Program-made: the position numbers and the translations under genes | In this document: positions 1 through 64,000 of the stretch, piece after piece | Numbering within the stretch: position 1 is the stretch's first letter | How the letters are laid out: each line of letters starts with the position of its first letter | DNA from: Daejeonella sp. JGW-45 | GTDB lineage: Bacteria > Bacteroidota > Bacteroidia > Sphingobacteriales > Sphingobacteriaceae | Assembly (NCBI RefSeq): GCF_029360805.1 | Contig: NZ_JARKNC010000010.1 | Location: 124,001-188,000, forward strand | DNA: 64,000 nucleotides | Direction: 5' to 3' | Notes under the pieces: generated by a model | Told to the model about the DNA's origin: nothing | The model's input: only the letters and a program-made list of their open reading frames with translations | The model's database searches: none

Positions 1-54
1 TGTGTGCTGCCGCAAACAAGGGCTCTTTTTCCTGTCAAATCTAGATTCATAGTT

Positions 55-756
55 TTACGATAATACTGAGAAATATTCTTCAAGCTCGCTGAGCGTATTC
101 GAATTAGTTGCAATATCCTTGATGATCCTGCCTTTCTCCATTAATAATATTCGCTCACAAACATCCGTCACATGATTCAGGTCATGGCTTGAAATAATTG
201 TTGTGAGGTTTTTTCCACCACTCAGATCCTTTACCAGATTTTTGAGCCTGATCTGAGTACTCGGATCGATATTGGCGAATGGCTCATCCAGCATGAGAAG
301 CTCTGGCCTTTGAAGAAGGCATGAGACAACCCCTACCTTTGCCTGGTTACCTTTCGAAAGGTCGCGGATGTATTTACCCTTGTTCAAAATCTCTCCGTTA
401 AAGAATTCTGTGTAATTAAGAAGCTTCGAATCGACATGAGATTTACTTAGACCATACAGGCTCCCTATAAAGTAAAAGTATTCCTCAGGTGTCAGGTAGT
501 CAATAAGAAAACCCTCATCCAGGTAAGAGGATGTATAATTTTTCCATTCCTCGGTTTCCGCAACATTTTTACCCTTAGATAATATTTCACCGCCGTCAGT
601 CCTGATGAGGTCTAATATCATCCGGAATAGTGTTGTTTTACCGGCTCCGTTATTCCCGATAAGACCGACAGTTTCACCAGAACGTATCACAAGTTCGGTA
701 ATGTTAACGACTTTAACACCATTATATACTTTCTGTAAATTTTTTACTTCGATCAT
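55..756 (-). CDS. ABC transporter ATP-binding protein
   Basis: ATPase subunit of an ABC exporter, about 233 aa. Walker A reads GNNGAGKTT (residues 34-42), the signature is LSKGN (132-136) instead of the usual LSGGQ, Walker B is LLMLDEP (152-158), and the switch histidine is in ISSHD (187-191). I start it at MIEVKNLQK (756) rather than at an ATG nine codons upstream, because this ATG follows the upstream stop codon (758-760) by one base and has an AGGA about 8 bases before it; the longer form would overlap the preceding gene. It is the last gene of a leftward run behind the DUF5687 permease, which is its probable membrane partner. The substrate cannot be read from the sequence. Confidence 0.93.
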   Translation of the reverse strand: MIEVKNLQKVYNGVKVVNITELVIRSGETVGLIGNNGAGKTTLFRMILDLIRTDGGEILSKGKNVAETEEWKNYTSSYLDEGFLIDYLTPEEYFYFIGSLYGLSKSHVDSKLLNYTEFFNGEILNKGKYIRDLSKGNQAKVGVVSCLLQRPELLMLDEPFANIDPSTQIRLKNLVKDLSGGKNLTTIISSHDLNHVTDVCERILLMEKGRIIKDIATNSNTLSELEEYFSVLS

Positions 757-757
757 A

Positions 758-2269
758 TTATTGATTCCTGAATCCTTCTGCAATGATGTAACGTTTGCGT
801 TTAAAAAGATTAGCCAGCCTGGTCAGCCAAAGGTCCCGGGTCAAAATAAATGCCAGCCCGGTAACTCCAATCAAACCAAGACCTGCTTCGGGATAACCTA
901 ACAAACTGAACGGTAGGTAAATTATGTATGGCGCTATTAACAATGGTATAGAAAGAATAAATTGCGATGCGCCCACTCCTTCCCAGTTCATTGCACTACC
1001 TTTCGTTAAATCGATCCTTTTGTAATTCTGGTTGGCAAAATATAAGATCAAAACGGTATTAACACCCAGATTCCATACGTACATGATAAAATGTACAACG
1101 ATAACCTTCCATCCAAAATAAATATAAGGGATGGTCAGGAGAAAGCAAACAGTTGAAAATATGCTGAAAAGCAAGAATTTCGATTTAAAAAAGTCTCTGG
1201 CATTCACTTTACTTGCCAGCAGGCCGTCAAAATGCCCGCTTTGCCAGCTAAACATAAACTGTCCGTAATTGATAATAAAGATCCCGGTCATGAACATACC
1301 ACAAAAAATAGTGGACGCATATCCAAAGCCCGGTTTGGTGTAAAAGACTAGTCCATAAAGCATGAACATCGCGCACATAGTGATTACAGACTTCGATCTC
1401 TTATTTCGCCAGATGAGTTTGAGCTCATTCGCCGCCAGGTCGCCAACCATGCCAAAACGATCCAGGTAAGGGATTTCGGTACTCGATTTTAGAGATGTCT
1501 TAGACGATTGAAGCTCCTCAACATAAAGATTGCTTTTCAGGTAATTATGGTTGATTACAAACATCGCCAGTGCAAAAAAGACGCTTATGGCAGAGGTTAA
1601 CGGCCGATCAACTATTGTATTAAACAGATCTTTCGAAATAGTTGAAAGGGTAATAGCCTTAAAATAAAACTCGAGTAGCCACACCACGAGCAAGATTGCA
1701 AAGAAGCCCAGCATCCAAAAACCGTTAAGGTTAACCTTGCGTTTCAGCCATAGGCTGAAGAAATGGTTAAACAAGGTGAAACCCAGAATACAGACAGCGT
1801 AACCCCAAAATGGTGGCCAACCATACTGTGTTACAAGTATTTTAAGCAGGAATGGAATTGTTAGAAGCAGCGGTGTAAGATTGAAGACCGTGAATAACGA
1901 AGTGATGGACAAGTAGTTTACTATTTGATTTTTCTTGATGGGAAGATGTAAATATGGCCTTACGCTCAGGGTAGGTAACTCCTGAAGTTGAAAACGAGTG
2001 AGTAAATCGATTAAAAAATAATAAAGAATAAAACTATTAAAGACCTGTAATGGGTCCTCGCCCGGATGTGTCTTTGTCAGGATCTTGTCCATGAAAAAGG
2101 CGACTACCAGGACGTTCAGTAAGAGATAGAACACCAGGACCGCCATTGTGGCCCTGATCGCTAAGCTCTTGCCTTTGTTCCTCGATCTCCAGAACGCTAT
2201 CCACTGCTGAGATAAAAAACTTAAAGTCATTCCGAAAATTAGGAAAATTTCACGGTTTAGTTGTACCAT
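758..2269 (-). CDS. DUF5687 family membrane protein, ABC permease partner
   Basis: Polytopic membrane protein of about 503 aa with roughly ten hydrophobic segments spread along its length, matching the Bacteroidota DUF5687 family as I recognise it. The cytoplasmic N-terminus is followed by a segment with LSVRPYLHLPIKKNQIVNY, typical of this family. Family members sit beside an ABC ATPase and are thought to act as the permease half; here the ATPase begins one base after the stop. The first ATG is used, but the ATG at residue 14 (MTLSFLSQQW, 2230) also fits homologues, which usually begin close to the LxxQWxxFxRS stretch. Function beyond 'exporter-like permease' is inference. Confidence 0.8.
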   Translation of the reverse strand: MVQLNREIFLIFGMTLSFLSQQWIAFWRSRNKGKSLAIRATMAVLVFYLLLNVLVVAFFMDKILTKTHPGEDPLQVFNSFILYYFLIDLLTRFQLQELPTLSVRPYLHLPIKKNQIVNYLSITSLFTVFNLTPLLLTIPFLLKILVTQYGWPPFWGYAVCILGFTLFNHFFSLWLKRKVNLNGFWMLGFFAILLVVWLLEFYFKAITLSTISKDLFNTIVDRPLTSAISVFFALAMFVINHNYLKSNLYVEELQSSKTSLKSSTEIPYLDRFGMVGDLAANELKLIWRNKRSKSVITMCAMFMLYGLVFYTKPGFGYASTIFCGMFMTGIFIINYGQFMFSWQSGHFDGLLASKVNARDFFKSKFLLFSIFSTVCFLLTIPYIYFGWKVIVVHFIMYVWNLGVNTVLILYFANQNYKRIDLTKGSAMNWEGVGASQFILSIPLLIAPYIIYLPFSLLGYPEAGLGLIGVTGLAFILTRDLWLTRLANLFKRKRYIIAEGFRNQ

Positions 2270-2311
2270 TCAGAACGAAGACGATCGGCTAATAGTCTTG
2301 TTGCCCCGGGC

Positions 2312-3592
2312 TTAATACTTGTACTTCCCCTTCCAGAGAAACTTCAAACGTTCCCTGAGTTTTTCTTCCGCCGGATTTTTACCAGGGTCATAAAGCAGTG
2401 TGCCGCTCAACTTGTCAGGCATGTATTCTTGTGCAGAAAAATTATTTTCATGAGAGTGCGAATATTCATACTCCTTTCCGTATCCTATATTCTTCATAAG
2501 TTTTGTAGGTGCATTGCGCAAATGCAAGGGCACCGACTGATCGCCGGTCCGGGCAACCAGCTCCTGGGCTTTTCCAATCGCCTCATAACTGGCATTGCTT
2601 TTTGGCGACGAAGCAAGGTAAGTTACAGTTTGTGATAATATGATCCTTGATTCGGGAAATCCTATAACGTTAACCGCCTGAAAACAGTTGTTAGCAAGTA
2701 GCAGTGCATTTGGATTTGCATTTCCTATATCCTCCGAAGCCAGAATAAGCAGGCGCCGGGCAATAAATAGAGGGTCTTCTCCGCCAGCGATCATTCGGGC
2801 AAGCCAATATACAGCGGCGTTAGGGTCACTGCCTCGGATCGACTTAATAAATGCTGAAATAATATCATAGTGCTGCTCCCCGGCCTTGTCGTAAATGGCC
2901 ATGTTCTGCTGAACATGTTTAAGAACAAGTTCGTTAGTTATAACGATTTCAGGCTTGTTTACTGCATTTACTACGAGGTCGAGCACGTTCAAAAGCTTGC
3001 GTGCGTCACCGCCCGAAAGTCTTAACAGCGCTTCATGTTCTTTGATGGAGATCTTCTTCGTCTTTAAATACTCATCTTCTTTCAGGGCTTTGTTTAAAAG
3101 CTCAACCAGGTCACCTTCCGAAAGATTTTGTAAAATATAAACCTGGCTCCGGGACAGCAGGGCTGATATAACTTCAAAAGAAGGATTTTCTGTCGTAGCG
3201 CCTATCAGTGTAACAAGGCCCCGTTCTACCGCGCCCAGCAACGAATCCTGCTGGGATTTGGAGAAGCGGTGAATCTCATCGATAAACAAAATGGGCAGGT
3301 TTTCATTCTCATCCTTGAGCCTTGACGCCTTTTCAATTACTTCCCTAATGTCTTTTACGCCTGAGTTAATCGCGCTAAGACTAAAAAACGGCCGGTTTAG
3401 TTGCTTTGATATAATAAAGGCCAGGGTTGTCTTTCCAACTCCCGGCGGACCCCATAGAATGAGGGACGGCAGGTTACCACTCTCTATCGCCAGGCGCAGA
3501 ATAGCGTCTTGGCCGACCAGGTGCTTTTGTCCCACATAGTCGTTTAGACCCGTTGGACGCATTCGTTCTGCAAGAGGAGGAATAGTTGCCAT
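2312..3592 (-). CDS. rarA: RarA/MgsA-type AAA+ ATPase (replication-associated recombination protein A)
   Basis: AAA+ ATPase of the clamp-loader-like RarA/MgsA/WRNIP1 family, 426 aa, the usual full length. Walker A is GPPGVGKTT (48-56), Walker B is LFIDEIH (102-108), sensor 1 is GATTENPSF (131-139), and the C-terminal half has the family's tetramerisation region with the conserved YxxARMIAGGEDPLFIARR-type stretch. It acts at stalled or gapped replication forks together with SSB and polymerase. The start codon directly abuts the stop of the cyanophycin synthetase gene (3593), so the two are probably on one transcript. That pairing looks like a convenience of gene order rather than a shared pathway. 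Confidence 0.96.
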   Translation of the reverse strand: MATIPPLAERMRPTGLNDYVGQKHLVGQDAILRLAIESGNLPSLILWGPPGVGKTTLAFIISKQLNRPFFSLSAINSGVKDIREVIEKASRLKDENENLPILFIDEIHRFSKSQQDSLLGAVERGLVTLIGATTENPSFEVISALLSRSQVYILQNLSEGDLVELLNKALKEDEYLKTKKISIKEHEALLRLSGGDARKLLNVLDLVVNAVNKPEIVITNELVLKHVQQNMAIYDKAGEQHYDIISAFIKSIRGSDPNAAVYWLARMIAGGEDPLFIARRLLILASEDIGNANPNALLLANNCFQAVNVIGFPESRIILSQTVTYLASSPKSNASYEAIGKAQELVARTGDQSVPLHLRNAPTKLMKNIGYGKEYEYSHSHENNFSAQEYMPDKLSGTLLYDPGKNPAEEKLRERLKFLWKGKYKY

Positions 3593-6208
3593 TTACATTC
3601 CCATTTCTTTATCCTGGTAATCCTGTACATGCTTGAGGGCATTGGTTACCGAATCTGATATAATTGAGATAAGGGATCCCGGTGTTGCATTTTTTATAGC
3701 ATGTTCAAAAGCCTTTTCACCCTCATTGATCACGGTTATATTAATGCCGGGTTTTATCTCACGCAGTCCTTTAGTTATGAGGGTGACCATATCTTCACGG
3801 GTCCTGCCACGCATGTATTTTTCCTGACAGATTATCACTTCGTCAAACATTTTAGCAGATATCCTGCCTATCTCGCAAATGTCATCATCCCGCCTGTCGC
3901 CTGTCGCAGAAATAACTCCGACACTCTTTTTGATATCGAGCGTGGATAGAAATTCACGTATACCATTCAGACCATCCGGATTGTGCGCGTGATCCACCAG
4001 AATCCTGAACTCTTTCATCTTAAACATATTCATACGTCCGGGTGTATGAGCTGTTGATGGTATAAATGTCTCAAGAGAAAGCCGTATGTCCTCAATTTTG
4101 AATCCCCAAACAAAGGCGGCAAGACTTGCTGCGAGGGCGTTCTCGGTCATAAAGCCAACGGTTCCGTTAAAAGTGATTGGAATGTGCGTGACCTTCTCTA
4201 TGCGTATCTTCCAGTCGCCTTTCATAATTGTTATGTATCCGTTTTCATAAACAGCGGCAATGCCGCCTTTACGGCAGTGCTCTTTAACAACCGGATTTCT
4301 TTCGTCCATAGTGAAGTAGGCGAGGTTACAATGAACATTTTTGCCGATTTTAACACAATATTTGTTATCAGCGTTCAGAATTGCCCATCCCTCGCTCCTG
4401 ACCGATTTTACAATCACTTCTTTCACCCTGGAAAGATCTTCAAGAGTATGTATATCGGAGATACCCAGATGGTCTTCCTGTATGTTGGTGATCACAGCGA
4501 TATCACAGTGTCCAAAGCCCAGGCCGGAGCGCAGGATACCTCCACGTGCAGTTTCAAGGACAGCAAACTCGACCGTAGGATCTTTCAGAACGAACTCAGC
4601 ACTTAAGGGGCCGGTGGTATCACCCTTAAGCAACATGGAATTCTGGATATACACTCCATCAGAGGTAGTATATCCAACCCTATATCCATTATTTTTCACA
4701 ATATGTGCGATCAGACGTGTTGTTGTAGTTTTACCGTTAGTACCGGTTATTGCTATGATCGGGATGCGGGCTGATTTACCGGGCGGATAAAGCATGTCAA
4801 TTACCGGGGCCGCGACGTTTCTTGGAAGCCCCTCACTCGGGGCCAGATGCATTCGGAATCCTGGTGCGGCGTTTACCTCGAGTACCACACCGCCATTGTC
4901 GGTAAGCAGTTCTGTCAGGTTCTCAGCCATAATATCGATTCCGCAAATATCCAAGCCGATTACGCGGGCAATTCGTTCGCACATGAAGACATTCTGAGGA
5001 TGCACAAGGTCAGTCACATCAATAGACGTACCGCCGGTACTCAGATTGGCCGTTGACTTCAAGTAGATGATCTCACTGGCACCTGGTATACTTTCAAGAG
5101 TATATCCTTTTTTTTCAAGCAGGTCAAGCGTATCGCGGTCCACGCTAATTTCCGTCAGCACGTTCTCATGTCCGTATCCCCGTCTTGGATCGCTGTTTTC
5201 CATGTCGATAAGTTGCTGGATAGTATTTGCCCCGTCACCAATTATATGAGCGGGCACACGCTGGGCAGCCGCAACCATCCGGTTGTCTATAACCAGGACC
5301 CTAAAATCGTGACCTGTTATAAATCGCTCGGCAATAACCCGGTGAGAGTATTTCTGAGCAAATGCGAATGCAGCCACAGCTTCTTCACGCGTCTTGACGT
5401 TAATACTGGCCCCCTTACCGTGATTGCCGTTTAGTGGCTTAAAAACCAGCGGAAAGCCTATATTTTTTATAACCTCGTCGAGGTCTCCCTCTGAGGATAT
5501 TGTAGAGCCCTTAGCCACAGGTATTGCCTGTTCGGTAAGAATACGCTTTGTTTCATCTTTATTTCCTGCAATATCCACGGCTATGCTGCTGGTCTTGTCT
5601 GTCATGGTAGCCCTGAACCTTACCTGGTTTTTCCCATAGCCCAGCTGGACGAGCGAACTGCTGTTCAGGCGGATGAAAGGAATGTTCCGGGCAACCGCTT
5701 CATCTACTATCGAAGCTGTGCTGGGACCAAAGCGTTCGCGTTCGCGCATTTTTTTCATCGTCATGATATCATGGTCAATATCATAATCAGCGCCGTCTAT
5801 AACCGCCTGGGCAATTCTCACCGAAGCTTCCGCCGCATAAACACCTACTTTTTCTTCGATGTAGTTAAACACAACATTATAGATTCCGGAGGTTTTGGTC
5901 TCCCGCGTCCTGCCAAAACCCGTTTCCATCCCAGCAAGGGTTTGGAGTTCAAGCGCTATATGCTCAATGACATGGCCCATCCATGTTCCTTCTTCAACGC
6001 GTTCGAAAAAACCACCTTCATGACCCGGCGAACACCGGTGCGTATATAAGCTCGGGATAAGTTTTTCAATCCTGTCGCGGAAACCCTCAATCTTATTAGT
6101 CGGACTTTGCTCGAGCTCCTCAAGGTCTAAACGCATCTGAATTAATTTCCGGCGTCTCGCTGACCAAATGTTCGGACCTTTTAGCACCTGTATACCTAGT
6201 ATTTTCAT
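3593..6208 (-). CDS. cphA: Cyanophycin synthetase (CphA1 type)
   Basis: Makes cyanophycin, a polymer with an aspartate backbone and arginine on each beta-carboxyl, by two ATP-dependent ligations. 871 aa, the normal CphA1 length. The N-terminal domain (1-160) contains H-R-C-S-P-G-H-E near 57-64 and GHVIEH (78-83), an HxxEH arrangement resembling the primer-generating hydrolytic site described in some CphA1 enzymes. An ATP-grasp domain follows (about 215-475; KPLNGNHGKGASI at 257-269, LEVNAAPGFRMH at 443-454), then a Mur-ligase-like domain with P-loop GTNGKTTTT (489-497). All three regions look intact. Divergent from cyanophycinase across 367 bp. Storage of nitrogen, carbon and energy is the expected role. 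Confidence 0.96.
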   Translation of the reverse strand: MKILGIQVLKGPNIWSARRRKLIQMRLDLEELEQSPTNKIEGFRDRIEKLIPSLYTHRCSPGHEGGFFERVEEGTWMGHVIEHIALELQTLAGMETGFGRTRETKTSGIYNVVFNYIEEKVGVYAAEASVRIAQAVIDGADYDIDHDIMTMKKMRERERFGPSTASIVDEAVARNIPFIRLNSSSLVQLGYGKNQVRFRATMTDKTSSIAVDIAGNKDETKRILTEQAIPVAKGSTISSEGDLDEVIKNIGFPLVFKPLNGNHGKGASINVKTREEAVAAFAFAQKYSHRVIAERFITGHDFRVLVIDNRMVAAAQRVPAHIIGDGANTIQQLIDMENSDPRRGYGHENVLTEISVDRDTLDLLEKKGYTLESIPGASEIIYLKSTANLSTGGTSIDVTDLVHPQNVFMCERIARVIGLDICGIDIMAENLTELLTDNGGVVLEVNAAPGFRMHLAPSEGLPRNVAAPVIDMLYPPGKSARIPIIAITGTNGKTTTTRLIAHIVKNNGYRVGYTTSDGVYIQNSMLLKGDTTGPLSAEFVLKDPTVEFAVLETARGGILRSGLGFGHCDIAVITNIQEDHLGISDIHTLEDLSRVKEVIVKSVRSEGWAILNADNKYCVKIGKNVHCNLAYFTMDERNPVVKEHCRKGGIAAVYENGYITIMKGDWKIRIEKVTHIPITFNGTVGFMTENALAASLAAFVWGFKIEDIRLSLETFIPSTAHTPGRMNMFKMKEFRILVDHAHNPDGLNGIREFLSTLDIKKSVGVISATGDRRDDDICEIGRISAKMFDEVIICQEKYMRGRTREDMVTLITKGLREIKPGINITVINEGEKAFEHAIKNATPGSLISIISDSVTNALKHVQDYQDKEMGM

Positions 6209-6575
6209 CTTTTAAAATTGTCTTCGGCTTTAACATACCTGTCGGTAGGAAGGATGTGCCCGAGCTTGCTTGATTTGATTTGTAATGATTAGTTAAAAAA
6301 TTTCACACTATTTCCCGTTGGAATGGTTGTTGGAGTTAGATAAGTATGAAAACCAGTGTTAAGATATAAAGTTTCACCTGATAATGAAATTTTAAGAGGA
6401 AGATTTACGAGTCCCGAATAGAGCTTGGGGACCGGGGCTTCTAATAAACAGAGTCATATCTGATATTATATCGCTCACGCCTGTTGTGATTGTGGAAAAG
6501 TTTAATAAGTAATGCTTAAACTTCTTATACCCTGAATTTATATTTAGGTTTTTCTTTTGATAATATGTAATTACT
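6209..6575. promoter_or_regulatory. Divergent intergenic region between cphA and cphB
   Basis: 367 bp separate the divergent cyanophycin synthetase and cyanophycinase genes, so both promoters should lie here. No perfect TAnnTTTG box was found in either direction; the closest on the + strand is TATATTTA at about 6538-6545, 30 bases before the cphB start. No palindromic ARG-box-like site was convincing. A 66-codon reading frame on the minus strand (6392-6592) overlaps the cphB start and has no recognisable features, so it is not called. Confidence 0.5.
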
Positions 6576-7487
6576 ATGGTTCCAAAGGGCAAACTCGTTA
6601 TTATAGGTGGTGCAGTAGATCTGGGAAGTTCATTAAGCTATAACGAAAACATCAGCCACCCGCATTATATAAAGTTCTTTGAACAGGGGATACTCAGGCG
6701 TGTAATTGTTGAGTCAGCAAAAGCAGAAGATTCTGTTGTTGAAGTTATCACCACCGCGTCTCAAATCCCCGATATCGTTGGTACAGAGTATATTAAATCA
6801 TTTAATCAGCTTCAGGTCAATAATGTAAACGTTCTTGATATCAGATCACGCACCGACGCCGCCAATCAGGAATATCTTGATAGGATAAGCAAGGCCGATG
6901 TTGTTATGTTTACCGGTGGCGATCAGCTGCGGCTTAGCTCGATATTTGGCGGAACAAAATTTCTCCAGATCCTTAAAAAACGTTATCGGGAAGAGGATTT
7001 TCTTGTAGCCGGTACATCTGCTGGTGCTGCTGCGGCTTCTACGAATATGATCTACCGGGGAAGCAGCAGTGAAGCTCTTGTTAAAGGCGAGGTGCAGATA
7101 ACAGCCGGGCTTGGATTTATCGATTCAGTTATTGTGGATACTCATTTTGTTCAGCGCGGACGTATCGGGAGGCTTTTTTACGCTGTGGCCAGCAATCCCG
7201 GTATGTTGGGTATTGGCTTGGGCGAGGATGCCGGCCTTCTGATTACAGAAGGTAACTGGCTTGAGGCGATTGGTTCGGGCTTAACCATTCTTGTTGACGG
7301 ACGATATATTAATGAAACCAGTATTTACGATGTCGAAATCGGATCGCCGGTTTCAATTGATGGCCTGCGTGTTCATGTAATGTCGCTTTTCGATAAGTAT
7401 GATCTCGAGAAGCATGAACTGGCGATTAAGAAAGCATTAAAAGTTGAAGAGGGTGTGTTCCTGAAAGTTAAAGATTACGATAGTTAA
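6576..7487 (+). CDS. cphB: Cyanophycinase
   Basis: Serine exopeptidase of the S51/class I glutamine-amidotransferase-like fold that releases beta-Asp-Arg dipeptides from cyanophycin. 303 aa. The nucleophile elbow GTSAGA (146-151) gives Ser148; FTGGDQLRL (112-120) and the downstream VDTHFVQRGR stretch, which supplies the expected histidine, are the other family signatures. There is no signal peptide, so it is the intracellular type rather than the secreted form used to feed on external cyanophycin. The stop codon overlaps the start of the isoaspartyl peptidase by one base (TAATG), showing tight co-expression with the next step of the pathway. Confidence 0.96.
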   Translation: MVPKGKLVIIGGAVDLGSSLSYNENISHPHYIKFFEQGILRRVIVESAKAEDSVVEVITTASQIPDIVGTEYIKSFNQLQVNNVNVLDIRSRTDAANQEYLDRISKADVVMFTGGDQLRLSSIFGGTKFLQILKKRYREEDFLVAGTSAGAAAASTNMIYRGSSSEALVKGEVQITAGLGFIDSVIVDTHFVQRGRIGRLFYAVASNPGMLGIGLGEDAGLLITEGNWLEAIGSGLTILVDGRYINETSIYDVEIGSPVSIDGLRVHVMSLFDKYDLEKHELAIKKALKVEEGVFLKVKDYDS

Positions 7488-8335
7488 TGGATTCGAAGGT
7501 TATTATACATGGTGGGTTTTTCAGTGAGTCGCTTACAAACCAGGAAATCAAAGCGGCTAAGCAGCAGGCGCTTGGCGATATTGTGAAACAATCTTATGAA
7601 TACCTGCAGACCCATACAGCTTTAGAAACATCGGTCTTCGCCGTTTCCCTTCTTGAGGACTGTGATCTTTTTAATGCCGGCCTGGGATCACAGATTCAAA
7701 GCGACGGCAAGATCAGGTTAAGCGCCAGCCTGATGGATGGAAAAAGCCAGAAGTTCGCCGGTGTTATAAATGTAGAGGATGTTAAGAACGCAATTCAGGT
7801 TGCTGAAAAGCTAATGTTTGAGGAAGACCGCGTTCTTAGTGACAATGGAGCACTAGAATACGCCCGTCAAAATGGCTTCGGCTATTTTAATCCCGAAACA
7901 CCGCAACGCCGCAGAGAATACGAGCAAAAGCTGAATGCCTCAATTGGTTTAGGTACAGTGGGCTGTGTTGCATTAGATATCGAGGGGAATATTGCAGCCG
8001 CAACTTCAACGGGTGGTAAGGGGTTTGAGATACCCGGCAGGGTAAGCGACTCTGCTACAGTAGCCGGTAATTTTGCCAATACCATGGCCGGTATCTCCTG
8101 TACCGGTGTCGGCGAAGATATTGTCAGCGCTGGCTTATCAGTAAAAATTGTTACCCGGGTTACAGATGGAATGAGCCTTGAAGAAGCATCCCGAAAGTCC
8201 TTTGAGGAACTCAAACCATATAATGGCTTTGCAGGCATCATAGGCATAACATCGCGAGGCGAAATGTATCACACCGACTCCCATCCTTATATGGTATGGG
8301 CATCTTACGACACTGAATTGTCAGTTTTTAGCTGA
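7487..8335 (+). CDS. iaaA: Isoaspartyl peptidase / plant-type L-asparaginase (Ntn hydrolase)
   Basis: Ntn-hydrolase that self-cleaves before a threonine and hydrolyses beta-aspartyl peptides; beta-Asp-Arg from cyanophycin is the likely substrate because the gene is translationally coupled to cyanophycinase. 282 aa, a little shorter than typical family members (about 310-320 aa). The autocleavage site is Gly156-Thr157 in GLGTVGCVALD; FNAGLGSQIQSDGKIRLSAS and the C-terminal GGKGFEIPGRVSDS stretch (substrate arginine and serine) match the family. The usual EMDAxxMDG motif reads LSASLMDG, and the N-terminal HGGAG reads HGGFF, so specificity could be shifted from general asparaginases. No signal peptide. 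Confidence 0.9.
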   Translation: MDSKVIIHGGFFSESLTNQEIKAAKQQALGDIVKQSYEYLQTHTALETSVFAVSLLEDCDLFNAGLGSQIQSDGKIRLSASLMDGKSQKFAGVINVEDVKNAIQVAEKLMFEEDRVLSDNGALEYARQNGFGYFNPETPQRRREYEQKLNASIGLGTVGCVALDIEGNIAAATSTGGKGFEIPGRVSDSATVAGNFANTMAGISCTGVGEDIVSAGLSVKIVTRVTDGMSLEEASRKSFEELKPYNGFAGIIGITSRGEMYHTDSHPYMVWASYDTELSVFS

Positions 8336-8368
8336 TTTTTCTACCCCGGATAATTTTAAAATTCTTCG

Positions 8369-8376
8369 TACGTTTG
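8369..8376 (+). promoter_or_regulatory. Candidate Bacteroidota -7 box (TACGTTTG)
   Basis: Perfect match to TAnnTTTG, 75 bases before the TPR protein start. No TTTG-like -33 element at the expected spacing, so this is tentative. Confidence 0.35.
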
Positions 8377-8450
8377 ATAGGTTCAGTATTGAACTGAAAT
8401 TGAGAAGATTAATTCCCGGCTGACCACCGGCTAACCATTAGTATTTCGTA

Positions 8451-9551
8451 ATGAAACTAAAAATACTGGCCGTATTTGCCATCACACTCCTGGTTCTTAG
8501 TATTTCAGCCCAGGCATCAGCAATCGGCCCGGGCATGCAGCCTTCTTTAAAGGAAAATGAGCACTGGAGTATTAAGCCGAGGAGTTCAGTGTACGATTCA
8601 CTTAAGATCGAAGTTAAAAAGACCGTATTACCTGCGAATGCAGATGCGCTGAAAGAATATATTAATGCGTTGCAATTCAGGGAGCTTTTTCAGGCCTCAG
8701 ACAATCCTCTTCCGCCATTTCCAATTTCAGCCGGTATCTATAACGGATCTGTGGTTTCAGATTCATTAACTGCCGACGATCAGCTGTTATTATTGTACCG
8801 GAACCTGGGCGATCGCAAAGGAGAAGCGGGAATACTAAGTTCACTTGGAACACAGGCTGCTGTGAATGGTGAGATGGACAAAGCCCTGATGTTCTTTTAC
8901 GATGCGCTTAAGATCAATACTGAATTCGATGATAAGCCGGGGATGATTAAAAACTACTTTAGTCTTGCCCGGATACACAGATACCGGGAAGATCTGGCTG
9001 AAGCCGTGAAGCTGAATGAGCTTATCGTGGAGCAAGCACTTGAGATTCGGAATAGTCGCTACCTGGGTGAAGCCTACTTAAACCTTGCCGGCTTATGGAA
9101 TGCGCAAAAGAAACATAAGGCTGCAGAAGCTTTGATGCTTAATAAGGCCCTGCCCCTGTTTTGTTATAAACTACAGGACAAAGTGGGTGCGATGAAATGT
9201 TACGATCTGATGGCTGAGATTTTCCAAAGCCAGAAGCGTTATTCAGAAGCTAAATGGTTTTGCATCCAGTCGAATATGGTAGCGCGAAAAATTAACAACA
9301 CATCGGGAATAGTTAATTCTTTGGTAAGTCTGGCGCATGTCAAAATGTCAATTGGCGACCATCAGCTTGCCCTGTCTGATTTCAGGGAGGCCGAGCGGCT
9401 TTCGATCTCAAACAAATACCAGTATAAACTGGTTGAAATAAAGAATGACCTGTCGAAAGTTTATACTGCAATGGGAAACACGACTGCCGCCAGTTCGGCA
9501 TTAAATGAGTTTACCGTATTAAAAGACGCCATTTTGAAGAATGCGCTTTAG
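8451..9551 (+). CDS. Secreted TPR-repeat protein
   Basis: 366 aa with an N-terminal signal peptide (hydrophobic run from about 4 to 20, then SAQASAIG) and no lipobox. From about residue 110 onward the protein is a series of tetratricopeptide-like helical hairpins with repeated A-x-x-x-Y/F-x-x-A-L spacing, ending close to the C-terminus. The layout resembles the periplasmic TPR sensor part of Bacteroidota histidine kinases and LuxR-type regulators, but no kinase or DNA-binding domain follows. No specific function can be assigned. It stands alone between the cyanophycin operon and the tail-specific protease. Confidence 0.85.
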   Translation: MKLKILAVFAITLLVLSISAQASAIGPGMQPSLKENEHWSIKPRSSVYDSLKIEVKKTVLPANADALKEYINALQFRELFQASDNPLPPFPISAGIYNGSVVSDSLTADDQLLLLYRNLGDRKGEAGILSSLGTQAAVNGEMDKALMFFYDALKINTEFDDKPGMIKNYFSLARIHRYREDLAEAVKLNELIVEQALEIRNSRYLGEAYLNLAGLWNAQKKHKAAEALMLNKALPLFCYKLQDKVGAMKCYDLMAEIFQSQKRYSEAKWFCIQSNMVARKINNTSGIVNSLVSLAHVKMSIGDHQLALSDFREAERLSISNKYQYKLVEIKNDLSKVYTAMGNTTAASSALNEFTVLKDAILKNAL

Positions 9552-9720
9552 CGGAACATTTATTTTAACCCGTCTTCGCAGTCTTACCGGCATTTTGTAC
9601 ATTACACAAACATGTTACACGCTTTGAATATCAAATAGGTATTTGAGGGCGCTATATTTAAAATTTGGTACCAAATTAGATACCTTTTATTCTGCAATGG
9701 ATTTTAAATCGTTTAAAGAG

Positions 9721-11841
9721 ATGTTAAGAAGAATATCCCTGGCATTTTTACTTGTAGCTGCATTAGCCTGCCAGGCTGATCCGCGTATTACTGCCGCAGT
9801 TTCAGAAAATGACCTCAAACCTGATATACAACAGTCGGTCGAATCAAAATCAGTAGTTGAATTGCTCGAGCATTTTCATTATAAGAAAGTCGTAGTTGAC
9901 GATGCCCTTTCATCACTTATTTTTGATGATTATTTAAAGGCATTAGACCCGGGAAGAAGTTATTTCCTGCAAAGTGATATTAATGAATTTGAAAAATACC
10001 GGAATACGCTCGATGACGATACCCGTGCGGGTGACCTCAGTGTAGCATTCTATATTTTTAATGTTTATCAGAAGCGGTTCAACGACCGCGTAAACTTCGC
10101 TTTAAAGCAGATAGATAAGAAATTTGATTTTGCTACGAATGAAAACTATACGTATGACCGTGAAAAGATGCCATGGCTCCAATCCCAGGCAGAATCCGAT
10201 GATTTATGGTCAAAACGAATAAAATATGAGATTCTGAACCTGAAAATTACAGGTACTGATCCTGCTAAGGTTGCAGAGACTTTGAAGAAGAGATACGCCA
10301 ACCAGATATCCCAGTCATCCAAGTTCAATAACCAGGATGTGTTTCAGATTTTTATGAATTCGTTAACCGGTTCAGTCGAGACTCATACCAGCTATTTTGT
10401 GCCAACCAGGGCCCAGGACTTTAACGAAGATCTCGCACGTACATTCGAAGGAATCGGTGCCCGTTTACAGCTTGAGAATGAAGTTGTCAAGGTAATGGAA
10501 ATTATTCCTGGCGGCCCGGCATTTAAGGCCAAAACACTGGATGTAGGGGACCGTATTATAGCTGTTGCCCAAGGTAAAGATGGTGAATTCGTAGATGTAA
10601 TAGGATGGAGAATTGACGTTACGGTTACTAAGATCAAGGGTCCGAAAGGAACAACCGTTCGCTTGAAAATTATACCCGCGGGTCAGGAGTTGTCCTCAAC
10701 TCCAAAGATCGTAACGCTTGTGCGCGATAAGGTAGTTCTGGAAGACCAGTCGGCCAAGAAGGTTATCAAAACGGTTAAGTCGGATGGAAAGTCTCACAAA
10801 ATAGGTATCATTCAATTGCCGGCGTTTTATGCGGATTTCAGAGCTATGCAGGCAGGCGACAGAAACTATAAGAGTACTACACGTGATGTAAGGATACTTC
10901 TCGACAGTTTGAAAAAGGAAGATGTGGATGCGGTAATTATTGATCTGCGGAGTAACGGCGGTGGTTCACTTCCCGAGGCTATTAGTCTGACAGGTCTATT
11001 TATCGAAAAAGGCCCGGTTGTCCAGGTTCGTGACAGAAGGAATAAAGTCGAGATCGACGAAGATGAGGATTCAACGGTTGCCTGGTCTGGCCCTCTGGCT
11101 GTTATGGTAGACCGTTTCAGTGCCTCCGCGTCGGAGATATTTGCAGGGGCTATTCAGGACTACGGACGGGGTATAGTCATTGGAAATCAGACCTATGGTA
11201 AAGGAACAGTTCAACAGGGTATCAATATGGAACGGGTTATTGGCGCAGCTGATAAGCTGATGCTTAAGGCTGCCCAGACTGCTAATAACAATAATGGCGG
11301 CGGTGCAATTGCACCTAATAAAGGGGTTGTTCCTGAGTTCGGGCAAATTAACCTGACCATGGCCAAGTTTTACCGCGTCAATGGAAGCAGCACCCAGCAT
11401 AAAGGCGTGCTCCCTGATATCGAATTCCCCACTGTTTTTCCTAAAGATAAATATGGCGAGAGTTCAGAGCCGCGTGCCTTACCGTGGGATACAATAGCAC
11501 CGAGCAATTATACTGTTGTTGCGAACCTTGAGCCGACAAAGGCCAAGCTTCTTCAACTGCATAATCAGCGGATGAAAACTTCACTCGAGTTTAAGAACCT
11601 TCAGGAGGATATTGCCGAATATGCAAGGCGTGACGCTGAAACTACTATTACTTTAAATGAAGATCAGCTTAAAAAGGAGCGTGATGCACAGGAAGCGAAG
11701 ACATTAGCCCGTGAAAATCAGCGGCGTGCTGCCAAAGGCCTGGCACCTCTTAAAAAAGGCGAGCCAAAGCCGAAAAATGAGATAGATTTCATTCGTGATG
11801 AAAGCCTGCAGATCATGGCAGACTACCTCAACTTAAAATAA
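9721..11841 (+). CDS. prc: Carboxy-terminal processing protease, lipoprotein (Prc/tail-specific protease)
   Basis: S41-family protease, about 706 aa. Order: lipoprotein signal (MLRRISLAFLLVAALAC), long N-terminal helical region, PDZ domain (around nt 10430-10700, with EGIGARLQLENEVVKV and IIPGGPAF), then the S41 catalytic domain with DLRSNGGGS and the Ser/Lys dyad region SASASEIFAGAIQDYGRG...GKGTVQ, and a C-terminal helical DUF3340-type tail. It should act in the periplasm on outer-membrane or cell-wall proteins. I choose the ATG at 9721 because it gives a standard lipoprotein signal; ATG 9697 and TTG 9643 are in-frame alternatives. A strong terminator follows directly. Confidence 0.93.
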   Translation: MLRRISLAFLLVAALACQADPRITAAVSENDLKPDIQQSVESKSVVELLEHFHYKKVVVDDALSSLIFDDYLKALDPGRSYFLQSDINEFEKYRNTLDDDTRAGDLSVAFYIFNVYQKRFNDRVNFALKQIDKKFDFATNENYTYDREKMPWLQSQAESDDLWSKRIKYEILNLKITGTDPAKVAETLKKRYANQISQSSKFNNQDVFQIFMNSLTGSVETHTSYFVPTRAQDFNEDLARTFEGIGARLQLENEVVKVMEIIPGGPAFKAKTLDVGDRIIAVAQGKDGEFVDVIGWRIDVTVTKIKGPKGTTVRLKIIPAGQELSSTPKIVTLVRDKVVLEDQSAKKVIKTVKSDGKSHKIGIIQLPAFYADFRAMQAGDRNYKSTTRDVRILLDSLKKEDVDAVIIDLRSNGGGSLPEAISLTGLFIEKGPVVQVRDRRNKVEIDEDEDSTVAWSGPLAVMVDRFSASASEIFAGAIQDYGRGIVIGNQTYGKGTVQQGINMERVIGAADKLMLKAAQTANNNNGGGAIAPNKGVVPEFGQINLTMAKFYRVNGSSTQHKGVLPDIEFPTVFPKDKYGESSEPRALPWDTIAPSNYTVVANLEPTKAKLLQLHNQRMKTSLEFKNLQEDIAEYARRDAETTITLNEDQLKKERDAQEAKTLARENQRRAAKGLAPLKKGEPKPKNEIDFIRDESLQIMADYLNLK

Positions 11842-11847
11842 ATGGAA

Positions 11848-11868
11848 CCCCGCACGTGCGGGGTTTTT
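11848..11868 (+). terminator. Rho-independent terminator after prc
   Basis: Perfect GC-rich palindrome CCCCGCACGTGCGGGG followed by TTTTT, starting seven bases after the prc stop codon. Confidence 0.9.
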
Positions 11869-11908
11869 CATTGTAAACTATGTTCCTTTCCACCAGGTTC
11901 TAATCAGC

Positions 11909-14413
11909 ATGACTCCGGGCCAGCAGATAATTTCAGATTGGTTTGCTGCGAAGCAGTGGCAGCAATTTCCTTTCCAGAAGGAAATGGAGAAGACCTTTCT
12001 TAAAGGCTATTCAGGTCTGCTGAATGCGCCAACCGGCAGCGGTAAAACCTTTGCGATGTTCCTGCCCTTTATATCAGACTATATCAACAAGCATCCGTAT
12101 GATTATAAGGACCGAAAAAATAACGGCCTGCAGTTGCTGTGGATCACGCCTCTCAGGGCGCTTACCAACGATATCCGCAAAGCGATGCAATCGGTAGTGG
12201 ATGACCTTGGTCTGCCATGGAAGGTAGGAAGCCGCACAGGTGACACCTCGGCAAAGGAAAAACAGGAATTACGAAAAAAACAGCCGGAAATATTGCTGAC
12301 TACGCCTGAAAGCCTGCATCTGATGATCGCTCAGAAAGAATATCCTAAGCTGTTTGAGAATCTTCAGGCTGTTGTTATTGACGAGTGGCATGAACTTCTG
12401 GGGAGTAAGCGGGGTGTGCAGGTGGAACTCGGTTTATCCCGTTTGAAAAATCTTAATTTTCCCGGAAAGCCGAAGTTGAAGATATGGGGAATATCAGCAA
12501 CTATTGGCAACCTGGAACAAGCTGCCGAGGTTCTTCTCGGTAACGCTTTCGATCCCGGTCAGGTCCGGCTTGTCCGTGCGAAACAGGACAAAAAAATAAT
12601 TATCGAATCGGTCATACCCGCGAATATTGAGGAGTTTTCCTGGGCGGGTCATCTGGGTATCAAATTGCTCCCCCAGGTAATGGAGATCGTGGCAAACAGT
12701 AAAACGACCCTGATTTTTACAAACACACGGTCACAATCCGAGATCTGGTATATGGCTATCCTTGATAAGTATCCTGAATATGCCGGCGTTATGGCTATGC
12801 ACCACGGCTCGCTCGACAATGAACTCCGTAACTGGGTAGAAAATGCACTGCATAATGAGATGCTACGGCTGGTTGTGTGCACCTCGAGTTTGGATCTCGG
12901 TGTTGATTTTCGTCCGGTTGATTCCGTTGTGCAGATCGGCAGTCCTAAGGGTGTCGCCCGTTTTATGCAGCGGGCCGGAAGGAGCGGGCATCATCCGGGC
13001 GCTACATCGAAAGCCTGGTTTGTTCCAACACACTCTCTCGAATTACTTGAGGGGGCAGCGCTGAAGCAGGCTATAGCAGATGATGTTTTCGAAAGCCGGG
13101 ACCCAATACTCTTAGCTATGGATGTACTCATGCAGTATCTGGTAACTCTGGCGGTTTCTGATGGTTTTAAACCCCATGAGGTATTCAGGGAAATCAAAAC
13201 GACCTATTGCTATGCCGATATGGAAGCCAGGGATTTTGGCCAGATGCTGGACTTTATAACCAAAGGCGGAAAAACCTTGTCGGCATATGACGAGTTTCTG
13301 AAGGTGGAGATCGAAAATGGCGTCTATAAGGTAAACAGCCGGAAAGTTGCCATGAGACACCGCTTGAGTATGGGTACGATCGTAGGAGATGTGAGTATAA
13401 GGATACGCTTCTTAAGCGGCGGCTATCTTGGATCAATAGAAGAGTATTTTATCACCAAGTTAAAAATCGGGGACACCTTTTGGTTTGCCGGAAGGAGCCT
13501 GGAACTTGTCAAGATTAAGGACATGACCGCTTTTGTACGCAAGTCGTCAAAGAAAAAGGGTATAATACCTAGCTGGATGGGTGGCCGGATGCCCCTTTCA
13601 TCACAGCTGTCTGCAAAACTAAGGGAGAAGCTGAATGAAGTCGGCATCCTTATAAATAAGGGCATGGAGGGTAGAATGAAAACATCCAGAGGTCTGGACG
13701 TCGAGGTTAAAGCTCTCAAGCCCCTGTTTGAACTGCAGGCCAAATTATCCCGCGTTCCCTTAAGCTCTGAATTTTTGATCGAGAAGTTCCATTCGCGGGA
13801 CGGATATCATTTATTCTTTTACCCCTTTGAAGGGCGACTGGTGCACGAAGGGATGGCTTCGCTCTTTGCCTATAGGATATCTCAGATCAGGCGCGCAAAT
13901 TTCTCCATCGCCATGAATGATTATGGCTTTGAATTGCTTACCGACGACAGGATCTTGCTGGAAGAGGCGCTCGCAAATGGCCTTTTTTCTATCGACAACC
14001 TGCTTGAGGACATACAAAGGAGCCTTAATGCTAACGAAATGGCTCGCCGCCGGTTCAGGGACATAGCACATATTGCAGGTCTGGTATTTACTGGTTTCCC
14101 GGGTAAGGCTATGAAAAGCAAACACTTGCAAGCATCAACTTCATTGCTGTTTGAAGTTTTTAATGAATATGAAAGTGATAATGTCCTGGTCCGGCAAGCT
14201 TACCATGAAGCCATGCAGTTCCAGTTGGAAGAATTCCGGCTTCGGGCAGCGCTGCAGCGAATTCAAACCTTGAAAGTTGTCATTACAGAAAGCAAGCGCC
14301 CCACCCCCTTTGCTTTTCCAATTCTTGTAGATAGCCTGGGCCGGGAAAAGCTGATCACTGAAACACTCGAAGAAAGAGTCGCTAAAATGACCCTTATGTA
14401 CAATAAAGATTAA
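11909..14413 (+). CDS. Ligase-associated-type DEXH-box helicase (Lhr family)
   Basis: Superfamily 2 helicase, 834 aa, similar to the helicase of the bacterial ATP-dependent-ligase DNA repair cassette (the family usually named ligase-associated DNA damage response DEXH box helicase). Walker A is PTGSGKT near residues 41-47, motif II is DEWH (in VVIDEWHELLG), motif III is SATIG, and motif VI is QRAGRSGH. The Lhr-core winged-helix and C-terminal DUF4326-like beta region follow. The usual companions (ATP-dependent ligase, exonuclease-like MBL protein, metallophosphatase) are not on either side: upstream is prc with a terminator, downstream is a repeat array and a peptidase. It may therefore work with a ligase encoded elsewhere, or alone. 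Confidence 0.9.
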   Translation: MTPGQQIISDWFAAKQWQQFPFQKEMEKTFLKGYSGLLNAPTGSGKTFAMFLPFISDYINKHPYDYKDRKNNGLQLLWITPLRALTNDIRKAMQSVVDDLGLPWKVGSRTGDTSAKEKQELRKKQPEILLTTPESLHLMIAQKEYPKLFENLQAVVIDEWHELLGSKRGVQVELGLSRLKNLNFPGKPKLKIWGISATIGNLEQAAEVLLGNAFDPGQVRLVRAKQDKKIIIESVIPANIEEFSWAGHLGIKLLPQVMEIVANSKTTLIFTNTRSQSEIWYMAILDKYPEYAGVMAMHHGSLDNELRNWVENALHNEMLRLVVCTSSLDLGVDFRPVDSVVQIGSPKGVARFMQRAGRSGHHPGATSKAWFVPTHSLELLEGAALKQAIADDVFESRDPILLAMDVLMQYLVTLAVSDGFKPHEVFREIKTTYCYADMEARDFGQMLDFITKGGKTLSAYDEFLKVEIENGVYKVNSRKVAMRHRLSMGTIVGDVSIRIRFLSGGYLGSIEEYFITKLKIGDTFWFAGRSLELVKIKDMTAFVRKSSKKKGIIPSWMGGRMPLSSQLSAKLREKLNEVGILINKGMEGRMKTSRGLDVEVKALKPLFELQAKLSRVPLSSEFLIEKFHSRDGYHLFFYPFEGRLVHEGMASLFAYRISQIRRANFSIAMNDYGFELLTDDRILLEEALANGLFSIDNLLEDIQRSLNANEMARRRFRDIAHIAGLVFTGFPGKAMKSKHLQASTSLLFEVFNEYESDNVLVRQAYHEAMQFQLEEFRLRAALQRIQTLKVVITESKRPTPFAFPILVDSLGREKLITETLEERVAKMTLMYNKD

Positions 14414-14519
14414 GTCTCTTTTTCGTCGCCGATAATATTCATCATCCTGTTAATCATTGAGGTTTAGAAATCTGCCACTACTTTGTTCTTGCTACCTGAA
14501 AGGTAGGCAGATCTTTTCT

Positions 14520-14615
14520 ACCGAAACGCAGACTAAACCCGTAGTAAACGTGGACTAAACGCGGACTAAACCCGGATATATCCCTGCTTACTACGAGTTT
14601 AACACGGGTTTATAA
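14520..14615. repeat. 11-bp-phased tandem repeat in two inverted blocks
   Basis: Left block: four exact-register 11-mers at 14531 (GACTAAACCCG), 14542 (TAGTAAACGTG), 14553 (GACTAAACGCG) and 14564 (GACTAAACCCG), plus a weaker fifth at 14520. Centre: GATATATC, a perfect palindrome, at 14575-14582. Right block: three units in the opposite orientation at 14583, 14594 and 14605 (their complements read TAGTAAGCAGG, TGTTAAACTCG, TTATAAACCCG). The 11-bp register is maintained throughout, with only the 8-base centre between the blocks. It lies 3' of the helicase gene. Confidence 0.9.
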
Positions 14616-14746
14616 AGACATTATTTCAGGTTTTATATTGAAGCTTCCAGGGCGTTAATCAGCTATGATGCAAATCGATTTCAGGCTGCGTAACGGCCAA
14701 TGGTCAATCTTCCGCTCAACACGTTACAAAATATCCCTCAAATTTT

Positions 14747-14754
14747 TACATTTG
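14747..14754 (+). promoter_or_regulatory. Candidate -7 box (TACATTTG) for the M13 peptidase gene
   Basis: Perfect TAnnTTTG match 19 bases before the ATG at 14773, giving a short leader. No good -33 match. Confidence 0.45.
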
Positions 14755-14772
14755 ATAAAATAACCTTGTATT

Positions 14773-16818
14773 ATGAAAATTAAACCGGTCTTATTATTCT
14801 CTGCCGGGGCATTAGCTTTTGCTTCCTGCAACACTGATAAGAAATCTGAAAATGATGTGCCTGTAAGGACCATCTTTTTTGAAAAGTCAGGCATGGACAC
14901 AACCATCAGCCCGGGCGAGAACTTTTTTCTTTACGCTAACGGCCAGTGGATGAAAGAAACTGATATTCCAGGCGACCAGACAGGCTGGGGTTCTTTTTAT
15001 ACGCTTTATGAGGATAATCAGAAGAATTTAAGAGAAATAATCGAAGATGCCATTCAGGAAGACAACGCAAAAGGCTCTGCCGGGCAGAAGGTGGCCGACT
15101 TGTATGCCAGTGGAATGGATACAGTGGCTATTGAAAAATTAGGTTACGACCCGGTCAAGCCCTTACTTGAAAAGATCGATGCTGTACAGGATTACAAGCA
15201 ACTGGTAAATCTCTCGGCTGATGGTTATAAAGATGGTGATGGCTTCCTGTTCGGTATCTACGTTGGTCCCGATGATAGGATCAGCACGAAAAATGCTGTA
15301 AATTTTAACCAGGCGAGTTTGAACCTTCCTAACCGGGATTATTATTTTAATGCTGATTCTGCCACGGTGAACATCCGTAAGGAATATTTGAAATACATTA
15401 CGAAATTGTTTACCCTGACAGGTATAGATGCTTCGACCGCCTCGAAAAACGCAGAAGCTATCCTGAATCTCGAAACGTTGATCGCAGCATCCCATTCTAC
15501 TCCTGTAGAACTCCGTGATCCAGTGCGGAATTATAACAAGTACGCTGTGGCTGATTTGCAGAAGGAACTGCCAGATATGAACGTTCGGGATATTTTAGAC
15601 AGAATGCTTATCAAAACCGATACCGTCCTGGTGGGACAGCCGAAGTATTATAAGACCTTAAACGATCTCCTCAAGAACCAGCCGATCGATGTGTGGAAGG
15701 CAAAGTTAAAATTTAAAGCCATAAGTGATGCGGCACCCGCACTGAGTAAAAGCTTCCGTGATGCACGGTTCGAGTTTTATGGAAAAACCCTTAGCGGACA
15801 AAAAATCCAGACAGAGCGCTGGAAAAAGATGGTTGAGACAGTGGACGGCGGTCTCGGTGAGCTATTGGGGCAGTTGTATACCCAAAAATATTTTAAGCCG
15901 GAAGCTAAGGAGCGGATGCTCTCGCTGGTAAATAACCTGCAAAAGGTTTATAAATCCAGAATAGAGAAGCTGGACTGGATGAGCAACGAAACAAAGCAGC
16001 GTGCGCTTGCTAAACTGGATGCATTTACTAAAAAGATCGGTTATCCGGATACGTGGAAAAAATATGATGATGTAAGTATTGATAGAGGAGATTATTATAA
16101 AAACCTGCAATCTATTGCCCAACACGATTATAAAGAAATGGTTGCAAAGATGGGCAAACCGGTCGATAAAACGGAATGGGGTATGACCCCTCCGACTGTG
16201 AACGCTTATTACAATCCAAGTTTCAACGAAATTGTGTTTCCTGCCGGGATTTTGCAGTTTCCTTTCTTTGATTTTGGAGCAGACGATGCCATCAACTATG
16301 GGGCTATTGGAGCAGTGATCGGTCATGAGATGACACACGGCTTTGATGATCAGGGCCGGCAGTACGATAAGGATGGAAATCTTAAAGACTGGTGGACACC
16401 CGCTGATGCAAAACTGTTTACAGCAAAGGCAAATGTAGTTGTCGACCAGTACAATAAGTTTACGGTGCTGGATAATCAAAGGGTTAACGGCAGTCTGACG
16501 CTAGGGGAAAACCTCGCGGATATTGGTGGTGTGGCCATCGCTTACGAGGCGTTTAAATTAACTGAGCAGGGTAAGGGCGATGAGAAGATAGATGGATTTT
16601 CACCTGATCAGCGGTTCTTTTTGTCGTATGCGCAAGTCTGGAGAATTAAAAACAGGGATGAAACCCTGAGAATGCGTATTCAGGTAGACCCTCACTCACC
16701 AGAGATGTTCAGGGTAAATGGTCCTCTGTCAAACATGCCGGAGTTCTATAGGGCCTTTGATGTAAAACCTGGTGACAAGATGTATAAGGCCGAGAGTGAG
16801 CGGGTGAAGGTCTGGTAA
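14773..16818 (+). CDS. M13 family metallopeptidase lipoprotein (PepO/neprilysin-like)
   Basis: Zinc endopeptidase, 681 aa, full length for the family. A lipoprotein signal ends in FASC (Cys19), so it is membrane-anchored outside the cytoplasm. The N-terminal M13_N domain runs to about residue 430; the catalytic domain contains HEMTH (518-522), the third zinc ligand Glu579 in GENLADIGG, and the asparagine-rich NAYYNPSFNEIVFPAGI substrate-binding stretch. It ends in the family-typical short C-terminal tryptophan (VKVW). Likely role is degradation of short peptides in the periplasm. Convergent with the EEP gene, whose stop is only five bases away. Confidence 0.95.
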   Translation: MKIKPVLLFSAGALAFASCNTDKKSENDVPVRTIFFEKSGMDTTISPGENFFLYANGQWMKETDIPGDQTGWGSFYTLYEDNQKNLREIIEDAIQEDNAKGSAGQKVADLYASGMDTVAIEKLGYDPVKPLLEKIDAVQDYKQLVNLSADGYKDGDGFLFGIYVGPDDRISTKNAVNFNQASLNLPNRDYYFNADSATVNIRKEYLKYITKLFTLTGIDASTASKNAEAILNLETLIAASHSTPVELRDPVRNYNKYAVADLQKELPDMNVRDILDRMLIKTDTVLVGQPKYYKTLNDLLKNQPIDVWKAKLKFKAISDAAPALSKSFRDARFEFYGKTLSGQKIQTERWKKMVETVDGGLGELLGQLYTQKYFKPEAKERMLSLVNNLQKVYKSRIEKLDWMSNETKQRALAKLDAFTKKIGYPDTWKKYDDVSIDRGDYYKNLQSIAQHDYKEMVAKMGKPVDKTEWGMTPPTVNAYYNPSFNEIVFPAGILQFPFFDFGADDAINYGAIGAVIGHEMTHGFDDQGRQYDKDGNLKDWWTPADAKLFTAKANVVVDQYNKFTVLDNQRVNGSLTLGENLADIGGVAIAYEAFKLTEQGKGDEKIDGFSPDQRFFLSYAQVWRIKNRDETLRMRIQVDPHSPEMFRVNGPLSNMPEFYRAFDVKPGDKMYKAESERVKVW

Positions 16819-16823
16819 AGAAA

Positions 16824-17915
16824 TCAGGTAGCCTTTCGGATCTTTTTTTCAGCTATCTTTTTATCCTGCTGATCAGCTGTCGGTTCCTCCTGGACCGCAG
16901 CTTTTTCTGGAGAGAATTGCAGTTTGATGTAAATTGGAAAATGATCCGATCCACAACTTGGCAGTCGTTTAATATCAATCAGCGTAAAGTTATTAGAGCA
17001 GAATATATGGTCTAAAGGAAATCTTAGAAACAAATATTTCGCATGAAATGTATTAAAGAATCCGCGGCCTTTACGTGGGTCGAGCAGCCCGCTTATCTTT
17101 GAGAATAGCTCAGTTGTATAACTCCAGGCCACATCATTGAGGTCTCCGGCCACGATCACCGGGAGCTTACTTTTCTTAGCCTCTTTTCCAACCAGTAAGA
17201 TTTCCTGATCGCGTTCGGTTGTGCGGGGATTTTCTGTCGGCACAGGTGGAGTAGGATGAAGGCCGTAAAAATTCACCTTGTCACCGGAGGGTAATTCTAT
17301 AGTGGCATGAACTGAGGGTATATCTTTTTCGACAAGATATTTGACTGTGCCATTATGCAATTTAAACCTGGATAACAGCATCATCCCATAAGTATTTTCC
17401 AAAGGTACAAACAAATGGTAAGGGTAGATTTTATGCAATGATTCAAGCTGAGCAGCCCACCATTTGTCTGTTTCAACGAGCATGACTACGTCAGGATTCC
17501 TTGATTTTATGCAATTCAGATATTCCTTTGTTTTCTTATTATGCTGATAAACGTTTCCGATGAATAAGCCGATCTGTCTATCCGGATAGCTTTCGCTGGT
17601 GCCTAAGAGCTGTTTTTTACTTAAAATGGTGAAAGGGAAGACCTGGTAAGTCAAATGCAAGGTATTTAAAGCTAGCATGACAGCCACAACCTTGTCATGA
17701 AGAGATACAACTTCGAAAGTTAGTAACAGTAGAAGAAGTAAAACCACATTAATAAACAGTTTCTGAAGCCTGGGGTACTCGCAAACGCGGAAAATCCAGT
17801 AATCCTGACGAATTAGCGGAATAAGGGATATAATAATGACGACGTAGCTTCCGCCGATAAGCAGGCTTTTAGATGTTTCCAAAATAAGGTTTATAGTCAA
17901 ACATACAAATAACAC
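16824..17915 (-). CDS. Membrane-anchored endonuclease/exonuclease/phosphatase family protein
   Basis: About 363 aa. Three hydrophobic segments lie in the first 100 residues (SYVVIIISLIPLI, FINVVLLLLLLLTFEVV and a further one), followed by an EEP (DNase I-like) domain with GNVYQHN, DVVMLVETD, VAGDLNDVAWS and the terminal SDHFPI motif, so the catalytic metal and acid-base residues are present. Substrate unknown; relatives act on phospholipids, phosphoinositides or nucleic acids. The GTG at 17915 is the longest start. A TATGTTTG -7-like box at 17898-17905 lies just inside it, which favours the in-frame TTG at 17882 (Met-Glu-Thr-Ser-Lys). The C-terminus carries a charged low-complexity tail. Confidence 0.88.
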   Translation of the reverse strand: MLFVCLTINLILETSKSLLIGGSYVVIIISLIPLIRQDYWIFRVCEYPRLQKLFINVVLLLLLLLTFEVVSLHDKVVAVMLALNTLHLTYQVFPFTILSKKQLLGTSESYPDRQIGLFIGNVYQHNKKTKEYLNCIKSRNPDVVMLVETDKWWAAQLESLHKIYPYHLFVPLENTYGMMLLSRFKLHNGTVKYLVEKDIPSVHATIELPSGDKVNFYGLHPTPPVPTENPRTTERDQEILLVGKEAKKSKLPVIVAGDLNDVAWSYTTELFSKISGLLDPRKGRGFFNTFHAKYLFLRFPLDHIFCSNNFTLIDIKRLPSCGSDHFPIYIKLQFSPEKAAVQEEPTADQQDKKIAEKKIRKAT

Positions 17916-17975
17916 TTCGTATCATATTGTTTTCTCATGGCAGGCAAATTGCTTTAAATGTTTAAACAGAAAACT

Positions 17976-18164
17976 ATGAACGTAAAAAGAACATTCGGGA
18001 CTATTTTAACGATTCTGGGAATAATAGGCTTAATCTATGCTGCGGTTGGATTTGTACAGAATTCTGAAGGAGCGAAGTCTTTAATCGTATTCGCTGTGCT
18101 CGGAGTAATATTTTTCTTCACAGGGATAGGCCTTGTAAAAAATACTACAGACGTAGCGAAATAA
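17976..18164 (+). CDS. Small two-helix membrane protein
   Basis: About 62 aa. Two hydrophobic segments (FGTILTILGIIGLIYAAVGF and LIVFAVLGVIFFFTGIGLV) are joined by a short charged loop, with a basic N-terminus and polar tail. Small proteins of this type are common in Bacteroidota; no function is known to me. ATG 17976 gives MNVKRTFG, preferred over the ATG at 17958, which adds six polar residues. It is divergent from the EEP gene and followed by a strong bidirectional terminator. Confidence 0.75.
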   Translation: MNVKRTFGTILTILGIIGLIYAAVGFVQNSEGAKSLIVFAVLGVIFFFTGIGLVKNTTDVAK

Positions 18165-18200
18165 AAAAGCATCGTACTAAAAAAAGTACGATGCTTTTTT
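18163..18200. terminator. Bidirectional terminator
   Basis: A-run, then GCATCGTAC (18169-18177), an A-rich loop, GTACGATGC (18186-18194) and TTTTTT. The nine-base perfect stem with A/T tails on both sides serves the small membrane protein and the convergent NlpC/P60 gene. Confidence 0.9.
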
Positions 18201-18237
18201 ATTGTGAACCAGATAAAATAATTATCTGGCGGATTTC

Positions 18238-18783
18238 TTATTCTCTTAAAGAAGCCAATAAACGGCCTCCTTTATAATAATATCTTCTCCAGTAGCTTTC
18301 ATCCAGGTCGCTTATCATCACACCCTTACTGCTGGATGCATGTGCGAACTTATTATTGCCCATATAAACGCCAACGTGTGTAATAGAACGGCTCCCGATT
18401 TTGAAAAATACTAAATCTCCCTCTTTCAGCTGATCTTTATTGATAGGGTTGACCATGCTGAAAATATTTCGCGAATTGTTCCCGATAAGGGTACTGAAAA
18501 CTTTATTGTATAGTTCGAAGGCAAATCCGGAACAGTCGATGCCTTTTTTAGATACGCCGCCTAAACGGTAAGGAGTTCCGATCCAGTCGTAGACAAATTG
18601 ATATAACTTTAAGTTCGACGTCGCAGAAAGTGCAATGCCCATGATCTGAGAAAAATATTCGGTAGCCAGATTATCGGGATCCTCAATCTTTACTGTAGAT
18701 TTTGGGTCCTTATTATTGGTTTGCGCCTGTACTGACACAAAAGAAATCATAAGTAGCATCGCTACAATTACTTTTTTCCCCAT
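18238..18783 (-). CDS. C40 family NlpC/P60 peptidase (secreted)
   Basis: Cell-wall hydrolase of the NlpC/P60 fold, 181 aa, cutting gamma-D-Glu-diaminopimelate linkages in peptidoglycan stem peptides by family analogy. A signal peptide (MGKKVIVAMLLMISFVSVQAQ) precedes about 40 polar residues and the catalytic domain. Catalytic Cys84 lies in IDCSGF, His136 in SITHVGVYMG, and a third polar residue (His148) in NKFAHAS. There are no SH3 or LysM targeting domains. It is monocistronic, with the shared terminator beyond its stop codon. Confidence 0.93.
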   Translation of the reverse strand: MGKKVIVAMLLMISFVSVQAQTNNKDPKSTVKIEDPDNLATEYFSQIMGIALSATSNLKLYQFVYDWIGTPYRLGGVSKKGIDCSGFAFELYNKVFSTLIGNNSRNIFSMVNPINKDQLKEGDLVFFKIGSRSITHVGVYMGNNKFAHASSSKGVMISDLDESYWRRYYYKGGRLLASLRE

Positions 18784-18986
18784 TTATTCCTCTTCGTTAA
18801 TAGTTAAAAACAATACAGACTATGAACGCCCTTATACTGATAATATTTTCAGAATGTTACAATAGTAGGGCAAATTGTTTAAAAAAGCAATTATTAGTTC
18901 GTTTTTTAACACTTTTTTACATTTAGAATCTTCGAAAAAGGGCGTAACAAAGCCATAATGCTATTCTTTTTTTAGGAAGATATGGT

Positions 18987-18994
18987 TAGATTTG
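18987..18994 (+). promoter_or_regulatory. Candidate -7 box (TAGATTTG) for pdhA
   Basis: Perfect TAnnTTTG match 42 bases before the pdhA ATG; the predicted leader would be about 35 nt. No clear -33 TTTG at 19-bp spacing. Confidence 0.45.
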
Positions 18995-19035
18995 TCGTCC
19001 CTTGCGAGGGGTAAACAAAACAGACATCATCAGGA

Positions 19036-20031
19036 ATGAGTGCAATAGAAATAACAAAGGAAACCTATCTTCAGTGGTACGAATCAATGCTGTTGATGCG
19101 GAAGTTCGAAGAGAAAGCAGGACAACTTTACGGGCAGCAAAAGATCAGAGGATTTTGCCATTTATATATTGGTCAGGAAGCGGTTATGGCTGGAGCGATG
19201 TCAGTACTTCGTCCGGACGACTCAATGATCACTGCTTACCGTGATCACGCACATGCCCTTGCAAGAGGAATGAGCGCAAATGAGGTCATGGCTGAACTAT
19301 ACGGCAAGGCAACCGGCTGTTCAAAGGGTAAGGGCGGTTCTATGCACATGTTCAGCAAGGAAAAGAAGTTTTTCGGCGGCCATGGCATTGTTGGTGGCCA
19401 GATCCCTTTAGGAGCAGGTATAGCTTTTGCTGAGAAATACAACGGAACGGATGCGGTAAACGTCACCTATATGGGCGATGGCGCCGTTCGCCAGGGCGCT
19501 CTTAATGAAACCTTCAACATGGCCATGCTATGGAAGCTTCCGGTAATTTTTGTTTGTGAGAATAATGGTTATGCTATGGGTACCTCGGTAGCCCGCACTA
19601 CCAACATGACCGATATCTACAAAATAGGCCTGGGCTTTGATATGCCCTGCGCCCCTGTTGACGGTATGGACCCGGTTGCTGTTCATAATGCGATGGATGA
19701 GGCTGTACAACGTGCCCGCCGGGGCGACGGTCCTACTTTTCTTGAAATGAGAACTTACCGGTACAAAGGGCATTCTATGTCTGACCCGGCAAAATATAGA
19801 ACTAAGGAGGAGCTCGAAGGTTATAAAGCTAAAGATCCTATTGAAGTTGTGAAGCTTGCTATCGAAGAAAAGAAATATGCTGACGAAGCATGGTTCGAGG
19901 AGATCGGTGAAAAGATCAAAGCCATTGTTGATGAGTCGGTAAGATTTTCTGAAGAATCACCTTGGCCTGATGCTTCCGAACTTTATAAGGATGTGTATGT
20001 TCAAACAGATTACCCGTACATACGCGACTAA
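19036..20031 (+). CDS. pdhA: Pyruvate dehydrogenase E1 component, alpha subunit
   Basis: Thiamine-diphosphate-dependent E1-alpha of the pyruvate dehydrogenase complex, 331 aa. It carries the heterotetrameric-type features: MRKFEEKAGQLY near the N-terminus, GFCHLYIGQEA, the thiamine diphosphate motif GDGAVRQGALNE...ENNGYAMGT, and the phosphorylation-loop-like YRYKGHSMSDPAKYRT. It oxidatively decarboxylates pyruvate and acetylates the E2 lipoyl arms together with E1-beta. E1-beta is not next to it: the E2 gene starts 37 bases downstream, so the beta subunit must be encoded elsewhere. Confidence 0.96.
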   Translation: MSAIEITKETYLQWYESMLLMRKFEEKAGQLYGQQKIRGFCHLYIGQEAVMAGAMSVLRPDDSMITAYRDHAHALARGMSANEVMAELYGKATGCSKGKGGSMHMFSKEKKFFGGHGIVGGQIPLGAGIAFAEKYNGTDAVNVTYMGDGAVRQGALNETFNMAMLWKLPVIFVCENNGYAMGTSVARTTNMTDIYKIGLGFDMPCAPVDGMDPVAVHNAMDEAVQRARRGDGPTFLEMRTYRYKGHSMSDPAKYRTKEELEGYKAKDPIEVVKLAIEEKKYADEAWFEEIGEKIKAIVDESVRFSEESPWPDASELYKDVYVQTDYPYIRD

Positions 20032-20068
20032 TTTATTTAATGAGACCCAATACTAATCTGGAATAAAG

Positions 20069-21814
20069 ATGGCTGAAGTAGTTAGAATGCCCAAAATGAG
20101 CGATACGATGACGGAGGGAGTGATCGCTAAGTGGCATAAAAAAGTTGGTGATAAAGTAAAATCGGGCGATCTGCTGGCCGAAGTGGAGACCGATAAGGCC
20201 ACGATGGATTTTGAATCTTACCAGGAAGGTACATTATTATACATAGGCGCGCAGGAGGGTTCTGCCGCACCGGTTGATTCGGTTATTGCTGTAATTGGTG
20301 CTGAGGGCGAAGATTATAAAGCTGCTTTGGAAGGTGAAGCGCCTGCTGCCGGGAAAGAAGAAAAGCCTGCCGCTGATGCGGCTCCTGAAAAGGGTGCGCA
20401 GAAAAATGAAAAAGCGGTTGACAAGCCGGAAGAAGCTGAAAAACCGGCTGAGGCCGCAGCAAGCCAAGATGCTTCGGCTGAGGGGGGTGATCCGGATGCG
20501 GCAGCTGCAGCTGTCGGTGCAACGGTTATACGTATGCCACTTTTAAGTGATACGATGACCGAAGGAGTTATCGCTGAATGGCACAAAAAAGTTGGTGACA
20601 AAGTAAAAAGTGATGATGCTCTTGCCGACGTGGAAACCGATAAGGCTACTATGGAGGTGATAGGCTACGCTGACGGCACCCTGTTGCATATAGGTGTAGA
20701 AAAAGGCCAGGCAGCCAAAGTAAATGAGATCATCGCAATTGTGGGTAAAGAAGGAACTGACGTTGCTCCTTTATTGAAAGGCGGTTCAGCGCCGAAAACT
20801 GCTGCTAAGCCTGCTGATACCTCCGAAAAGCCTGAAGAGGCGAGGGAGGACGCCTCCGCTAAACCTACGGCGTCTACGCAGGAAGTTCAAAGTGATTCAT
20901 CTTCACGGGTAAAAGCTTCTCCTCTGGCGCGAAAAATTGCTAAAGACAAAGGCATAGACATTGAGCAGGTTAAGGGCAGTGCAGAAGGCGGCAGAATTGT
21001 TAAGAAAGATATAGAAGGCTTTACGCCATCAACTAAACAAGTTACTGAAGCGGCACCTTCAGCCACTCCATCGGCGTCTGATAAAGCAACTTCTGGTGCG
21101 GCGGCTGTAACCATACCTCAGTTTATCGGCGAAGAAAAGTATACGGAGAAGCCAGTTTCTCAAATGCGTAAGGTTATTGCTAAACGTCTTTCAGAAAGCT
21201 TGTTTACTGCACCACATTTCTACCTGACCATGGCGATCGACATGGACAGTGCGATTCAGGCGAGAAATAAAATCAATGAATTTGCTTCAGTAAAGATATC
21301 GTTCAACGATATCGTATTGAAAGCGGTAGCCATTGCGCTGAAGCAGCATCCAAATGTAAATTCATCGTGGCTTGGAGATAAGATCCGTTATAACGAGCAT
21401 GTAAATATCGGAGTAGCAGTAGCCGTTGAGGACGGGCTGCTGGTTCCTGTTGTGCGTTTTGCCGACGGTAAATCACTTTCCCATATTTCTGCTGAAGTAA
21501 AAGACTTTGCGCAACGTGCTAAAGCTAAGAAATTGCAGCCTGCTGACTGGGAAGGGTCGACCTTCACCATTTCCAATCTCGGAATGTTTGGAATCGATGA
21601 ATTCACAGCGATCATAAACCCGCCGGATGCCTGCATTCTCGCAGTAGGAGGTATCTCTCAGGTTCCGGTTGTTAAGAACGGACAGGTTGTTCCCGGTAAT
21701 GTTATGAAAGTAACTTTAAGCTGTGATCACCGTGTTGTCGACGGAGCAACAGGCTCGGCATTCTTACAAACTTTGAAAGCATTGCTGGAAGAGCCGGTGA
21801 GGTTGTTAGTTTAG
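20069..21814 (+). CDS. pdhC: Dihydrolipoamide acetyltransferase, E2 of pyruvate dehydrogenase
   Basis: 581 aa with two lipoyl domains (1-80, lipoyl Lys43 in ETDKATMDF; 151-230, Lys192 in ETDKATMEV), each followed by an Ala/Pro/Glu/Lys-rich flexible linker, a peripheral subunit-binding domain (281-318, SPLARKIAKDKGID and GGRIVKKDI), and the catalytic acetyltransferase domain (about 355-581) with His554 and Asp558 in CDHRVVDG. It transfers acetyl groups from E1 to CoA and forms the core of the complex. The two lipoyl domains are nearly the same at their first 30 residues, indicating a tandem duplication. Second gene of a pdhA-pdhC operon. Confidence 0.96.
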   Translation: MAEVVRMPKMSDTMTEGVIAKWHKKVGDKVKSGDLLAEVETDKATMDFESYQEGTLLYIGAQEGSAAPVDSVIAVIGAEGEDYKAALEGEAPAAGKEEKPAADAAPEKGAQKNEKAVDKPEEAEKPAEAAASQDASAEGGDPDAAAAAVGATVIRMPLLSDTMTEGVIAEWHKKVGDKVKSDDALADVETDKATMEVIGYADGTLLHIGVEKGQAAKVNEIIAIVGKEGTDVAPLLKGGSAPKTAAKPADTSEKPEEAREDASAKPTASTQEVQSDSSSRVKASPLARKIAKDKGIDIEQVKGSAEGGRIVKKDIEGFTPSTKQVTEAAPSATPSASDKATSGAAAVTIPQFIGEEKYTEKPVSQMRKVIAKRLSESLFTAPHFYLTMAIDMDSAIQARNKINEFASVKISFNDIVLKAVAIALKQHPNVNSSWLGDKIRYNEHVNIGVAVAVEDGLLVPVVRFADGKSLSHISAEVKDFAQRAKAKKLQPADWEGSTFTISNLGMFGIDEFTAIINPPDACILAVGGISQVPVVKNGQVVPGNVMKVTLSCDHRVVDGATGSAFLQTLKALLEEPVRLLV

Positions 21815-21930
21815 GTGTTAGGCAATAGGCTTTAGGGCTTGATATAATTCAAATGGAAATGCCGCTCATTTTGGGCGGCATTTCCATTTAGGTTTGGTTG
21901 GTCCTAAAGCCTATTGCCTAATCCCTATTC
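21811..21930. repeat. 7-bp-phased repeat in two inverted blocks around a hairpin
   Basis: Left block: four 7-mers from 21811 (TTAGGTG, TTAGGCA, ATAGGCT, TTAGGGC). Right block: CCTAAAG, CCTATTG, CCTAATC and CCTATTC from 21903 to 21930. The segments 21818-21836 and 21903-21921 are exact 19-bp reverse complements. The left block overlaps the pdhC stop and the right block encodes the last residues and stop of the convergent DUF4197 gene. Confidence 0.9.
21851..21889. terminator. Bidirectional hairpin between pdhC and the DUF4197 gene
   Basis: Fifteen-base perfect stem (21851-21865 with 21875-21889, core AAATGGAAATGCCGC) and a nine-base loop. It lacks a long T-run, but A/T-rich stem ends and its position between convergent genes fit a two-way terminator. 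It sits inside the 7-mer repeat blocks. Confidence 0.75.
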
Positions 21931-22649
21931 CTATCCGCGTAAGCAAATACCTTTTGCAAAAGCGGCGTGCTTCGTGCAGATATTCTGGTTCTTATTTTCA
22001 ATTCTTCCTGTGCAATTTCAAAGAATATTCCGTCAATAGCTTTTCCGGTCACAAATGAACTAAGATCAGGATTAACCTTTCCCACCAAAGGAATTTTATT
22101 GTACGCTGTTATAGCATCTGACCAGTAACGGGTGGCTCCTACTTTCTGAAGACTGCTTTCAATGATCGGCCTGAAACGATCCGCAAGCTGTTGACTGGTC
22201 ACTCGTTTAAAGTATAATGTCGCCGCATCCTGCTGGCCGCTCAATAAAATATTAGTAGCATCAGAGAAGGTCATTCCTTTAACAGCTGAGATAAAAATCG
22301 GCTTGGCTTCTACGGCTGCGGCCTCAGCAGCACGGTTAATGCTCAGGATCACATTATCGGCTAGTTTATTCAGCCCCACGCTTCTTAGGGTACGTTCAAC
22401 TTTTTGAGCTTCTTCGGGGAAGAGTATTTTAACTGCAGCATTGGCAAAAAAGCCATCCGTTGCTGATAATTTATCCGAACTTGCCGATGTGCCGAATTCG
22501 AGAGCTTGTTTTAAACCCATAGAGATTTCAGTTGCAGTAGGATTTCCGAGACCAGCCTGGCTCAACACCTGGCCGGCCTGATTAAGGGTATCGCAACTTG
22601 TAAAAAATAATAATGCAAAAGCTGGCAGTGTGATCTTAAGGGATTTCAT
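21918..22649 (-). CDS. DUF4197 domain lipoprotein
   Basis: 243 aa. A lipoprotein signal (LLFFTSC, Cys19) is followed by a helical DUF4197 domain: the TATEISMGLKQALEFGT opening, then conserved NAAVKILFPEEA, GMTFSDATNILLSGQQDAAT and the C-terminal DLSSFVTGKAIDGIFF stretch. The family is widespread in Bacteroidota and Proteobacteria and has no established function; the cell-envelope location is clear. The final residues (DRNRD) and stop codon are encoded by the 7-mer repeat block that continues past the gene, so the C-terminus has probably been altered by the repeat. Confidence 0.92.
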   Translation of the reverse strand: MKSLKITLPAFALLFFTSCDTLNQAGQVLSQAGLGNPTATEISMGLKQALEFGTSASSDKLSATDGFFANAAVKILFPEEAQKVERTLRSVGLNKLADNVILSINRAAEAAAVEAKPIFISAVKGMTFSDATNILLSGQQDAATLYFKRVTSQQLADRFRPIIESSLQKVGATRYWSDAITAYNKIPLVGKVNPDLSSFVTGKAIDGIFFEIAQEELKIRTRISARSTPLLQKVFAYADRNRD

Positions 22650-22782
22650 ATTGTTTTTTTAAGAATAGTTCCAAGTCTGTTGGTGCGAAGGATCCATTAA
22701 CGTTATCAATAACAGGTAGCAAATCTACTGCCATAATCCACAAATATTTTTTATACTTTAGATAATAAAGGCCTGAGAGATA

Positions 22783-23361
22783 TTGAAGTTTATTCGAAAT
22801 AAGTCCGGAAGCAATGAATTGAATGAGCAAGAATTGCTTCTTGAGTATCGTAGTACAGGAAATCTGGAGATCCTGGGCCAGCTTTATGAGCGATATATGC
22901 CCCTGGTGTTCGGTCTTTGTCTAAAATATTTCAAAGATGAGGAGCGGAGCAAAGATTCGGTCATGCAGATCTTTGAGGAACTGGTGAAGAAATTAAAGAT
23001 CCATGAGGTGAGTAACTTCAAAAGTTGGTTGTACACCTTGTCCCGGAACTATTGCCTGATGGCGATCAGAACAGCTTCCAAACATGAATTTGTATCGATA
23101 GAGGAGAACATTATGGAAAACGAAGCTTTTGTGCATCTAGATATAGATGAGACGCGTGAAAGTAAACTCCACGTTATGGAGAAGTGTATAGAGAAGCTTC
23201 CTGCCGAGCAAAAAGACACCATCAGCCTTTTTTACCTGGAACAAAAATGCTATAAAGACGTTTCCGATATTACCGGGTATGACCTTAATAAAGTAAAGAG
23301 CTATATCCAGAATGGTAAGCGGAATCTCAAAATTTGTATAGAAAAGAACAGTGAAAACTAA
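22783..23361 (+). CDS. RNA polymerase ECF-type sigma factor
   Basis: 192 aa sigma-70-like factor with region 2 (LGQLYERYMPLVFGLCLKYF and the following acidic segment) and region 4 (LPAEQKDTISLFYLEQKCYKDVSDITG, a helix-turn-helix). Regions 1 and 3 are absent. The start is the TTG at 22783; no in-frame ATG lies before the conserved LLLEYRSTGNLEILG region, and the extra N-terminal residues resemble those of homologues as I recall them. It overlaps the next gene by 11 bases, and that gene encodes a membrane protein that looks like its anti-sigma partner. Target genes are unknown. Confidence 0.9.
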   Translation: MKFIRNKSGSNELNEQELLLEYRSTGNLEILGQLYERYMPLVFGLCLKYFKDEERSKDSVMQIFEELVKKLKIHEVSNFKSWLYTLSRNYCLMAIRTASKHEFVSIEENIMENEAFVHLDIDETRESKLHVMEKCIEKLPAEQKDTISLFYLEQKCYKDVSDITGYDLNKVKSYIQNGKRNLKICIEKNSEN

Positions 23362-24289
23362 CTACTCGGATAGCTTAATGATTCAGCAATACCTGGAGGG
23401 TAAGCTGGACCCTGAGGTGATGCACCAGCTTGAGAAGCAGGCTCTGGAAGATCCGTTTTTGTGGGATGCGCTGGAAGGGTATGCTGAGTATAAAGATCCG
23501 GCTGCAAATCTGAGTATTCTTCAGCGGCAGCTCCATGAGCGGATCGTTCATCTGCAGGAGAATAAGAAAGTCTTCGATCTTAGCTGGCAAAGGTTAAGTA
23601 TTGCCGCTGCCGCTGCTGTCATGTTCATTTCTGCAGGAATTTTGTTTTGGATGAACGGTTCGAAACCTAACGACAAACTGGCGTCAGAATCGAATAAGCC
23701 GGTTGAAGTTAATGTGATCGACAGAGATTCTGTTGAAGCCGTAATAAAGGCAGCAGACCAGAATGAAATCGCCGCGGTAAATAAGGGCCAATCCACGACC
23801 GAACAGCCGGGCGTGTCAGCATATAAACCTCGGGGCCTTCAGGGAAGAAAAACGGTTATCTCTCCAGAAGCAGAAAGCCAAGCTCCAAAACAGCAGGATA
23901 TTCCTGATACCGCACTGATGGCACGGACCATGTCTTCTGCAACGGCTTCGGTGAGCGCCCGCCGTTCTGAGACGGCTGAGGTATCCGGTGCGTTAAACAA
24001 AGCGCCTGTCGGTTACACTGTTCAACCCAAGACCGGTTGGGAGGCCTACGGGCAATACGTTAGCCTGAATGCCGGGAAATTCAAATCAGAACCAGTATTA
24101 AAGGGTACAGTCTTACTTTCATTTGATATCAGCCCGAGCGGTAAACCCTCAAATATTAAAGTTATACGTGGTTTAAATGACGCTTATAATAAAGAAGCGA
24201 TACGTATTGTTGAGAAGGGCCCTGATTGGTTATCACCGCCTGAGGGGAAAAAGATCGAACAACGTATTGAGATAAAGTTTGGGCCGTAA
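23351..24289 (+). CDS. Membrane protein with anti-sigma-like N-terminus and TonB C-terminal domain
   Basis: 312 aa from the GTG at 23351 (ATG 23378 is an alternative). Residues 10-45 (IQQYLEGKLDPEVMHQLEKQ and DPFLWDALEGY) form the short cytoplasmic motif found in Bacteroidota proteins encoded beside ECF sigma factors. One membrane segment follows (83-101), then a long disordered Ser/Ala/Lys linker, then a TonB C-terminal domain (about 220-312; GTVLLSFDISPSGKPSNIKV, ending IEIKFGP). One chain thus joins a cytoplasmic sigma-binding-type segment to a periplasmic energy-transducer domain. Role as an anti-sigma factor is inferred from gene overlap and the N-terminal motif. Confidence 0.82.
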   Translation: MKTNYSDSLMIQQYLEGKLDPEVMHQLEKQALEDPFLWDALEGYAEYKDPAANLSILQRQLHERIVHLQENKKVFDLSWQRLSIAAAAAVMFISAGILFWMNGSKPNDKLASESNKPVEVNVIDRDSVEAVIKAADQNEIAAVNKGQSTTEQPGVSAYKPRGLQGRKTVISPEAESQAPKQQDIPDTALMARTMSSATASVSARRSETAEVSGALNKAPVGYTVQPKTGWEAYGQYVSLNAGKFKSEPVLKGTVLLSFDISPSGKPSNIKVIRGLNDAYNKEAIRIVEKGPDWLSPPEGKKIEQRIEIKFGP

Positions 24290-24404
24290 TCCTTAGCTTT
24301 GATTTAAACTTACCGGTTATAAGATAATCACGACCATATCTTCACAAGACAAATCAAGATATTTGTGAAATTTTCCTTCGCCGGTATAAGATAAATTGGA
24401 ACTA

Positions 24405-26261
24405 ATGAAAAAACTATTGATCCTGATTCCGGTGCTTTTTGTAATTGCGTGCCGGCAAAAAGCTCCCGTTGAGACGAAAAATGTTATAAGGGGGAGTAAA
24501 GATGCTCATTCCTTTGCCAGGCCATCAGAAGCGATCGTGAAGCATCTTGATCTTGATATTAAGGTGGATTTCGAAAATAAATTGATCTCGGGTAAGGCAT
24601 CGTGGTTAATTGATAATCTCTCCAAGGGCAATCAAATTGTTTTTGACACCAGGAATTTGGAGATCCGCAGGGTTACCCTGGGTGATGATGAGACAGAAAC
24701 GACTTACAGTCTTGGTAATGACAATAAGTTTATGGGACGATCGCTCAATATTAAGATAGCTGCAGGTACATCAAAGGTTAATATTTATTATACAAATTCT
24801 GCCGATGCGGCGGCCGTGCAATGGCTGAATCCACAACAGACAGCAGGGAAGAAATACCCTTTCATGTTTACACAGTCGCAGGCTATTTTAGCCCGCACGT
24901 GGATTCCATGCCAGGACAGCCCGGGCATACGGTTTACATATAACGCAACAGTTGCGGTACCTCAGGAATTGCTCGCAGTAATGAGCGCAAATAACCCCCA
25001 GGCAAAAAATTCTAAGGGCGTTTACACATTCAGCCAGAAGCAGGCTATCCCTTCATATCTTATGGCGCTCGCAGTCGGTGATATCGCATTTAAAGCAGTG
25101 GATCATCGTACAGGAGTGTATGCGGAGCCTGTCACTCTACAGAAGGCGGCTTATGAACTGGCTGATATGGGTAAGATGACTAATGCAGCCGAAAAGATCT
25201 ACGGCCCCTATAAGTGGGGACGTTATGACGTACTTATCCTGCCACCGAGTTTTCCATTTGGTGGTATGGAAAATCCGATGTTAACATTTGCTACGCCAAC
25301 GATAATTGCGGGCGACCGCTCGCTCGTGAGCCTTATTGCTCATGAGTTGGCTCATAGTTGGAGCGGTAACCTGGTGACGAATGCTACCTGGAATGATTTC
25401 TGGCTGAATGAAGGCTTTACCACCTATTTTGAAAGGCGTATCGTTGAGGATGTGTATGGAAAGGATGAAGCGAGAATGCAGGAGCTATTGGGCTATCAGG
25501 GCTTGCAGGAATTAGTGAAGGAGATGGGAGCGAAGAATGAAGATACCAAGCTTAAAGCTAATTTTGATGGCCGCGATCCAGACGAGGGGGTAAGTGATAT
25601 CGCTTATGAAAAAGGATATTCATTCCTCAGGACTATCGAAGAGGCTGTCGGTAGAAAGAAATTTGATAGCTTTCTTCGCTCGTATTTTGATTCGCATGCA
25701 TTCAATTCTGTTACCACAGAAGAGTTCCTGGCTTACTTAGACAGTAATCTGATCAGGGGAGATAAGGAGATTCTCAGTAAAATCAATATCGATGCTTGGG
25801 TATATCAGCCAGGTTTGCCAGCGAACAGCCCTGCTGTAGGTTCCGAAAAATTTAGGGCGTTGGATACGCAAATAGCCCAATGGCAGAGTTCAGGAGACAT
25901 TTCGGTGTTGAGTAAAAGGCTGTCCACAAATGAGTCATTATATCTGATCAGTCATCTTCCGGAAAATATCACCCTTAAGCAAATGGCCGGTCTGGATACG
26001 GTCTTTAACTTTACCCAGTCAGGCAATTCTGAAATCCAGGCGGCCTGGTACACACTCGCGGTACGTAAGAATTATAAACCGGCCACTCAGAATATAGAGA
26101 AATTTCTAACACAGGTAGGCCGGCGGAAGTTTTTAATGCCCCTTTACAAAGAGATGGTTAAGACGCCCGAAGGTAAGGAATGGGCTAAAAAGATCTACGC
26201 AAAAGCAAGACCGAATTATCATTCGGTAGCATATAACTCAATTGACGAAGTGCTGAAATAG
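24405..26261 (+). CDS. M1 family aminopeptidase, lipoprotein (leukotriene-A4-hydrolase-like)
   Basis: Zinc aminopeptidase, about 618 aa. MKKLLILIPVLFVIAC is a lipoprotein signal; the ATG at 24405 is preferred over the TTG three codons earlier. The beta-rich N-domain is followed by the catalytic domain with GGMEN (the exopeptidase motif), HELAHSW (His313, Glu314, His317) and the third zinc ligand Glu336, which is exactly the HExxH-x18-E spacing of M1. The C-terminal helical domain matches leukotriene A4 hydrolase (SNIDAWVYQPGLP-like region). It should release N-terminal amino acids from peptides outside the cytoplasm. Confidence 0.95.
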   Translation: MKKLLILIPVLFVIACRQKAPVETKNVIRGSKDAHSFARPSEAIVKHLDLDIKVDFENKLISGKASWLIDNLSKGNQIVFDTRNLEIRRVTLGDDETETTYSLGNDNKFMGRSLNIKIAAGTSKVNIYYTNSADAAAVQWLNPQQTAGKKYPFMFTQSQAILARTWIPCQDSPGIRFTYNATVAVPQELLAVMSANNPQAKNSKGVYTFSQKQAIPSYLMALAVGDIAFKAVDHRTGVYAEPVTLQKAAYELADMGKMTNAAEKIYGPYKWGRYDVLILPPSFPFGGMENPMLTFATPTIIAGDRSLVSLIAHELAHSWSGNLVTNATWNDFWLNEGFTTYFERRIVEDVYGKDEARMQELLGYQGLQELVKEMGAKNEDTKLKANFDGRDPDEGVSDIAYEKGYSFLRTIEEAVGRKKFDSFLRSYFDSHAFNSVTTEEFLAYLDSNLIRGDKEILSKINIDAWVYQPGLPANSPAVGSEKFRALDTQIAQWQSSGDISVLSKRLSTNESLYLISHLPENITLKQMAGLDTVFNFTQSGNSEIQAAWYTLAVRKNYKPATQNIEKFLTQVGRRKFLMPLYKEMVKTPEGKEWAKKIYAKARPNYHSVAYNSIDEVLK

Positions 26262-26367
26262 TACATGGATCTGTATCAGTTGTAGGCGATCCGCACTTAG
26301 TTAACAAATATTAATGGACATATAATGTCCGGTATGATCTTATAAAGACTTGTTGTTTTTCAGGAGC

Positions 26368-27423
26368 TTACAAGAAAAGACTGAACCCCCAATATAAGAG
26401 TGCAGCAAGGGCAGCGGACACAGGAATAGTCAGCACCCACGCCCACATCAGGCTAATTGTAACACCCCAGCGCACAGCTGATACGCGTTTACTCAGGCCC
26501 ACGCCAATGATCGCACCGGTGATCGTATGTGTGGTAGATACCGGGATCTTGAAATGTTCTGTCATGAAAAGGGTAATAGCACCGGCAGTTTCTGCAGCAA
26601 CACCTTCCAGCGGCGTTACTTTGGTGATCTTGGTGCCCATAGTCTTAACGATCTTCCACCCACCACTCATTGTTCCAGCAGCAATTGCACTATAGCAGGC
26701 AATCGGGATCCACTCGGGGATATGATCGATATGTACCTTGCCAGCCTTAACGGTATAACCGACATGCAGCCAGGCCGACATAGTATCTACGCTAAGATTG
26801 GCATCTTTAAGGTAAACGATAACGGCTGCTGCAATGATACCCATAACCTTTTGAGCATCGTTTCCACCATGGCCAAGACTAAAAAGAGCAGATGAAACAA
26901 GTTGAAGTTTTTTAAACCACCATTCCGCACGTGAAGGATTGGCATACCGGCAAATATTTACGATAATGACGGTAATCAGATAGGCCATTAGCAAGCCGAT
27001 AATTGGTGCAAGGACAATGAATGCAGCAATTTTACCGATCACTCCAAGGTTTATCACATCCAGGCCGCCATGGGCTACAGCAGCTCCAGCGAAACCTCCA
27101 ATGAGGGTATGTGACGAACTGGAAGGGATACCGAACCACCAGGTAAGTAAATTCCAGGCAATTGCAGCCGTTACGCCGGCAAGGATCACAACAAGATTAA
27201 TGTTCATTGTATCTGCCGTCTTGGCTACGGTATCCGCAACGTTCAGATCAAATATCCAGTAAGCTATAAAGTTGAAAAATGCTGCCCAGAGCACCGCCTG
27301 GAAAGGTGTAAGCACTTTTGTTGAAACTACCGTCGCAATTGAATTTGCAGCGTCGTGAAAACCGTTGATATAATCAAACAGTAGCGCTAAAATTATGACG
27401 ACAATTAGTAATGTAAAACCCAT
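26368..27423 (-). CDS. pit: PiT family inorganic phosphate transporter
   Basis: Low-affinity phosphate/cation symporter, 351 aa, about ten membrane segments. Both halves of the inverted PiT repeat are visible: GFHDAANSIATVVST near residue 20 and GHGGNDAQKVMG in the middle, with the PVSTTHTITGAIIGVG repeat near the C-terminus mirroring IPSSSSHTLIGGFAGAA in the first half. Thirty bases downstream of the DUF47 gene, which encodes its usual regulator, and together they form an operon behind the Pho-box-like promoter at 28124-28163. Confidence 0.95.
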   Translation of the reverse strand: MGFTLLIVVIILALLFDYINGFHDAANSIATVVSTKVLTPFQAVLWAAFFNFIAYWIFDLNVADTVAKTADTMNINLVVILAGVTAAIAWNLLTWWFGIPSSSSHTLIGGFAGAAVAHGGLDVINLGVIGKIAAFIVLAPIIGLLMAYLITVIIVNICRYANPSRAEWWFKKLQLVSSALFSLGHGGNDAQKVMGIIAAAVIVYLKDANLSVDTMSAWLHVGYTVKAGKVHIDHIPEWIPIACYSAIAAGTMSGGWKIVKTMGTKITKVTPLEGVAAETAGAITLFMTEHFKIPVSTTHTITGAIIGVGLSKRVSAVRWGVTISLMWAWVLTIPVSAALAALLYWGFSLFL

Positions 27424-27452
27424 AGAACTGCTTGGTTAACGTAATGTTTGGC

Positions 27453-28100
27453 TTATGCGTTTTTTACCAGGATCGACTCCATTACGTTTGCCGCGTCTTC
27501 GCACATGTCAGTTGCGGTTTCCAGCGCAGAGAGGACCTCTTTATATTTGATCAGGATAACAGCATCTTTTTCGTACATAAAAAGCTCGCCGACAGCCTTG
27601 TCAAATACATAATCAGCTTGATTTTCGATGCTGTTTATACGAACGCAGGAATCTGCAATTATTCGTACATTCCGAAGATCACGTAATTCATGAATTGCCT
27701 TATTTAGATCCTGGCAAGCCTGTAGAATTAAATTAGCAAGCTCTTTAATCGGAGGGGTAATAACAGTCACCTGGTAGAGCTCCATACGGCTGGCAGATCC
27801 GTGTATATAATCAGCGATGTCATCCAGTGCACTTGCCAGGCGGTGAATATCTTCCCGGTCAAACGGTGTAATGAAGTTTTTGCTGAGTTCAAGGTGTATT
27901 TGATGAGTGATCTCATCACCTGTGTGCTCAAGATCTTCAATATCCTTAAAAAGCTCTTTACGGCGGGTAAGGTCTTCTGTATTAACAGCTTCTACAAGCT
28001 TTTCGCCTAACTTGATGAGATTTTCGCTATCCTTTTGAAAAAGAGGAAAGAATTTTTTGTCTTTAGGAATAAAGTACTGGAAAATACTGTTAAGTGACAT
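27453..28100 (-). CDS. DUF47 / PhoU-like phosphate transport regulator
   Basis: 215 aa all-helical protein of the DUF47 (TIGR00153) family, structurally related to PhoU. Visible signatures are the E-x-x-x-D metal-binding helices: LFKDIEDLEHTGDEITHQIH and DREDIHRLASALDDIADYIHG, plus a third near EVLSALETATDMCEDAANVME. Such proteins accompany PiT transporters and are thought to tune their activity or signalling; the pit gene follows at once. First gene of the dual-gene operon. Confidence 0.93.
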   Translation of the reverse strand: MSLNSIFQYFIPKDKKFFPLFQKDSENLIKLGEKLVEAVNTEDLTRRKELFKDIEDLEHTGDEITHQIHLELSKNFITPFDREDIHRLASALDDIADYIHGSASRMELYQVTVITPPIKELANLILQACQDLNKAIHELRDLRNVRIIADSCVRINSIENQADYVFDKAVGELFMYEKDAVILIKYKEVLSALETATDMCEDAANVMESILVKNA

Positions 28101-28123
28101 CTTATTGGGTTGTTTGAGATCAA

Positions 28124-28131
28124 CAAAAATA
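28124..28131 (-). promoter_or_regulatory. -7 box (TATTTTTG) of the DUF47-pit operon
   Basis: Perfect TAnnTTTG on the minus strand, 24 bases upstream of the DUF47 start. Immediately upstream are two 11-bp-spaced direct repeats that occupy the -33 position. Confidence 0.6.
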
Positions 28132-28138
28132 CCACACG

Positions 28139-28163
28139 AATGTTAAGTTAATGTTAACATTAA
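28139..28163 (-). promoter_or_regulatory. Pho-box-like direct repeats upstream of DUF47-pit
   Basis: On the + strand AATGTTAA occurs at 28139-28146 and again at 28150-28157, exactly 11 bases apart; read with the genes this is TTAACATT-n3-TTAACATT, seven bases upstream of the -7 box. The distal copy is also part of a perfect 16-bp palindrome, TTAATGTTAACATTAA (28148-28163). PhoB-type OmpR-family regulators bind 11-bp direct repeats in place of the -35 element, so this is a candidate phosphate-control site. The PhoR-like kinase gene ends eight bases further upstream (28172). Confidence 0.6.
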
Positions 28164-28171
28164 GAAAATGG

Positions 28172-29197
28172 TTACTTTATTCTTTCAAGGGTAAATCCGA
28201 AAGTGGAACCAATGTTTTCAGTACTTCTAACGGTTATCGTTTGCTGATGTGCTTCGATAATATGTTTGACGATGGCTAAGCCCAGGCCCGATCCACCGAT
28301 TTCCCTGGACCGGCTTTTGTCTGTACGGTAAAACCGTTCAGAAAGTCGGGGGAGAGATTTTTCTTCGATGCCAATACCGTCATCGGTAATCTCGACCAGA
28401 ATCTGGTCGTGCAGTTCAAAAGTTTTTATCGAAGTCGTTCCGGCGTATTTTCCATATTTAAACGAATTGTCGATAAGGTTTACAAGAACCTGTCTGACTT
28501 TTTCCCTGTCAGCATTGACCCATGTAGCATAGTTGTATTTTTCCTTAAACTCCATGGTGATATTGTACTTTTGCGCCACGAGTTCTAATGATTCAATAAC
28601 TTCCCTGATCAGCTCGGTGAGATCAAATTTTTCATAATTAACCGGTATCTCGCCACTTTCCAGTTTCGATATCGAATCCAGATCTTTAATAAAGAAAGCC
28701 AGACGATCGACATTCTTTGAAGCTTTTTCCAGGAACTGCTTTGAGAGCTCAGGGTCATTTATGTCATCGTCCTGAAGAGCTTCAATATAGCCCTGAATAG
28801 CAAAAAGCGGTGTTTTCAGCTCATGAGAGATGTTCGTTAAAAACTCTCTTCTGAACTTTTCCTGTTGTTTAAGCTGGTCGATCTCGCTTTTTTTATCTCT
28901 TGCCCATTCCTTAACCTCCTGTTCCACATCGTGAATGGGGTCAGTACTGACATATTCGCCCAGCGCGTCTTTAAGGTCTTTTCCCAGTTTAAGATTGTGG
29001 ATCAACTTATAGATCAATTTGATCTTACTGTAAACAAAGCGTTCTATTAAGTAATAAAATACCGCATAAGTGATTATTATTGAAACCGAAAAAGTAATTA
29101 AGAAATCAACCCATTTCTGCTGAAAGTAGAAATTGATTATCGACAAGGACAGCGCGACGGCAAGTGCATTAATGAAAACAAGAACCCATAATTTCAT
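28172..29197 (-). CDS. PhoR-like sensor histidine kinase
   Basis: 341 aa. Two membrane segments close together at the N-terminus (4-25 and 32-52) with almost no periplasmic loop, a short linker, HisKA domain with His125 in NISHELKTP, then HATPase with LIDNSFKYGKY, DDGIGIEEK and GGSGLGLAIVKHI. This topology and the FAIQGYIEALQD stretch resemble phosphate-sensing PhoR kinases of Bacteroidota, which sense through the transporter rather than directly. The position beside DUF47-pit supports that. No response regulator is adjacent; the partner must be elsewhere. Confidence 0.88.
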   Translation of the reverse strand: MKLWVLVFINALAVALSLSIINFYFQQKWVDFLITFSVSIIITYAVFYYLIERFVYSKIKLIYKLIHNLKLGKDLKDALGEYVSTDPIHDVEQEVKEWARDKKSEIDQLKQQEKFRREFLTNISHELKTPLFAIQGYIEALQDDDINDPELSKQFLEKASKNVDRLAFFIKDLDSISKLESGEIPVNYEKFDLTELIREVIESLELVAQKYNITMEFKEKYNYATWVNADREKVRQVLVNLIDNSFKYGKYAGTTSIKTFELHDQILVEITDDGIGIEEKSLPRLSERFYRTDKSRSREIGGSGLGLAIVKHIIEAHQQTITVRSTENIGSTFGFTLERIK

Positions 29198-29305
29198 ATG
29201 ACTAATTTATATATTTAAAATCCCCCGTGCGTGTCTTTTTAGTAATGTTTTTGGTAAGGAATCATTGCCTCTAACAAACTCCCTCCCATTCTTGCATAAA
29301 TTGTT

Positions 29306-29536
29306 TTAAGTAGGGAATTTACTATCGGCAATATCGTGAAGAAGCGCCGCGAGGTTGACGACAAGCTGGTCAACCTTTTCAGTTTTGGAAATCAACTTCG
29401 CATTATTGAAAACACGCTGAATATGCCACCAGTCGTGGCCTGCTTCAGAACCAGCCAGCCTGTCTTTTACGAATTTCTCTGTTAGCGAAATAATTTGTTT
29501 ACTCCGCAGGTTTGGGATCGCGTTTGCTTCCTTCAT
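29306..29536 (-). pseudogene. Truncated HD-domain phosphohydrolase fragment
   Basis: About 76 codons from the ATG at 29536 that match the N-terminal third of a small HD-domain hydrolase: SLTEKFVKDRLAGSEAGHDW, WHIQRVFNNA and LLHDIADSKF, where the HD motif is intact. In full-length relatives (about 200 aa or more) the reading continues after ADSKF; here it stops three codons later and the following 108 bases show no continuation in any frame. It overlaps the upstream methyltransferase gene by 38 bases. The rest of the HD fold, including the final metal ligand, is missing, so I consider it a decayed gene. Confidence 0.7.
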
Positions 29537-30674
29537 ATAATTCATATTCCAATAGCCTGCAATCAAGCTTTCCATTATAGAATTCCACACGTTTCGATGC
29601 CCTAAGGCCGATCTTTTTTGCCAGGTCTGGGTTCCCCGTAAAGATATAGCCCCTATAACCTTTACATTTTTGCTTCATAAAGTCACCGATACGCTTATAG
29701 GTCGCTTCAAGTTTTGAATGAACGCCGAGGCGTTCTCCATATTCCGGATTAAAAATAACTATACCCTGGCCGGCAGGTACTTCCGTTTCGGCAAAATCGC
29801 AAACAGAGAAGTCTATTAAATGATCCACACCTGCAGTCTTCGAATTTCTTTGAGATACATCGACAGCATCAGCCGAAATATCGGTAGCCACAATTCTCGA
29901 GGGTAATTCTTTTTTGGATTGATCTTTCAGCTTGCGTCTTTCACGGAAAAAAATTTCTTCCTCATATCCCAGTATGTGCATAAAGCCATAGTTCATCCTG
30001 AACAAGCCGGGGGATTTATTCGTAGCGAGAAGGGCTGCTTCGATTGCAAGTGTGCCCGACCCGCACATAGGAACTACAAATGGACTAACTCTGTCCCATT
30101 CCGTTGCCATTATCGCGCCGGCAGCCAGAGCCTCCAGCATAGGAGCCTTTCCAGGGATTTTACGGTAACCATGCTTTGCCAGCGTTTCGCCCGAAGTGTC
30201 AATAAATATCTCGGCATCATTTCCTTTCCAGTAAAGATGGATAACAGCCTTATTTGCATCGGAACCCGAATTAGGCCGGAGGCCTTTTTTCTCTTTAATG
30301 CGGTCTACGATTGCGTCCTTAACTTTAAGATTTGCAAAGAGTGGTGTAGTGATAGTTTCGTTATCGACTGTTGAGCTTACGGAAAAATATCCTGTAAAAT
30401 CTATCAGCTCTTCCCATGCGATTTCCATGAGCTCTTTGTACAAGCGTGCAGGATTTTCGGCCGTGAATGTCTTGATCGAATAAAGGACCTGGCTTGCACA
30501 GCGCAGATTAAGGTTCAAGGGGATACAATCGTTGATTGTTCCTTCCAATTCTACCCCTGTACTGAAAGCCCGAACTATTTTATAATCCAGGCTCTCTACC
30601 TCACGCTGTAAATAAGGTGATAAGCGATTGTTACAGGTTATAATGATCTTACTTCTGTTGTGGAAAACTTGCAT
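29499..30674 (-). CDS. THUMP-domain class I SAM-dependent RNA methyltransferase (RlmL N-terminal/RlmL-like)
   Basis: About 391 aa starting at MQVFHNRSK (30674); the longer start seven codons upstream is out of line with the family. Order: ferredoxin-like N-terminus, THUMP domain (to about residue 155), then the UPF0020 methyltransferase domain with VPMCGSGTLAIEAALLA (SAM binding) and NPEYGERLG, a variant of the catalytic NPPYG motif. It is expected to make N2-methylguanosine in 23S rRNA (position 2445 in E. coli RlmL). The second, RlmK-like half of E. coli RlmL is absent, as is usual in Bacteroidota. A perfect -7 box lies 10 bases upstream. Confidence 0.92.
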   Translation of the reverse strand: MQVFHNRSKIIITCNNRLSPYLQREVESLDYKIVRAFSTGVELEGTINDCIPLNLNLRCASQVLYSIKTFTAENPARLYKELMEIAWEELIDFTGYFSVSSTVDNETITTPLFANLKVKDAIVDRIKEKKGLRPNSGSDANKAVIHLYWKGNDAEIFIDTSGETLAKHGYRKIPGKAPMLEALAAGAIMATEWDRVSPFVVPMCGSGTLAIEAALLATNKSPGLFRMNYGFMHILGYEEEIFFRERRKLKDQSKKELPSRIVATDISADAVDVSQRNSKTAGVDHLIDFSVCDFAETEVPAGQGIVIFNPEYGERLGVHSKLEATYKRIGDFMKQKCKGYRGYIFTGNPDLAKKIGLRASKRVEFYNGKLDCRLLEYELYEGSKRDPKPAE

Positions 30675-30683
30675 AATAATTTG

Positions 30684-30691
30684 CAAAGTTA
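30684..30691 (-). promoter_or_regulatory. Candidate -7 box (TAACTTTG) for the RlmL-like gene
   Basis: Perfect TAnnTTTG on the minus strand, ten bases before the ATG at 30674, implying a very short or absent leader. Confidence 0.45.
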
Positions 30692-30816
30692 ACAATTAAA
30701 ACCTGCCTGAATTTTATACTTTTACAAATCTATAAGGCCGGATTTGTTCCCCACCCCAGGGATGGTCCAAAGTCACAGCTGTAAAGATTAGAGAGATCAA
30801 TTAATATAAAATAACC

Positions 30817-31185
30817 ATGGACATCAAAGGAAAAGTACATGAAATCTCGCAGGTAATTACCGTGAGTGATAAGTTCAAAAAACGCGAACTTATATTGGAA
30901 TATGCTGAAAATCCGACATACCCTGAATATGTAAAGTTTGAAGCAGTGCAGGACAAAGTAAACTTATTCGACAACTTAAAGGTGGGCGACCAGGTAGAGT
31001 TATTTTTTAATCTTCGCGGACGTCCATGGACAGACAAAACGGGTAAAACTTCATATTTTAACACACTTTCGGTATGGAGAATAAATCCGATTGGCGCTGC
31101 ACAGGCTTCATCTTCCTCAGCCCCGGAGTACGCTGCGCCGGTGGATATTACATCAGCACCTGACGACGACGATTTGCCATTTTAA
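30817..31185 (+). CDS. DUF3127 domain protein
   Basis: 122 aa. The first 90 residues match the Bacteroidota DUF3127 family (opening GKVHEISQVITVSDKFKKRE, then VGDQVELFFNLRGRPW), followed by a short disordered tail ending in an acidic DDDDLPF. An OB-like beta domain with an acidic DDDLPF tip is the same layout as single-stranded DNA-binding protein, whose acidic tail recruits repair proteins; I infer nucleic-acid binding but cannot show it. Single gene, convergent with the T9SS-type protein. Confidence 0.87.
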   Translation: MDIKGKVHEISQVITVSDKFKKRELILEYAENPTYPEYVKFEAVQDKVNLFDNLKVGDQVELFFNLRGRPWTDKTGKTSYFNTLSVWRINPIGAAQASSSSAPEYAAPVDITSAPDDDDLPF

Positions 31186-31191
31186 TATTTA

Positions 31192-31290
31192 ACTGCAGAG
31201 GACGCAAAGTTTGCATAGCGAATAAAAGGTTGTGTTAAAGTCGTCTAACTGCTTTGCGTCCTCTGCGAAAAACTTTGCGTCCTTTGCGGT
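31192..31290. repeat. 9-bp-phased CTTTGCGnn repeat in two inverted blocks
   Basis: Inverted units at 31192, 31201 (GACGCAAAG) and 31210 (TTTGCATAG); direct units at 31252 (CTTTGCGTC), 31261 (CTCTGCGAA), 31273 (CTTTGCGTC) and 31282 (CTTTGCGGT). The stretches 31195-31209 and 31252-31266 are perfect 15-bp reverse complements. The unit recurs at 34335-34436. Confidence 0.9.
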
Positions 31291-31310
31291 TAAATTAATC
31301 TTATAAATTC

Positions 31311-31345
31311 AAAAGCCCCTGTCCGGAAATCCAGCAGGGGCTTTT
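31311..31345. terminator. Bidirectional terminator
   Basis: AAAAGCCCCTG (31311-31321) pairs perfectly with CAGGGGCTTTT (31335-31345), loop of 13 bases. It lies between the convergent DUF3127 and T9SS-type genes, just after the 9-mer repeat array. Confidence 0.9.
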
Positions 31346-31362
31346 AAATTATATATCTATAA

Positions 31363-32340
31363 TCATTCTTTAATAATCCGCTTAACGAACCAGTTTCCAT
31401 TCTGGCTTATAGTAATATGGTATACTCCGTTTTTCGGAAGCATGAATTGCTTAACATAGTGACCGTTGGAATTAGTTGCTTCATCCGTGAAAACGGCTTT
31501 CATCTCGCTATCAAGAATATTTACCTTGGCTGGACCTTTACCCGACATATTAAATGACAAGGTCATTTTTCCGCTTGAAAAGTTAGGGAATAAGGTCAGG
31601 TCGTTTACTTCGAGCGCTTTAGTTACAACCTCATTGCCAGTGATCTTCTTAAGGTGATCTTTACTGGCGTCACTTATCCTGATGCTCATATGGCTTGAAA
31701 TGCCGTCCTTGTCCGTATAGTTATAATTGAACGACGATGAATTATTTCTTTCGGCAAAGCCAGGAAAGGCACGGCCCTCAAACCTCATGCCGGGCAATTC
31801 AACTCTTTCAAATGAACCCGGAAACCCGGGAATCTCATCACGGTGCATAGTAATGATGCGTTTCCTTAAATTGCTGTCGAGACCATCCATTTTGAAATCG
31901 AAGCGTTTCATTAAACTATCGGCGTTAAAGCTAAATCTTTTCAGGCTGTCACCGTTAAACTTGAATACCTTCAGGTCTCCTGGCGTATTAAAACCGAGGT
32001 CTTCGTTAAAATGATCCCGCCAAACTAAAACTTTCGGTTCTTTTCCATTGCGGCTTATTATGATATCTTTCTCGTCTCTCTGTATAACTACGTCATTATT
32101 TCCAGGGCGTAACGCTCCCCCACTGCGGAACCTTTTCTCCATTTCCTTAAATTCTTTGCGGAGCCTTTCACGTTCGCTTCTGTCGAGCTCGCTGAACTTC
32201 TTTCCGTTAACCGTTGTATCACCGTCGTTAATAATAACACTACGAGATTCGCCTTTGCTCTGAGCCAGAGCTGTATAATCAGGGCTTACGGTCGCGATGA
32301 CAAAAAGGCAAAATAGAGATTTAAGTATATTCTTTTTCAT
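31363..32340 (-). CDS. Secreted protein with probable T9SS C-terminal sorting domain
   Basis: About 325 aa from MKKNILKS (32340), with a signal peptide ending in TALAQ. The middle is highly charged and rich in Arg/Asp/Phe, with repeated short segments around FNGDSLKRFSFNADSLMKRF (three SLxxRF-type units). The last 80 residues (LFPNFSSGKMTLSFNMSGKG to YHITISQNGNWFVKRIIKE) fit a type A Por-secretion C-terminal domain, with the start of the domain (usually YPNP) degraded to FPNF. It would be exported across the outer membrane by the type IX system. Divergent from a histidine kinase gene; function unknown. Confidence 0.82.
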   Translation of the reverse strand: MKKNILKSLFCLFVIATVSPDYTALAQSKGESRSVIINDGDTTVNGKKFSELDRSERERLRKEFKEMEKRFRSGGALRPGNNDVVIQRDEKDIIISRNGKEPKVLVWRDHFNEDLGFNTPGDLKVFKFNGDSLKRFSFNADSLMKRFDFKMDGLDSNLRKRIITMHRDEIPGFPGSFERVELPGMRFEGRAFPGFAERNNSSSFNYNYTDKDGISSHMSIRISDASKDHLKKITGNEVVTKALEVNDLTLFPNFSSGKMTLSFNMSGKGPAKVNILDSEMKAVFTDEATNSNGHYVKQFMLPKNGVYHITISQNGNWFVKRIIKE

Positions 32341-32360
32341 ATGATTACATTTAAGCTTAA

Positions 32361-32368
32361 CAAAAATA
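32361..32368 (-). promoter_or_regulatory. Candidate -7 box (TATTTTTG) for the T9SS-type gene
   Basis: Perfect TAnnTTTG on the minus strand, 21 bases upstream of the ATG at 32340. Confidence 0.45.
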
Positions 32369-32423
32369 AACTGCATACCACTCCGTTTTTGTTAAGGCTT
32401 TGTTAAAAAGTGTTAAAACTAAG

Positions 32424-32451
32424 TTGACTTATAGCTCGTTACGTATTTTTG
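32424..32451 (+). promoter_or_regulatory. Promoter of the histidine kinase gene (TTG-n17-TATTTTTG)
   Basis: A perfect -7 box TATTTTTG (32444-32451) with a TTG 17 bases upstream (32424-32426), the best two-part match in the window. The kinase ATG at 32459 is only seven bases away, so the transcript may be nearly leaderless. Confidence 0.55.
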
Positions 32452-32458
32452 TGATTGA

Positions 32459-34306
32459 ATGAAGAGAAAAAGCATCAGTTTGATAATAGGGTTAATGACC
32501 GTTGCGCTTATCGGCGTAATGGGCATGCAGCTATATTTTTTCAGGGAATCGTATCAGTTACAGGAAAAGCTCTTTGATCAGTCTGTTCATGAGGCGCTGA
32601 GCAATGTGGTTGACCGTATTGAGAAAAGAGATGCTAACAGGTTCCTTGAAAGGAAGGCAGAGACTAGTATAGTAAGGTCCGCAAGAAAAACCCAAAAACC
32701 TGTTCCGGCAAAACGAATTGAAAAACCGGTTAAAGTAAATGCCAGACTTCAGCGCTCGTCGGAAGCAAGCTATCTGGCTGGTGAGCAAAGAAAAGCTGAC
32801 AGTATTTTCAGAATACGGGATAGTATTTTCAGGGTGAGATACCCAAATGCCTGGATTATGGACGACGCCCTTACCGCGGATGAACTAAAGAATCCACAGT
32901 TTGACCTTAAGGTTGAAGTGACTGAATATATTGATGCATTCGGGCAACTAAGGGAAAGAGCCCATCAAACACTGTCCCGTGCCAGAAGCAACCTGGCTAT
33001 TGTTGGTGGTTTAACTATCGGTGATCCGGTCGCTGCAGCTTTGAGAGATTCGGTTCGACAGTACATAATCTTTGATCCGATAGAAGGAGCTGTGTTGCGA
33101 ACTATTCCCAAACCGAGAATTAAATACGTTCCGCCGCCGGTCCCAAAGACTGTATTGAAAAGCAAAGTTGAAAATGTAAACCAGTACCTGGCTGAAGAAA
33201 ATAAAAGGGAGGACGTATTTAAGGATCTTGCTAAAGAGTATCTAACTACTCACGTGCCTTTGAATCAGAGAATCCATCCTCAAACATTAGATTCCATGCT
33301 AAGGACTGAGTTGATGAATAGATCCATTAACAGCGATTATGAATATAAGGTTACGTCTGCAAAACGAGATTCTCTGATCTTTACACGTGCTTCTAACCAG
33401 ACTAAGTTTCTTCCATATAATAGCTATGAAACTCCTCTTTTTCCAAAAGATATGGTGAGGGATGCCGGAATGCTGACGATTACCTTTCCTGATAAGAACA
33501 CAATAATTCTGGCCAATCTGACCGCTATGATGGGTCTGTCGGGAGGACTGTTGCTGGTCCTTATATTCTGTTTTGGATATACGATTCACACGATACTCAT
33601 GCAGAAGAAATTGTCGGAGATGAAAACAGATTTTATCAACAATATGACTCATGAGTTTAAAACTCCGGTAGCCACAATTATGATAGCGAGCGAGGCTTTA
33701 AAGGATCCGGAACTTACTACTGATAAAACGCGTGTTGACAGACTGGCAAATATTATTTACGACGAAAACGTTCGTTTGGGGAGCCATATTGAAAGGGTGT
33801 TAAATATTGCCAAAATTGATAAAGGTGATCTGAAGCTCGAAAATAAGGAAGTAGAGATGAATGATCTTTTGTCGGCCATCGTGGATAGCATGTTCTTGCA
33901 GCTGCAGAAGCGAAACGCGACCATCGACCTGGAGTTGAATGCTGTCCAATCTACTGTCATGGGAGATGAACTGCATTTATCAAATATCATCTTCAATCTT
34001 CTTGACAATGCCAATAAATACAGTCCGCAAGATCCACAAATTAAGATCACTACGTTAAACTCGGGTAAAAATTTAATAATCAGGGTGTCTGATAAAGGAA
34101 TTGGTATGAGTCGCGATCAACTGAGTAAAATATTTGATCAGTTCTACCGTATACCCACAGGAAATGTTCATGATGTAAAGGGTTTCGGTTTGGGTTTAAG
34201 CTATGTAAGCAATATTGTTAAGAAATTACACGGAACTATTAAGGTTAAAAGTGAAAAGGACAGGGGGTCGGAGTTTGAGATAAGTTTGCCGTTAAAGCAA
34301 GCCTGA
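32459..34306 (+). CDS. Sensor histidine kinase with large periplasmic domain
   Basis: 615 aa. Membrane segments at about 7-27 and 350-372 bracket a periplasmic region of some 320 residues, which includes a Lys/Arg/Pro-rich stretch (100-140) and a Pro-rich KYVPPPVPK segment. Cytoplasmic part: HisKA with His398 in NNMTHEFKTP, HATPase with NLLDNANKYSPQ, KGIGMSRDQ and GFGLGLSYV. No HAMP domain is visible. It is the sensor for the OmpR-type regulator that begins 161 bases downstream. The signal sensed is unknown. Confidence 0.93.
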   Translation: MKRKSISLIIGLMTVALIGVMGMQLYFFRESYQLQEKLFDQSVHEALSNVVDRIEKRDANRFLERKAETSIVRSARKTQKPVPAKRIEKPVKVNARLQRSSEASYLAGEQRKADSIFRIRDSIFRVRYPNAWIMDDALTADELKNPQFDLKVEVTEYIDAFGQLRERAHQTLSRARSNLAIVGGLTIGDPVAAALRDSVRQYIIFDPIEGAVLRTIPKPRIKYVPPPVPKTVLKSKVENVNQYLAEENKREDVFKDLAKEYLTTHVPLNQRIHPQTLDSMLRTELMNRSINSDYEYKVTSAKRDSLIFTRASNQTKFLPYNSYETPLFPKDMVRDAGMLTITFPDKNTIILANLTAMMGLSGGLLLVLIFCFGYTIHTILMQKKLSEMKTDFINNMTHEFKTPVATIMIASEALKDPELTTDKTRVDRLANIIYDENVRLGSHIERVLNIAKIDKGDLKLENKEVEMNDLLSAIVDSMFLQLQKRNATIDLELNAVQSTVMGDELHLSNIIFNLLDNANKYSPQDPQIKITTLNSGKNLIIRVSDKGIGMSRDQLSKIFDQFYRIPTGNVHDVKGFGLGLSYVSNIVKKLHGTIKVKSEKDRGSEFEISLPLKQA

Positions 34307-34334
34307 TCCAACTCATTGCTGCTGCAAAAGTTTA

Positions 34335-34436
34335 AACACAAAGGCCGCTAAGGTTGGCGCAGAGCTTGCAAAGCGACTTGATGTGCTTTGGCCAAAACTT
34401 ACTATTGCACTATGCAAACTTTGCGCCCTTTGCGTT
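34335..34436. repeat. 9-bp-phased CTTTGCGnn repeat, second copy
   Basis: Inverted units at 34335 (AACACAAAG), 34344 (GCCGCTAAG), 34356 (GGCGCAGAG) and 34365 (CTTGCAAAG), with a 3-base insertion between the second and third. Direct units at 34410 (CTATGCAAA), 34419 (CTTTGCGCC) and 34428 (CTTTGCGTT). The unit CTATGCAAA is identical, on the other strand, to one in the array at 31192-31290. It fills the gap between the kinase and its response regulator. Confidence 0.85.
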
Positions 34437-34467
34437 AAAACAGGCGCTTTATGTTAAAAAGATTTAA

Positions 34468-35163
34468 ATGAAAAAAATTCTATTAGCCGAAGATGACCCT
34501 AATCTTGGCATGCTGCTGCAGGATTACCTTCAGTTGAAAGGGAAATTCGAGGTTGTGTTATGCCAGGATGGTGATGAAGCTCTGAAGGCCTTTTCAAAGG
34601 AATCATTCGATGTATGTATTTTCGATGTGATGATGCCCAAAAAGGACGGCTTTACACTTGGCAAAGAGATACGTAAGATCGACCCGAACGTGCCTATAAT
34701 ATTCGCAACGGCAAAAGCCATGATCGAGGATAAAGCCGAAGCATATAACCTGGGTGGGGATGATTATATCACTAAACCGTTTCGTATCGAAGAACTATTA
34801 CTTCGCATCAATGCGCTGCTTAAGCGCATGTCATCGCCAGATAAAAGCGCAGCGGCAGATTTGCCCACTAAGTTTGACATCGGCAACTATAAGTTTGATT
34901 ATACTGCACAAATGATCAGCAATGGATCAGATCAGCAAAAAGTATCGACCAAAGAAGCGGAGCTGCTCCGTTTGCTTTGTCTAAAGAAGAACGAGGTTTT
35001 AACCCGCGAGGAAGCGCTCATAAGCATCTGGCATGATGATAATTATTTCAATGGGCGAAGCATGGATGTTTTCCTTAGTAAATTACGGAAATACCTGAAA
35101 GAAGACCCAAAGGTGGAGATTATCAATGTGCACGGGAAGGGGTATAAACTCCTCGTCAATTAA
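34468..35163 (+). CDS. OmpR-family response regulator
   Basis: 231 aa. Receiver domain (1-120) with the acidic pocket Glu8-Asp9-Asp10, phospho-acceptor Asp53 in CIFDVMMPK and Lys103 in YITKPF, then a winged-helix DNA-binding domain with TKEAELLRLLCLKKNEVLT and the recognition helix RSMDVFLSKLRKYL. It is the partner of the kinase upstream. The 161-base gap between them contains the second 9-mer repeat array, unusual for a two-component pair in Bacteroidota, which are often nearly contiguous. Confidence 0.95.
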   Translation: MKKILLAEDDPNLGMLLQDYLQLKGKFEVVLCQDGDEALKAFSKESFDVCIFDVMMPKKDGFTLGKEIRKIDPNVPIIFATAKAMIEDKAEAYNLGGDDYITKPFRIEELLLRINALLKRMSSPDKSAAADLPTKFDIGNYKFDYTAQMISNGSDQQKVSTKEAELLRLLCLKKNEVLTREEALISIWHDDNYFNGRSMDVFLSKLRKYLKEDPKVEIINVHGKGYKLLVN

Positions 35164-35167
35164 TTTA

Positions 35168-35301
35168 GTTATACGTTGTAGGTTTACGTTATACGCCTGG
35201 GCGGGAAAGCTACTGTGTCTTTTTAATACCTTGTCTCAACGACTAGTCAGGTGTGGTACGCTGTAAAGAAAGCTTACAACGTACGACTTATAACGTACAA
35301 C
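35168..35301. repeat. 14-bp repeat in two inverted blocks
   Basis: Direct units at 35168 (GTTATACGTTGTAG) and 35182 (GTTTACGTTATACG, one base shifted). Inverted units at 35274 and 35288, whose complements read GTCGTACGTTGTAA and GTTGTACGTTATAA. It lies between the convergent response regulator and aldehyde dehydrogenase genes, with 78 bases of unrelated sequence between the blocks. Confidence 0.85.
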
Positions 35302-35315
35302 TTAAATAACAAGTC

Positions 35316-36857
35316 CTATAGGTCAAATTTAATTCCCTGTGCCAGGGGCAATTTATCCGAATAGTTTATTGTATTGGTCTGTCGGCGCATATAAGCCTTC
35401 CATGCATCTGATCCCGATTCACGTCCTCCGCCTGTTTCTTTTTCACCGCCGAATGCACCGCCAATTTCTGCTCCCGACGTGCCAATATTTACATTGGCAA
35501 TTCCGCAATCAGAACCTGCAAAAGACAGGAACTGCTCTGCCTCGCGAAGATTAAGCGTCATGATCGCTGATGAAAGTCCTTGAGGAACTCCGTTTTGCAT
35601 TGCGATTGCTTCGTCAAGTGTTTTGTACTTCATAAGGTATAAGATTGGGGCAAAAGTCTCATGCTGTACAATCCCGTATTCATTTTTAACCTCTGCGATG
35701 CAGGGTTTAACATAACATCCTGATTCGTAACCTTCGCCTTCCATAATCCGTCCTTCAACAACAAAGTTGCCACCTTCATTTTTACATTTTTCAATGGAAT
35801 CAAGATATGCGTTTACGGCATCTTTATCTATTAAAGGGCCTACGTGGTTATTTTCATCGAGGGGATTACCGATCTTTAATTGCCCGTAGGCTTTGACAAG
35901 CTTGTCCCTGAAATTATCGTAAACGCTTTCGTGGATTATTAATCTCCGGGTAGAAGTACATCTTTGCCCGGCAGTACCTACGGCGCCGAATACGGCTCCT
36001 ACAAGAGACGTCTCAAGATCAGCGTCTTTGGAGATAATGATTGCGTTATTGCCGCCCAGTTCGAGCAGGCTCCTGCCAAGACGTGAGCCAACTGCAGCTC
36101 CCACAGCTTTTCCCATACGTGTTGAGCCTGTAGCTGAAACCAGCGGAACGCGTTTATCATTACTCATCATTTCACCAATGGTCCGGTCTCCAATGATGAG
36201 GCACGACACGCCTTCAGGTACATCATTAGCATCAAATACCTTTTGAATAATATGCTGACAGGCAATAGCCGTCAATGGAGTTTTTTCGGACGGTTTCCAA
36301 ACGCAAACATTACCGCATGCCATAGCCAGCGCAGCATTCCATGACCAAACTGCAACCGGGAAATTAAATGCGGATATAATGCCTACGATGCCAAGCGGAT
36401 GCCATTGTTCATACATCCTGTGTGCGGGCCTTTCAGAATGCATAGTAAGGCCATAAAGCTGGCGTGACAAGCCTACGGCAAAGTCACATATGTCTATCAT
36501 TTCCTGAACTTCTCCGTACCCCTCCTGGAGACTTTTCCCCATTTCATAGCTGACTAATTTTCCGAGGTCATCTTTTTTTGCCCGCAGTGCATCTCCTAAT
36601 TGGCGAATTACTTCTCCTCTTTTCGGCGCTGGCCAGGTCCGCCATATATAGAAAGCATCTGTAGCCGTCTGTATGACATTATCATAATCTTTTTTGCCCG
36701 CAAATTTAACGGAAGCGATCTCTTTCCCGTCGACTGGCGATACTATAGCCCTGGTATTACCCTGTTCCGAGCTCTTCCAGGTTTTGCCCGTGCTGCTCGA
36801 TTCATTAATTTGCTGTATTCCAAGGCTCTGCAAAAGGTTTTTTATATCTAATTGCAT
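35316..36857 (-). CDS. Aldehyde dehydrogenase, ALDH7-like (aminoadipate-semialdehyde type)
   Basis: About 513 aa from MQLDIKNLL (36857). NAD-dependent aldehyde dehydrogenase with catalytic Cys300 in GQRCTSTRR, the general base in LELGGNNA, and Rossmann motif residues around ATGSTRMGKAV. The features SAFNFPVAVWSWNAALAMACGN and CGIANVNIGTSGAEIGGAFGG match the antiquitin/ALDH7 group, which oxidises 2-aminoadipate-6-semialdehyde in lysine degradation (also betaine aldehyde). Substrate is inferred from family. A perfect -7 box lies 19 bases upstream. Monocistronic. Confidence 0.92.
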   Translation of the reverse strand: MQLDIKNLLQSLGIQQINESSSTGKTWKSSEQGNTRAIVSPVDGKEIASVKFAGKKDYDNVIQTATDAFYIWRTWPAPKRGEVIRQLGDALRAKKDDLGKLVSYEMGKSLQEGYGEVQEMIDICDFAVGLSRQLYGLTMHSERPAHRMYEQWHPLGIVGIISAFNFPVAVWSWNAALAMACGNVCVWKPSEKTPLTAIACQHIIQKVFDANDVPEGVSCLIIGDRTIGEMMSNDKRVPLVSATGSTRMGKAVGAAVGSRLGRSLLELGGNNAIIISKDADLETSLVGAVFGAVGTAGQRCTSTRRLIIHESVYDNFRDKLVKAYGQLKIGNPLDENNHVGPLIDKDAVNAYLDSIEKCKNEGGNFVVEGRIMEGEGYESGCYVKPCIAEVKNEYGIVQHETFAPILYLMKYKTLDEAIAMQNGVPQGLSSAIMTLNLREAEQFLSFAGSDCGIANVNIGTSGAEIGGAFGGEKETGGGRESGSDAWKAYMRRQTNTINYSDKLPLAQGIKFDL

Positions 36858-36875
36858 AAAATTTAGTATTTTTGT

Positions 36876-36883
36876 CAAAGTTA
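36876..36883 (-). promoter_or_regulatory. Candidate -7 box (TAACTTTG) for the aldehyde dehydrogenase gene
   Basis: Perfect TAnnTTTG on the minus strand, 19 bases before the ATG at 36857. Confidence 0.45.
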
Positions 36884-37091
36884 AGCATTTCTCTCAAGGC
36901 AGCTAGGCCTGAAAAGGTTTTCCGAATTCTTTACGGCTTAGTAATTTATTTTCAGACAATTAACTGCGCGGGTGTCAGGATGTGGAAAAATAAAGCCGGT
37001 AGAGTTACCGAATAGCTTTAAATTGATGGAAATAAATCCGGTGTGCTTTTTGAAAGTATCCGGTGAACGTTCTTAATAGTATTGTTTTAGG

Positions 37092-38495
37092 ATGGAAGAA
37101 GATTTTGAGTTTGATTTTTCCGAAGATCCCAGATTTTCGGTTGAAAGATATGAAGAGATGATCCGTAACCAGGATCAGTATTTTTTTGATGCGCAGGCAT
37201 TTGAAAATATTATTGAATACTATATTGAGAAAAACGATCCGATAAAAGCGCTGCAGGTAGCTGAGTATGCGATAAATCAGCACCCTTTTGCGGCAATATT
37301 TTCTATAAAGCAGGCGCAGCTTTACGTAGCTACTAACCAGTTTGAACTCGCTTTCGAGTCATTAAGTAAAGCGGAGACACTCGAACCCTCCGAGGCAGAT
37401 ATCTATACCATCCGAGGCAATATTTTCGAAGGTCTTGAACGCCATGAAGAGGCCCTTGAGAATTACGAAAAGGCTTTGGGCCTGGCTGAGACTACTGATG
37501 AGATTTTGTTGCACATTGCATATGTTTACCAAAGTATGGGCGATTATGAAAGCTCGGTAACTTATCTGAAGCAATGTTTACAGCAAAATATGGAGAATCA
37601 GGATGCTTTGTATGAACTGGCTTTCTGTTATGATGTACTCGATAAGCAAGAGGAAAGTGTTAAGTTCTATCAGCAATACATCGATAATGAACCCTATTCG
37701 TATGCTGCGTGGTACAATCTTGGAAACGCTTTCAATAAGATGGATCTGTATGAAAAGTCTATAGATGCATATGATTACGCGATCCTGATCAAAGATAATT
37801 TCGCTTCAGCATACTTTAACAAGGGGAATGCCCTTGTTCATCTCGATCGTTACAGCGAGGCTATTGATGTTTATAAACAGACATTTGAGTATGAACCACC
37901 TAGCGGGGATACCTATTGCGCTATAGGGGAATGCTACGAGAAGCTTGAGCGGATGGACGAAGCACGGTCCTACTATAAGAAGTCGGTTAAACTCGACCCC
38001 AGCCAGTCAGATGCCTGGTTTGGAATAGGCGTCACGCTTGATTTCGAGGAACGCTACTTTGAATCCTTGTATTTTTACAAGAAAGCACTGGAGCTTGATG
38101 ATAAAAATGCTGATTATTGGTTTGCAATCGCAGATGCACAATATAAACTTAAACAATTAGGTGAGTCAGAAAAGGCTTATGAAAAAGTACTCGAGTTGAA
38201 TCCGGTGGATGTTGAAGCCTGGCTTGATTATTCTTCGATACTTTTCGAGCAGGATAAACTGAGCTCGGCGATTGAAGTGATCTCGGAGGGTATCAAGAAC
38301 AATCCTGATGCAGCCGAACTTTACTATCGCATGGTGGCATATCTTTTCGCTGCGGGCGAATACAGCGAAGCTTTGGTGTATCTTGAAACAGCATTGAATA
38401 CCGATCCGGAAAAACATCATATTCTTTTTGAATATCTTCCCCAGCTTCATGAGAACAAAGTTATCGTGGATATTATAAACCGCTATACACGTTAA
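37092..38495 (+). CDS. Cytoplasmic TPR protein
   Basis: 467 aa without signal peptide. From about residue 35 to the end it consists of about twelve tetratricopeptide repeats of 34 residues, with clear canonical units such as AWYNLGNAFNKMDLYEKSID, AYFNKGNALVHLDRYSEAID and AWFGIGVTLDFEERYFESLY. The N-terminal 20 residues are very acidic. It probably acts as a protein-interaction scaffold. It precedes the comA-aroE-gldD genes by 134 bases in the same direction and may be part of that group; its own upstream region has only an imperfect -7 box (TAGTATTG at 37077). Confidence 0.88.
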   Translation: MEEDFEFDFSEDPRFSVERYEEMIRNQDQYFFDAQAFENIIEYYIEKNDPIKALQVAEYAINQHPFAAIFSIKQAQLYVATNQFELAFESLSKAETLEPSEADIYTIRGNIFEGLERHEEALENYEKALGLAETTDEILLHIAYVYQSMGDYESSVTYLKQCLQQNMENQDALYELAFCYDVLDKQEESVKFYQQYIDNEPYSYAAWYNLGNAFNKMDLYEKSIDAYDYAILIKDNFASAYFNKGNALVHLDRYSEAIDVYKQTFEYEPPSGDTYCAIGECYEKLERMDEARSYYKKSVKLDPSQSDAWFGIGVTLDFEERYFESLYFYKKALELDDKNADYWFAIADAQYKLKQLGESEKAYEKVLELNPVDVEAWLDYSSILFEQDKLSSAIEVISEGIKNNPDAAELYYRMVAYLFAAGEYSEALVYLETALNTDPEKHHILFEYLPQLHENKVIVDIINRYTR

Positions 38496-38629
38496 ATTCA
38501 TAATAAATTTGTTCAGACTTTAGGTTTTGATTTTTTTTATGAGATTTGCACTTAGTTAGATGAGTAGTGATTCTTCAGAATTTAATTTCATGCTAGTCTC
38601 ATTTGATGATCCAAAACCAATAAAATTAA

Positions 38630-39391
38630 ATGAATTATATATTGAAGAATATTCCTGAACGTACTCAAAAGCCGCGTGTAAACGGTCTTACGATGGTTAT
38701 GGATAAAGGCTTGAGTGTGCGTGAAGTTGAAGATTTTCTCGAAGTTGCCGGGCCGCATGCCGACATTGTGAAACTAGGCTGGTCTACTTCCTACGTTACT
38801 CCAAACCTGGAAAGAAAATTAAAAGTCTATAAAGATGCCGGAATTCCGGTGTATTTCGGAGGAACCTTATTCGAAGCATTCATAATCAGAAATCAATTCG
38901 ACGATTATCGCAGGATTCTTGATAAATACGGGATGGAACTGGCTGAAGTGTCAGATGGTTCTATAGAAATTGCTCACGACGAGAAGTGTGAATACATCAG
39001 AAAACTGAGTGAACAAGTAACCGTTATATCAGAAGTTGGCTCAAAAGATGCCGCCAAGATACTGGCCCCGTATAGATGGATCAATTTGATGCAGGCCGAA
39101 ATAGCCGCCGGTGCATGGAAGGTGATAGCAGAAGCCAGAGAAGCTGGAAATGTAGGAATTTTCAGGGATTCGGGCGAAGTCCGCCAGGGCCTGATAGATG
39201 AGATACTTACTCAAATTCCAGCAGAAACAATAATATGGGAAGCACCGCAGAAAGCCCAACAGGTCTGGTTTATCAAATTAATTGGGTCCAATATAAATTT
39301 AGGCAATATTGCCCCTGCAGATGTTATCCCGGTTGAAACCCTCAGACTTGGTCTCCGAAGCGACACGTTTGATCATTTCCTGAATTTCTAA
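38630..39391 (+). CDS. Phosphosulfolactate synthase family protein (ComA)
   Basis: 253 aa TIM-barrel protein of the ComA family, which in methanogens and some bacteria joins sulfite to phosphoenolpyruvate to give phosphosulfolactate. Signatures visible are GLTMVMDKGLSVREVEDFL, DIVKLGWSTSYV, YFGGTLFEAF, AEVSDGSIEI and VGIFRDSGEVR, the last two lining the active site. Downstream enzymes of coenzyme M or sulfolactate synthesis (ComB, ComC) are not in the window. In Bacteroidota its product is unclear; a link to sulfonate metabolism is possible. Same direction as aroE, 47 bases apart. Confidence 0.88.
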   Translation: MNYILKNIPERTQKPRVNGLTMVMDKGLSVREVEDFLEVAGPHADIVKLGWSTSYVTPNLERKLKVYKDAGIPVYFGGTLFEAFIIRNQFDDYRRILDKYGMELAEVSDGSIEIAHDEKCEYIRKLSEQVTVISEVGSKDAAKILAPYRWINLMQAEIAAGAWKVIAEAREAGNVGIFRDSGEVRQGLIDEILTQIPAETIIWEAPQKAQQVWFIKLIGSNINLGNIAPADVIPVETLRLGLRSDTFDHFLNF

Positions 39392-39438
39392 ACACAATCC
39401 TTTCTGCAGCGTTATCTATCGGAATAAGAAACCATCCA

Positions 39439-40218
39439 ATGAAGAAATACGGACTGATCGGGTATCCTCTTACGCATTCATTTTCAAAAAAGTACTTTTC
39501 AGATAAGTTTGCTAAGGAGGGTTATAGCGATCGCGAATATGAGCTATATCCAATTCAAAACCTGAGCGATCTTCCGGAACTAATAAATGATACTCACGAT
39601 CTTTGCGGCCTTAACGTTACAGTACCGCACAAAATAGGCGTGATGTTTTATCTCGACAAGATAGATCCGGCTGCAAAAGAGATCGATGCTGTAAATTGTA
39701 TTAAAATTGTGAACCACCAACCAGTTGAGGCATTTTTTAGCGGTGAATTATCATCAATGAAAGTTCGTCTGGAGGGATATAATACAGATGCATTTGCGTT
39801 CGAGGCGTCCCTTAAGCCGCTGCTCAAAAAGCATCATCAAAAGGCCCTGATCCTGGGTAACGGCGGCGCCGCCAGGGCGGTGGCTTATGTCCTCGGTAAA
39901 CTGGATATTTCTTACAGACTGGTGTCGCGGAGGGCTATTGGAAAGCAACTTAAGTATAAACAGCTCACAGCAGATGTGATGAAGGAGCGCTTACTGATCA
40001 TTAATACCACTCCGCTGGGAACAGCCCCGAACATCGAGGAATGCCCTGATATTCCTTATGATCTTTTAACGTCCAGGCACTTGTTATACGATCTCGTCTA
40101 TAATCCAGCTGAAACAGAATTTTTAAAAAGAGGAAAGGAAAAAGGAGCTGCCATCAAGAACGGACTCGAGATGCTTCACCTGCAAGCTGAGAAATCGTGG
40201 GAAATATGGAATAGCTAA
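39439..40218 (+). CDS. aroE: Shikimate dehydrogenase
   Basis: 259 aa NADP-dependent enzyme that reduces 3-dehydroshikimate to shikimate in the aromatic amino acid pathway. The substrate domain begins GLIGYPLTHSFSKKYF with the conserved Ser and Ser/Lys, NVTVPHKI supplies the catalytic Lys, and the cofactor domain has LGNGGAARAV (glycine-rich loop). The NADP-site motif expected as NRT reads SRR, which favours NADP by its arginines. The end (GLEMLHLQAEKSWEIW) is normal. Follows ComA and is followed after six bases by gldD. Confidence 0.95.
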   Translation: MKKYGLIGYPLTHSFSKKYFSDKFAKEGYSDREYELYPIQNLSDLPELINDTHDLCGLNVTVPHKIGVMFYLDKIDPAAKEIDAVNCIKIVNHQPVEAFFSGELSSMKVRLEGYNTDAFAFEASLKPLLKKHHQKALILGNGGAARAVAYVLGKLDISYRLVSRRAIGKQLKYKQLTADVMKERLLIINTTPLGTAPNIEECPDIPYDLLTSRHLLYDLVYNPAETEFLKRGKEKGAAIKNGLEMLHLQAEKSWEIWNS

Positions 40219-40224
40219 TCTAAA

Positions 40225-40806
40225 ATGAAGATACCCTGGGTATACAGCCTGTTAATTTTATGTCTAATCCAGGTCTCTTGTAACCAGGATTATTCTCCTA
40301 AACCGCGCGGATACTTCAACATAACATTTCCCGAAAAAAAGTACCAATCATTTACCGGCGATTGTCCGTATAGCTTCGATTACCCTATATACGCAACAGT
40401 TAATCGGGATACCAAAAGGGATGCGAAGCCATGCTGGCTTGATGTATCTTACCCGGAATTCAACGGTAAGATCCATTTAAGCTATCAGCCTGTTGGATCC
40501 ACTGAACAATTTAACCAACTTGTCGAAGATGCCCGGACGTTTGCCTTTAAGCATACAGTGAAGGCTACGGCGATAGATGAGGGCATAATTTCCTATCCCG
40601 AAAAAAAAGTCTACGGTATCTATTACTCCATTGATGGAAATACGGCATCATCCGTACAATTCTTTCTCACAGACAGTACAAAGAACTATCTTAGAGGTGC
40701 TTTATACTTTAATGAGCAACCCCGTTTGGATTCAATCCAGCCCGTGTTAGACTTTATTAAAGAAGATATCGATGTGATGATTAAATCGTTCAAATGGAAA
40801 AAATGA
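40225..40806 (+). CDS. gldD: Gliding motility lipoprotein GldD
   Basis: 193 aa. Lipoprotein signal with VSC (Cys19), then conserved GldD features PKPRGYFNITFPEKKYQSF and CPYSFDYPIYATV, with a second pair of conserved residues in CWLDVSYPEFNGKIHLSY. GldD is required for gliding motility and is tied to type IX secretion in Flavobacterium; many non-gliding Bacteroidota keep it. It starts six bases after aroE and its last codons overlap the M20 peptidase start (ATGA), showing translational coupling. Confidence 0.95.
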   Translation: MKIPWVYSLLILCLIQVSCNQDYSPKPRGYFNITFPEKKYQSFTGDCPYSFDYPIYATVNRDTKRDAKPCWLDVSYPEFNGKIHLSYQPVGSTEQFNQLVEDARTFAFKHTVKATAIDEGIISYPEKKVYGIYYSIDGNTASSVQFFLTDSTKNYLRGALYFNEQPRLDSIQPVLDFIKEDIDVMIKSFKWKK

Positions 40807-42107
40807 AAGACTACCTTTTTGTAAGCCTGTTTCTTTTCATATCTGTTCCGGCAGTGGCCCAGCTAAATGCGGATGAGAAGAAGATCATTGACTATGTTAA
40901 CAGTCATTTAAAGGAAACCGAGCAATTATTGATTGAGTCGGTGAACATAAACAGCGGTACATTAAATGTCGAAGGCGTAAAAAAAGTTGGCAGCCTGTAC
41001 AGAAAGGAGTTTGATAAAATAGGCTTTAAAACCGAATGGGTTGTTCTTCCGGATTCTTTGAAGCGTGCCGGCCATTTGGTAGCAACAGTAAATGGTACGC
41101 AGGGGAAAAAGCTTTTTCTGATAGGCCATTTAGATACTGTTTTTGAGCTTGACATGGCTTTTGCACCTTACACTAAGTTGAATGATTCGACGGCTACAGG
41201 GCAGGGAGTTAATGATATGAAAGGTGGTAACGCAGTGATGATAGGGGCATTGAAAGCACTCAGTTCCCTCGGCTTACTCAAAAATACTACTGTTATAGCT
41301 TATTTTACCGGCGATGAGGAAAGTTCAGGATTCCCTCATCATGTTGCGCGGAAAGATTTCATAGATCGTGCGAAAACCACGGATATTGCTCTTGGTTTTG
41401 AAGGAGCTCAAGGCTTAAGTACAGTAGCTGTTGCCCGCAGGGGTATTGGAGGCTGGGTTCTTAATGTTGAAGCGAAGACAGGACATTCTGCGGGTATTTT
41501 TAGTGAGGGAGCAGGATATGGTGCTATTTATGAGGCAGCGAGAATTATCAGTGAATTCAGGACTCAACTGGCGAACGAAAAATATCTGACATTTAACCCC
41601 GGGCTAATAGCCGGCGGGTCGGAAATTAGTGTAGATCGCGCAGCTGCCAGAGTGGAAGCGGTCGGAAAAACTAATATTATTTCCCCGGCAGCATACGTAG
41701 CCGGCGATCTGCGTTTTATTTCACAAGCCCAGCGTGACCGTGCCCGGGAGAAGATGCGTGCTATTGTTGCTCAAAGCCTGAACGGTACAAAATCCACAAT
41801 ATCATTCTCTGATGGTCTTCCAGCCATGGAGCCTTCCGAAGGTAATTATAGGTTGGTGCGTTTTCTGGATAGTGTCACCAAAGATATGGGAATTGGCCCG
41901 ACCAAGGCTGGCGATCCGGGTTCCCGGGGGGCAGGAGACATATCTGATATTGCCAAATATGTTGATTCACTGGATGGTATGGGTGCATCGGGAGGTGGGG
42001 CTCATAAACCTGGCGAAACCATAAATCTTAAAGAATTTCCTTATCTGATCCAGCGGGCCGCAATTATGATCTACCGTCTGACCCGTGAAAATGCCAGTAT
42101 AAAATAG
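40803..42107 (+). CDS. M20 family metallopeptidase (carboxypeptidase G2-like), secreted
   Basis: About 434 aa, signal peptide MKDYLFVSLFLFISVPAVAQ. Di-zinc peptidase: His-x-Asp in IGHLDTVF, bridging Asp in GQGVNDMKGG, Glu/Glu in FTGDEESSG, and a late His in GAHKPGE. The dimerisation lid domain lies between. By family it removes C-terminal glutamate or acts on similar small acyl-amino-acids in the periplasm. I use the ATG at 40803 (four-base ATGA overlap with gldD) instead of the ATG at 40794. A hairpin that includes the stop codon follows. Confidence 0.92.
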   Translation: MKDYLFVSLFLFISVPAVAQLNADEKKIIDYVNSHLKETEQLLIESVNINSGTLNVEGVKKVGSLYRKEFDKIGFKTEWVVLPDSLKRAGHLVATVNGTQGKKLFLIGHLDTVFELDMAFAPYTKLNDSTATGQGVNDMKGGNAVMIGALKALSSLGLLKNTTVIAYFTGDEESSGFPHHVARKDFIDRAKTTDIALGFEGAQGLSTVAVARRGIGGWVLNVEAKTGHSAGIFSEGAGYGAIYEAARIISEFRTQLANEKYLTFNPGLIAGGSEISVDRAAARVEAVGKTNIISPAAYVAGDLRFISQAQRDRAREKMRAIVAQSLNGTKSTISFSDGLPAMEPSEGNYRLVRFLDSVTKDMGIGPTKAGDPGSRGAGDISDIAKYVDSLDGMGASGGGAHKPGETINLKEFPYLIQRAAIMIYRLTRENASIK

Positions 42108-42131
42108 CAGCGCTAAGCGGCTATTTTTTTT
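42102..42131 (+). terminator. Terminator overlapping the M20 peptidase stop codon
   Basis: AAATAGC (42102-42108, containing the TAG stop) pairs with GCTATTT (42120-42126), followed by a T-run to 42131. Confidence 0.75.
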
Positions 42132-42164
42132 AACAAAACGGCGGCAAATTGATATTTTTATTTT

Positions 42165-42803
42165 ATGATCAACATTAAGTACTTCGTATGTAATCCCTAT
42201 CAGGAAAATACATACCTGTTATACGACGACAGCCGCGAATGCGTAATAATTGATCCCGGAATGTATGATGGAGATGAGCAGAACAGGGTCTTAAAATTTA
42301 TCGCTGAAAACGATTTAAAGCCGGTTATGCTTCTTAATACTCACTGTCATATAGATCATGTGCTCGGCAACAAATTTATTTATGATACCTACGGTTTGCT
42401 TCCTCAGTTTCACAAAGGTGAGGAACCTGTTTTGAATGCAGTTGTCGCTTATGCGCCGCAGATGGGAATAAGGTATGAAGTTTCTCCGCTGCCGGAAACT
42501 TATCTTCCGGAAAGCGGGACAATTACTTTTGGTAATAGCAGCCTGGACCTGATATTTTGCCCGGGTCACTCACCTGCACATTTGTGTTTTCACAGCAAAG
42601 AGTTCAAAATTCTTATTGGAGGCGACGTTCTGTTCTATCAAAGTATTGGTCGTACCGATCTTCCTGGTGGCAATCATGAACAGCTTATCTCGAATATCCG
42701 CCAAAAAATATTCACACTCGATGACGATTGCCGGGTATATCCCGGGCACGGACAATCTACAGTGATAGGGTATGAAAAACAATTTAACCCTTTCCTGACT
42801 TAG
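42165..42803 (+). CDS. MBL-fold metallo-hydrolase (glyoxalase II-like)
   Basis: 212 aa. Metal-binding motif THCHIDH (HxHxDH) with further ligands in CPGHSPAH, IGGDVLFYQSIGRTDLPGG and the C-terminal YPGHGQSTV. The length and the GRTDLPGG stretch match the short glyoxalase II-like hydrolases common in Bacteroidota, which act on thioesters or low-molecular-weight thiols; the true substrate is unknown. No signal peptide. It begins 57 bases after the M20 gene and 22 bases before the permease gene, so it is likely co-transcribed with the latter. Confidence 0.9.
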   Translation: MINIKYFVCNPYQENTYLLYDDSRECVIIDPGMYDGDEQNRVLKFIAENDLKPVMLLNTHCHIDHVLGNKFIYDTYGLLPQFHKGEEPVLNAVVAYAPQMGIRYEVSPLPETYLPESGTITFGNSSLDLIFCPGHSPAHLCFHSKEFKILIGGDVLFYQSIGRTDLPGGNHEQLISNIRQKIFTLDDDCRVYPGHGQSTVIGYEKQFNPFLT

Positions 42804-42825
42804 CGGATTAAGAAAAGAATATAGA

Positions 42826-44055
42826 TTGAACACTTCCTATTACATAGCTAAGAGGTATCTTTTTTCAAAAAAGTCAGTTAACGCAATAAATTTCATATCC
42901 GGAATTTCAATGCTGGGCGTATTTGTGGGGAGTGCCGCGCTCATTATTATCCTGTCAGTATTTAACGGATTCGAGACGATTGTACTTTCGATGTACAATA
43001 CATTCAGCCCAGAGTTAAGAATTGAAGCCACCAAGGGTAAAACATTTGATTCTTCAGAGGCCCGCTTTCTTATTCTCAAAAATGACAACCGGGTCGAAAA
43101 TTACACCGAGGTATTGCAGGAAAAAGCACTCGTCCGATATGGGAAGAGCCAGTCGATCGCGCTTGTTAAAGGAGTTGGAGAGGGATATATGGAGGGTCGG
43201 GCTAACCTGGATTCGGCAATGTCAAGCGGGAGCTTCACGCTTGGAAACGGCGATGAAGATATGGCCGTGATAGGCTCTGCCATACAGAATTACCTTTCCG
43301 TTAATCTTAATGACGAATTCCGGAGCCTCGATATTTATTCGCCAAGGAAAGGTGCTGCCGGTTCGATGAATCCTGCTGACGAGTTCAATGTGATGTCTAT
43401 TCATCCCTCAGGAGTTTTTTCGGTTCAGCAGGAATTTGATAATATGATAGTGGTTCCACTTCGTTTTGCCCGCACCTTATTGGGTGAGGATAAGCGTGTA
43501 TCACAGATAGAAATTAACACCAAAGCCGGCGTGTCTATAAACAGCTTCCAAAACGAGGTCAGTAAAACTCTGGGCAAGGATTTCGTGGTTAAAAACAGAA
43601 GCCAGCAAAATCAGCTTTTATATAAGATATTGAATTCGGAAAAATGGGCGATATTTTTGATCCTGACGTTCGTGCTCATCATTGCAATCTTTAATATTAT
43701 AGGGTCCTTAACAATGCTGGTGATCGACAAAAAAAAGGATATCGCTATTCTTAGTGGTTTAGGAGCCGATAATTTCCTGATACGTGGGATATTCTTTATA
43801 GAGGGAATGATGATCTCTATGATAGGGTGCGTTTTGGGAATGGTGGCCGGTTTAATATTTTGCGTTCTCCAGCAACAACTCGGATTTATAAAAATGGCGG
43901 GTGCTAATCTGTTGATCGATTCGTATCCGGTTGGACTAAAAGCAAGTGATTTTATCCTGGTATTCGGAACTGTCTTGCTTGTTTCACTCATAGCCTCGTT
44001 CATCTCATCCAGGCTTAGTGTCAAAAATATGCGAAGTCTTCGGGACGATCTATAA
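42826..44055 (+). CDS. LolC/E-type ABC permease (FtsX/MacB fold)
   Basis: 409 aa, TTG start. Four membrane segments: one near the N-terminus (GISMLGVFVGSAALIIILSVF), then a periplasmic MacB-PCD domain (residues about 50-270), then three at the C-terminus (FLILTFVLIIAIFNIIGSL, GMMISMIGCVLGMVAGLIF, and ILVFGTVLLVSLIASFI). This is the layout of lipoprotein-releasing LolC/LolE. The ATPase LolD is not nearby. Expected role is extraction of lipoproteins from the inner membrane. It overlaps the convergent heptose epimerase gene by six bases. Confidence 0.9.
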   Translation: MNTSYYIAKRYLFSKKSVNAINFISGISMLGVFVGSAALIIILSVFNGFETIVLSMYNTFSPELRIEATKGKTFDSSEARFLILKNDNRVENYTEVLQEKALVRYGKSQSIALVKGVGEGYMEGRANLDSAMSSGSFTLGNGDEDMAVIGSAIQNYLSVNLNDEFRSLDIYSPRKGAAGSMNPADEFNVMSIHPSGVFSVQQEFDNMIVVPLRFARTLLGEDKRVSQIEINTKAGVSINSFQNEVSKTLGKDFVVKNRSQQNQLLYKILNSEKWAIFLILTFVLIIAIFNIIGSLTMLVIDKKKDIAILSGLGADNFLIRGIFFIEGMMISMIGCVLGMVAGLIFCVLQQQLGFIKMAGANLLIDSYPVGLKASDFILVFGTVLLVSLIASFISSRLSVKNMRSLRDDL

Positions 44056-45015
44056 ATAACTGCCTTTGGAAAGATAATTCTTAACGTAATCAGCCACGCC
44101 TTCCTCAAGTGTGTGAAATGGTTTCGGATAACCTATGGATCTTAATTTCTCCATACTAGCTTCGGTAAAGTATTGATATTTTTCGCGAATATCTTCAGGG
44201 GTTGGAATGAAAGAAATATCTACTGGTCGCTCCAGGGCTTTGAAAGTATTCTTAGCGAGATCAAGAAACGTCCGTGCGCTACCTGATCCCAGGTTGTATA
44301 CTCCAGAATCCTTGCGGTGATGCATCAGGAAATATAAGACATCTATAACATCCTTTACATAAACGAAATCGCGCATTTGTTCGCCATCCCTGAAGTCGGG
44401 ATGATGCGACTGAAACAGCTTCATTGTGCCAGTGTTTTTAATCTGATTGAAAGTATGAAATATCACGGAGGCCATGCGACCTTTATGGTATTCGTTGGGT
44501 CCGTATACGTTGAAGAATTTTAATCCGGCCCAGAAATAGGGTTTTTTTTCCTGAACTAACGCCCATTTGTCAAATTCGTTCTTTGAATCGCCATAAGGGT
44601 TCAACGGCTTTAACAGGGGTATCTTGTTTTCGTCATCATCATAGCCGTGTTCGCCGAGACCGTAGGTGGCTGCTGAAGACGCATAAACTAAAGGCAGGCC
44701 AAATTCGACGCAGATATTCCAGACCTCTTTTGTATAATTAAGATTTAAGCGATCAAATAGTTCGACGTCTGTTTCGGTAGTATCCGTGCGCGCACCGATG
44801 TGAAATACAAATTGTACAAGCAGTTGATTTCGCCTGAGCCATTCCGGGAAGTCATCCCGGTGGACTTGACCGGAGTATCGTTTGCCTTCAAAATTTTTAT
44901 TTTTTCCTGGATTTGAAAAATCGTCTACTAATATTACATCATAAAATCCCTCATCGTTTAGTTTTTGGACTAAACAACTGCCTATAAAACCCGCAGCACC
45001 AGTTACTATGATCAT
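44050..45015 (-). CDS. hldD: ADP-L-glycero-D-manno-heptose 6-epimerase
   Basis: 321 aa short-chain dehydrogenase that epimerises ADP-D,D-heptose to ADP-L,D-heptose for lipopolysaccharide core. Glycine-rich cofactor motif GAAGFIGSCL (6-15), catalytic Ser/Tyr/Lys with the YGDSK motif, and family-typical FHIGARTDTTETD and KGRMASVIFH stretches. It follows mqnD by 18 bases, but a perfect -7 box (45037-45044) within the end of mqnD may also give it its own transcript. Confidence 0.95.
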   Translation of the reverse strand: MIIVTGAAGFIGSCLVQKLNDEGFYDVILVDDFSNPGKNKNFEGKRYSGQVHRDDFPEWLRRNQLLVQFVFHIGARTDTTETDVELFDRLNLNYTKEVWNICVEFGLPLVYASSAATYGLGEHGYDDDENKIPLLKPLNPYGDSKNEFDKWALVQEKKPYFWAGLKFFNVYGPNEYHKGRMASVIFHTFNQIKNTGTMKLFQSHHPDFRDGEQMRDFVYVKDVIDVLYFLMHHRKDSGVYNLGSGSARTFLDLAKNTFKALERPVDISFIPTPEDIREKYQYFTEASMEKLRSIGYPKPFHTLEEGVADYVKNYLSKGSYL

Positions 45016-45033
45016 TTCAAAATGATTAAATAA

Positions 45034-45885
45034 TTACAAAAATAAACTTTGTTTAGTTTCAGGAATGATCCCCTTCTTTAAGGCTTCGCTGAAGAATATT
45101 CCCACCGCCCTGCGTCCTTCATCGCCCAGATCTACGGAATACTTATTGACATATAATTCAATATGCTTGTACATTACCTCTGTACTCATTTCCTGTGCGT
45201 GTGAACGGATGAATTCAAGGCCTGAGAGAGGATTTTTTATTGCAAATCTGACGCTCCGCTGAATAATACGATTTACTTTCTCTTTAACTTCTCCAGGAAG
45301 TGACCTTTTGATCATGATACCACCTAACGGGATAGGAGCAGACGTAAGTTTCTCCCAATATTCTCCCAGATCTATAATTTTTAACAAGCCCTTGGATTCG
45401 TAGGTGAAGCGATTCTCATGAATAATAACTCCCAGGTCGATATTCCTGTTTAACAAGGCTTGTTCAATATCCGAGAATTTCATTTCAACCTTATTTATTG
45501 CTTCCGGAAAGGCCAGACTGAGCAGGAAATTAGCTGTAGTATATTTTCCCGGAATTCCAATTTTTAGTTCCTTGATGTGCGAGCTGAAATTTTCAATACC
45601 TTCCTGTAAAAAGGACGGATTGTCGCAGATCAGGAGCGGACCCACACCAAAACCTAAGGCACTTCCGGCATGCAGCAAAACGTAATTTTCCGTAAGATAT
45701 GCGTACGCATGATAACTCAACTTTGTAACATCCAGCTCGGTTCTAAATGCTTTCTGGTTGAGTGTTTCCACGTCTTCGTATGAGACATCAAAAGTAAGGC
45801 CCTCGGTATCGACTTTTTGATGGATCATCGCATCAAAAATAAAGGTGTCGTTCGGACAGGGTGAAAATCCCAGGCTTAGCTTCAT
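45034..45885 (-). CDS. mqnD: 1,4-dihydroxy-6-naphthoate synthase (futalosine pathway)
   Basis: 283 aa periplasmic-binding-protein-like enzyme that converts cyclic dehypoxanthinyl futalosine to 1,4-dihydroxy-6-naphthoate for menaquinone. The N-terminus GFSPCPNDTFIFDAMIH is diagnostic; later DLGVIIHENRFTYESKGL and the catalytic His region agree. It overlaps mqnB by four bases. Its presence means the organism makes menaquinone by the futalosine route and not by the classical MenBCDEF route, unless both exist. Confidence 0.95.
   Translation of the reverse strand: MKLSLGFSPCPNDTFIFDAMIHQKVDTEGLTFDVSYEDVETLNQKAFRTELDVTKLSYHAYAYLTENYVLLHAGSALGFGVGPLLICDNPSFLQEGIENFSSHIKELKIGIPGKYTTANFLLSLAFPEAINKVEMKFSDIEQALLNRNIDLGVIIHENRFTYESKGLLKIIDLGEYWEKLTSAPIPLGGIMIKRSLPGEVKEKVNRIIQRSVRFAIKNPLSGLEFIRSHAQEMSTEVMYKHIELYVNKYSVDLGDEGRRAVGIFFSEALKKGIIPETKQSLFL
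45037..45044 (-). promoter_or_regulatory. Candidate internal -7 box (TATTTTTG) for hldD
   Basis: Perfect TAnnTTTG on the minus strand, 22 bases before the hldD start, lying within the last codons of mqnD (encoding the terminal Leu-Phe-Leu). It could be chance, since it falls in coding sequence. Confidence 0.3.
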
Positions 45886-46520
45886 TTTTCTAACAGATCA
45901 ATAATTGTTTCGTTGAGGTTCTTCACCGCAAGGCCAATATTCCATTTTTCATGGTTTCTACGCTCTACGTAATTGGATATGGCTCGTATCTGTATGCCCG
46001 GAATACCGCACTGTTCACAGGCATACAAGAAAGCGGCGCCTTCCATGCTTTCAATTTGCGGGCTAAAACGTGCTATAGCTTTTGCTATGGAGAATTCGTT
46101 ACCGTGCACCTTATTAACAGTAATCGCGTTCACCTCCCGCAGGCCCCCGGTTGCCAGGCCAGGATGCGGATGAGACACTTGTGAGCTTATTCCAAGACCA
46201 AGATGATCAAATGAGATAAATTCATCGCCATCCTCAGCGCCCAGTTCAGCAAAAGTGTCTGTTTTGACTAAGCATACTTCGCCAAGTTCTAAATTAAAGT
46301 CGAAGCTACCGGCAATGCCAATATTTATTGCAAGATCATAAGTTTGCATTGTCAGGTGTTTGCCCATAGCGTATGCAGTGGGCACCATTCCTGCTCCTGT
46401 AATAAGAACGTTTGCGGAATGCTTCCCGATATTCGTAGTCTCACTTTCGCTGTTAATTTTAAAGGCCGACAAAAGTGGCTGGATCTCGGGTGCGGTAGCA
46501 GCAACAAGCAATAGCTTCAT
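45882..46520 (-). CDS. mqnB: Futalosine hydrolase
   Basis: 212 aa nucleosidase of the phosphorylase/MTAN fold that cleaves futalosine to dehypoxanthinyl futalosine and hypoxanthine. Signatures are the N-terminal LLVAATAPEIQPLL, GAGMVPTAYAMGKHL, INIGIAGSF and the C-terminal SMEGAAFLYACEQCGIPGIQIRAISNYV, with the catalytic Glu in SMEGAA and Asn in SNYV. First gene of the mqnB-mqnD pair. Confidence 0.95.
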   Translation of the reverse strand: MKLLLVAATAPEIQPLLSAFKINSESETTNIGKHSANVLITGAGMVPTAYAMGKHLTMQTYDLAINIGIAGSFDFNLELGEVCLVKTDTFAELGAEDGDEFISFDHLGLGISSQVSHPHPGLATGGLREVNAITVNKVHGNEFSIAKAIARFSPQIESMEGAAFLYACEQCGIPGIQIRAISNYVERRNHEKWNIGLAVKNLNETIIDLLEK

Positions 46521-46524
46521 TATC

Positions 46525-46532
46525 CAAAGTTA
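46525..46532 (-). promoter_or_regulatory. Candidate -7 box (TAACTTTG) for mqnB
   Basis: Perfect TAnnTTTG on the minus strand only five bases before the ATG at 46520, implying a leaderless or near-leaderless transcript; a divergent box for the pterin synthase lies 44 bases away. Confidence 0.4.
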
Positions 46533-46575
46533 CGCAAATCGCTTAATTTGTACTTAAGTCAAGTTTTACTTTAAG

Positions 46576-46583
46576 TATATTTG
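46576..46583 (+). promoter_or_regulatory. Candidate -7 box (TATATTTG) for the pterin synthase gene
   Basis: Perfect TAnnTTTG, 19 bases before the ATG at 46602, in the 81-base divergent gap with mqnB. Confidence 0.5.
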
Positions 46584-46601
46584 CATTTTAATTTAGTGAA
46601 A

Positions 46602-47015
46602 ATGATTTACATTACGCGGAGAGAGAGATTTAACGCAGCACATAAGTTATTCCGTGAAGACTGGAGTGACCAAAAAAACCTGGAAACATTTGGAAAATGT
46701 TCGAATCCGAACTGGCATGGACATAACTATGAATTGTTCGTCACCGTTAAAGGCGAGATAAATCCGGAAACGGGTTTTGTTGTGGACCTGAAAGAACTGA
46801 AAACTATTATAACCTCATACGTTACAAGCGAACTTGATCATAAAAACATTAACCTGGACGTAAGTTTTATGAAAGGCAAGCTAGCTTCTACCGAGATCCT
46901 TGCCGTTACAATTTTCGAAAGGCTTAAGCCATATATTGAGAAGCAGGGTGCGCAATTGCACAGCGTAAAGTTGTTTGAAACTGAGAATAACTCGGTAGAG
47001 TACTTTGGAGGATAA
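46602..47015 (+). CDS. 6-pyruvoyl-tetrahydropterin synthase family protein, C-x5-HGH type
   Basis: 137 aa from MIYITRRERF (46602); the longer start upstream adds seven residues outside the fold. Zinc ligands are His14 (AAHKLF), His39 and His41 (HGH), and the catalytic Cys33 lies in GKCSNPNWHGHNYEL. Six-carboxytetrahydropterin synthase QueD usually has C-x3-HGH, while eukaryote-type PTPS has C-x5-HGH; this protein has C33-x5-H39, so I favour a tetrahydrobiopterin-like route over queuosine. It starts the group with folE, which supplies its substrate dihydroneopterin triphosphate. Substrate assignment is inferred. Confidence 0.88.
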   Translation: MIYITRRERFNAAHKLFREDWSDQKNLETFGKCSNPNWHGHNYELFVTVKGEINPETGFVVDLKELKTIITSYVTSELDHKNINLDVSFMKGKLASTEILAVTIFERLKPYIEKQGAQLHSVKLFETENNSVEYFGG

Positions 47016-47025
47016 AAGATAAAGC

Positions 47026-47658
47026 ATGGATCAGAAGCAAGACATCAACGAGGAACAGATCGACGGTTATGTAAAGATCGATAGGTACGACCAGGCGAAG
47101 ATTGAAAGGATAGCATCCCATTACGAATCGATCCTGAGCGATCTCGGGGAAGATCCCTCTCGCGAAGGTCTTTTAAAAACTCCTGAACGAGTGGCTAAGG
47201 CCCTTCAATACCTCACCCATGGATACGATGCTAAACCAGAGGAAATCCTTCGATCAGCGATGTTCCGGGAGGATTACAGCCAGATGGTAGTAGTGAAAGA
47301 CATCGAGGTTTTTTCTATGTGCGAGCACCATATGTTACCTTTTTTCGGTAAAGCACACATTGCATATATTCCGAATGGGCATATAGTAGGATTAAGTAAG
47401 CTTCCACGCGTAGTCGATTCGTTCGCCCGGCGCCTGCAGGTTCAGGAGCGCCTTACCAACGAGATCCGGGATTGTATTCAAAATACCCTGAAACCGGCGG
47501 GAGTGGCTGTTGTTATCGAGTGTAAACACTTGTGTATGTCTATGAGAGGAGTCCAAAAACAAAATTCGGTAACGACTACTTCGGCGTTTACAGGCGAATT
47601 TGTCAATGAGACAACTCGCAGTGAATTTTTAAAACTAATAGCATCAAACCTTAACTAA
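47026..47658 (+). CDS. folE: GTP cyclohydrolase I
   Basis: 210 aa FolE converting GTP to 7,8-dihydroneopterin triphosphate, the first step to folate, tetrahydrobiopterin or queuosine. Zinc ligands Cys99, His102 and Cys170 are present ([10 protein letters not shown] and KHLCMSMRG), as are [11 protein letters not shown] and the active-site ERLTNEI helix. It is ten bases after the pterin synthase gene and 15 bases before fabD. Because zinc-dependent FolE is present here, a FolE2-type back-up would have to be elsewhere. Confidence 0.96.
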
Positions 47659-47673
47659 AACCAAACTTTATCT

Positions 47674-48558
47674 ATGAAGTCATATTTGTTTCCGGGACAG
47701 GGAGCCCAGTTCGTTGGGATGGGCAAAGATCTTTACGACCATTCTGAAAAGGCAAAGGATTTATTTGAAAAGGCTAATGAAATATTGGAGTTTCGGATTA
47801 CCGATGTTATGTTTGGGGGAACTGACGAGGACCTCAAACGAACAAACGTTACTCAGCCGGCCATTTTTCTTCATTCGGTGATCCTTGCAAAAGAACTTGG
47901 TAATGATTTTCAGCCTGATATGGTTGCGGGACATTCGCTTGGTGAATTTTCTGCGCTCGTTGCAGCTGGTGCCTTATCTTTTGAAGATGGACTTCGCCTG
48001 GTAGCTGCCCGTGCAAATGCAATGCAAAAGGCTTGTGAGATCAGGCCTTCAACAATGGCCGCTATTCTTGGTCTCGACGATTTTACTGTCGAAGATATAT
48101 GCCAGCGCGTCAGTGATATTGTCGTTCCGGCCAATTACAACTGTCCGGGACAGCTTGTTATTTCCGGAACCATTGAAGGAGTAGATAAAGCATGTGAACT
48201 GTTAACTCAGGCAGGGGCTAAACGGGCTATAAAATTGAATGTTGGCGGCGCTTTTCATTCTCCCCTGATGGAGGCTGCGAGGGTTGAACTTCAAGCCGCC
48301 ATAGAAGCTACATACTTCAACGAACCAGTTTGTTCTGTTTATCAGAATATTGATGCCAAGCCCTATAAGGATGTGGCAAGCATTAAGCACAATCTTATTA
48401 GCCAGTTAACCGGAGCGGTAAGATGGACACAAACCGTTGAAAGAATGCTGCAGGACGGTGCCACGTCTTTTACTGAGGTTGGCCCCGGTAATGTTTTACA
48501 AGGTTTGGTCAAAAAGGTTGATCGTACTGTCGAAACATCGAGCGCATCTCTCAGTTAG
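47674..48558 (+). CDS. fabD: Malonyl-CoA:ACP transacylase
   Basis: 294 aa enzyme that moves malonyl from CoA to acyl carrier protein for fatty acid synthesis. N-terminal FPGQGAQFVGMG, nucleophile Ser88 in GHSLGEFSAL, and catalytic His195 in GGAFHSPLM are all intact. The gene follows folE by 15 bases and ends before a hairpin terminator at 48575-48595. No other fatty acid genes are adjacent. Confidence 0.96.
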   Translation: MKSYLFPGQGAQFVGMGKDLYDHSEKAKDLFEKANEILEFRITDVMFGGTDEDLKRTNVTQPAIFLHSVILAKELGNDFQPDMVAGHSLGEFSALVAAGALSFEDGLRLVAARANAMQKACEIRPSTMAAILGLDDFTVEDICQRVSDIVVPANYNCPGQLVISGTIEGVDKACELLTQAGAKRAIKLNVGGAFHSPLMEAARVELQAAIEATYFNEPVCSVYQNIDAKPYKDVASIKHNLISQLTGAVRWTQTVERMLQDGATSFTEVGPGNVLQGLVKKVDRTVETSSASLS

Positions 48559-48574
48559 ATTTATAATATAGCAA

Positions 48575-48595
48575 GAGGCACAGTCTTTGTGCCTC
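48575..48595 (+). terminator. Terminator after fabD
   Basis: GAGGCACA (48575-48582) pairs with TGTGCCTC (48588-48595), five-base loop, followed by a moderately T-rich tail. It separates fabD from the large kinase. Confidence 0.7.
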
Positions 48596-48625
48596 CTGGT
48601 CTTTATATGATTTTTACTAAATCGA

Positions 48626-51600
48626 TTGTCTTTGAGCGGAAATTTTAAGATTCGTTTACTCTTATTAATGCTGGCAATAGGCTTTGCATGCACCGCTTTG
48701 ACAATAGGTTTTACGATTAATAAACGAGAGATCCTTCAACTCGATGCTCAGAAACTAGAGAGCCGGCTTCAGGAAAAGGAATCATATGTCAGGCAGTTTA
48801 TTAGTAATCCTGCTATCACTGATTCTCTTAAAAACATCACAAAGAATGAAGCATGGGCCGAGCACCTGATTTCTGAAATAGGTCTTAAGAAGAATATATA
48901 CGTCCAGACATTTGAAAATGGTCATCTAACGTTCTGGAACAGTATAAAAGTTGTCCTCGAGACAGACAGTCTTCTAAAGGAGGGGTCAACATTTATTCCG
49001 TGGGAAAACGGTTATTACGAAGCGGTTAAAAAATCCTGGGGTACCTTCTCCGTGGTGTGCTTTATCCCGGTGATGGCGCGGTACCCCTATCAAAATGAAT
49101 ATCTTAGGAATGAATTTTCCAGGGAGCTTATTTCAACGAATAATCTCGATATAGCCTCCTTAAGTGACAGAGAGGTTTTTAACATCCGGAATATCGATGG
49201 TAAATATCTTTTTTCGGTAAAGCTCAGGCCCAGCGTCACAGACACATTTTACATTTCCCTCGAATTATGGATGTGGGTGCTATCGGCGATATTTACGTTC
49301 ATCTTCGTGACCCATTTATGTGTTTCTATTGCTAACAGGGGCTATGTCCGGTTAGCGGCTCTTCTACTGATAGTGTGCTTTCTGGTATTCAGGCTATTGG
49401 ATCTGGAGTTCAGATGGTTCGCCAACCACTTCGATATCGAGATTTTTAACCCAAAGCATTATGCGTCTAATTATTTTTTCCCCTCAATAGGCGAACTTTT
49501 AATAAATGTCCTTGCTCTAACCTGGGTATTATCTTTTATTCATTCTTATCGTTTCCAACTCTTCAAAACCGAAAAGCCTTTGGGCAAACTTCAGAGTTCC
49601 GTTATTTTCATAATAACGGGCTTAATTGTTTGTTCATTAGCTGTTGCTACGAATGAAGTGTTTTTCGGGCTTGTAACCAATTCCAGTATCAGTTTTGACG
49701 TGACAAATGTCCTGAACTCCAATTGGCTCAGTTGGCTAGGCATTGTCATTTTTTGCTTTGCAATTTTCAATCTATATCTCATAATTGACTCAGCAATTGT
49801 TGTTTCAGATACTTTAAATCTCAGTAATCAGGATCGCCTTCTGATGTTCTCAGGTGGGCTGTTTGTGGTTTTTATCGATCGGCTGTTCTTTTCTGATTTT
49901 ACAATTTTCTTTCTCATTTTTGCTGTACTCCTCCTCGTCTCAGCCTGGTCCTATTACCGTTATGACCGAAAGTTTAATCCCGGAGCTTTTATAGTTTGCC
50001 TTGTGATATTTGCGGTTATTGGCTCGTTAAAACTTTCGAGATTTCAGTTTTTAAAAGAACGCGAAAACAGGAAGCTTCTTGCTGCCAAATTAGAATCTTC
50101 AGGCGATCCAAATGCCGTACTGCTCTTTTTTAATATTGAGAAAGAGATCCTGGGAGATAAGTTTGTAATAGATTATTTTGAGAATCCCCTGGCAAGTCAT
50201 AGCGCGTTAAATAACCGTCTTGCTAAACTATATATGGCGGGCTATTTATCTCGCTACGATTTTCAATCTTATGAATATGACAAACAAGGTAAGCTGTTTA
50301 AAGGCGATGGTGGTACAGCGCTGACAAGTTTTAAAAATCTTGTATTAAAGGGTTCGGTAAAGGTTTCAGAATATTTCTATAGAAAAAATAACACTTTCGG
50401 TTTCCAACATTATTTTGCTTTATTACCTGTAAGAGATAGCTCGGAGGTTTTGGGGACTCTTGTCCTGGAGCTGACGTCAAAGCGGCTCGAGCAGATGGGT
50501 GCTTTTCCGGAGTTGCTGGTAGATGGAAAAATTATTGAGGACGTGCAGCTTAAGGATTATTCATTTGCCTATTATAATGACGGCCGTCTGTTAAACCAGC
50601 AGGGAAAGTATGTTTACAATCTCCAGAATTACGATTTTAAGGGTAAAATTAAAGATTTTGTTTTCGTTAATAATGTTGAAGGCGGAAAGGAATACAATCA
50701 CTTAATTTATCAGCCAAATCAGCGGAAGCTTATTGTTGTCAGTAAAGAAGTAAGCAGTCTGTTAACACAGTTGGCTTCAGGCTCATTCATATTTCTGGTA
50801 CTGCTATTTTTTGCCGTTCTGGTTTACCTTCTTCATTGGCTTTGGTACAGTGTCCATAACTATAACCTTAGCTTCCGGAACTTCCGGTGGAAATATCTCA
50901 TTACAACAAACAGGGTGCTTTATAAAACCAGGATTCAATTTTCAATGGTTTTTGCAGTTGTCGTGACCTTGCTTGTTACAGGATTAATTACTTTCTATAA
51001 CATAAGTAAGCAGTATCGTGAACAACAGGAAGAAACGGTATTAGACAAGATCAATAAAATTTCTGAGGGATTTAATAAGCAATTAGCTGCTACTGATGTG
51101 CTTGCTATCAACGAGCAGGCCGAAGTAGCATTTAATACTTTTGCCGATGTAAATGGGGCCGATCTTAGTCTTTATGATCTTAACGGAGGGTTGATCCACT
51201 CGACTCAGCCAAAGATATATGAGAATGGCCTGGTTGCCAGAAAGATGAACGCCTTATCTTACTTGTACCTGGACAGACTGCAAAAATCGGAATATATCAA
51301 TACTGAACAGATTGGTGATCTGTCCTACCTGGCGGCCTATGTTCCATTAAGAAATAATAAAAATGAGCCTATAGCGTACCTCGGCCTGCCGTATTTTTCT
51401 AATGAACGAGATTACGAGGACCGGATCGGACTATTTCTCAATGCGATCATAAATGTATATGCACTCGTTTTTGTAGCCATTGGCTTCTTCGCGGTGTTCG
51501 TTGCAAATCGTATTACAGGCCCGCTCACACTTATCCAGAAGAGCCTGAGTGAAACCAAGATAGGGAGAAAAAATGAACCCATTTCCTGGAAAAGAAATGA

Positions 51601-52363
51601 TGAAATAGGCAATCTGATAAAAGAATATAATACCATGATCGCCGCACTGGAAGAAAGTACTCATAAACTCGCGCGGTCTGAAAGGGAAACGGCCTGGCGT
51701 GAAATGGCAAAACAGGTGGCCCACGAGATAAAGAACCCACTCACCCCGCTTAAGCTAGGAGTTCAGCTACTTGATAAATCGTGGAAGGAAAAGGATCCTA
51801 ACTTTGATGCGAAATTTGAAAAATTTAGCAAGTCCTTTATCGAGCAGATTGAAAGCCTTGCGCATATTGCATCAGAATTTTCGAATTTCGCTAAGATGCC
51901 TGAAACAATTCTTGAAGGAGTATATCTTAATGAAATTATTACCCAGTCTATTGAACTTTATCGCCAGTCGGAGCATACAACAATAAAATTTGAAGACAAT
52001 TGCGGCAAAAAAGTTTTTGTTAAAGCCGACAGAGATCAGCTTTTAAGAAGTTTTAATAATCTTATAAAAAATGCAATAGAGGCTCGTCAGGATAATGTCC
52101 GGAGCCTCATAGACATTGTTATGCATTGTGAGGAAAACGATGTATTTATCGAGATCAGGGACAATGGGTCTGGGATTCCCGAAGCATTAGGTCAGAGTAT
52201 TTTTACCCCAAACTTCACCACCAAAAGCTCCGGAACCGGCCTTGGTTTAGCTTTCGTGAAACAGGCCATCGAAAATATAGATGGAACCATCAGCTTTAAA
52301 ACATTGCCGGGAGAAGGTACGACTTTCTTTATAAGATTGCCGATGGTCAACATTATCTCATAA
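48626..52363 (+). CDS. Very large NtrY-like sensor histidine kinase
   Basis: 1245 aa, TTG start (the first in-frame ATG is 14 codons later, inside the first membrane segment). The N-terminal half has about ten membrane segments and an early extracytoplasmic domain. A second sensor region lies around residues 470-700, then a further pair of membrane segments (about 710 and 770) and an extracytoplasmic loop with PxLxY-like signals. The cytoplasmic part has HAMP (TGPLTLIQKSLSETKIG), HisKA with His1033 in QVAHEIKNP, and HATPase with NNLIKNAIEA, RDNGSGIPE and GTGLGLAFVKQAI. It resembles NtrY-type kinases but is far longer. No regulator is adjacent. Confidence 0.92.
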   Translation: MSLSGNFKIRLLLLMLAIGFACTALTIGFTINKREILQLDAQKLESRLQEKESYVRQFISNPAITDSLKNITKNEAWAEHLISEIGLKKNIYVQTFENGHLTFWNSIKVVLETDSLLKEGSTFIPWENGYYEAVKKSWGTFSVVCFIPVMARYPYQNEYLRNEFSRELISTNNLDIASLSDREVFNIRNIDGKYLFSVKLRPSVTDTFYISLELWMWVLSAIFTFIFVTHLCVSIANRGYVRLAALLLIVCFLVFRLLDLEFRWFANHFDIEIFNPKHYASNYFFPSIGELLINVLALTWVLSFIHSYRFQLFKTEKPLGKLQSSVIFIITGLIVCSLAVATNEVFFGLVTNSSISFDVTNVLNSNWLSWLGIVIFCFAIFNLYLIIDSAIVVSDTLNLSNQDRLLMFSGGLFVVFIDRLFFSDFTIFFLIFAVLLLVSAWSYYRYDRKFNPGAFIVCLVIFAVIGSLKLSRFQFLKERENRKLLAAKLESSGDPNAVLLFFNIEKEILGDKFVIDYFENPLASHSALNNRLAKLYMAGYLSRYDFQSYEYDKQGKLFKGDGGTALTSFKNLVLKGSVKVSEYFYRKNNTFGFQHYFALLPVRDSSEVLGTLVLELTSKRLEQMGAFPELLVDGKIIEDVQLKDYSFAYYNDGRLLNQQGKYVYNLQNYDFKGKIKDFVFVNNVEGGKEYNHLIYQPNQRKLIVVSKEVSSLLTQLASGSFIFLVLLFFAVLVYLLHWLWYSVHNYNLSFRNFRWKYLITTNRVLYKTRIQFSMVFAVVVTLLVTGLITFYNISKQYREQQEETVLDKINKISEGFNKQLAATDVLAINEQAEVAFNTFADVNGADLSLYDLNGGLIHSTQPKIYENGLVARKMNALSYLYLDRLQKSEYINTEQIGDLSYLAAYVPLRNNKNEPIAYLGLPYFSNERDYEDRIGLFLNAIINVYALVFVAIGFFAVFVANRITGPLTLIQKSLSETKIGRKNEPISWKRNDEIGNLIKEYNTMIAALEESTHKLARSERETAWREMAKQVAHEIKNPLTPLKLGVQLLDKSWKEKDPNFDAKFEKFSKSFIEQIESLAHIASEFSNFAKMPETILEGVYLNEIITQSIELYRQSEHTTIKFEDNCGKKVFVKADRDQLLRSFNNLIKNAIEARQDNVRSLIDIVMHCEENDVFIEIRDNGSGIPEALGQSIFTPNFTTKSSGTGLGLAFVKQAIENIDGTISFKTLPGEGTTFFIRLPMVNIIS

Positions 52364-52393
52364 TGCTCCCTAAAACTCTGCTGACTATACTAA

Positions 52394-53308
52394 CTATCTC
52401 AAACTAATTGTACCCCGGCCCATTGTAAAGCCGTCGGTATATAGTACAACTGTATATGTTCCTTTCTGAAAATCTCCCGGATTTGCCCAGTCTATCGAAT
52501 ATACTTTCCCATCGTTGGCAAACTCAATAGCGGTTTTATATGTGTATTGCAGCTCTTCGTCGTCTGAAGTAAACAAGCCGCCGTTATTTGAGATGATGAG
52601 GTTTCCGCTGGGGTCTATAACCCTGATAAATACTTCATGAAGTCCTTTTTCAGCTATAGAATTGTTTACCACAGAAAAGTTGATCCGGATTTTTTCAGCG
52701 GTACTTGCGCGTGTTACGCTGCTTTCTCTACCGTTATTTCTGATCTGGAAAGCACTTACAGAAACATTTCCGGTTTTTAATGCCGCCGCAGCCTGAACCT
52801 TGGTGTTAAGCTCCTGGTTTTGTCTTTCGAGGTCATTGGCTTTAGTTCCGATCGAATCTACAGCTGTTTTCAGTACATCCCGCTCAGTTGATAGACTGGC
52901 GTTTTGTTTTTTTAACTCAGCAATGTCGGCGTTGTATTTCGTGACGAAATAGCGTAGTTGCCTGATATCTTCTTGGGCTTTTACAAGCTGGCCTTGTGTA
53001 AGTTGTCCTTTTTTTAATGCCGCTCTGAGCTCCTGGATCTTTTCCCGCGCTATGGTTTGCTCATTCTGCATTTGTTCAGAAAGCTTAATATTGGTGCTTG
53101 AGGCATTATCTAGTTCAGCCTCAATCTTATCGATGTCAGTTTGCATCCTCGTCTTTTCATCGCTAATTGTAACTATACGATCATTCGCTTTTTTGTCTTT
53201 AAAAAACAGATAGGCATTAGTGCCAAGTAAGGCTAATATGACAACGACTAAAAAATAGATCTTATTTGAGTCTTTACGGATAGGTTGTTCCTGGTTTTGG
53301 TTCTCCAT
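52394..53308 (-). CDS. Single-pass membrane protein with long coiled coil and beta-rich C-terminal domain
   Basis: About 304 aa from MENQNQEQ (53308). A short charged N-terminus, one membrane segment (about 17-36), a coiled coil to about residue 165 (heptads in EKTRMQTDIDKIEAELDNAS and AELKKQNASLSTERDVLKT), then a 120-residue beta-rich domain (VSVSAFQIRNNGRESSVTRA to YTVVLYTDGFTMGRGTISLR). I do not recognise a named family, though Bacteroidota genomes often hold such proteins. The layout suggests an envelope protein reaching from the inner membrane into the periplasm. Convergent with the NtrY-like kinase, with a 30-base gap. Confidence 0.75.
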   Translation of the reverse strand: MENQNQEQPIRKDSNKIYFLVVVILALLGTNAYLFFKDKKANDRIVTISDEKTRMQTDIDKIEAELDNASSTNIKLSEQMQNEQTIAREKIQELRAALKKGQLTQGQLVKAQEDIRQLRYFVTKYNADIAELKKQNASLSTERDVLKTAVDSIGTKANDLERQNQELNTKVQAAAALKTGNVSVSAFQIRNNGRESSVTRASTAEKIRINFSVVNNSIAEKGLHEVFIRVIDPSGNLIISNNGGLFTSDDEELQYTYKTAIEFANDGKVYSIDWANPGDFQKGTYTVVLYTDGFTMGRGTISLR

Positions 53309-53527
53309 GTTCAATGTTTGGTTTAATTAGTGTCCATGTAAAATCGGTAATCTTTAAACTTCGATACAGGCAATTTTATTGTTTCCTCTCAGCACGAAGT
53401 TAACAATCCTGAATTGGATTGTGGTATTTAGACTCCTAAATCAAGCGGGTTTTACGATATTGGCTGGATAAATGACTATTAACAGCATAAATTCAGAAAA
53501 ACGCCGTTATAGCAATAGTTAGATAAT

Positions 53528-53535
53528 TATCTTTG
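53528..53535 (+). promoter_or_regulatory. Candidate -7 box (TATCTTTG) for the GHL10 gene
   Basis: Perfect TAnnTTTG, 26 bases before the ATG at 53561. Confidence 0.45.
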
Positions 53536-53560
53536 CAGCTTAATTCCAGGGGCTAATTAT

Positions 53561-55096
53561 ATGTTCAAAAAGCTATTTTTCTTTTTCTTTTTATTTATCG
53601 CCGCAAGTGCGTCGCTCGTTTTTTCACAAGTTAACTCCTCACCTAAGCGCGAATTTCGTGGTGCCTGGGTAGCAACAGTAGCTAATATCGACTGGCCTTC
53701 AAAACCTGGATTGAGCACCGAGTTGCAAAAAGCCGAGCTTCTCAGGATCCTTGATGATCATAAAAAAACCGGTATCAATGCGATTATGTTCCAGGTCCGC
53801 CCCGCAGCTGATTCTTTTTATGGTAAAGGGAGGGAGCCCTGGAGCCGATATTTGAATGGTGTTCAGGGAAAAGCTCCAAGCCCATACTACGACCCTTTAG
53901 AGTTTGTTATTACCGAAGCACATAAAAGGGGAATGGAACTTCATGCCTGGTTCAATCCCTACCGGGCTACACTGAATCTGATCGATTCCCATACTAGTCC
54001 GCAGCATATTACCAAGCAAAAACCTCAATGGTTTTTTATATATGGCGGTAAAAAGCTATTCAATCCCGGTGTTCCCGAGGTTCGGGATTATATAGTTCAG
54101 GTGGTATTGGATGTGGTTAGGAATTATGATATCGATGGCGTTCATTTTGACGATTATTTTTATCCTTATCCCGAGGCAAATCAGCCTATTCGCGATAGCG
54201 AAACATATTATAAGTATGGAAGCGGATTTAAGAATGTTGAGGATTGGCGCCGCAATAACGTAGATACATTAATCCATGTGCTGTCTGATAGCATACGTAC
54301 CGCCAAGAAGCATGTAAAATTTGGGGTCAGCCCTTTTGGTATATGGAGAAACCTTAGCCAGGATCCGGAAGGTTCGGAAAGTAACGGGTTCGACGGATAC
54401 AGCAAATTGTATGCGAATGCCAGGAAGTGGGTTCAGGAAGGTTGGCTTGATTATATCAATCCCCAGATCTACTTCCCGTTCGGATATAAGGTTGCACCAT
54501 ATGATAAATTAGTTGATTGGTGGAGTGATAATACATTTGGAAAACACTTGTACGTTGGGCAGGGTGTGTACCGCTCTATGGAAAACAGGCCGGGCTGGAA
54601 CGACCGCAGGCAGATACCGGACCAGATCAGATATATGAGGAGTAATCCCCGGGCTCAGGGAAGTGTATTCTTTAGTTCTAAATCAGTCACAAATAATATG
54701 GCCGGGGTGAAAGATTCTTTGCGCAATGATTTTTACCGTTTTCCAGCACTGCAGCCGGTAATGCTGTGGCTGGATGTTATTGATCCTAACCCACCATATG
54801 AACTTGTTGCTAAATCGCTCCCAAATGGGGTGCAATTGAACTGGAAAGAGGGGACCGTATCAGAAGACGGCGATAAAGCATACGGTTACGTCGTCTACCG
54901 TTTTGACAAAGGGCAAACTATAAACATCGAAAACCCGGCGAACATTGTGAATATCAGTTTTAATTCACTTGACACCTCCTTTGTCGATACAGCAGTAAGT
55001 GCTAACAAGAGCTATATATACGTTGTTACTGCGATCGACAGGCTTAAAAATGAAAGCTCCGTTTCTAACACAGCAGAAATTACGGTGCTTAGATAA
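53561..55096 (+). CDS. GHL10-type glycoside hydrolase (DUF187/YngK-like), secreted
   Basis: 511 aa. Signal peptide ending ASLVFSQ. A TIM-barrel hydrolase domain of the GHL10 (PF02638) family spans about 30-390, with REFRGAWVATVANIDWPSK at the start, AIMFQVRPAADSFY, LHAWFNPYRA, and the DGVHFDDYFYPY motif that carries the likely catalytic acids. A fibronectin type III-like domain follows (about 410-511). These enzymes act on peptidoglycan-like or other glycans by family inference. Beside the M16 peptidase and GlcNAc-related genes it may take part in cell-wall or host-glycan breakdown. Convergent with the M16 gene across a strong hairpin. Confidence 0.9.
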   Translation: MFKKLFFFFFLFIAASASLVFSQVNSSPKREFRGAWVATVANIDWPSKPGLSTELQKAELLRILDDHKKTGINAIMFQVRPAADSFYGKGREPWSRYLNGVQGKAPSPYYDPLEFVITEAHKRGMELHAWFNPYRATLNLIDSHTSPQHITKQKPQWFFIYGGKKLFNPGVPEVRDYIVQVVLDVVRNYDIDGVHFDDYFYPYPEANQPIRDSETYYKYGSGFKNVEDWRRNNVDTLIHVLSDSIRTAKKHVKFGVSPFGIWRNLSQDPEGSESNGFDGYSKLYANARKWVQEGWLDYINPQIYFPFGYKVAPYDKLVDWWSDNTFGKHLYVGQGVYRSMENRPGWNDRRQIPDQIRYMRSNPRAQGSVFFSSKSVTNNMAGVKDSLRNDFYRFPALQPVMLWLDVIDPNPPYELVAKSLPNGVQLNWKEGTVSEDGDKAYGYVVYRFDKGQTINIENPANIVNISFNSLDTSFVDTAVSANKSYIYVVTAIDRLKNESSVSNTAEITVLR

Positions 55097-55099
55097 TAT

Positions 55100-55137
55100 A
55101 AAAAAGAGTCCGGAATCAAAATGCCAGGCTCTTTTTT
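55100..55137. terminator. Bidirectional terminator between GHL10 and M16 genes
   Basis: AAAAAAGAG with the TCCGG extension pairs with CCAGG and CTCTTTTTT (one mismatch and one wobble in the middle), loop of about nine bases, then a T-run. Lies between convergent genes. Confidence 0.85.
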
Positions 55138-55146
55138 GTAATGGAG

Positions 55147-57978
55147 CTACCTGGTCTCGGGAAGCAGCACCAGCCGGATATAGTTATTTCCGCTCAGGTA
55201 TTTGATGGCAGCGGCTTTCAAGCTTTCAGGGCTAAGTTCTTTTAACGAAGCGAGATAAGTTAATACTTGTTTTGGATCTTCTTCATTCTGTAACTGGTTG
55301 TTAAGATAGCCCAGCCAGAACCCATTATCTTTTAATTGGGTTTCCGTTGTACGGGTCTCTTCAGCGATGAATTTTTCGATATCTACTGCTTGCGGCCCAT
55401 TCTGTTTAATCTTATTAATCTCATCCAGGGTGGAATTGATCAGCTTCTCAACATTTTCAGGGGCACTTCCAAAAGTAATAGTTATCGAATAACGTCCCTG
55501 AGGAAGCTTGCTATAGGAAGCTCTCGCTCCTACACCATATACTCCGCCCTCATCTTCACGAAGGCGCTCGATCAGCTTAATCGATAATACTTCAGCCAGG
55601 GCATCAAGCTGATTATTGTTCGTTTCGTTATAGATATAATCCCCGCTAAATACAAGGCGTGTACTAGCCTTGGGCTCCTGACCCTTGTATACTTTTTTAT
55701 CAATCTTCCCTGCAGGGATTTTAATGCCAAGATCTTTTGCACTTTCTTTCCTGTTTGTGGAAGGAAGAGAGCCAAGATATTGTTCGAGCAGAGGTTTAAT
55801 TGCTTCTAAATCAAAATTCCCCACAAAGGTGAATGTAAAATCACTTGCATCAGCGAACCTATCCTTGTAAATTTCAAAAGCACGATCCAGGTTAATCTGC
55901 TCGACCTTTTTAAGCGAAGGTCCTGTTCTTCGGATGTTGTAGCTGCCTAAGATGGCTGAGACTGAATCCGCAAATACACTATTTGGGTCATTCTCCCGAT
56001 TTGCCAGTCCCCCTTTAAGTTGTGCAATTATTCCCTTAAATATATCGGGGTCCTTACGGGGATTAGTAAAGTACAGATACGTCAGCTGAAGAGCTGTTTC
56101 AAGATCTTTCGGTGCAACAGACCCCGAAATTCCCTCAGAACGCTCACTGATATATGGCCCTACCGACACTTTTTTGCCAGTAAGTAATTTGGGAAGCTGA
56201 ACCGGGTTGAAATCTGCAATTCCCCCACTCCTGACTATAGTAGTCGCGTATACAGCCGACTGATAATCCGCGTCGCTATAAAGTGAGCTGCCTCCAGGAC
56301 TAAAAGCTGTGAAGCTTATTTCATCATTTTTAAAGTCGGTTGGTTTCAGAACCACTCTCACGCCGTTGCTAAGTCTAAGCTCCGTTATGCCTAACTCGGC
56401 GATCTTGTTTTCAGAAGTTATTTTTCCCCCCGGCAGTTTTTTGTCCAGCAGCGGTTTATCCGATACCTGATCAACGAAAGCCGTAAGATTCTCCTGGTTT
56501 ACATTGTTTATCCAGGCATTTACAGTTGTTTCGTCCGGCAAACCATCCCTGTCTTTTTCCGGACCCATGATGATTACATCACGGTTAACATCAGTGATAT
56601 ATTTTTTAGATAGTTGATTTACGTCCTGGAGGTTAATACCGCTTATAAAAGTTTGCGCCAGTTCGTATTCATAAGCAATTCCGGGGCTGGCCTCCTGGTC
56701 GAGGAAGTTTCTTACATATTCGTTTACCAGCTGGTCTGATGATGTTTTATCTTTTTCTTTAAGGGCAGATTCCATATTTGTCATGTAAGACTGCTTCGCA
56801 CGGTCCAATTCAGTTTGAGTAAAGCCAAATCTTTGGATCCGTTCGGTCTCCGTTAGTACAGCTTTGAAGCCCCTTTCAAGTTCGCCGGGTTTGGCAACCA
56901 CAAAGGCGTTATACACGTCAAGTCCGGCCAGAAACCCGCCTATGTTAGCTCCTCCTTGTAAAAATGGCGGATCGGCTTGTTTACTTAACTCACTAAAACG
57001 CGCGGCTACCATTTGATTGAAAAGTGATCTTACAATACTATTCCTGTAGTCTGTTTTAGTGATAAGTTTAGATTCGGGATGCTTTATCAGAATTTGTGCG
57101 ACTGTAACCGGGAATTCCTTGTCGGTGACAACCATGAATTGATTTTTATTGATCAACGGGATAGTATAGCTGGTTCTCGGACGTGGTTTTGCGGGATTTC
57201 TCAGGTCGGAGAACTTTGCCTTGATCGTGGCTTCCATGGCATTTACATCTATGTCGCCCACAACGATCAGTGCCTGCATATCGGGGCGATACCAGTCTTT
57301 ATAGAACTGCTGGATGGTGGCTGGAGTAAAGTTTTTAAGAACTTCCTCGGTCCCGATCGGCAGCCGGCTGGAATAACGTGAGTTATTAAAGATCATCGGC
57401 AGATATTTATCCTGCAATCGTTGTTGTGCGCCTTTTCCTAAGCGTTTTTCCTCCAGAACAACTCCGCGTTCCTTATCAATTTCTGAAGGATCAAGAGTCG
57501 CATCCTGGGCCCAGTCACGCATGATCTGAATTCCATTCTTGAGAATTTCAGGATCATCGGAAGGAATAGGAAGCTGGTACACTGTTTCGTCAAAACTTGT
57601 GTAGGCATTTAAATCTGCGCCAAATCTAACGCCTGCCTTTTGGAGATAATTTACAAGATCGTTTTTGGGAAAATTCTTCGTACCGTTAAAACCCATATGC
57701 TCGGTAAAGTGAGCAAGGCCCTGCTGATCATCATTCTCAAGAATAGACCCAACTTTGTTTACCAGATACAACTGCACCCTGTTTTTGGGTTCAACATTCT
57801 TTCGGATATAATAAGTAAATCCATTCGGAAGCTTCCCCGTTTTGATTGATGGGTCAAGAGGGATTATCTCTGACGCCGGCGCCTTCGCAGATTTTGCAGT
57901 GGTTTGGGCGTAAACAATACCGGGGACCGAAATCCATAGCGCAACCGCGCAGAAATATATTTTCAACTTGCTATTCAT
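55147..57978 (-). CDS. M16 family zinc peptidase (pitrilysin/insulinase-like), secreted
   Basis: 943 aa, full length with two homologous halves. Signal peptide MNSKLKIYFCAVALWISVPG and so on ending VYAQ. The inverted zinc motif HFTEH (90-94) is in GLAHFTEHMGFNGTK, with the distal Glu expected about 75 residues later. The N-terminal opening PNGFTYYIRKN and the second-half VRVVLKPT stretch are standard. It should degrade small proteins or peptides in the periplasm. It begins 28 bases after the NagX-like gene stop and is probably the last gene of that operon. Confidence 0.93.
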   Translation of the reverse strand: MNSKLKIYFCAVALWISVPGIVYAQTTAKSAKAPASEIIPLDPSIKTGKLPNGFTYYIRKNVEPKNRVQLYLVNKVGSILENDDQQGLAHFTEHMGFNGTKNFPKNDLVNYLQKAGVRFGADLNAYTSFDETVYQLPIPSDDPEILKNGIQIMRDWAQDATLDPSEIDKERGVVLEEKRLGKGAQQRLQDKYLPMIFNNSRYSSRLPIGTEEVLKNFTPATIQQFYKDWYRPDMQALIVVGDIDVNAMEATIKAKFSDLRNPAKPRPRTSYTIPLINKNQFMVVTDKEFPVTVAQILIKHPESKLITKTDYRNSIVRSLFNQMVAARFSELSKQADPPFLQGGANIGGFLAGLDVYNAFVVAKPGELERGFKAVLTETERIQRFGFTQTELDRAKQSYMTNMESALKEKDKTSSDQLVNEYVRNFLDQEASPGIAYEYELAQTFISGINLQDVNQLSKKYITDVNRDVIIMGPEKDRDGLPDETTVNAWINNVNQENLTAFVDQVSDKPLLDKKLPGGKITSENKIAELGITELRLSNGVRVVLKPTDFKNDEISFTAFSPGGSSLYSDADYQSAVYATTIVRSGGIADFNPVQLPKLLTGKKVSVGPYISERSEGISGSVAPKDLETALQLTYLYFTNPRKDPDIFKGIIAQLKGGLANRENDPNSVFADSVSAILGSYNIRRTGPSLKKVEQINLDRAFEIYKDRFADASDFTFTFVGNFDLEAIKPLLEQYLGSLPSTNRKESAKDLGIKIPAGKIDKKVYKGQEPKASTRLVFSGDYIYNETNNNQLDALAEVLSIKLIERLREDEGGVYGVGARASYSKLPQGRYSITITFGSAPENVEKLINSTLDEINKIKQNGPQAVDIEKFIAEETRTTETQLKDNGFWLGYLNNQLQNEEDPKQVLTYLASLKELSPESLKAAAIKYLSGNNYIRLVLLPETR

Positions 57979-58006
57979 AATATTATAATTGGTGTTGTCG
58001 TGTAGT

Positions 58007-59164
58007 TTAAACCTTAATAATTATTTTTTTCCTATACATCCACCACAGGATGACGAGCCAGATCAGGACAAAAGTGACTGCACTGGCAAGCGATGCATTA
58101 ATCGGGGATAAATACGGTGTGAAATAGGTTTGATATACCCATTCTTTCGAACCCATTGTCGACCCGTCAGGCATTTCAACTTTAATCATATTGAGAGTGC
58201 GCGGGATCAGACCTGATAAAAAGAAGACCGTTATAGCATTAACTCCATACACAACGAAGGGAGTTGTGCCTTTCTTATAACCCTGAACGTCAATTAACCA
58301 GTAGCATAAGGCTAAACCCAGAGTCGCAAGTCCGCCAGTGTATAAAACAAAGGAGCTGGTCCACAAGGCTTTGTTGATAGGAAAGAAAAGATCCCATACG
58401 AGTCCGAGAATAACAGCCAGCATTCCGATAGAAAACATCCAGGAGATTTTGAATGCGTCTGGTTTGTCCTTCCTTTTAAGCCATGAGCCAACGAGCACGC
58501 CAAACAAGCCTGTTGCAATTGCCGGCAGAGTACTGAGCAGACCCTCAGGATCCCATGTCCGCGCAGAGCGCCATAAGTGTGCCTCCGTAAGTAGAGTTCT
58601 GTCAAGCCAGGCACCCAGATTAGTTTTCTTTTCCAGGTTGGCATAGCCCACACCAGGAACTGGAATGGAAACCATGATCAGCCAATATCCGATCAATAAG
58701 CTGATCATGATCCTAAGCTGTGTTTTAGGCGTCGTTTTAATAAATATAATTGCAGAAATAAAAAACACGATGGCGATCCGCTGCAATACTCCCGGGATCC
58801 GGACTGTTTTGAATGCTTCAACCGGATCGGTAAAAACTGTGGGATACAGAGAAAGGAACAAGCCCAGTCCAAATAAAATAACAGCACGCTTAAACGCAGT
58901 AAGTATAAGTTTTGAATGCTTTACCTGATTTTTTTTAGAATCGAGCGCGAAGCTAATTGACACTCCGACAATAAACAGGAAAAATGGAAAGATCAGATCT
59001 GTAGGAGTACATCCATGCCATTCTGCATGTCTTAACGGTGCGTAAATATGTGACCAGCTTCCCGGATTATTTACCAGGATCATCGCTGCTACAGTGAGAC
59101 CCCTGAAAACATCAAGAGAGAGTAATCTTGCGGGGGAAGTTTGTATAATTGCAGATTCAGCCAT
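58007..59164 (-). CDS. NagX/HGSNAT-like membrane acyltransferase (DUF5009-type)
   Basis: 385 aa with about ten membrane segments. The opening LLSLDVFRGLTVAAMILVNNPG and LRHAEWHGCTPTDLIFPFFLF, with the active-site His in AEWHG, match the DUF5009/HGSNAT family (heparan-alpha-glucosaminide N-acetyltransferase and NagX), which transfers acetyl across the membrane to glucosamine. In Bacteroidota these genes sit in GlcNAc utilisation loci. The neighbours here (sulfatase and NagB fusion) agree with that. The exact reaction in this organism is inferred. Confidence 0.88.
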   Translation of the reverse strand: MAESAIIQTSPARLLSLDVFRGLTVAAMILVNNPGSWSHIYAPLRHAEWHGCTPTDLIFPFFLFIVGVSISFALDSKKNQVKHSKLILTAFKRAVILFGLGLFLSLYPTVFTDPVEAFKTVRIPGVLQRIAIVFFISAIIFIKTTPKTQLRIMISLLIGYWLIMVSIPVPGVGYANLEKKTNLGAWLDRTLLTEAHLWRSARTWDPEGLLSTLPAIATGLFGVLVGSWLKRKDKPDAFKISWMFSIGMLAVILGLVWDLFFPINKALWTSSFVLYTGGLATLGLALCYWLIDVQGYKKGTTPFVVYGVNAITVFFLSGLIPRTLNMIKVEMPDGSTMGSKEWVYQTYFTPYLSPINASLASAVTFVLIWLVILWWMYRKKIIIKV

Positions 59165-59239
59165 TAGGGTTACGTTGATTGAATATTAAATCTGCATTTT
59201 TTTTAGGGAAAATGAAAGGGTTGGGGGAAATATTTGGCT

Positions 59240-59371
59240 ATGAGCTATGAGCCATCAGCTTCTGGCGGATCTTCTATTGGATTTACTGCAGTCTATCATT
59301 TTATTGAACTGGAAAATTAGCTCACAGCCCACAGCCCACAGCTCATAGCCCACAGCTCATAGCTCACAGCC
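59240..59371. repeat. 7-bp-phased repeat in two inverted blocks, running into a stop codon
   Basis: Left block: ATGAGCT (59240), ATGAGCC (59247), ATCAGCT (59254). Right block: seven contiguous units from 59319, AGCTCAC, AGCCCAC, AGCCCAC, AGCTCAT, AGCCCAC, AGCTCAT, AGCTCAC, then AGCC. The blocks are mutually inverted with 58 unrelated bases between them. The stop codon of the sulfatase gene (59364-59366) lies in the seventh unit. Confidence 0.92.
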
Positions 59372-60881
59372 ACTTCAGCGCCTCTTCATCCTTATTTTCT
59401 TCGCACAACTTTTTCAGCTGTTCCTTCAAATCGTTGCTTATGGCCTCATATTTTTTCTGACCGTAGAGATTCTTCATTTCTTGCGGATCGGTTTGAAGGT
59501 CGTACAGTTCCCAGAAGTTTTTATGATTATAAAAACGGATAAGCTTGTAACGGCTGGTACGTATACCAAAATGCCTTAAAACACTATGTTCGCCAGGGTA
59601 TTCATAAAAATGGTAGTAAACTGACTTGCGAATTTGGGCTTTGGGATCTTTCAATAACGGCATCATTGACTTCCCCTGAATCTCTTTAGGGATTGAAACA
59701 CCGGCTGCATCCAGGAAAGTCGGGGCAAAATCAACGTTTGATATCATCTGTTCTGATACCCTGCCCGCCTTTATAACACCAGGATATCTGATGATCAAAG
59801 GCGTACGCATGGACTCCTCATACATAAAGCGTTTATCGAACCAGCCGTGTTCACCCAAATAGAAACCCTGATCCGAAGTGTAGACAACAATTGTGTTTTT
59901 AGTCAGGTCATTTTTATCAAGATAATCCATTAACCGGCCAATATTGCGGTCCAGGGACAAAGTCGTACTGTAATAATCCTTCATATACCGCTGGAACTTC
60001 CACTCAGTTAAGTTCTTATTGCTAAGGCCTTGTTTCAGAAAATCCCGTTCGATGAGGTCATAATAAGCATTCCATTTCTGCTTCTGCACTGGATTCATCC
60101 TTGCCAGAAATGCAGATGCGAGACTGTCAGGATCACTTTTCATCTTAAGATCATAACCCAGCTTCATTGTCTTTTCTATAGACATATCTTGCATGGCAGC
60201 CGCGATACGGTTGTCATAATTGTCATAAAAATTGGCGGGTAAGGGGAAGGTCACATTATCAAACTTCCCGAGGTCCTGAGTATCTGGCATCCACGTACGG
60301 TGGGGGGCTTTTTGCCCCACAACCAGGAAGAAGGGCTTTGCTTCGTCCCGCCGGTCCAGCCAGTCAAGGCTCAGGTCGGTAGTAACATCTGTGCAATATC
60401 CCTCAATGCGGGTGGTGTCACCCTTCATGCTTATAAAAGAGGGGTTGTAGTATTGTCCCTGACCCGGCAATATGTTCCAGTAATCAAATCCCTGCGGATA
60501 CGAGAGGAGATGCCACTTGCCAATCCAGGCCGTCTGGAAACCGGATTCTCTCAGCCGTTTGGGAAATACATCCTGGGAAGCATCAAACTTATCGTGGTTA
60601 TCTCTAAACCCGTTGATATGGCTGTATTTTCCCGTAAGCAAGGTGGCACGACTTGGACCGCAAATCGAATTCGCAACAAATGCTTTGTTAAATATAGCAC
60701 CTTGTTTGGCAAGGCGGTCAAGATTGGGGGTTGCCCCAAGCTTTGAGCCATAAGCCCCGATAGATTGAACAGCATGATCATCCGTGATAATGACGACAAT
60801 ATTGGGCTTTGAACATTGTTGCGCCGCAACACCAGCTCCAATAATTGACAGGGCCAGGAGTAAAAATGCTGTTTTTCTCAT
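59364..60881 (-). CDS. Sulfatase, N-acetylglucosamine-6-sulfatase-like, secreted
   Basis: 505 aa with a signal peptide ending GVAAQ. Type I sulfatase: the formylglycine precursor Cys74 is in ICGPSRATLLTGK (CxPxR, the cysteine type), metal-binding Asp34-Asp35 in ITDDHAVQS, and further ligands in VYTSDQGFYLGEHGW. The sequence resembles GlcNAc-6-O-sulfatases of gut and soil Bacteroidota. The maturation enzyme (formylglycine-generating anSME or FGE) is not in the window. It follows the NagB-PIG-L gene by 11 bases. The last codons (Trp-Leu-stop) are in the 7-mer repeat. Substrate specificity is inferred from family and neighbours. Confidence 0.92.
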   Translation of the reverse strand: MRKTAFLLLALSIIGAGVAAQQCSKPNIVVIITDDHAVQSIGAYGSKLGATPNLDRLAKQGAIFNKAFVANSICGPSRATLLTGKYSHINGFRDNHDKFDASQDVFPKRLRESGFQTAWIGKWHLLSYPQGFDYWNILPGQGQYYNPSFISMKGDTTRIEGYCTDVTTDLSLDWLDRRDEAKPFFLVVGQKAPHRTWMPDTQDLGKFDNVTFPLPANFYDNYDNRIAAAMQDMSIEKTMKLGYDLKMKSDPDSLASAFLARMNPVQKQKWNAYYDLIERDFLKQGLSNKNLTEWKFQRYMKDYYSTTLSLDRNIGRLMDYLDKNDLTKNTIVVYTSDQGFYLGEHGWFDKRFMYEESMRTPLIIRYPGVIKAGRVSEQMISNVDFAPTFLDAAGVSIPKEIQGKSMMPLLKDPKAQIRKSVYYHFYEYPGEHSVLRHFGIRTSRYKLIRFYNHKNFWELYDLQTDPQEMKNLYGQKKYEAISNDLKEQLKKLCEENKDEEALKWL

Positions 60882-60892
60882 AAAGATTCAGA

Positions 60893-62809
60893 TCAGTACA
60901 CCCAGCGCACAAAGGCCTCCATAGCCTCATATTCAGCCAGTCCCAGCCTGTCGTATGATTTGGCGGTTTCGCGGGTGCGGTCTTCCGCACGTACCCAGAA
61001 CTCCCTGGCATCATCGCCCGGAAACACCGGCCGGTCCTTTTGCGACTGGTGCTTGAATATTGCAAAACGCTTCCGTTCAACTTCCTGAGGTGAAAGCGGA
61101 ACCGCCATCTGAATCTCGTGGGTATCAAACTCGTGCCAGGCTCCACGATACATCCAAAGCCAGCAATCCTTGATCCAGGCTTCGTCCTTCAAGCGATTTA
61201 AAGCCTGGGTTATTATGTCAAAACAAACCTTATGCGTGCCATGTGGGTCCGCAAAGTCTCCTGCCGCGAAGATCTGATGGGGTTTCACTTTCCTAAGCAG
61301 ATCCATTGTAATCAATACATCATCTTCCGAAACAGGATTGCGCTCTGTCTTGCCGCGATCGTAGAATGGCAAGGCCATGAAATGAATATGATCATCGTCA
61401 AGACCGGCGAAGCGAGCGCCACTAATAGCTTCACCTTTACGGATAAGACCCTTTAAAGTTTGGATCTCCTTAGTGTCGGCCTGATTCGGTTGTTTACTAT
61501 TAAGGAATTTACGCATTGATACATATAGCTCATCCAGCTTTTGGGTATCAATGTCTATAGCCTTACTGAAGTCGCGCGCAAATTCTACGAAACGAAGAGC
61601 ATCATCATCCCAAACAGCTGTATTCCCCGAGGTCTGATACGCCACGTGAACATCATGACCCTGGTCAACCAGGCGGATAAAAGTACCGCCCATGGAGATC
61701 ACATCGTCATCGGGATGGGGTGAGAAAATTATTACGCGTTTTTTATCAGGGGTTGCACGTTCAGGGCGCTGACTATCATCTGCATTTGGTTTTCCACCAG
61801 GCCATCCGGTTATTGTATGTTGGATCTTATTAAAGATATCAATGTTAATATTGTAAACAGGCCCCTTTTCGGTAGCCAGTTGTGCCATACCATTATTATT
61901 GTAGTCCTCTTCAGTTAGTTTGAGTACAGGCTTATTAAGGTGGTTGGCGAGCCAGATAACAGCTTTCTTAATAAGAGAACTATCCCATACGCAATCTTTC
62001 ACAAGCCATGGAATATTAAACCGTGTGAGCTCTGAGGCAGCATCCTGATCAAGGACAAATTCAACATTCTCAGAAAGCTGCAGGTAAGTTGCCGGAACGT
62101 CTGAGGAAATTTCTCCCTCGACAGCTTTTTTAATAATGGAAGCTTTCTTTCTGTTCCACGCCATCAAAACAATCTCACGGGCTTTAAATATCGTTCCGAT
62201 ACCCATTGTGATTGCTTTGGTAGGTACATTTTGTTTACCCCCGAAGTCGCGGGATGCATCACGGCGAGTCAGGTCGTCAAGAGTGACCAGCCGGGTGCCT
62301 GAATTTGGTGCGGAACCAGGCTCATTAAATCCAATGTGGCCGGTACGTCCAATTCCCAGAATCTGGAGGTCCAGACCGCCAAGGTCTGTTATCTTTTTCT
62401 CATAATCCAGGCAAAAAGCCGGTATGTCTTCAATTTTCAATGTTCCGTCCGGGATATGAACATTGTTCATGTCAATATCAATATGATCAAACAGATTTTC
62501 CTTCATAAAGCTCACATAGCTTTGAGAAGATGTAGGTTTCATTGGGAAATATTCATCCAGATTAAATGTGATAACGTTCTTAAAACTTATTTTTTCTTCT
62601 TTGTGAATTCTAACAAGTTCTTTGTAAACTCCTATAGGAGTTACACCAGTTGCCAGGCCAAGGATCGCATTTTCGCCATTTTGCTGCTTTTTTTGGATCA
62701 GATCGCTAATGCGGCGCGCGACCTTCTTAGAAGCAATATCACTATCAGGGTAAACGGTAACAGGTAATTTTTCGAAGCGGGTCTCTTCAAGTAAATTTAA
62801 TCGAGCCAT
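60893..62809 (-). CDS. nagB: Glucosamine-6-phosphate deaminase fused to a PIG-L/LmbE-type deacetylase domain
   Basis: 638 aa, more than double the 260-270 aa of plain NagB. Residues 1 to about 275 are NagB: active-site Asp85-Glu86 in TFNLDEYFP, and GIGRTGHIGFNEPGS with His158 and Glu163. Residues about 355-638 are a PIG-L/LmbE zinc hydrolase domain with SPHPDDDVISMGG (364-376; the usual AHPDDE with the last acid as Asp) and DPHGTHKV downstream. NagB turns glucosamine 6-phosphate into fructose 6-phosphate and ammonia; the second domain may deacetylate an N-acetylated sugar to feed it. Such fusions are known in Bacteroidota. First gene of the leftward operon. Confidence 0.94.
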   Translation of the reverse strand: MARLNLLEETRFEKLPVTVYPDSDIASKKVARRISDLIQKKQQNGENAILGLATGVTPIGVYKELVRIHKEEKISFKNVITFNLDEYFPMKPTSSQSYVSFMKENLFDHIDIDMNNVHIPDGTLKIEDIPAFCLDYEKKITDLGGLDLQILGIGRTGHIGFNEPGSAPNSGTRLVTLDDLTRRDASRDFGGKQNVPTKAITMGIGTIFKAREIVLMAWNRKKASIIKKAVEGEISSDVPATYLQLSENVEFVLDQDAASELTRFNIPWLVKDCVWDSSLIKKAVIWLANHLNKPVLKLTEEDYNNNGMAQLATEKGPVYNINIDIFNKIQHTITGWPGGKPNADDSQRPERATPDKKRVIIFSPHPDDDVISMGGTFIRLVDQGHDVHVAYQTSGNTAVWDDDALRFVEFARDFSKAIDIDTQKLDELYVSMRKFLNSKQPNQADTKEIQTLKGLIRKGEAISGARFAGLDDDHIHFMALPFYDRGKTERNPVSEDDVLITMDLLRKVKPHQIFAAGDFADPHGTHKVCFDIITQALNRLKDEAWIKDCWLWMYRGAWHEFDTHEIQMAVPLSPQEVERKRFAIFKHQSQKDRPVFPGDDAREFWVRAEDRTRETAKSYDRLGLAEYEAMEAFVRWVY

Positions 62810-62836
62810 GAGGGACAGACTTTATTAGGTGAGACG

Positions 62837-62844
62837 CAAATATA
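62837..62844 (-). promoter_or_regulatory. Candidate -7 box (TATATTTG) for the nagB operon
   Basis: Perfect TAnnTTTG on the minus strand, 28 bases before the ATG at 62809. Confidence 0.45.
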
Positions 62845-62952
62845 AAAAAATTAAACTTCAGGGCTTGTCATTGTGCCTTTTTCGTTTTCCGTCAATATTT
62901 ATGCGTTTTTATGCGGAAATTTTATTTTTAGAGAACTGAGTTATAGAGTTGA

Positions 62953-62960
62953 TAATTTTG
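62953..62960 (+). promoter_or_regulatory. Candidate distal -7 box (TAATTTTG) for susC
   Basis: Perfect TAnnTTTG, 299 bases upstream of the susC ATG; if used, the leader would be about 290 nt and would contain both palindromes. No closer perfect box was found. Confidence 0.3.
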
Positions 62961-62987
62961 TAGCGTAACGCAATATTTACATACTTA

Positions 62988-63002
62988 GTGTACTCTGTAC
63001 AC
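62988..63002. promoter_or_regulatory. Inverted repeat, operator-like (GTGTAC-TCT-GTACAC)
   Basis: Perfect 6-bp arms with a 3-bp spacer in the susC leader. The half-site GTGTAC recurs at 63132-63137. Confidence 0.5.
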
Positions 63003-63157
63003 ATGATAGAGGTTCGTGACAACATTCTTTTCGATGTAATAATTTTAAAATAATTTGGCAAATAACCGCAAATAGAGTTAGTTTTACCCTGAAAATTTGG
63101 ACAATCCTGCAATAATCCGAAGAGTTGAGTAGTGTACGAACAAAGTATTAAGGACAT

Positions 63158-63172
63158 TAGTATGATATACTA
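63158..63172. promoter_or_regulatory. Inverted repeat, operator-like (TAGTAT-GAT-ATACTA)
   Basis: Perfect 6-bp arms with a 3-bp spacer, the same geometry as the palindrome at 62988 but different sequence, 87 bases before the susC ATG. Confidence 0.5.
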
Positions 63173-63258
63173 CCCATACTATCCTATGAAAAACGAAATG
63201 CTTATTATTCACCAAAATCGATTATTAAATCACAATTATTTACATTAATCCCATTTAA

Positions 63259-64000
63259 ATGAGAAAAATTTACTCTTCCGGATGGCCAAAACACGTTCTG
63301 GCATTCGGTCTTATGCTTTCTTTAGTTATTCTCTGTGCCCAGGCTAATGCTCAAGCGCGCAGGTATGTAATTAGCGGAAAGGTAACAGACGCTAAAACAC
63401 AGGAAACGCTTCCGGGAGTTGCAGTAAGATTGACATCCACTACATCTGCAATTTCGACTAATATTGATGGTAACTACTCCCTTACAGCCAATGTAGCTCC
63501 GGGACAGTACACAGTTTCCTTTACTTACATTGGTTATCAGACGATTTCCAAAACAATTCAGCTTGGAGCGCAGGAGGCTGTGACGCTGAATGCTGAGATC
63601 AGCCAGGCAGCTGTAGGTCTTGATGAAGTCATCATAACCGGTACCTCTGAGGGAACAACCCGTCGTCAGTTAGGTAATTACGTTGGAACCGTGAGTGGTG
63701 AAGACCTGAACAAAGGCGCTGCTGGAAATGTTCTTACAGGACTTCAGGGTAAAGTAGCCGGTGCACAGATCACTCAAAACCAGGGAGACCCGGCGGGTGG
63801 TATGTCGGTTCGTTTGCGTGGTATCAGCTCTGTAAACTCATCTTCCGATCCTCTTTATATTATTGATGGTGTTATTGCCAACAATGGTACTTCAGGTGTA
63901 ACGGATAACCAGCAGAACAGACTTGTTGATATTAACCCTGCCGACATTGAGCGTATCGAGGTTCTGAATGGCGCAGCGGCTGCAGCGATCTATGGATCAC
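63259..64000 (+). CDS. SusC/RagA-family TonB-linked outer membrane protein (3' end beyond window)
   Basis: 247 codons visible; full-length proteins are about 1000 aa. Signal peptide (MRKIYSSGWPKH, then a hydrophobic core ending QANAQA), a carboxypeptidase-regulatory-like domain (YVISGKVTDAKTQETLPGV to about residue 115), the TonB-box-like DEVIITGT, and the start of the plug (GLQGKVAGAQITQNQGDPAG, RGISSVNSSSDPLYIIDGV, DIERIEVLNGAAAAAIYGS). It imports oligosaccharides across the outer membrane with a SusD lipoprotein, which should follow outside the window. Divergent from the nagB-sulfatase operon. Confidence 0.95.
   Translation, partial: MRKIYSSGWPKHVLAFGLMLSLVILCAQANAQARRYVISGKVTDAKTQETLPGVAVRLTSTTSAISTNIDGNYSLTANVAPGQYTVSFTYIGYQTISKTIQLGAQEAVTLNAEISQAAVGLDEVIITGTSEGTTRRQLGNYVGTVSGEDLNKGAAGNVLTGLQGKVAGAQITQNQGDPAGGMSVRLRGISSVNSSSDPLYIIDGVIANNGTSGVTDNQQNRLVDINPADIERIEVLNGAAAAAIYGS

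Follow-up and report, generated by a model that had tools for sequence, protein, structure and literature searches.

The window analyzed here is a stretch of 64,000 nucleotides from the genome of Daejeonella sp. JGW-45. It contains an array of short units in an 11-bp register, located between a helicase gene and a peptidase gene. The features of the locus, in positions of the window, are the following:

11909..14413, forward strand: Lhr-type helicase gene (context, outside the element)
14505..14511, forward strand: AGGCAGA motif, read from the sequences; it is likewise present to the left of arrays C7 and C9 in this genome (class A, see below)
14520..14530, forward strand: weak outermost direct unit with a GAAAC core at 14523-14527
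14531..14573, forward strand: four direct 11-bp units, from their TAAAC cores and the lag-11 score
14574..14583, no strand: dyad centre GGATATATCC, 10 bp, central in the C7 and C9 arrays as well
14584..14615, reverse strand: three inverted 11-bp units, mirrored about 14578.5
14773..16818, forward strand: M13 peptidase gene (context, outside the element)

The direct units carry TAAAC cores at 14534, 14545, 14556 and 14567, the inverted units GCTTA at 14586 and GTTTA at 14597 and 14608, with 11-bp steps in both arms. The direct cores at 14567, 14556 and 14545 pair with the inverted ones at 14586, 14597 and 14608, respectively, about a single axis at 14578.5, which is the centre of the palindrome. 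A self-match at lag 11 over 14524-14612 scores 26, a value that 40 dinucleotide shuffles of the whole 64-kb window never reached at this lag (maximum 18). The best score of the array at other lags from 5 to 33 is 7, except for lag 22 (17) and lag 33 (16). This confirms a preliminary description of the locus, which reported at least seven units in an 11-bp register with the TAAAC core kept in six of them (four direct and two inverted). The palindrome is present where it had been placed; its full length, however, is 10 bp, and the 8 bp given earlier are the inner part. Over the whole window and lags 6 to 60, the sole periodicity scoring above the array is a 7-bp repeat at 59319; this tandem repeat (AGCTCAC/AGCCCAC, 59319-59370) is the strongest other periodicity of the window. 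The hairpin potential of the array is unremarkable (z = -0.83 for the DNA fold, with 36 of 200 shuffles equally good), so that the symmetry lies at the level of the units and not in a strong stem. A hairpin or cruciform as the function of the array was rejected for this reason, and a known RNA family was rejected because the window has no Rfam match at gathering scores.

Upstream of the peptidase gene, TTAC-N19-TACATTTG at 14724-14754 was read by eye as a promoter-like site. The array had been noted between the two neighboring genes, and its conservation in front of M13 peptidase genes of relatives had been raised as a point to check. The three closest M13 orthologues (57–68% identity; genomes G004, G013 and G014), however, have no array within 700 bp upstream (lag-11 scores of 8, 5 and 7 versus 26) and no adjoining helicase frame within the stretch read, and no genome of the genus was found with helicase and M13 peptidase genes side by side. 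Since all three orthologues lack both the array and a neighboring helicase, the array is not tied to the M13 peptidase, and the proposed link to either neighbor is not upheld.

The sequence TAAACNCGNNNTAAAC has seven matches in the Daejeonella genome (G000), confined to three places: the window, C7:71650 and C9:573043. We refer to the unit type of these three arrays as class A. The C9 array is followed by a gene for a 209-residue DUF6266 protein (PF19781, E = 1.7e-21), which starts at 573190; the last match of the CGGA triple pattern (see below) ends at 573085. The C7 copy keeps the array, with one unit fewer than C9 in the alignment, and a C9-like leader up to the start codon (alignment score of 139 against C9), and has no DUF6266 frame (best tblastn E = 3.0; no profile hit). 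The window array has no DUF6266 gene directly downstream, and the window gives no DUF6266 profile hit. An alignment of the C9 leader with the window was not above shuffles (121 of 300 equally good), and the window tail goes undetected by a profile built from the tails of class-A orphans. We read the three loci as a series from the full unit (C9) through loss of the gene (C7) to the array alone (window). The window array belongs to the C9 class as an orphan: it has the 10- to 11-bp step, the dyad and the mirrored units of DUF6266-associated arrays, and its unit also stands before a DUF6266 gene of the same genome. It is probably a relic that was left after loss of a DUF6266 gene. A scan with TAAACNCGGACTAAAC gave 98 stretches, 17 of which were read; seven contained arrays (L026, L034, L036, L045, L066, L100 and L111) and ten did not, and the remaining 81, unread, were taken for chance matches.

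The C9 protein matches only PF19781, with no PHROG and no NCBIfam hit over the cut-off. For DUF6266 we found no match to a DNA-binding family and no solved relative, and a structure prediction from two sequences had a mean pLDDT of 44. A phage or plasmid origin of DUF6266 was rejected, as the C9 protein is unmatched in phage and plasmid records and the alignment has no match in viral contigs. Plasmid and phage iterons go with a replication protein gene and a replicon; the contig with the array measures 965 kb in a genome of 4.1 Mb. In the open-access literature, outside of which most subscription journals lie, we found no publication on DUF6266/PF19781 or on 11-bp intergenic direct repeats in Bacteroidetes.

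In 20 genomes of the genus there are 39 DUF6266 genes, distributed over seven genomes. The upstream DNA of 38 of them (L168 was left out because no start was found) was scored by its best ungapped self-match at lags 7–24 against shuffles, and a score reached by at most 2 of 100 shuffles was regarded as significant. This holds for 29 of the 30 first or single genes, at lag 11 in 21 cases, lag 22 in two, lag 10 in five and lag 7 in one. A significant array with a 10-, 11- or 22-bp step thus precedes 28 of 30 first or single genes versus none of the eight second genes of tandem pairs (L148/L167, L149/L197, L155/L196, L152/L156, L010/L013, L150/L169, L151/L163 and L154/L199), two of which were significant, both at lag 7. 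Seven of 100 other upstream regions used as a control were significant, and the only one at lag 10, 11, 20, 21 or 22 was the window array itself. This cleaner control replaced a first set of 180 regions, which held array loci and in which 27 regions were significant (12 at lag 11). In 12 of 29 genes, a loose promoter pattern (uncontrolled) starts 50–55 bp upstream of the start codon; it lies behind the array where examined.

In the sample from the whole family, 39 of 66 DUF6266 genes were significant (lag 11 in 13, lag 10 in 14 and lag 20/21 in six), that is, 33 at lag 10, 11, 20 or 21 and six at other lags, with 27 not significant; since these genes were picked among the best Pfam scores, usually one per genome, they are not a random sample. 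Outside the family, 5 of 17 genes passed at no more than 4 of 200 shuffles (lag 11 in four, lag 10 in one; L218 was left out as no start was found, and L216, below the cut-off, was not taken). Arrays preceding DUF6266 genes are built from a few direct units with an 11-bp, sometimes 10-bp, step, to which many add a dyad centre and mirrored units. The one-turn register with a dyad noted for the window is a design that recurs at many loci. Two copies in G000 have peculiarities of their own. In L014 (G000:C4:432609) the start and the main frame disagree (frameshifted), and the array is still periodic (lag-11 score of 14). L013, the second gene of a pair, has masked bases (N) upstream, beyond about 330 bp from the start.

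The units themselves were compared for 18 of 28 arrays, those with a lag-11 score of at least 14. Adjacent units inside one array are 68% identical (107 pairs). The consensus units of arrays belonging to proteins more than 80% identical agree at 74% of positions (7 pairs), those belonging to proteins less than 40% identical at 51% (112 pairs), and random 11-mers at 52%. The units in front of diverged DUF6266 genes are thus as unlike each other as random 11-mers, and since no consensus is shared across the arrays (0.51 versus 0.52), a single shared regulator of the OmpR type, as considered in the preliminary description, is unlikely; a separate regulator of class A is still compatible with these data. 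Upstream similarity tracks the similarity of the DUF6266 proteins (Mantel rho = 0.41, 0 of 500 permutations, L014 and L200 left out), a correlation expected from common descent alone. More telling are L011 in G000 and L157 in G019, two DUF6266 genes with 64% identity that both stand behind the gene of ribosomal protein L20 (Pfam). Their units differ, GGATAAAAGCC in G000 versus GGATCAAACAG/GGATCAAGTAG in G019, and each is repeated throughout its own array. The units of each array changed together in a turnover of whole units.

Arrays without a DUF6266 gene are not confined to class A. The pattern CGGA-N7-CGGA-N7-CGGA has 29 matches in G000, six in G018, four in G009 and one in G003. It also has one match in each of three genus genomes without DUF6266; two of these single matches fall inside long open frames, and that of G011 sits where such a frame ends. 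The reversed control has four matches across all 20 genomes. Two of the loci matched in G000 (L253 and L256) are coding. The other 15 loci read are intergenic arrays (a 100-codon frame covers L255) with no DUF6266 by profile. We refer to orphans with the unit CGGAACTGTCC, of which nine were read in G000, G018 and G009, as class B. No class-B array was seen at the seven DUF6266 genes of G000, although class-B orphans occur there, so that a cognate in the same genome is not always present. The sequence TTTTCGTTTAACGAAA has six exact matches in the 20 genomes, five beside class-B orphans and one without an array. GGCAGA, a shorter form of the motif left of the window array, stands left of several orphan arrays in relatives. 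Two further loci, L254 (G000:C1:619) and L259 (C2:922), have long 11-bp arrays of the unit GCGGACNTCAA following GTTCTAAG/TTCCTAAACCG units, with no DUF6266 beside them. DNA curvature by phased A-tracts was rejected as a common function; it would suit class A only, as A-tracts are absent from the class-B units by our reading.

G000 and G018 share two class-B orphans, each located between the same neighboring genes in both genomes. The 40-column core windows of these two pairs are 75–88% identical, the rest of the array 57–75% and most windows outside 0–57%; exceptional outside windows reach 62–82%, at gene ends and flanking boxes among others. A class-A orphan pair (G009/G006) has 78–100% identity over array and tail and 55–75% in the adjoining DNA, and is weaker evidence because identity is again 88–92% further left. 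As read from the alignment, L034 and L036, orthologues of class A, differ in the mirrored arm by whole-unit shifts and not by compensating bases. Because the design recurs and the cores of orthologous orphans are more conserved than most of their flanks, the array with its one-turn register is probably selected rather than debris.

DUF6266 occurs in 134 of 301 sampled family genomes, with at least ten matches in 21 of them. At least three CGGA-N7-CGGA-N7-CGGA matches were found in 49 of the 134 genomes with DUF6266 versus 5 of the 167 without (Fisher p = 7e-15, phylogeny ignored). The totals are 434 versus 61 matches for the pattern and 70 versus 48 for the reversed control. At least one match is present in 34 genomes without DUF6266, at least three in five of these, and one genome has 13. 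The reversed control itself (AGGC-N7 repeats) has 30 matches in G354 and nine in G346, both with DUF6266, pointing to further dispersed arrays with a different unit.

Two family genomes are particularly rich in arrays: G344 with 32 matches at 15 loci (units like CGGACATTGTT) and G519 with 63 matches at 34 loci (units like CGGACCTTCTT), with no control match in either. We read 20 of these loci, all 15 of G344 and five of G519. Open frames of at least 120 codons overlap none of them. The nearest frames of at least 100 codons are convergent at five loci, divergent at six, tandem at eight and unclear at one, so there is no promoter-like bias among the 20. Only L401 in G344 precedes a DUF6266 gene (profile E = 9e-60), and its array has the unit of the 14 G344 orphans; the other 19 loci gave no hit. 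Among the genus proteins, that of L401 is nearest to L164 (40%), which has a similar unit, though by a small margin. TTTCGTTTAACGAAA, the left box of class-B orphans in another genus, stands about 221 bp left of the centre of the L401 array.

L401, the DUF6266 copy, was left out of the tests for boxes and target duplications. A box, TTTCNTTTTAGTTAAA, is found 154–188 bp left of the centre at all 14 G344 orphans and, inverted, on the right in 13 of 14, as scored with a profile trained on the same orphans. The spacers between boxes and array have diverged, whereas boxes and array are conserved. Elsewhere the right box was found at one of five G519 loci and none of seven class-A orphans; the G344 flanking box was not found at the window array. 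Class-B orphans gave the left box in one of nine and the right box in four of nine cases, but since they score higher on the opposite strand, their boxes are at best related to that of G344.

Based on the recurrent design we propose the following mode of action. Each unit of an array would bind one protomer of an oligomeric DNA-binding protein. With one protomer per unit at a one-turn step, the protomers would stack along one face of the DNA to either side of the dyad. A repeat that is read once per turn, in both directions from a dyad and with a varying number of units, fits an oligomer stacking on DNA, and the window array is most likely a dyad-symmetric platform for such an oligomer. The position of arrays just before DUF6266 genes suggests that they may control the DUF6266 promoter. 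The gene-specific unit points to a reader inherited together with the gene. The simplest candidate would be DUF6266 itself, acting by autoregulation; alternatively, it could be a factor inherited along with DUF6266. An orphan array could then still serve the same reader, or it could be a relic after gene loss. For the joint reading, that the window holds an orphaned copy of the array found before DUF6266 genes and that oligomer protomers bind its units, one per turn, we estimate a probability of roughly 55%.

The strongest alternative, though still an unlikely one, is a REP/RAYT-like system in which a cognate product (DUF6266 or a partner) dispersed the repeats through the genome, with orphans outlasting the loss of the gene. 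The lineage-specific units at 15 loci in G344 and 34 in G519, intergenic in the 20 read, would be explained in this way, as would the shared unit of L401 and the 14 orphans and the orphans without a cognate gene; a switch of units at orthologous genes is described for REP/RAYT as well, in the passages considered here (PMC3686654). We found, however, no target duplications beside the boxes of the 14 G344 orphans (274 of 500 permutations equally good), the diverged spacers between conserved boxes and array are unlike recent mobile copies, and the C9 protein has no transposase family. Neutral debris from slippage of tandem repeats, clearly less probable, would account for a copy number that varies by whole units, as between C7 and C9, and for a window copy without leader or gene. 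Slippage does not create mirrored units with one dyad axis, and neither the conservation of class-B cores above most flanking DNA nor the return of the step, in unrelated units, at first DUF6266 genes and its absence at second ones would be expected from it; for the array family as a whole, debris is already disfavored.

A slightly lower probability still is assigned to chromosome-organizing or centromere-like sites at many loci, comparable to the parC iterons of plasmid R1. The 10- to 11-bp step, the repeats upstream of a gene and a unit diverging between families are shared with ParR/parC, as far as the passages considered extend (PMC9426499), and the 20 loci read are intergenic without orientation bias, but five neighboring genes include no ParM or ParR by Pfam and many relatives have no pattern matches. 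A role of the arrays as transcribed, structured RNA is improbable. Several class-B orphans fold strongly (no shuffle control) and have a promoter-like TTTG-N19/20-TATTTTCG left of the array (by our reading); the ordinary fold of the window, computed as DNA, the missing Rfam match and the whole-unit shifts between L034 and L036 argue against it. An OmpR/PhoB-type response-regulator operator acting on the M13 peptidase is very improbable: arrays of 11-nt direct repeat units are known for PhoP, in the part of the source drawn on (PMC7866108), but the array is absent at all three M13 orthologues and units differ between arrays of one genome.

We return to the oligomer platform associated with DUF6266. 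On a wider view, and at slightly less than even odds, the arrays could belong to an undescribed cognate repeat system of Bacteroidota, with DUF6266 genes behind their own arrays, lineage-specific arrays elsewhere, a shared and diverging recognition, and gene and unit coevolving by concerted switches; the window would be one orphan of this system. If DUF6266 recognizes the arrays, its family would provide numerous natural protein–operator pairs that differ in specificity, in which the coevolution of DNA recognition could be studied, and an unstudied family would gain a possible function. The conserved intergenic sites of this class in these genomes would be accounted for by the orphan arrays.

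In REP/RAYT systems the cognate gene encodes a Y1 HUH transposase. The C9 protein matches only PF19781, and by membership the array system is not REP/RAYT, though dispersed repeat copies are present and the spread and unit switching are alike. REP sequences with cognate RAYT genes are described, in the passages used, as dispersed, with orphans after gene loss and a switch of the unit between orthologous genes (PMC3686654). The arrays resemble them in being a class of repeats linked to one gene, with scattered copies, with orphans that remain once the gene is lost and with the unit switch. Unlike the short palindrome of REP as described there, they are built of phased 11-bp units around a dyad and were seen upstream of the gene, and no transposase family or target-site trace was found with them.

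By membership the array is not parC either, given that neither parM nor parR is among the five neighboring genes (Pfam), despite the 11-bp iterons of plasmid R1 parC that are bound by ParR (PMC9426499). According to the same passages, the two have in common units of 10–11 bp upstream of a gene that diverge between families. Mirrored halves and orphan copies, with no ParM/ParR found beside them, distinguish the arrays described here. The PHO boxes of PhoP are likewise 11-nt direct repeat units in tandem, but with one consensus and, in the part of the source considered, no dyad described (PMC7866108), whereas the present arrays have varying units and a dyad. BldC, a solved case of an oligomer stacking along DNA, binds cooperatively to a variable number of direct repeats, with about one protomer per turn on a long site, as stated in the passages drawn on (PMC5859096, PMC11963761). 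The arrays resemble its sites in their one-turn direct repeats and variable unit number. BldC is, in these passages, one regulator with one consensus, whereas in the DUF6266-associated arrays the unit differs from locus to locus.
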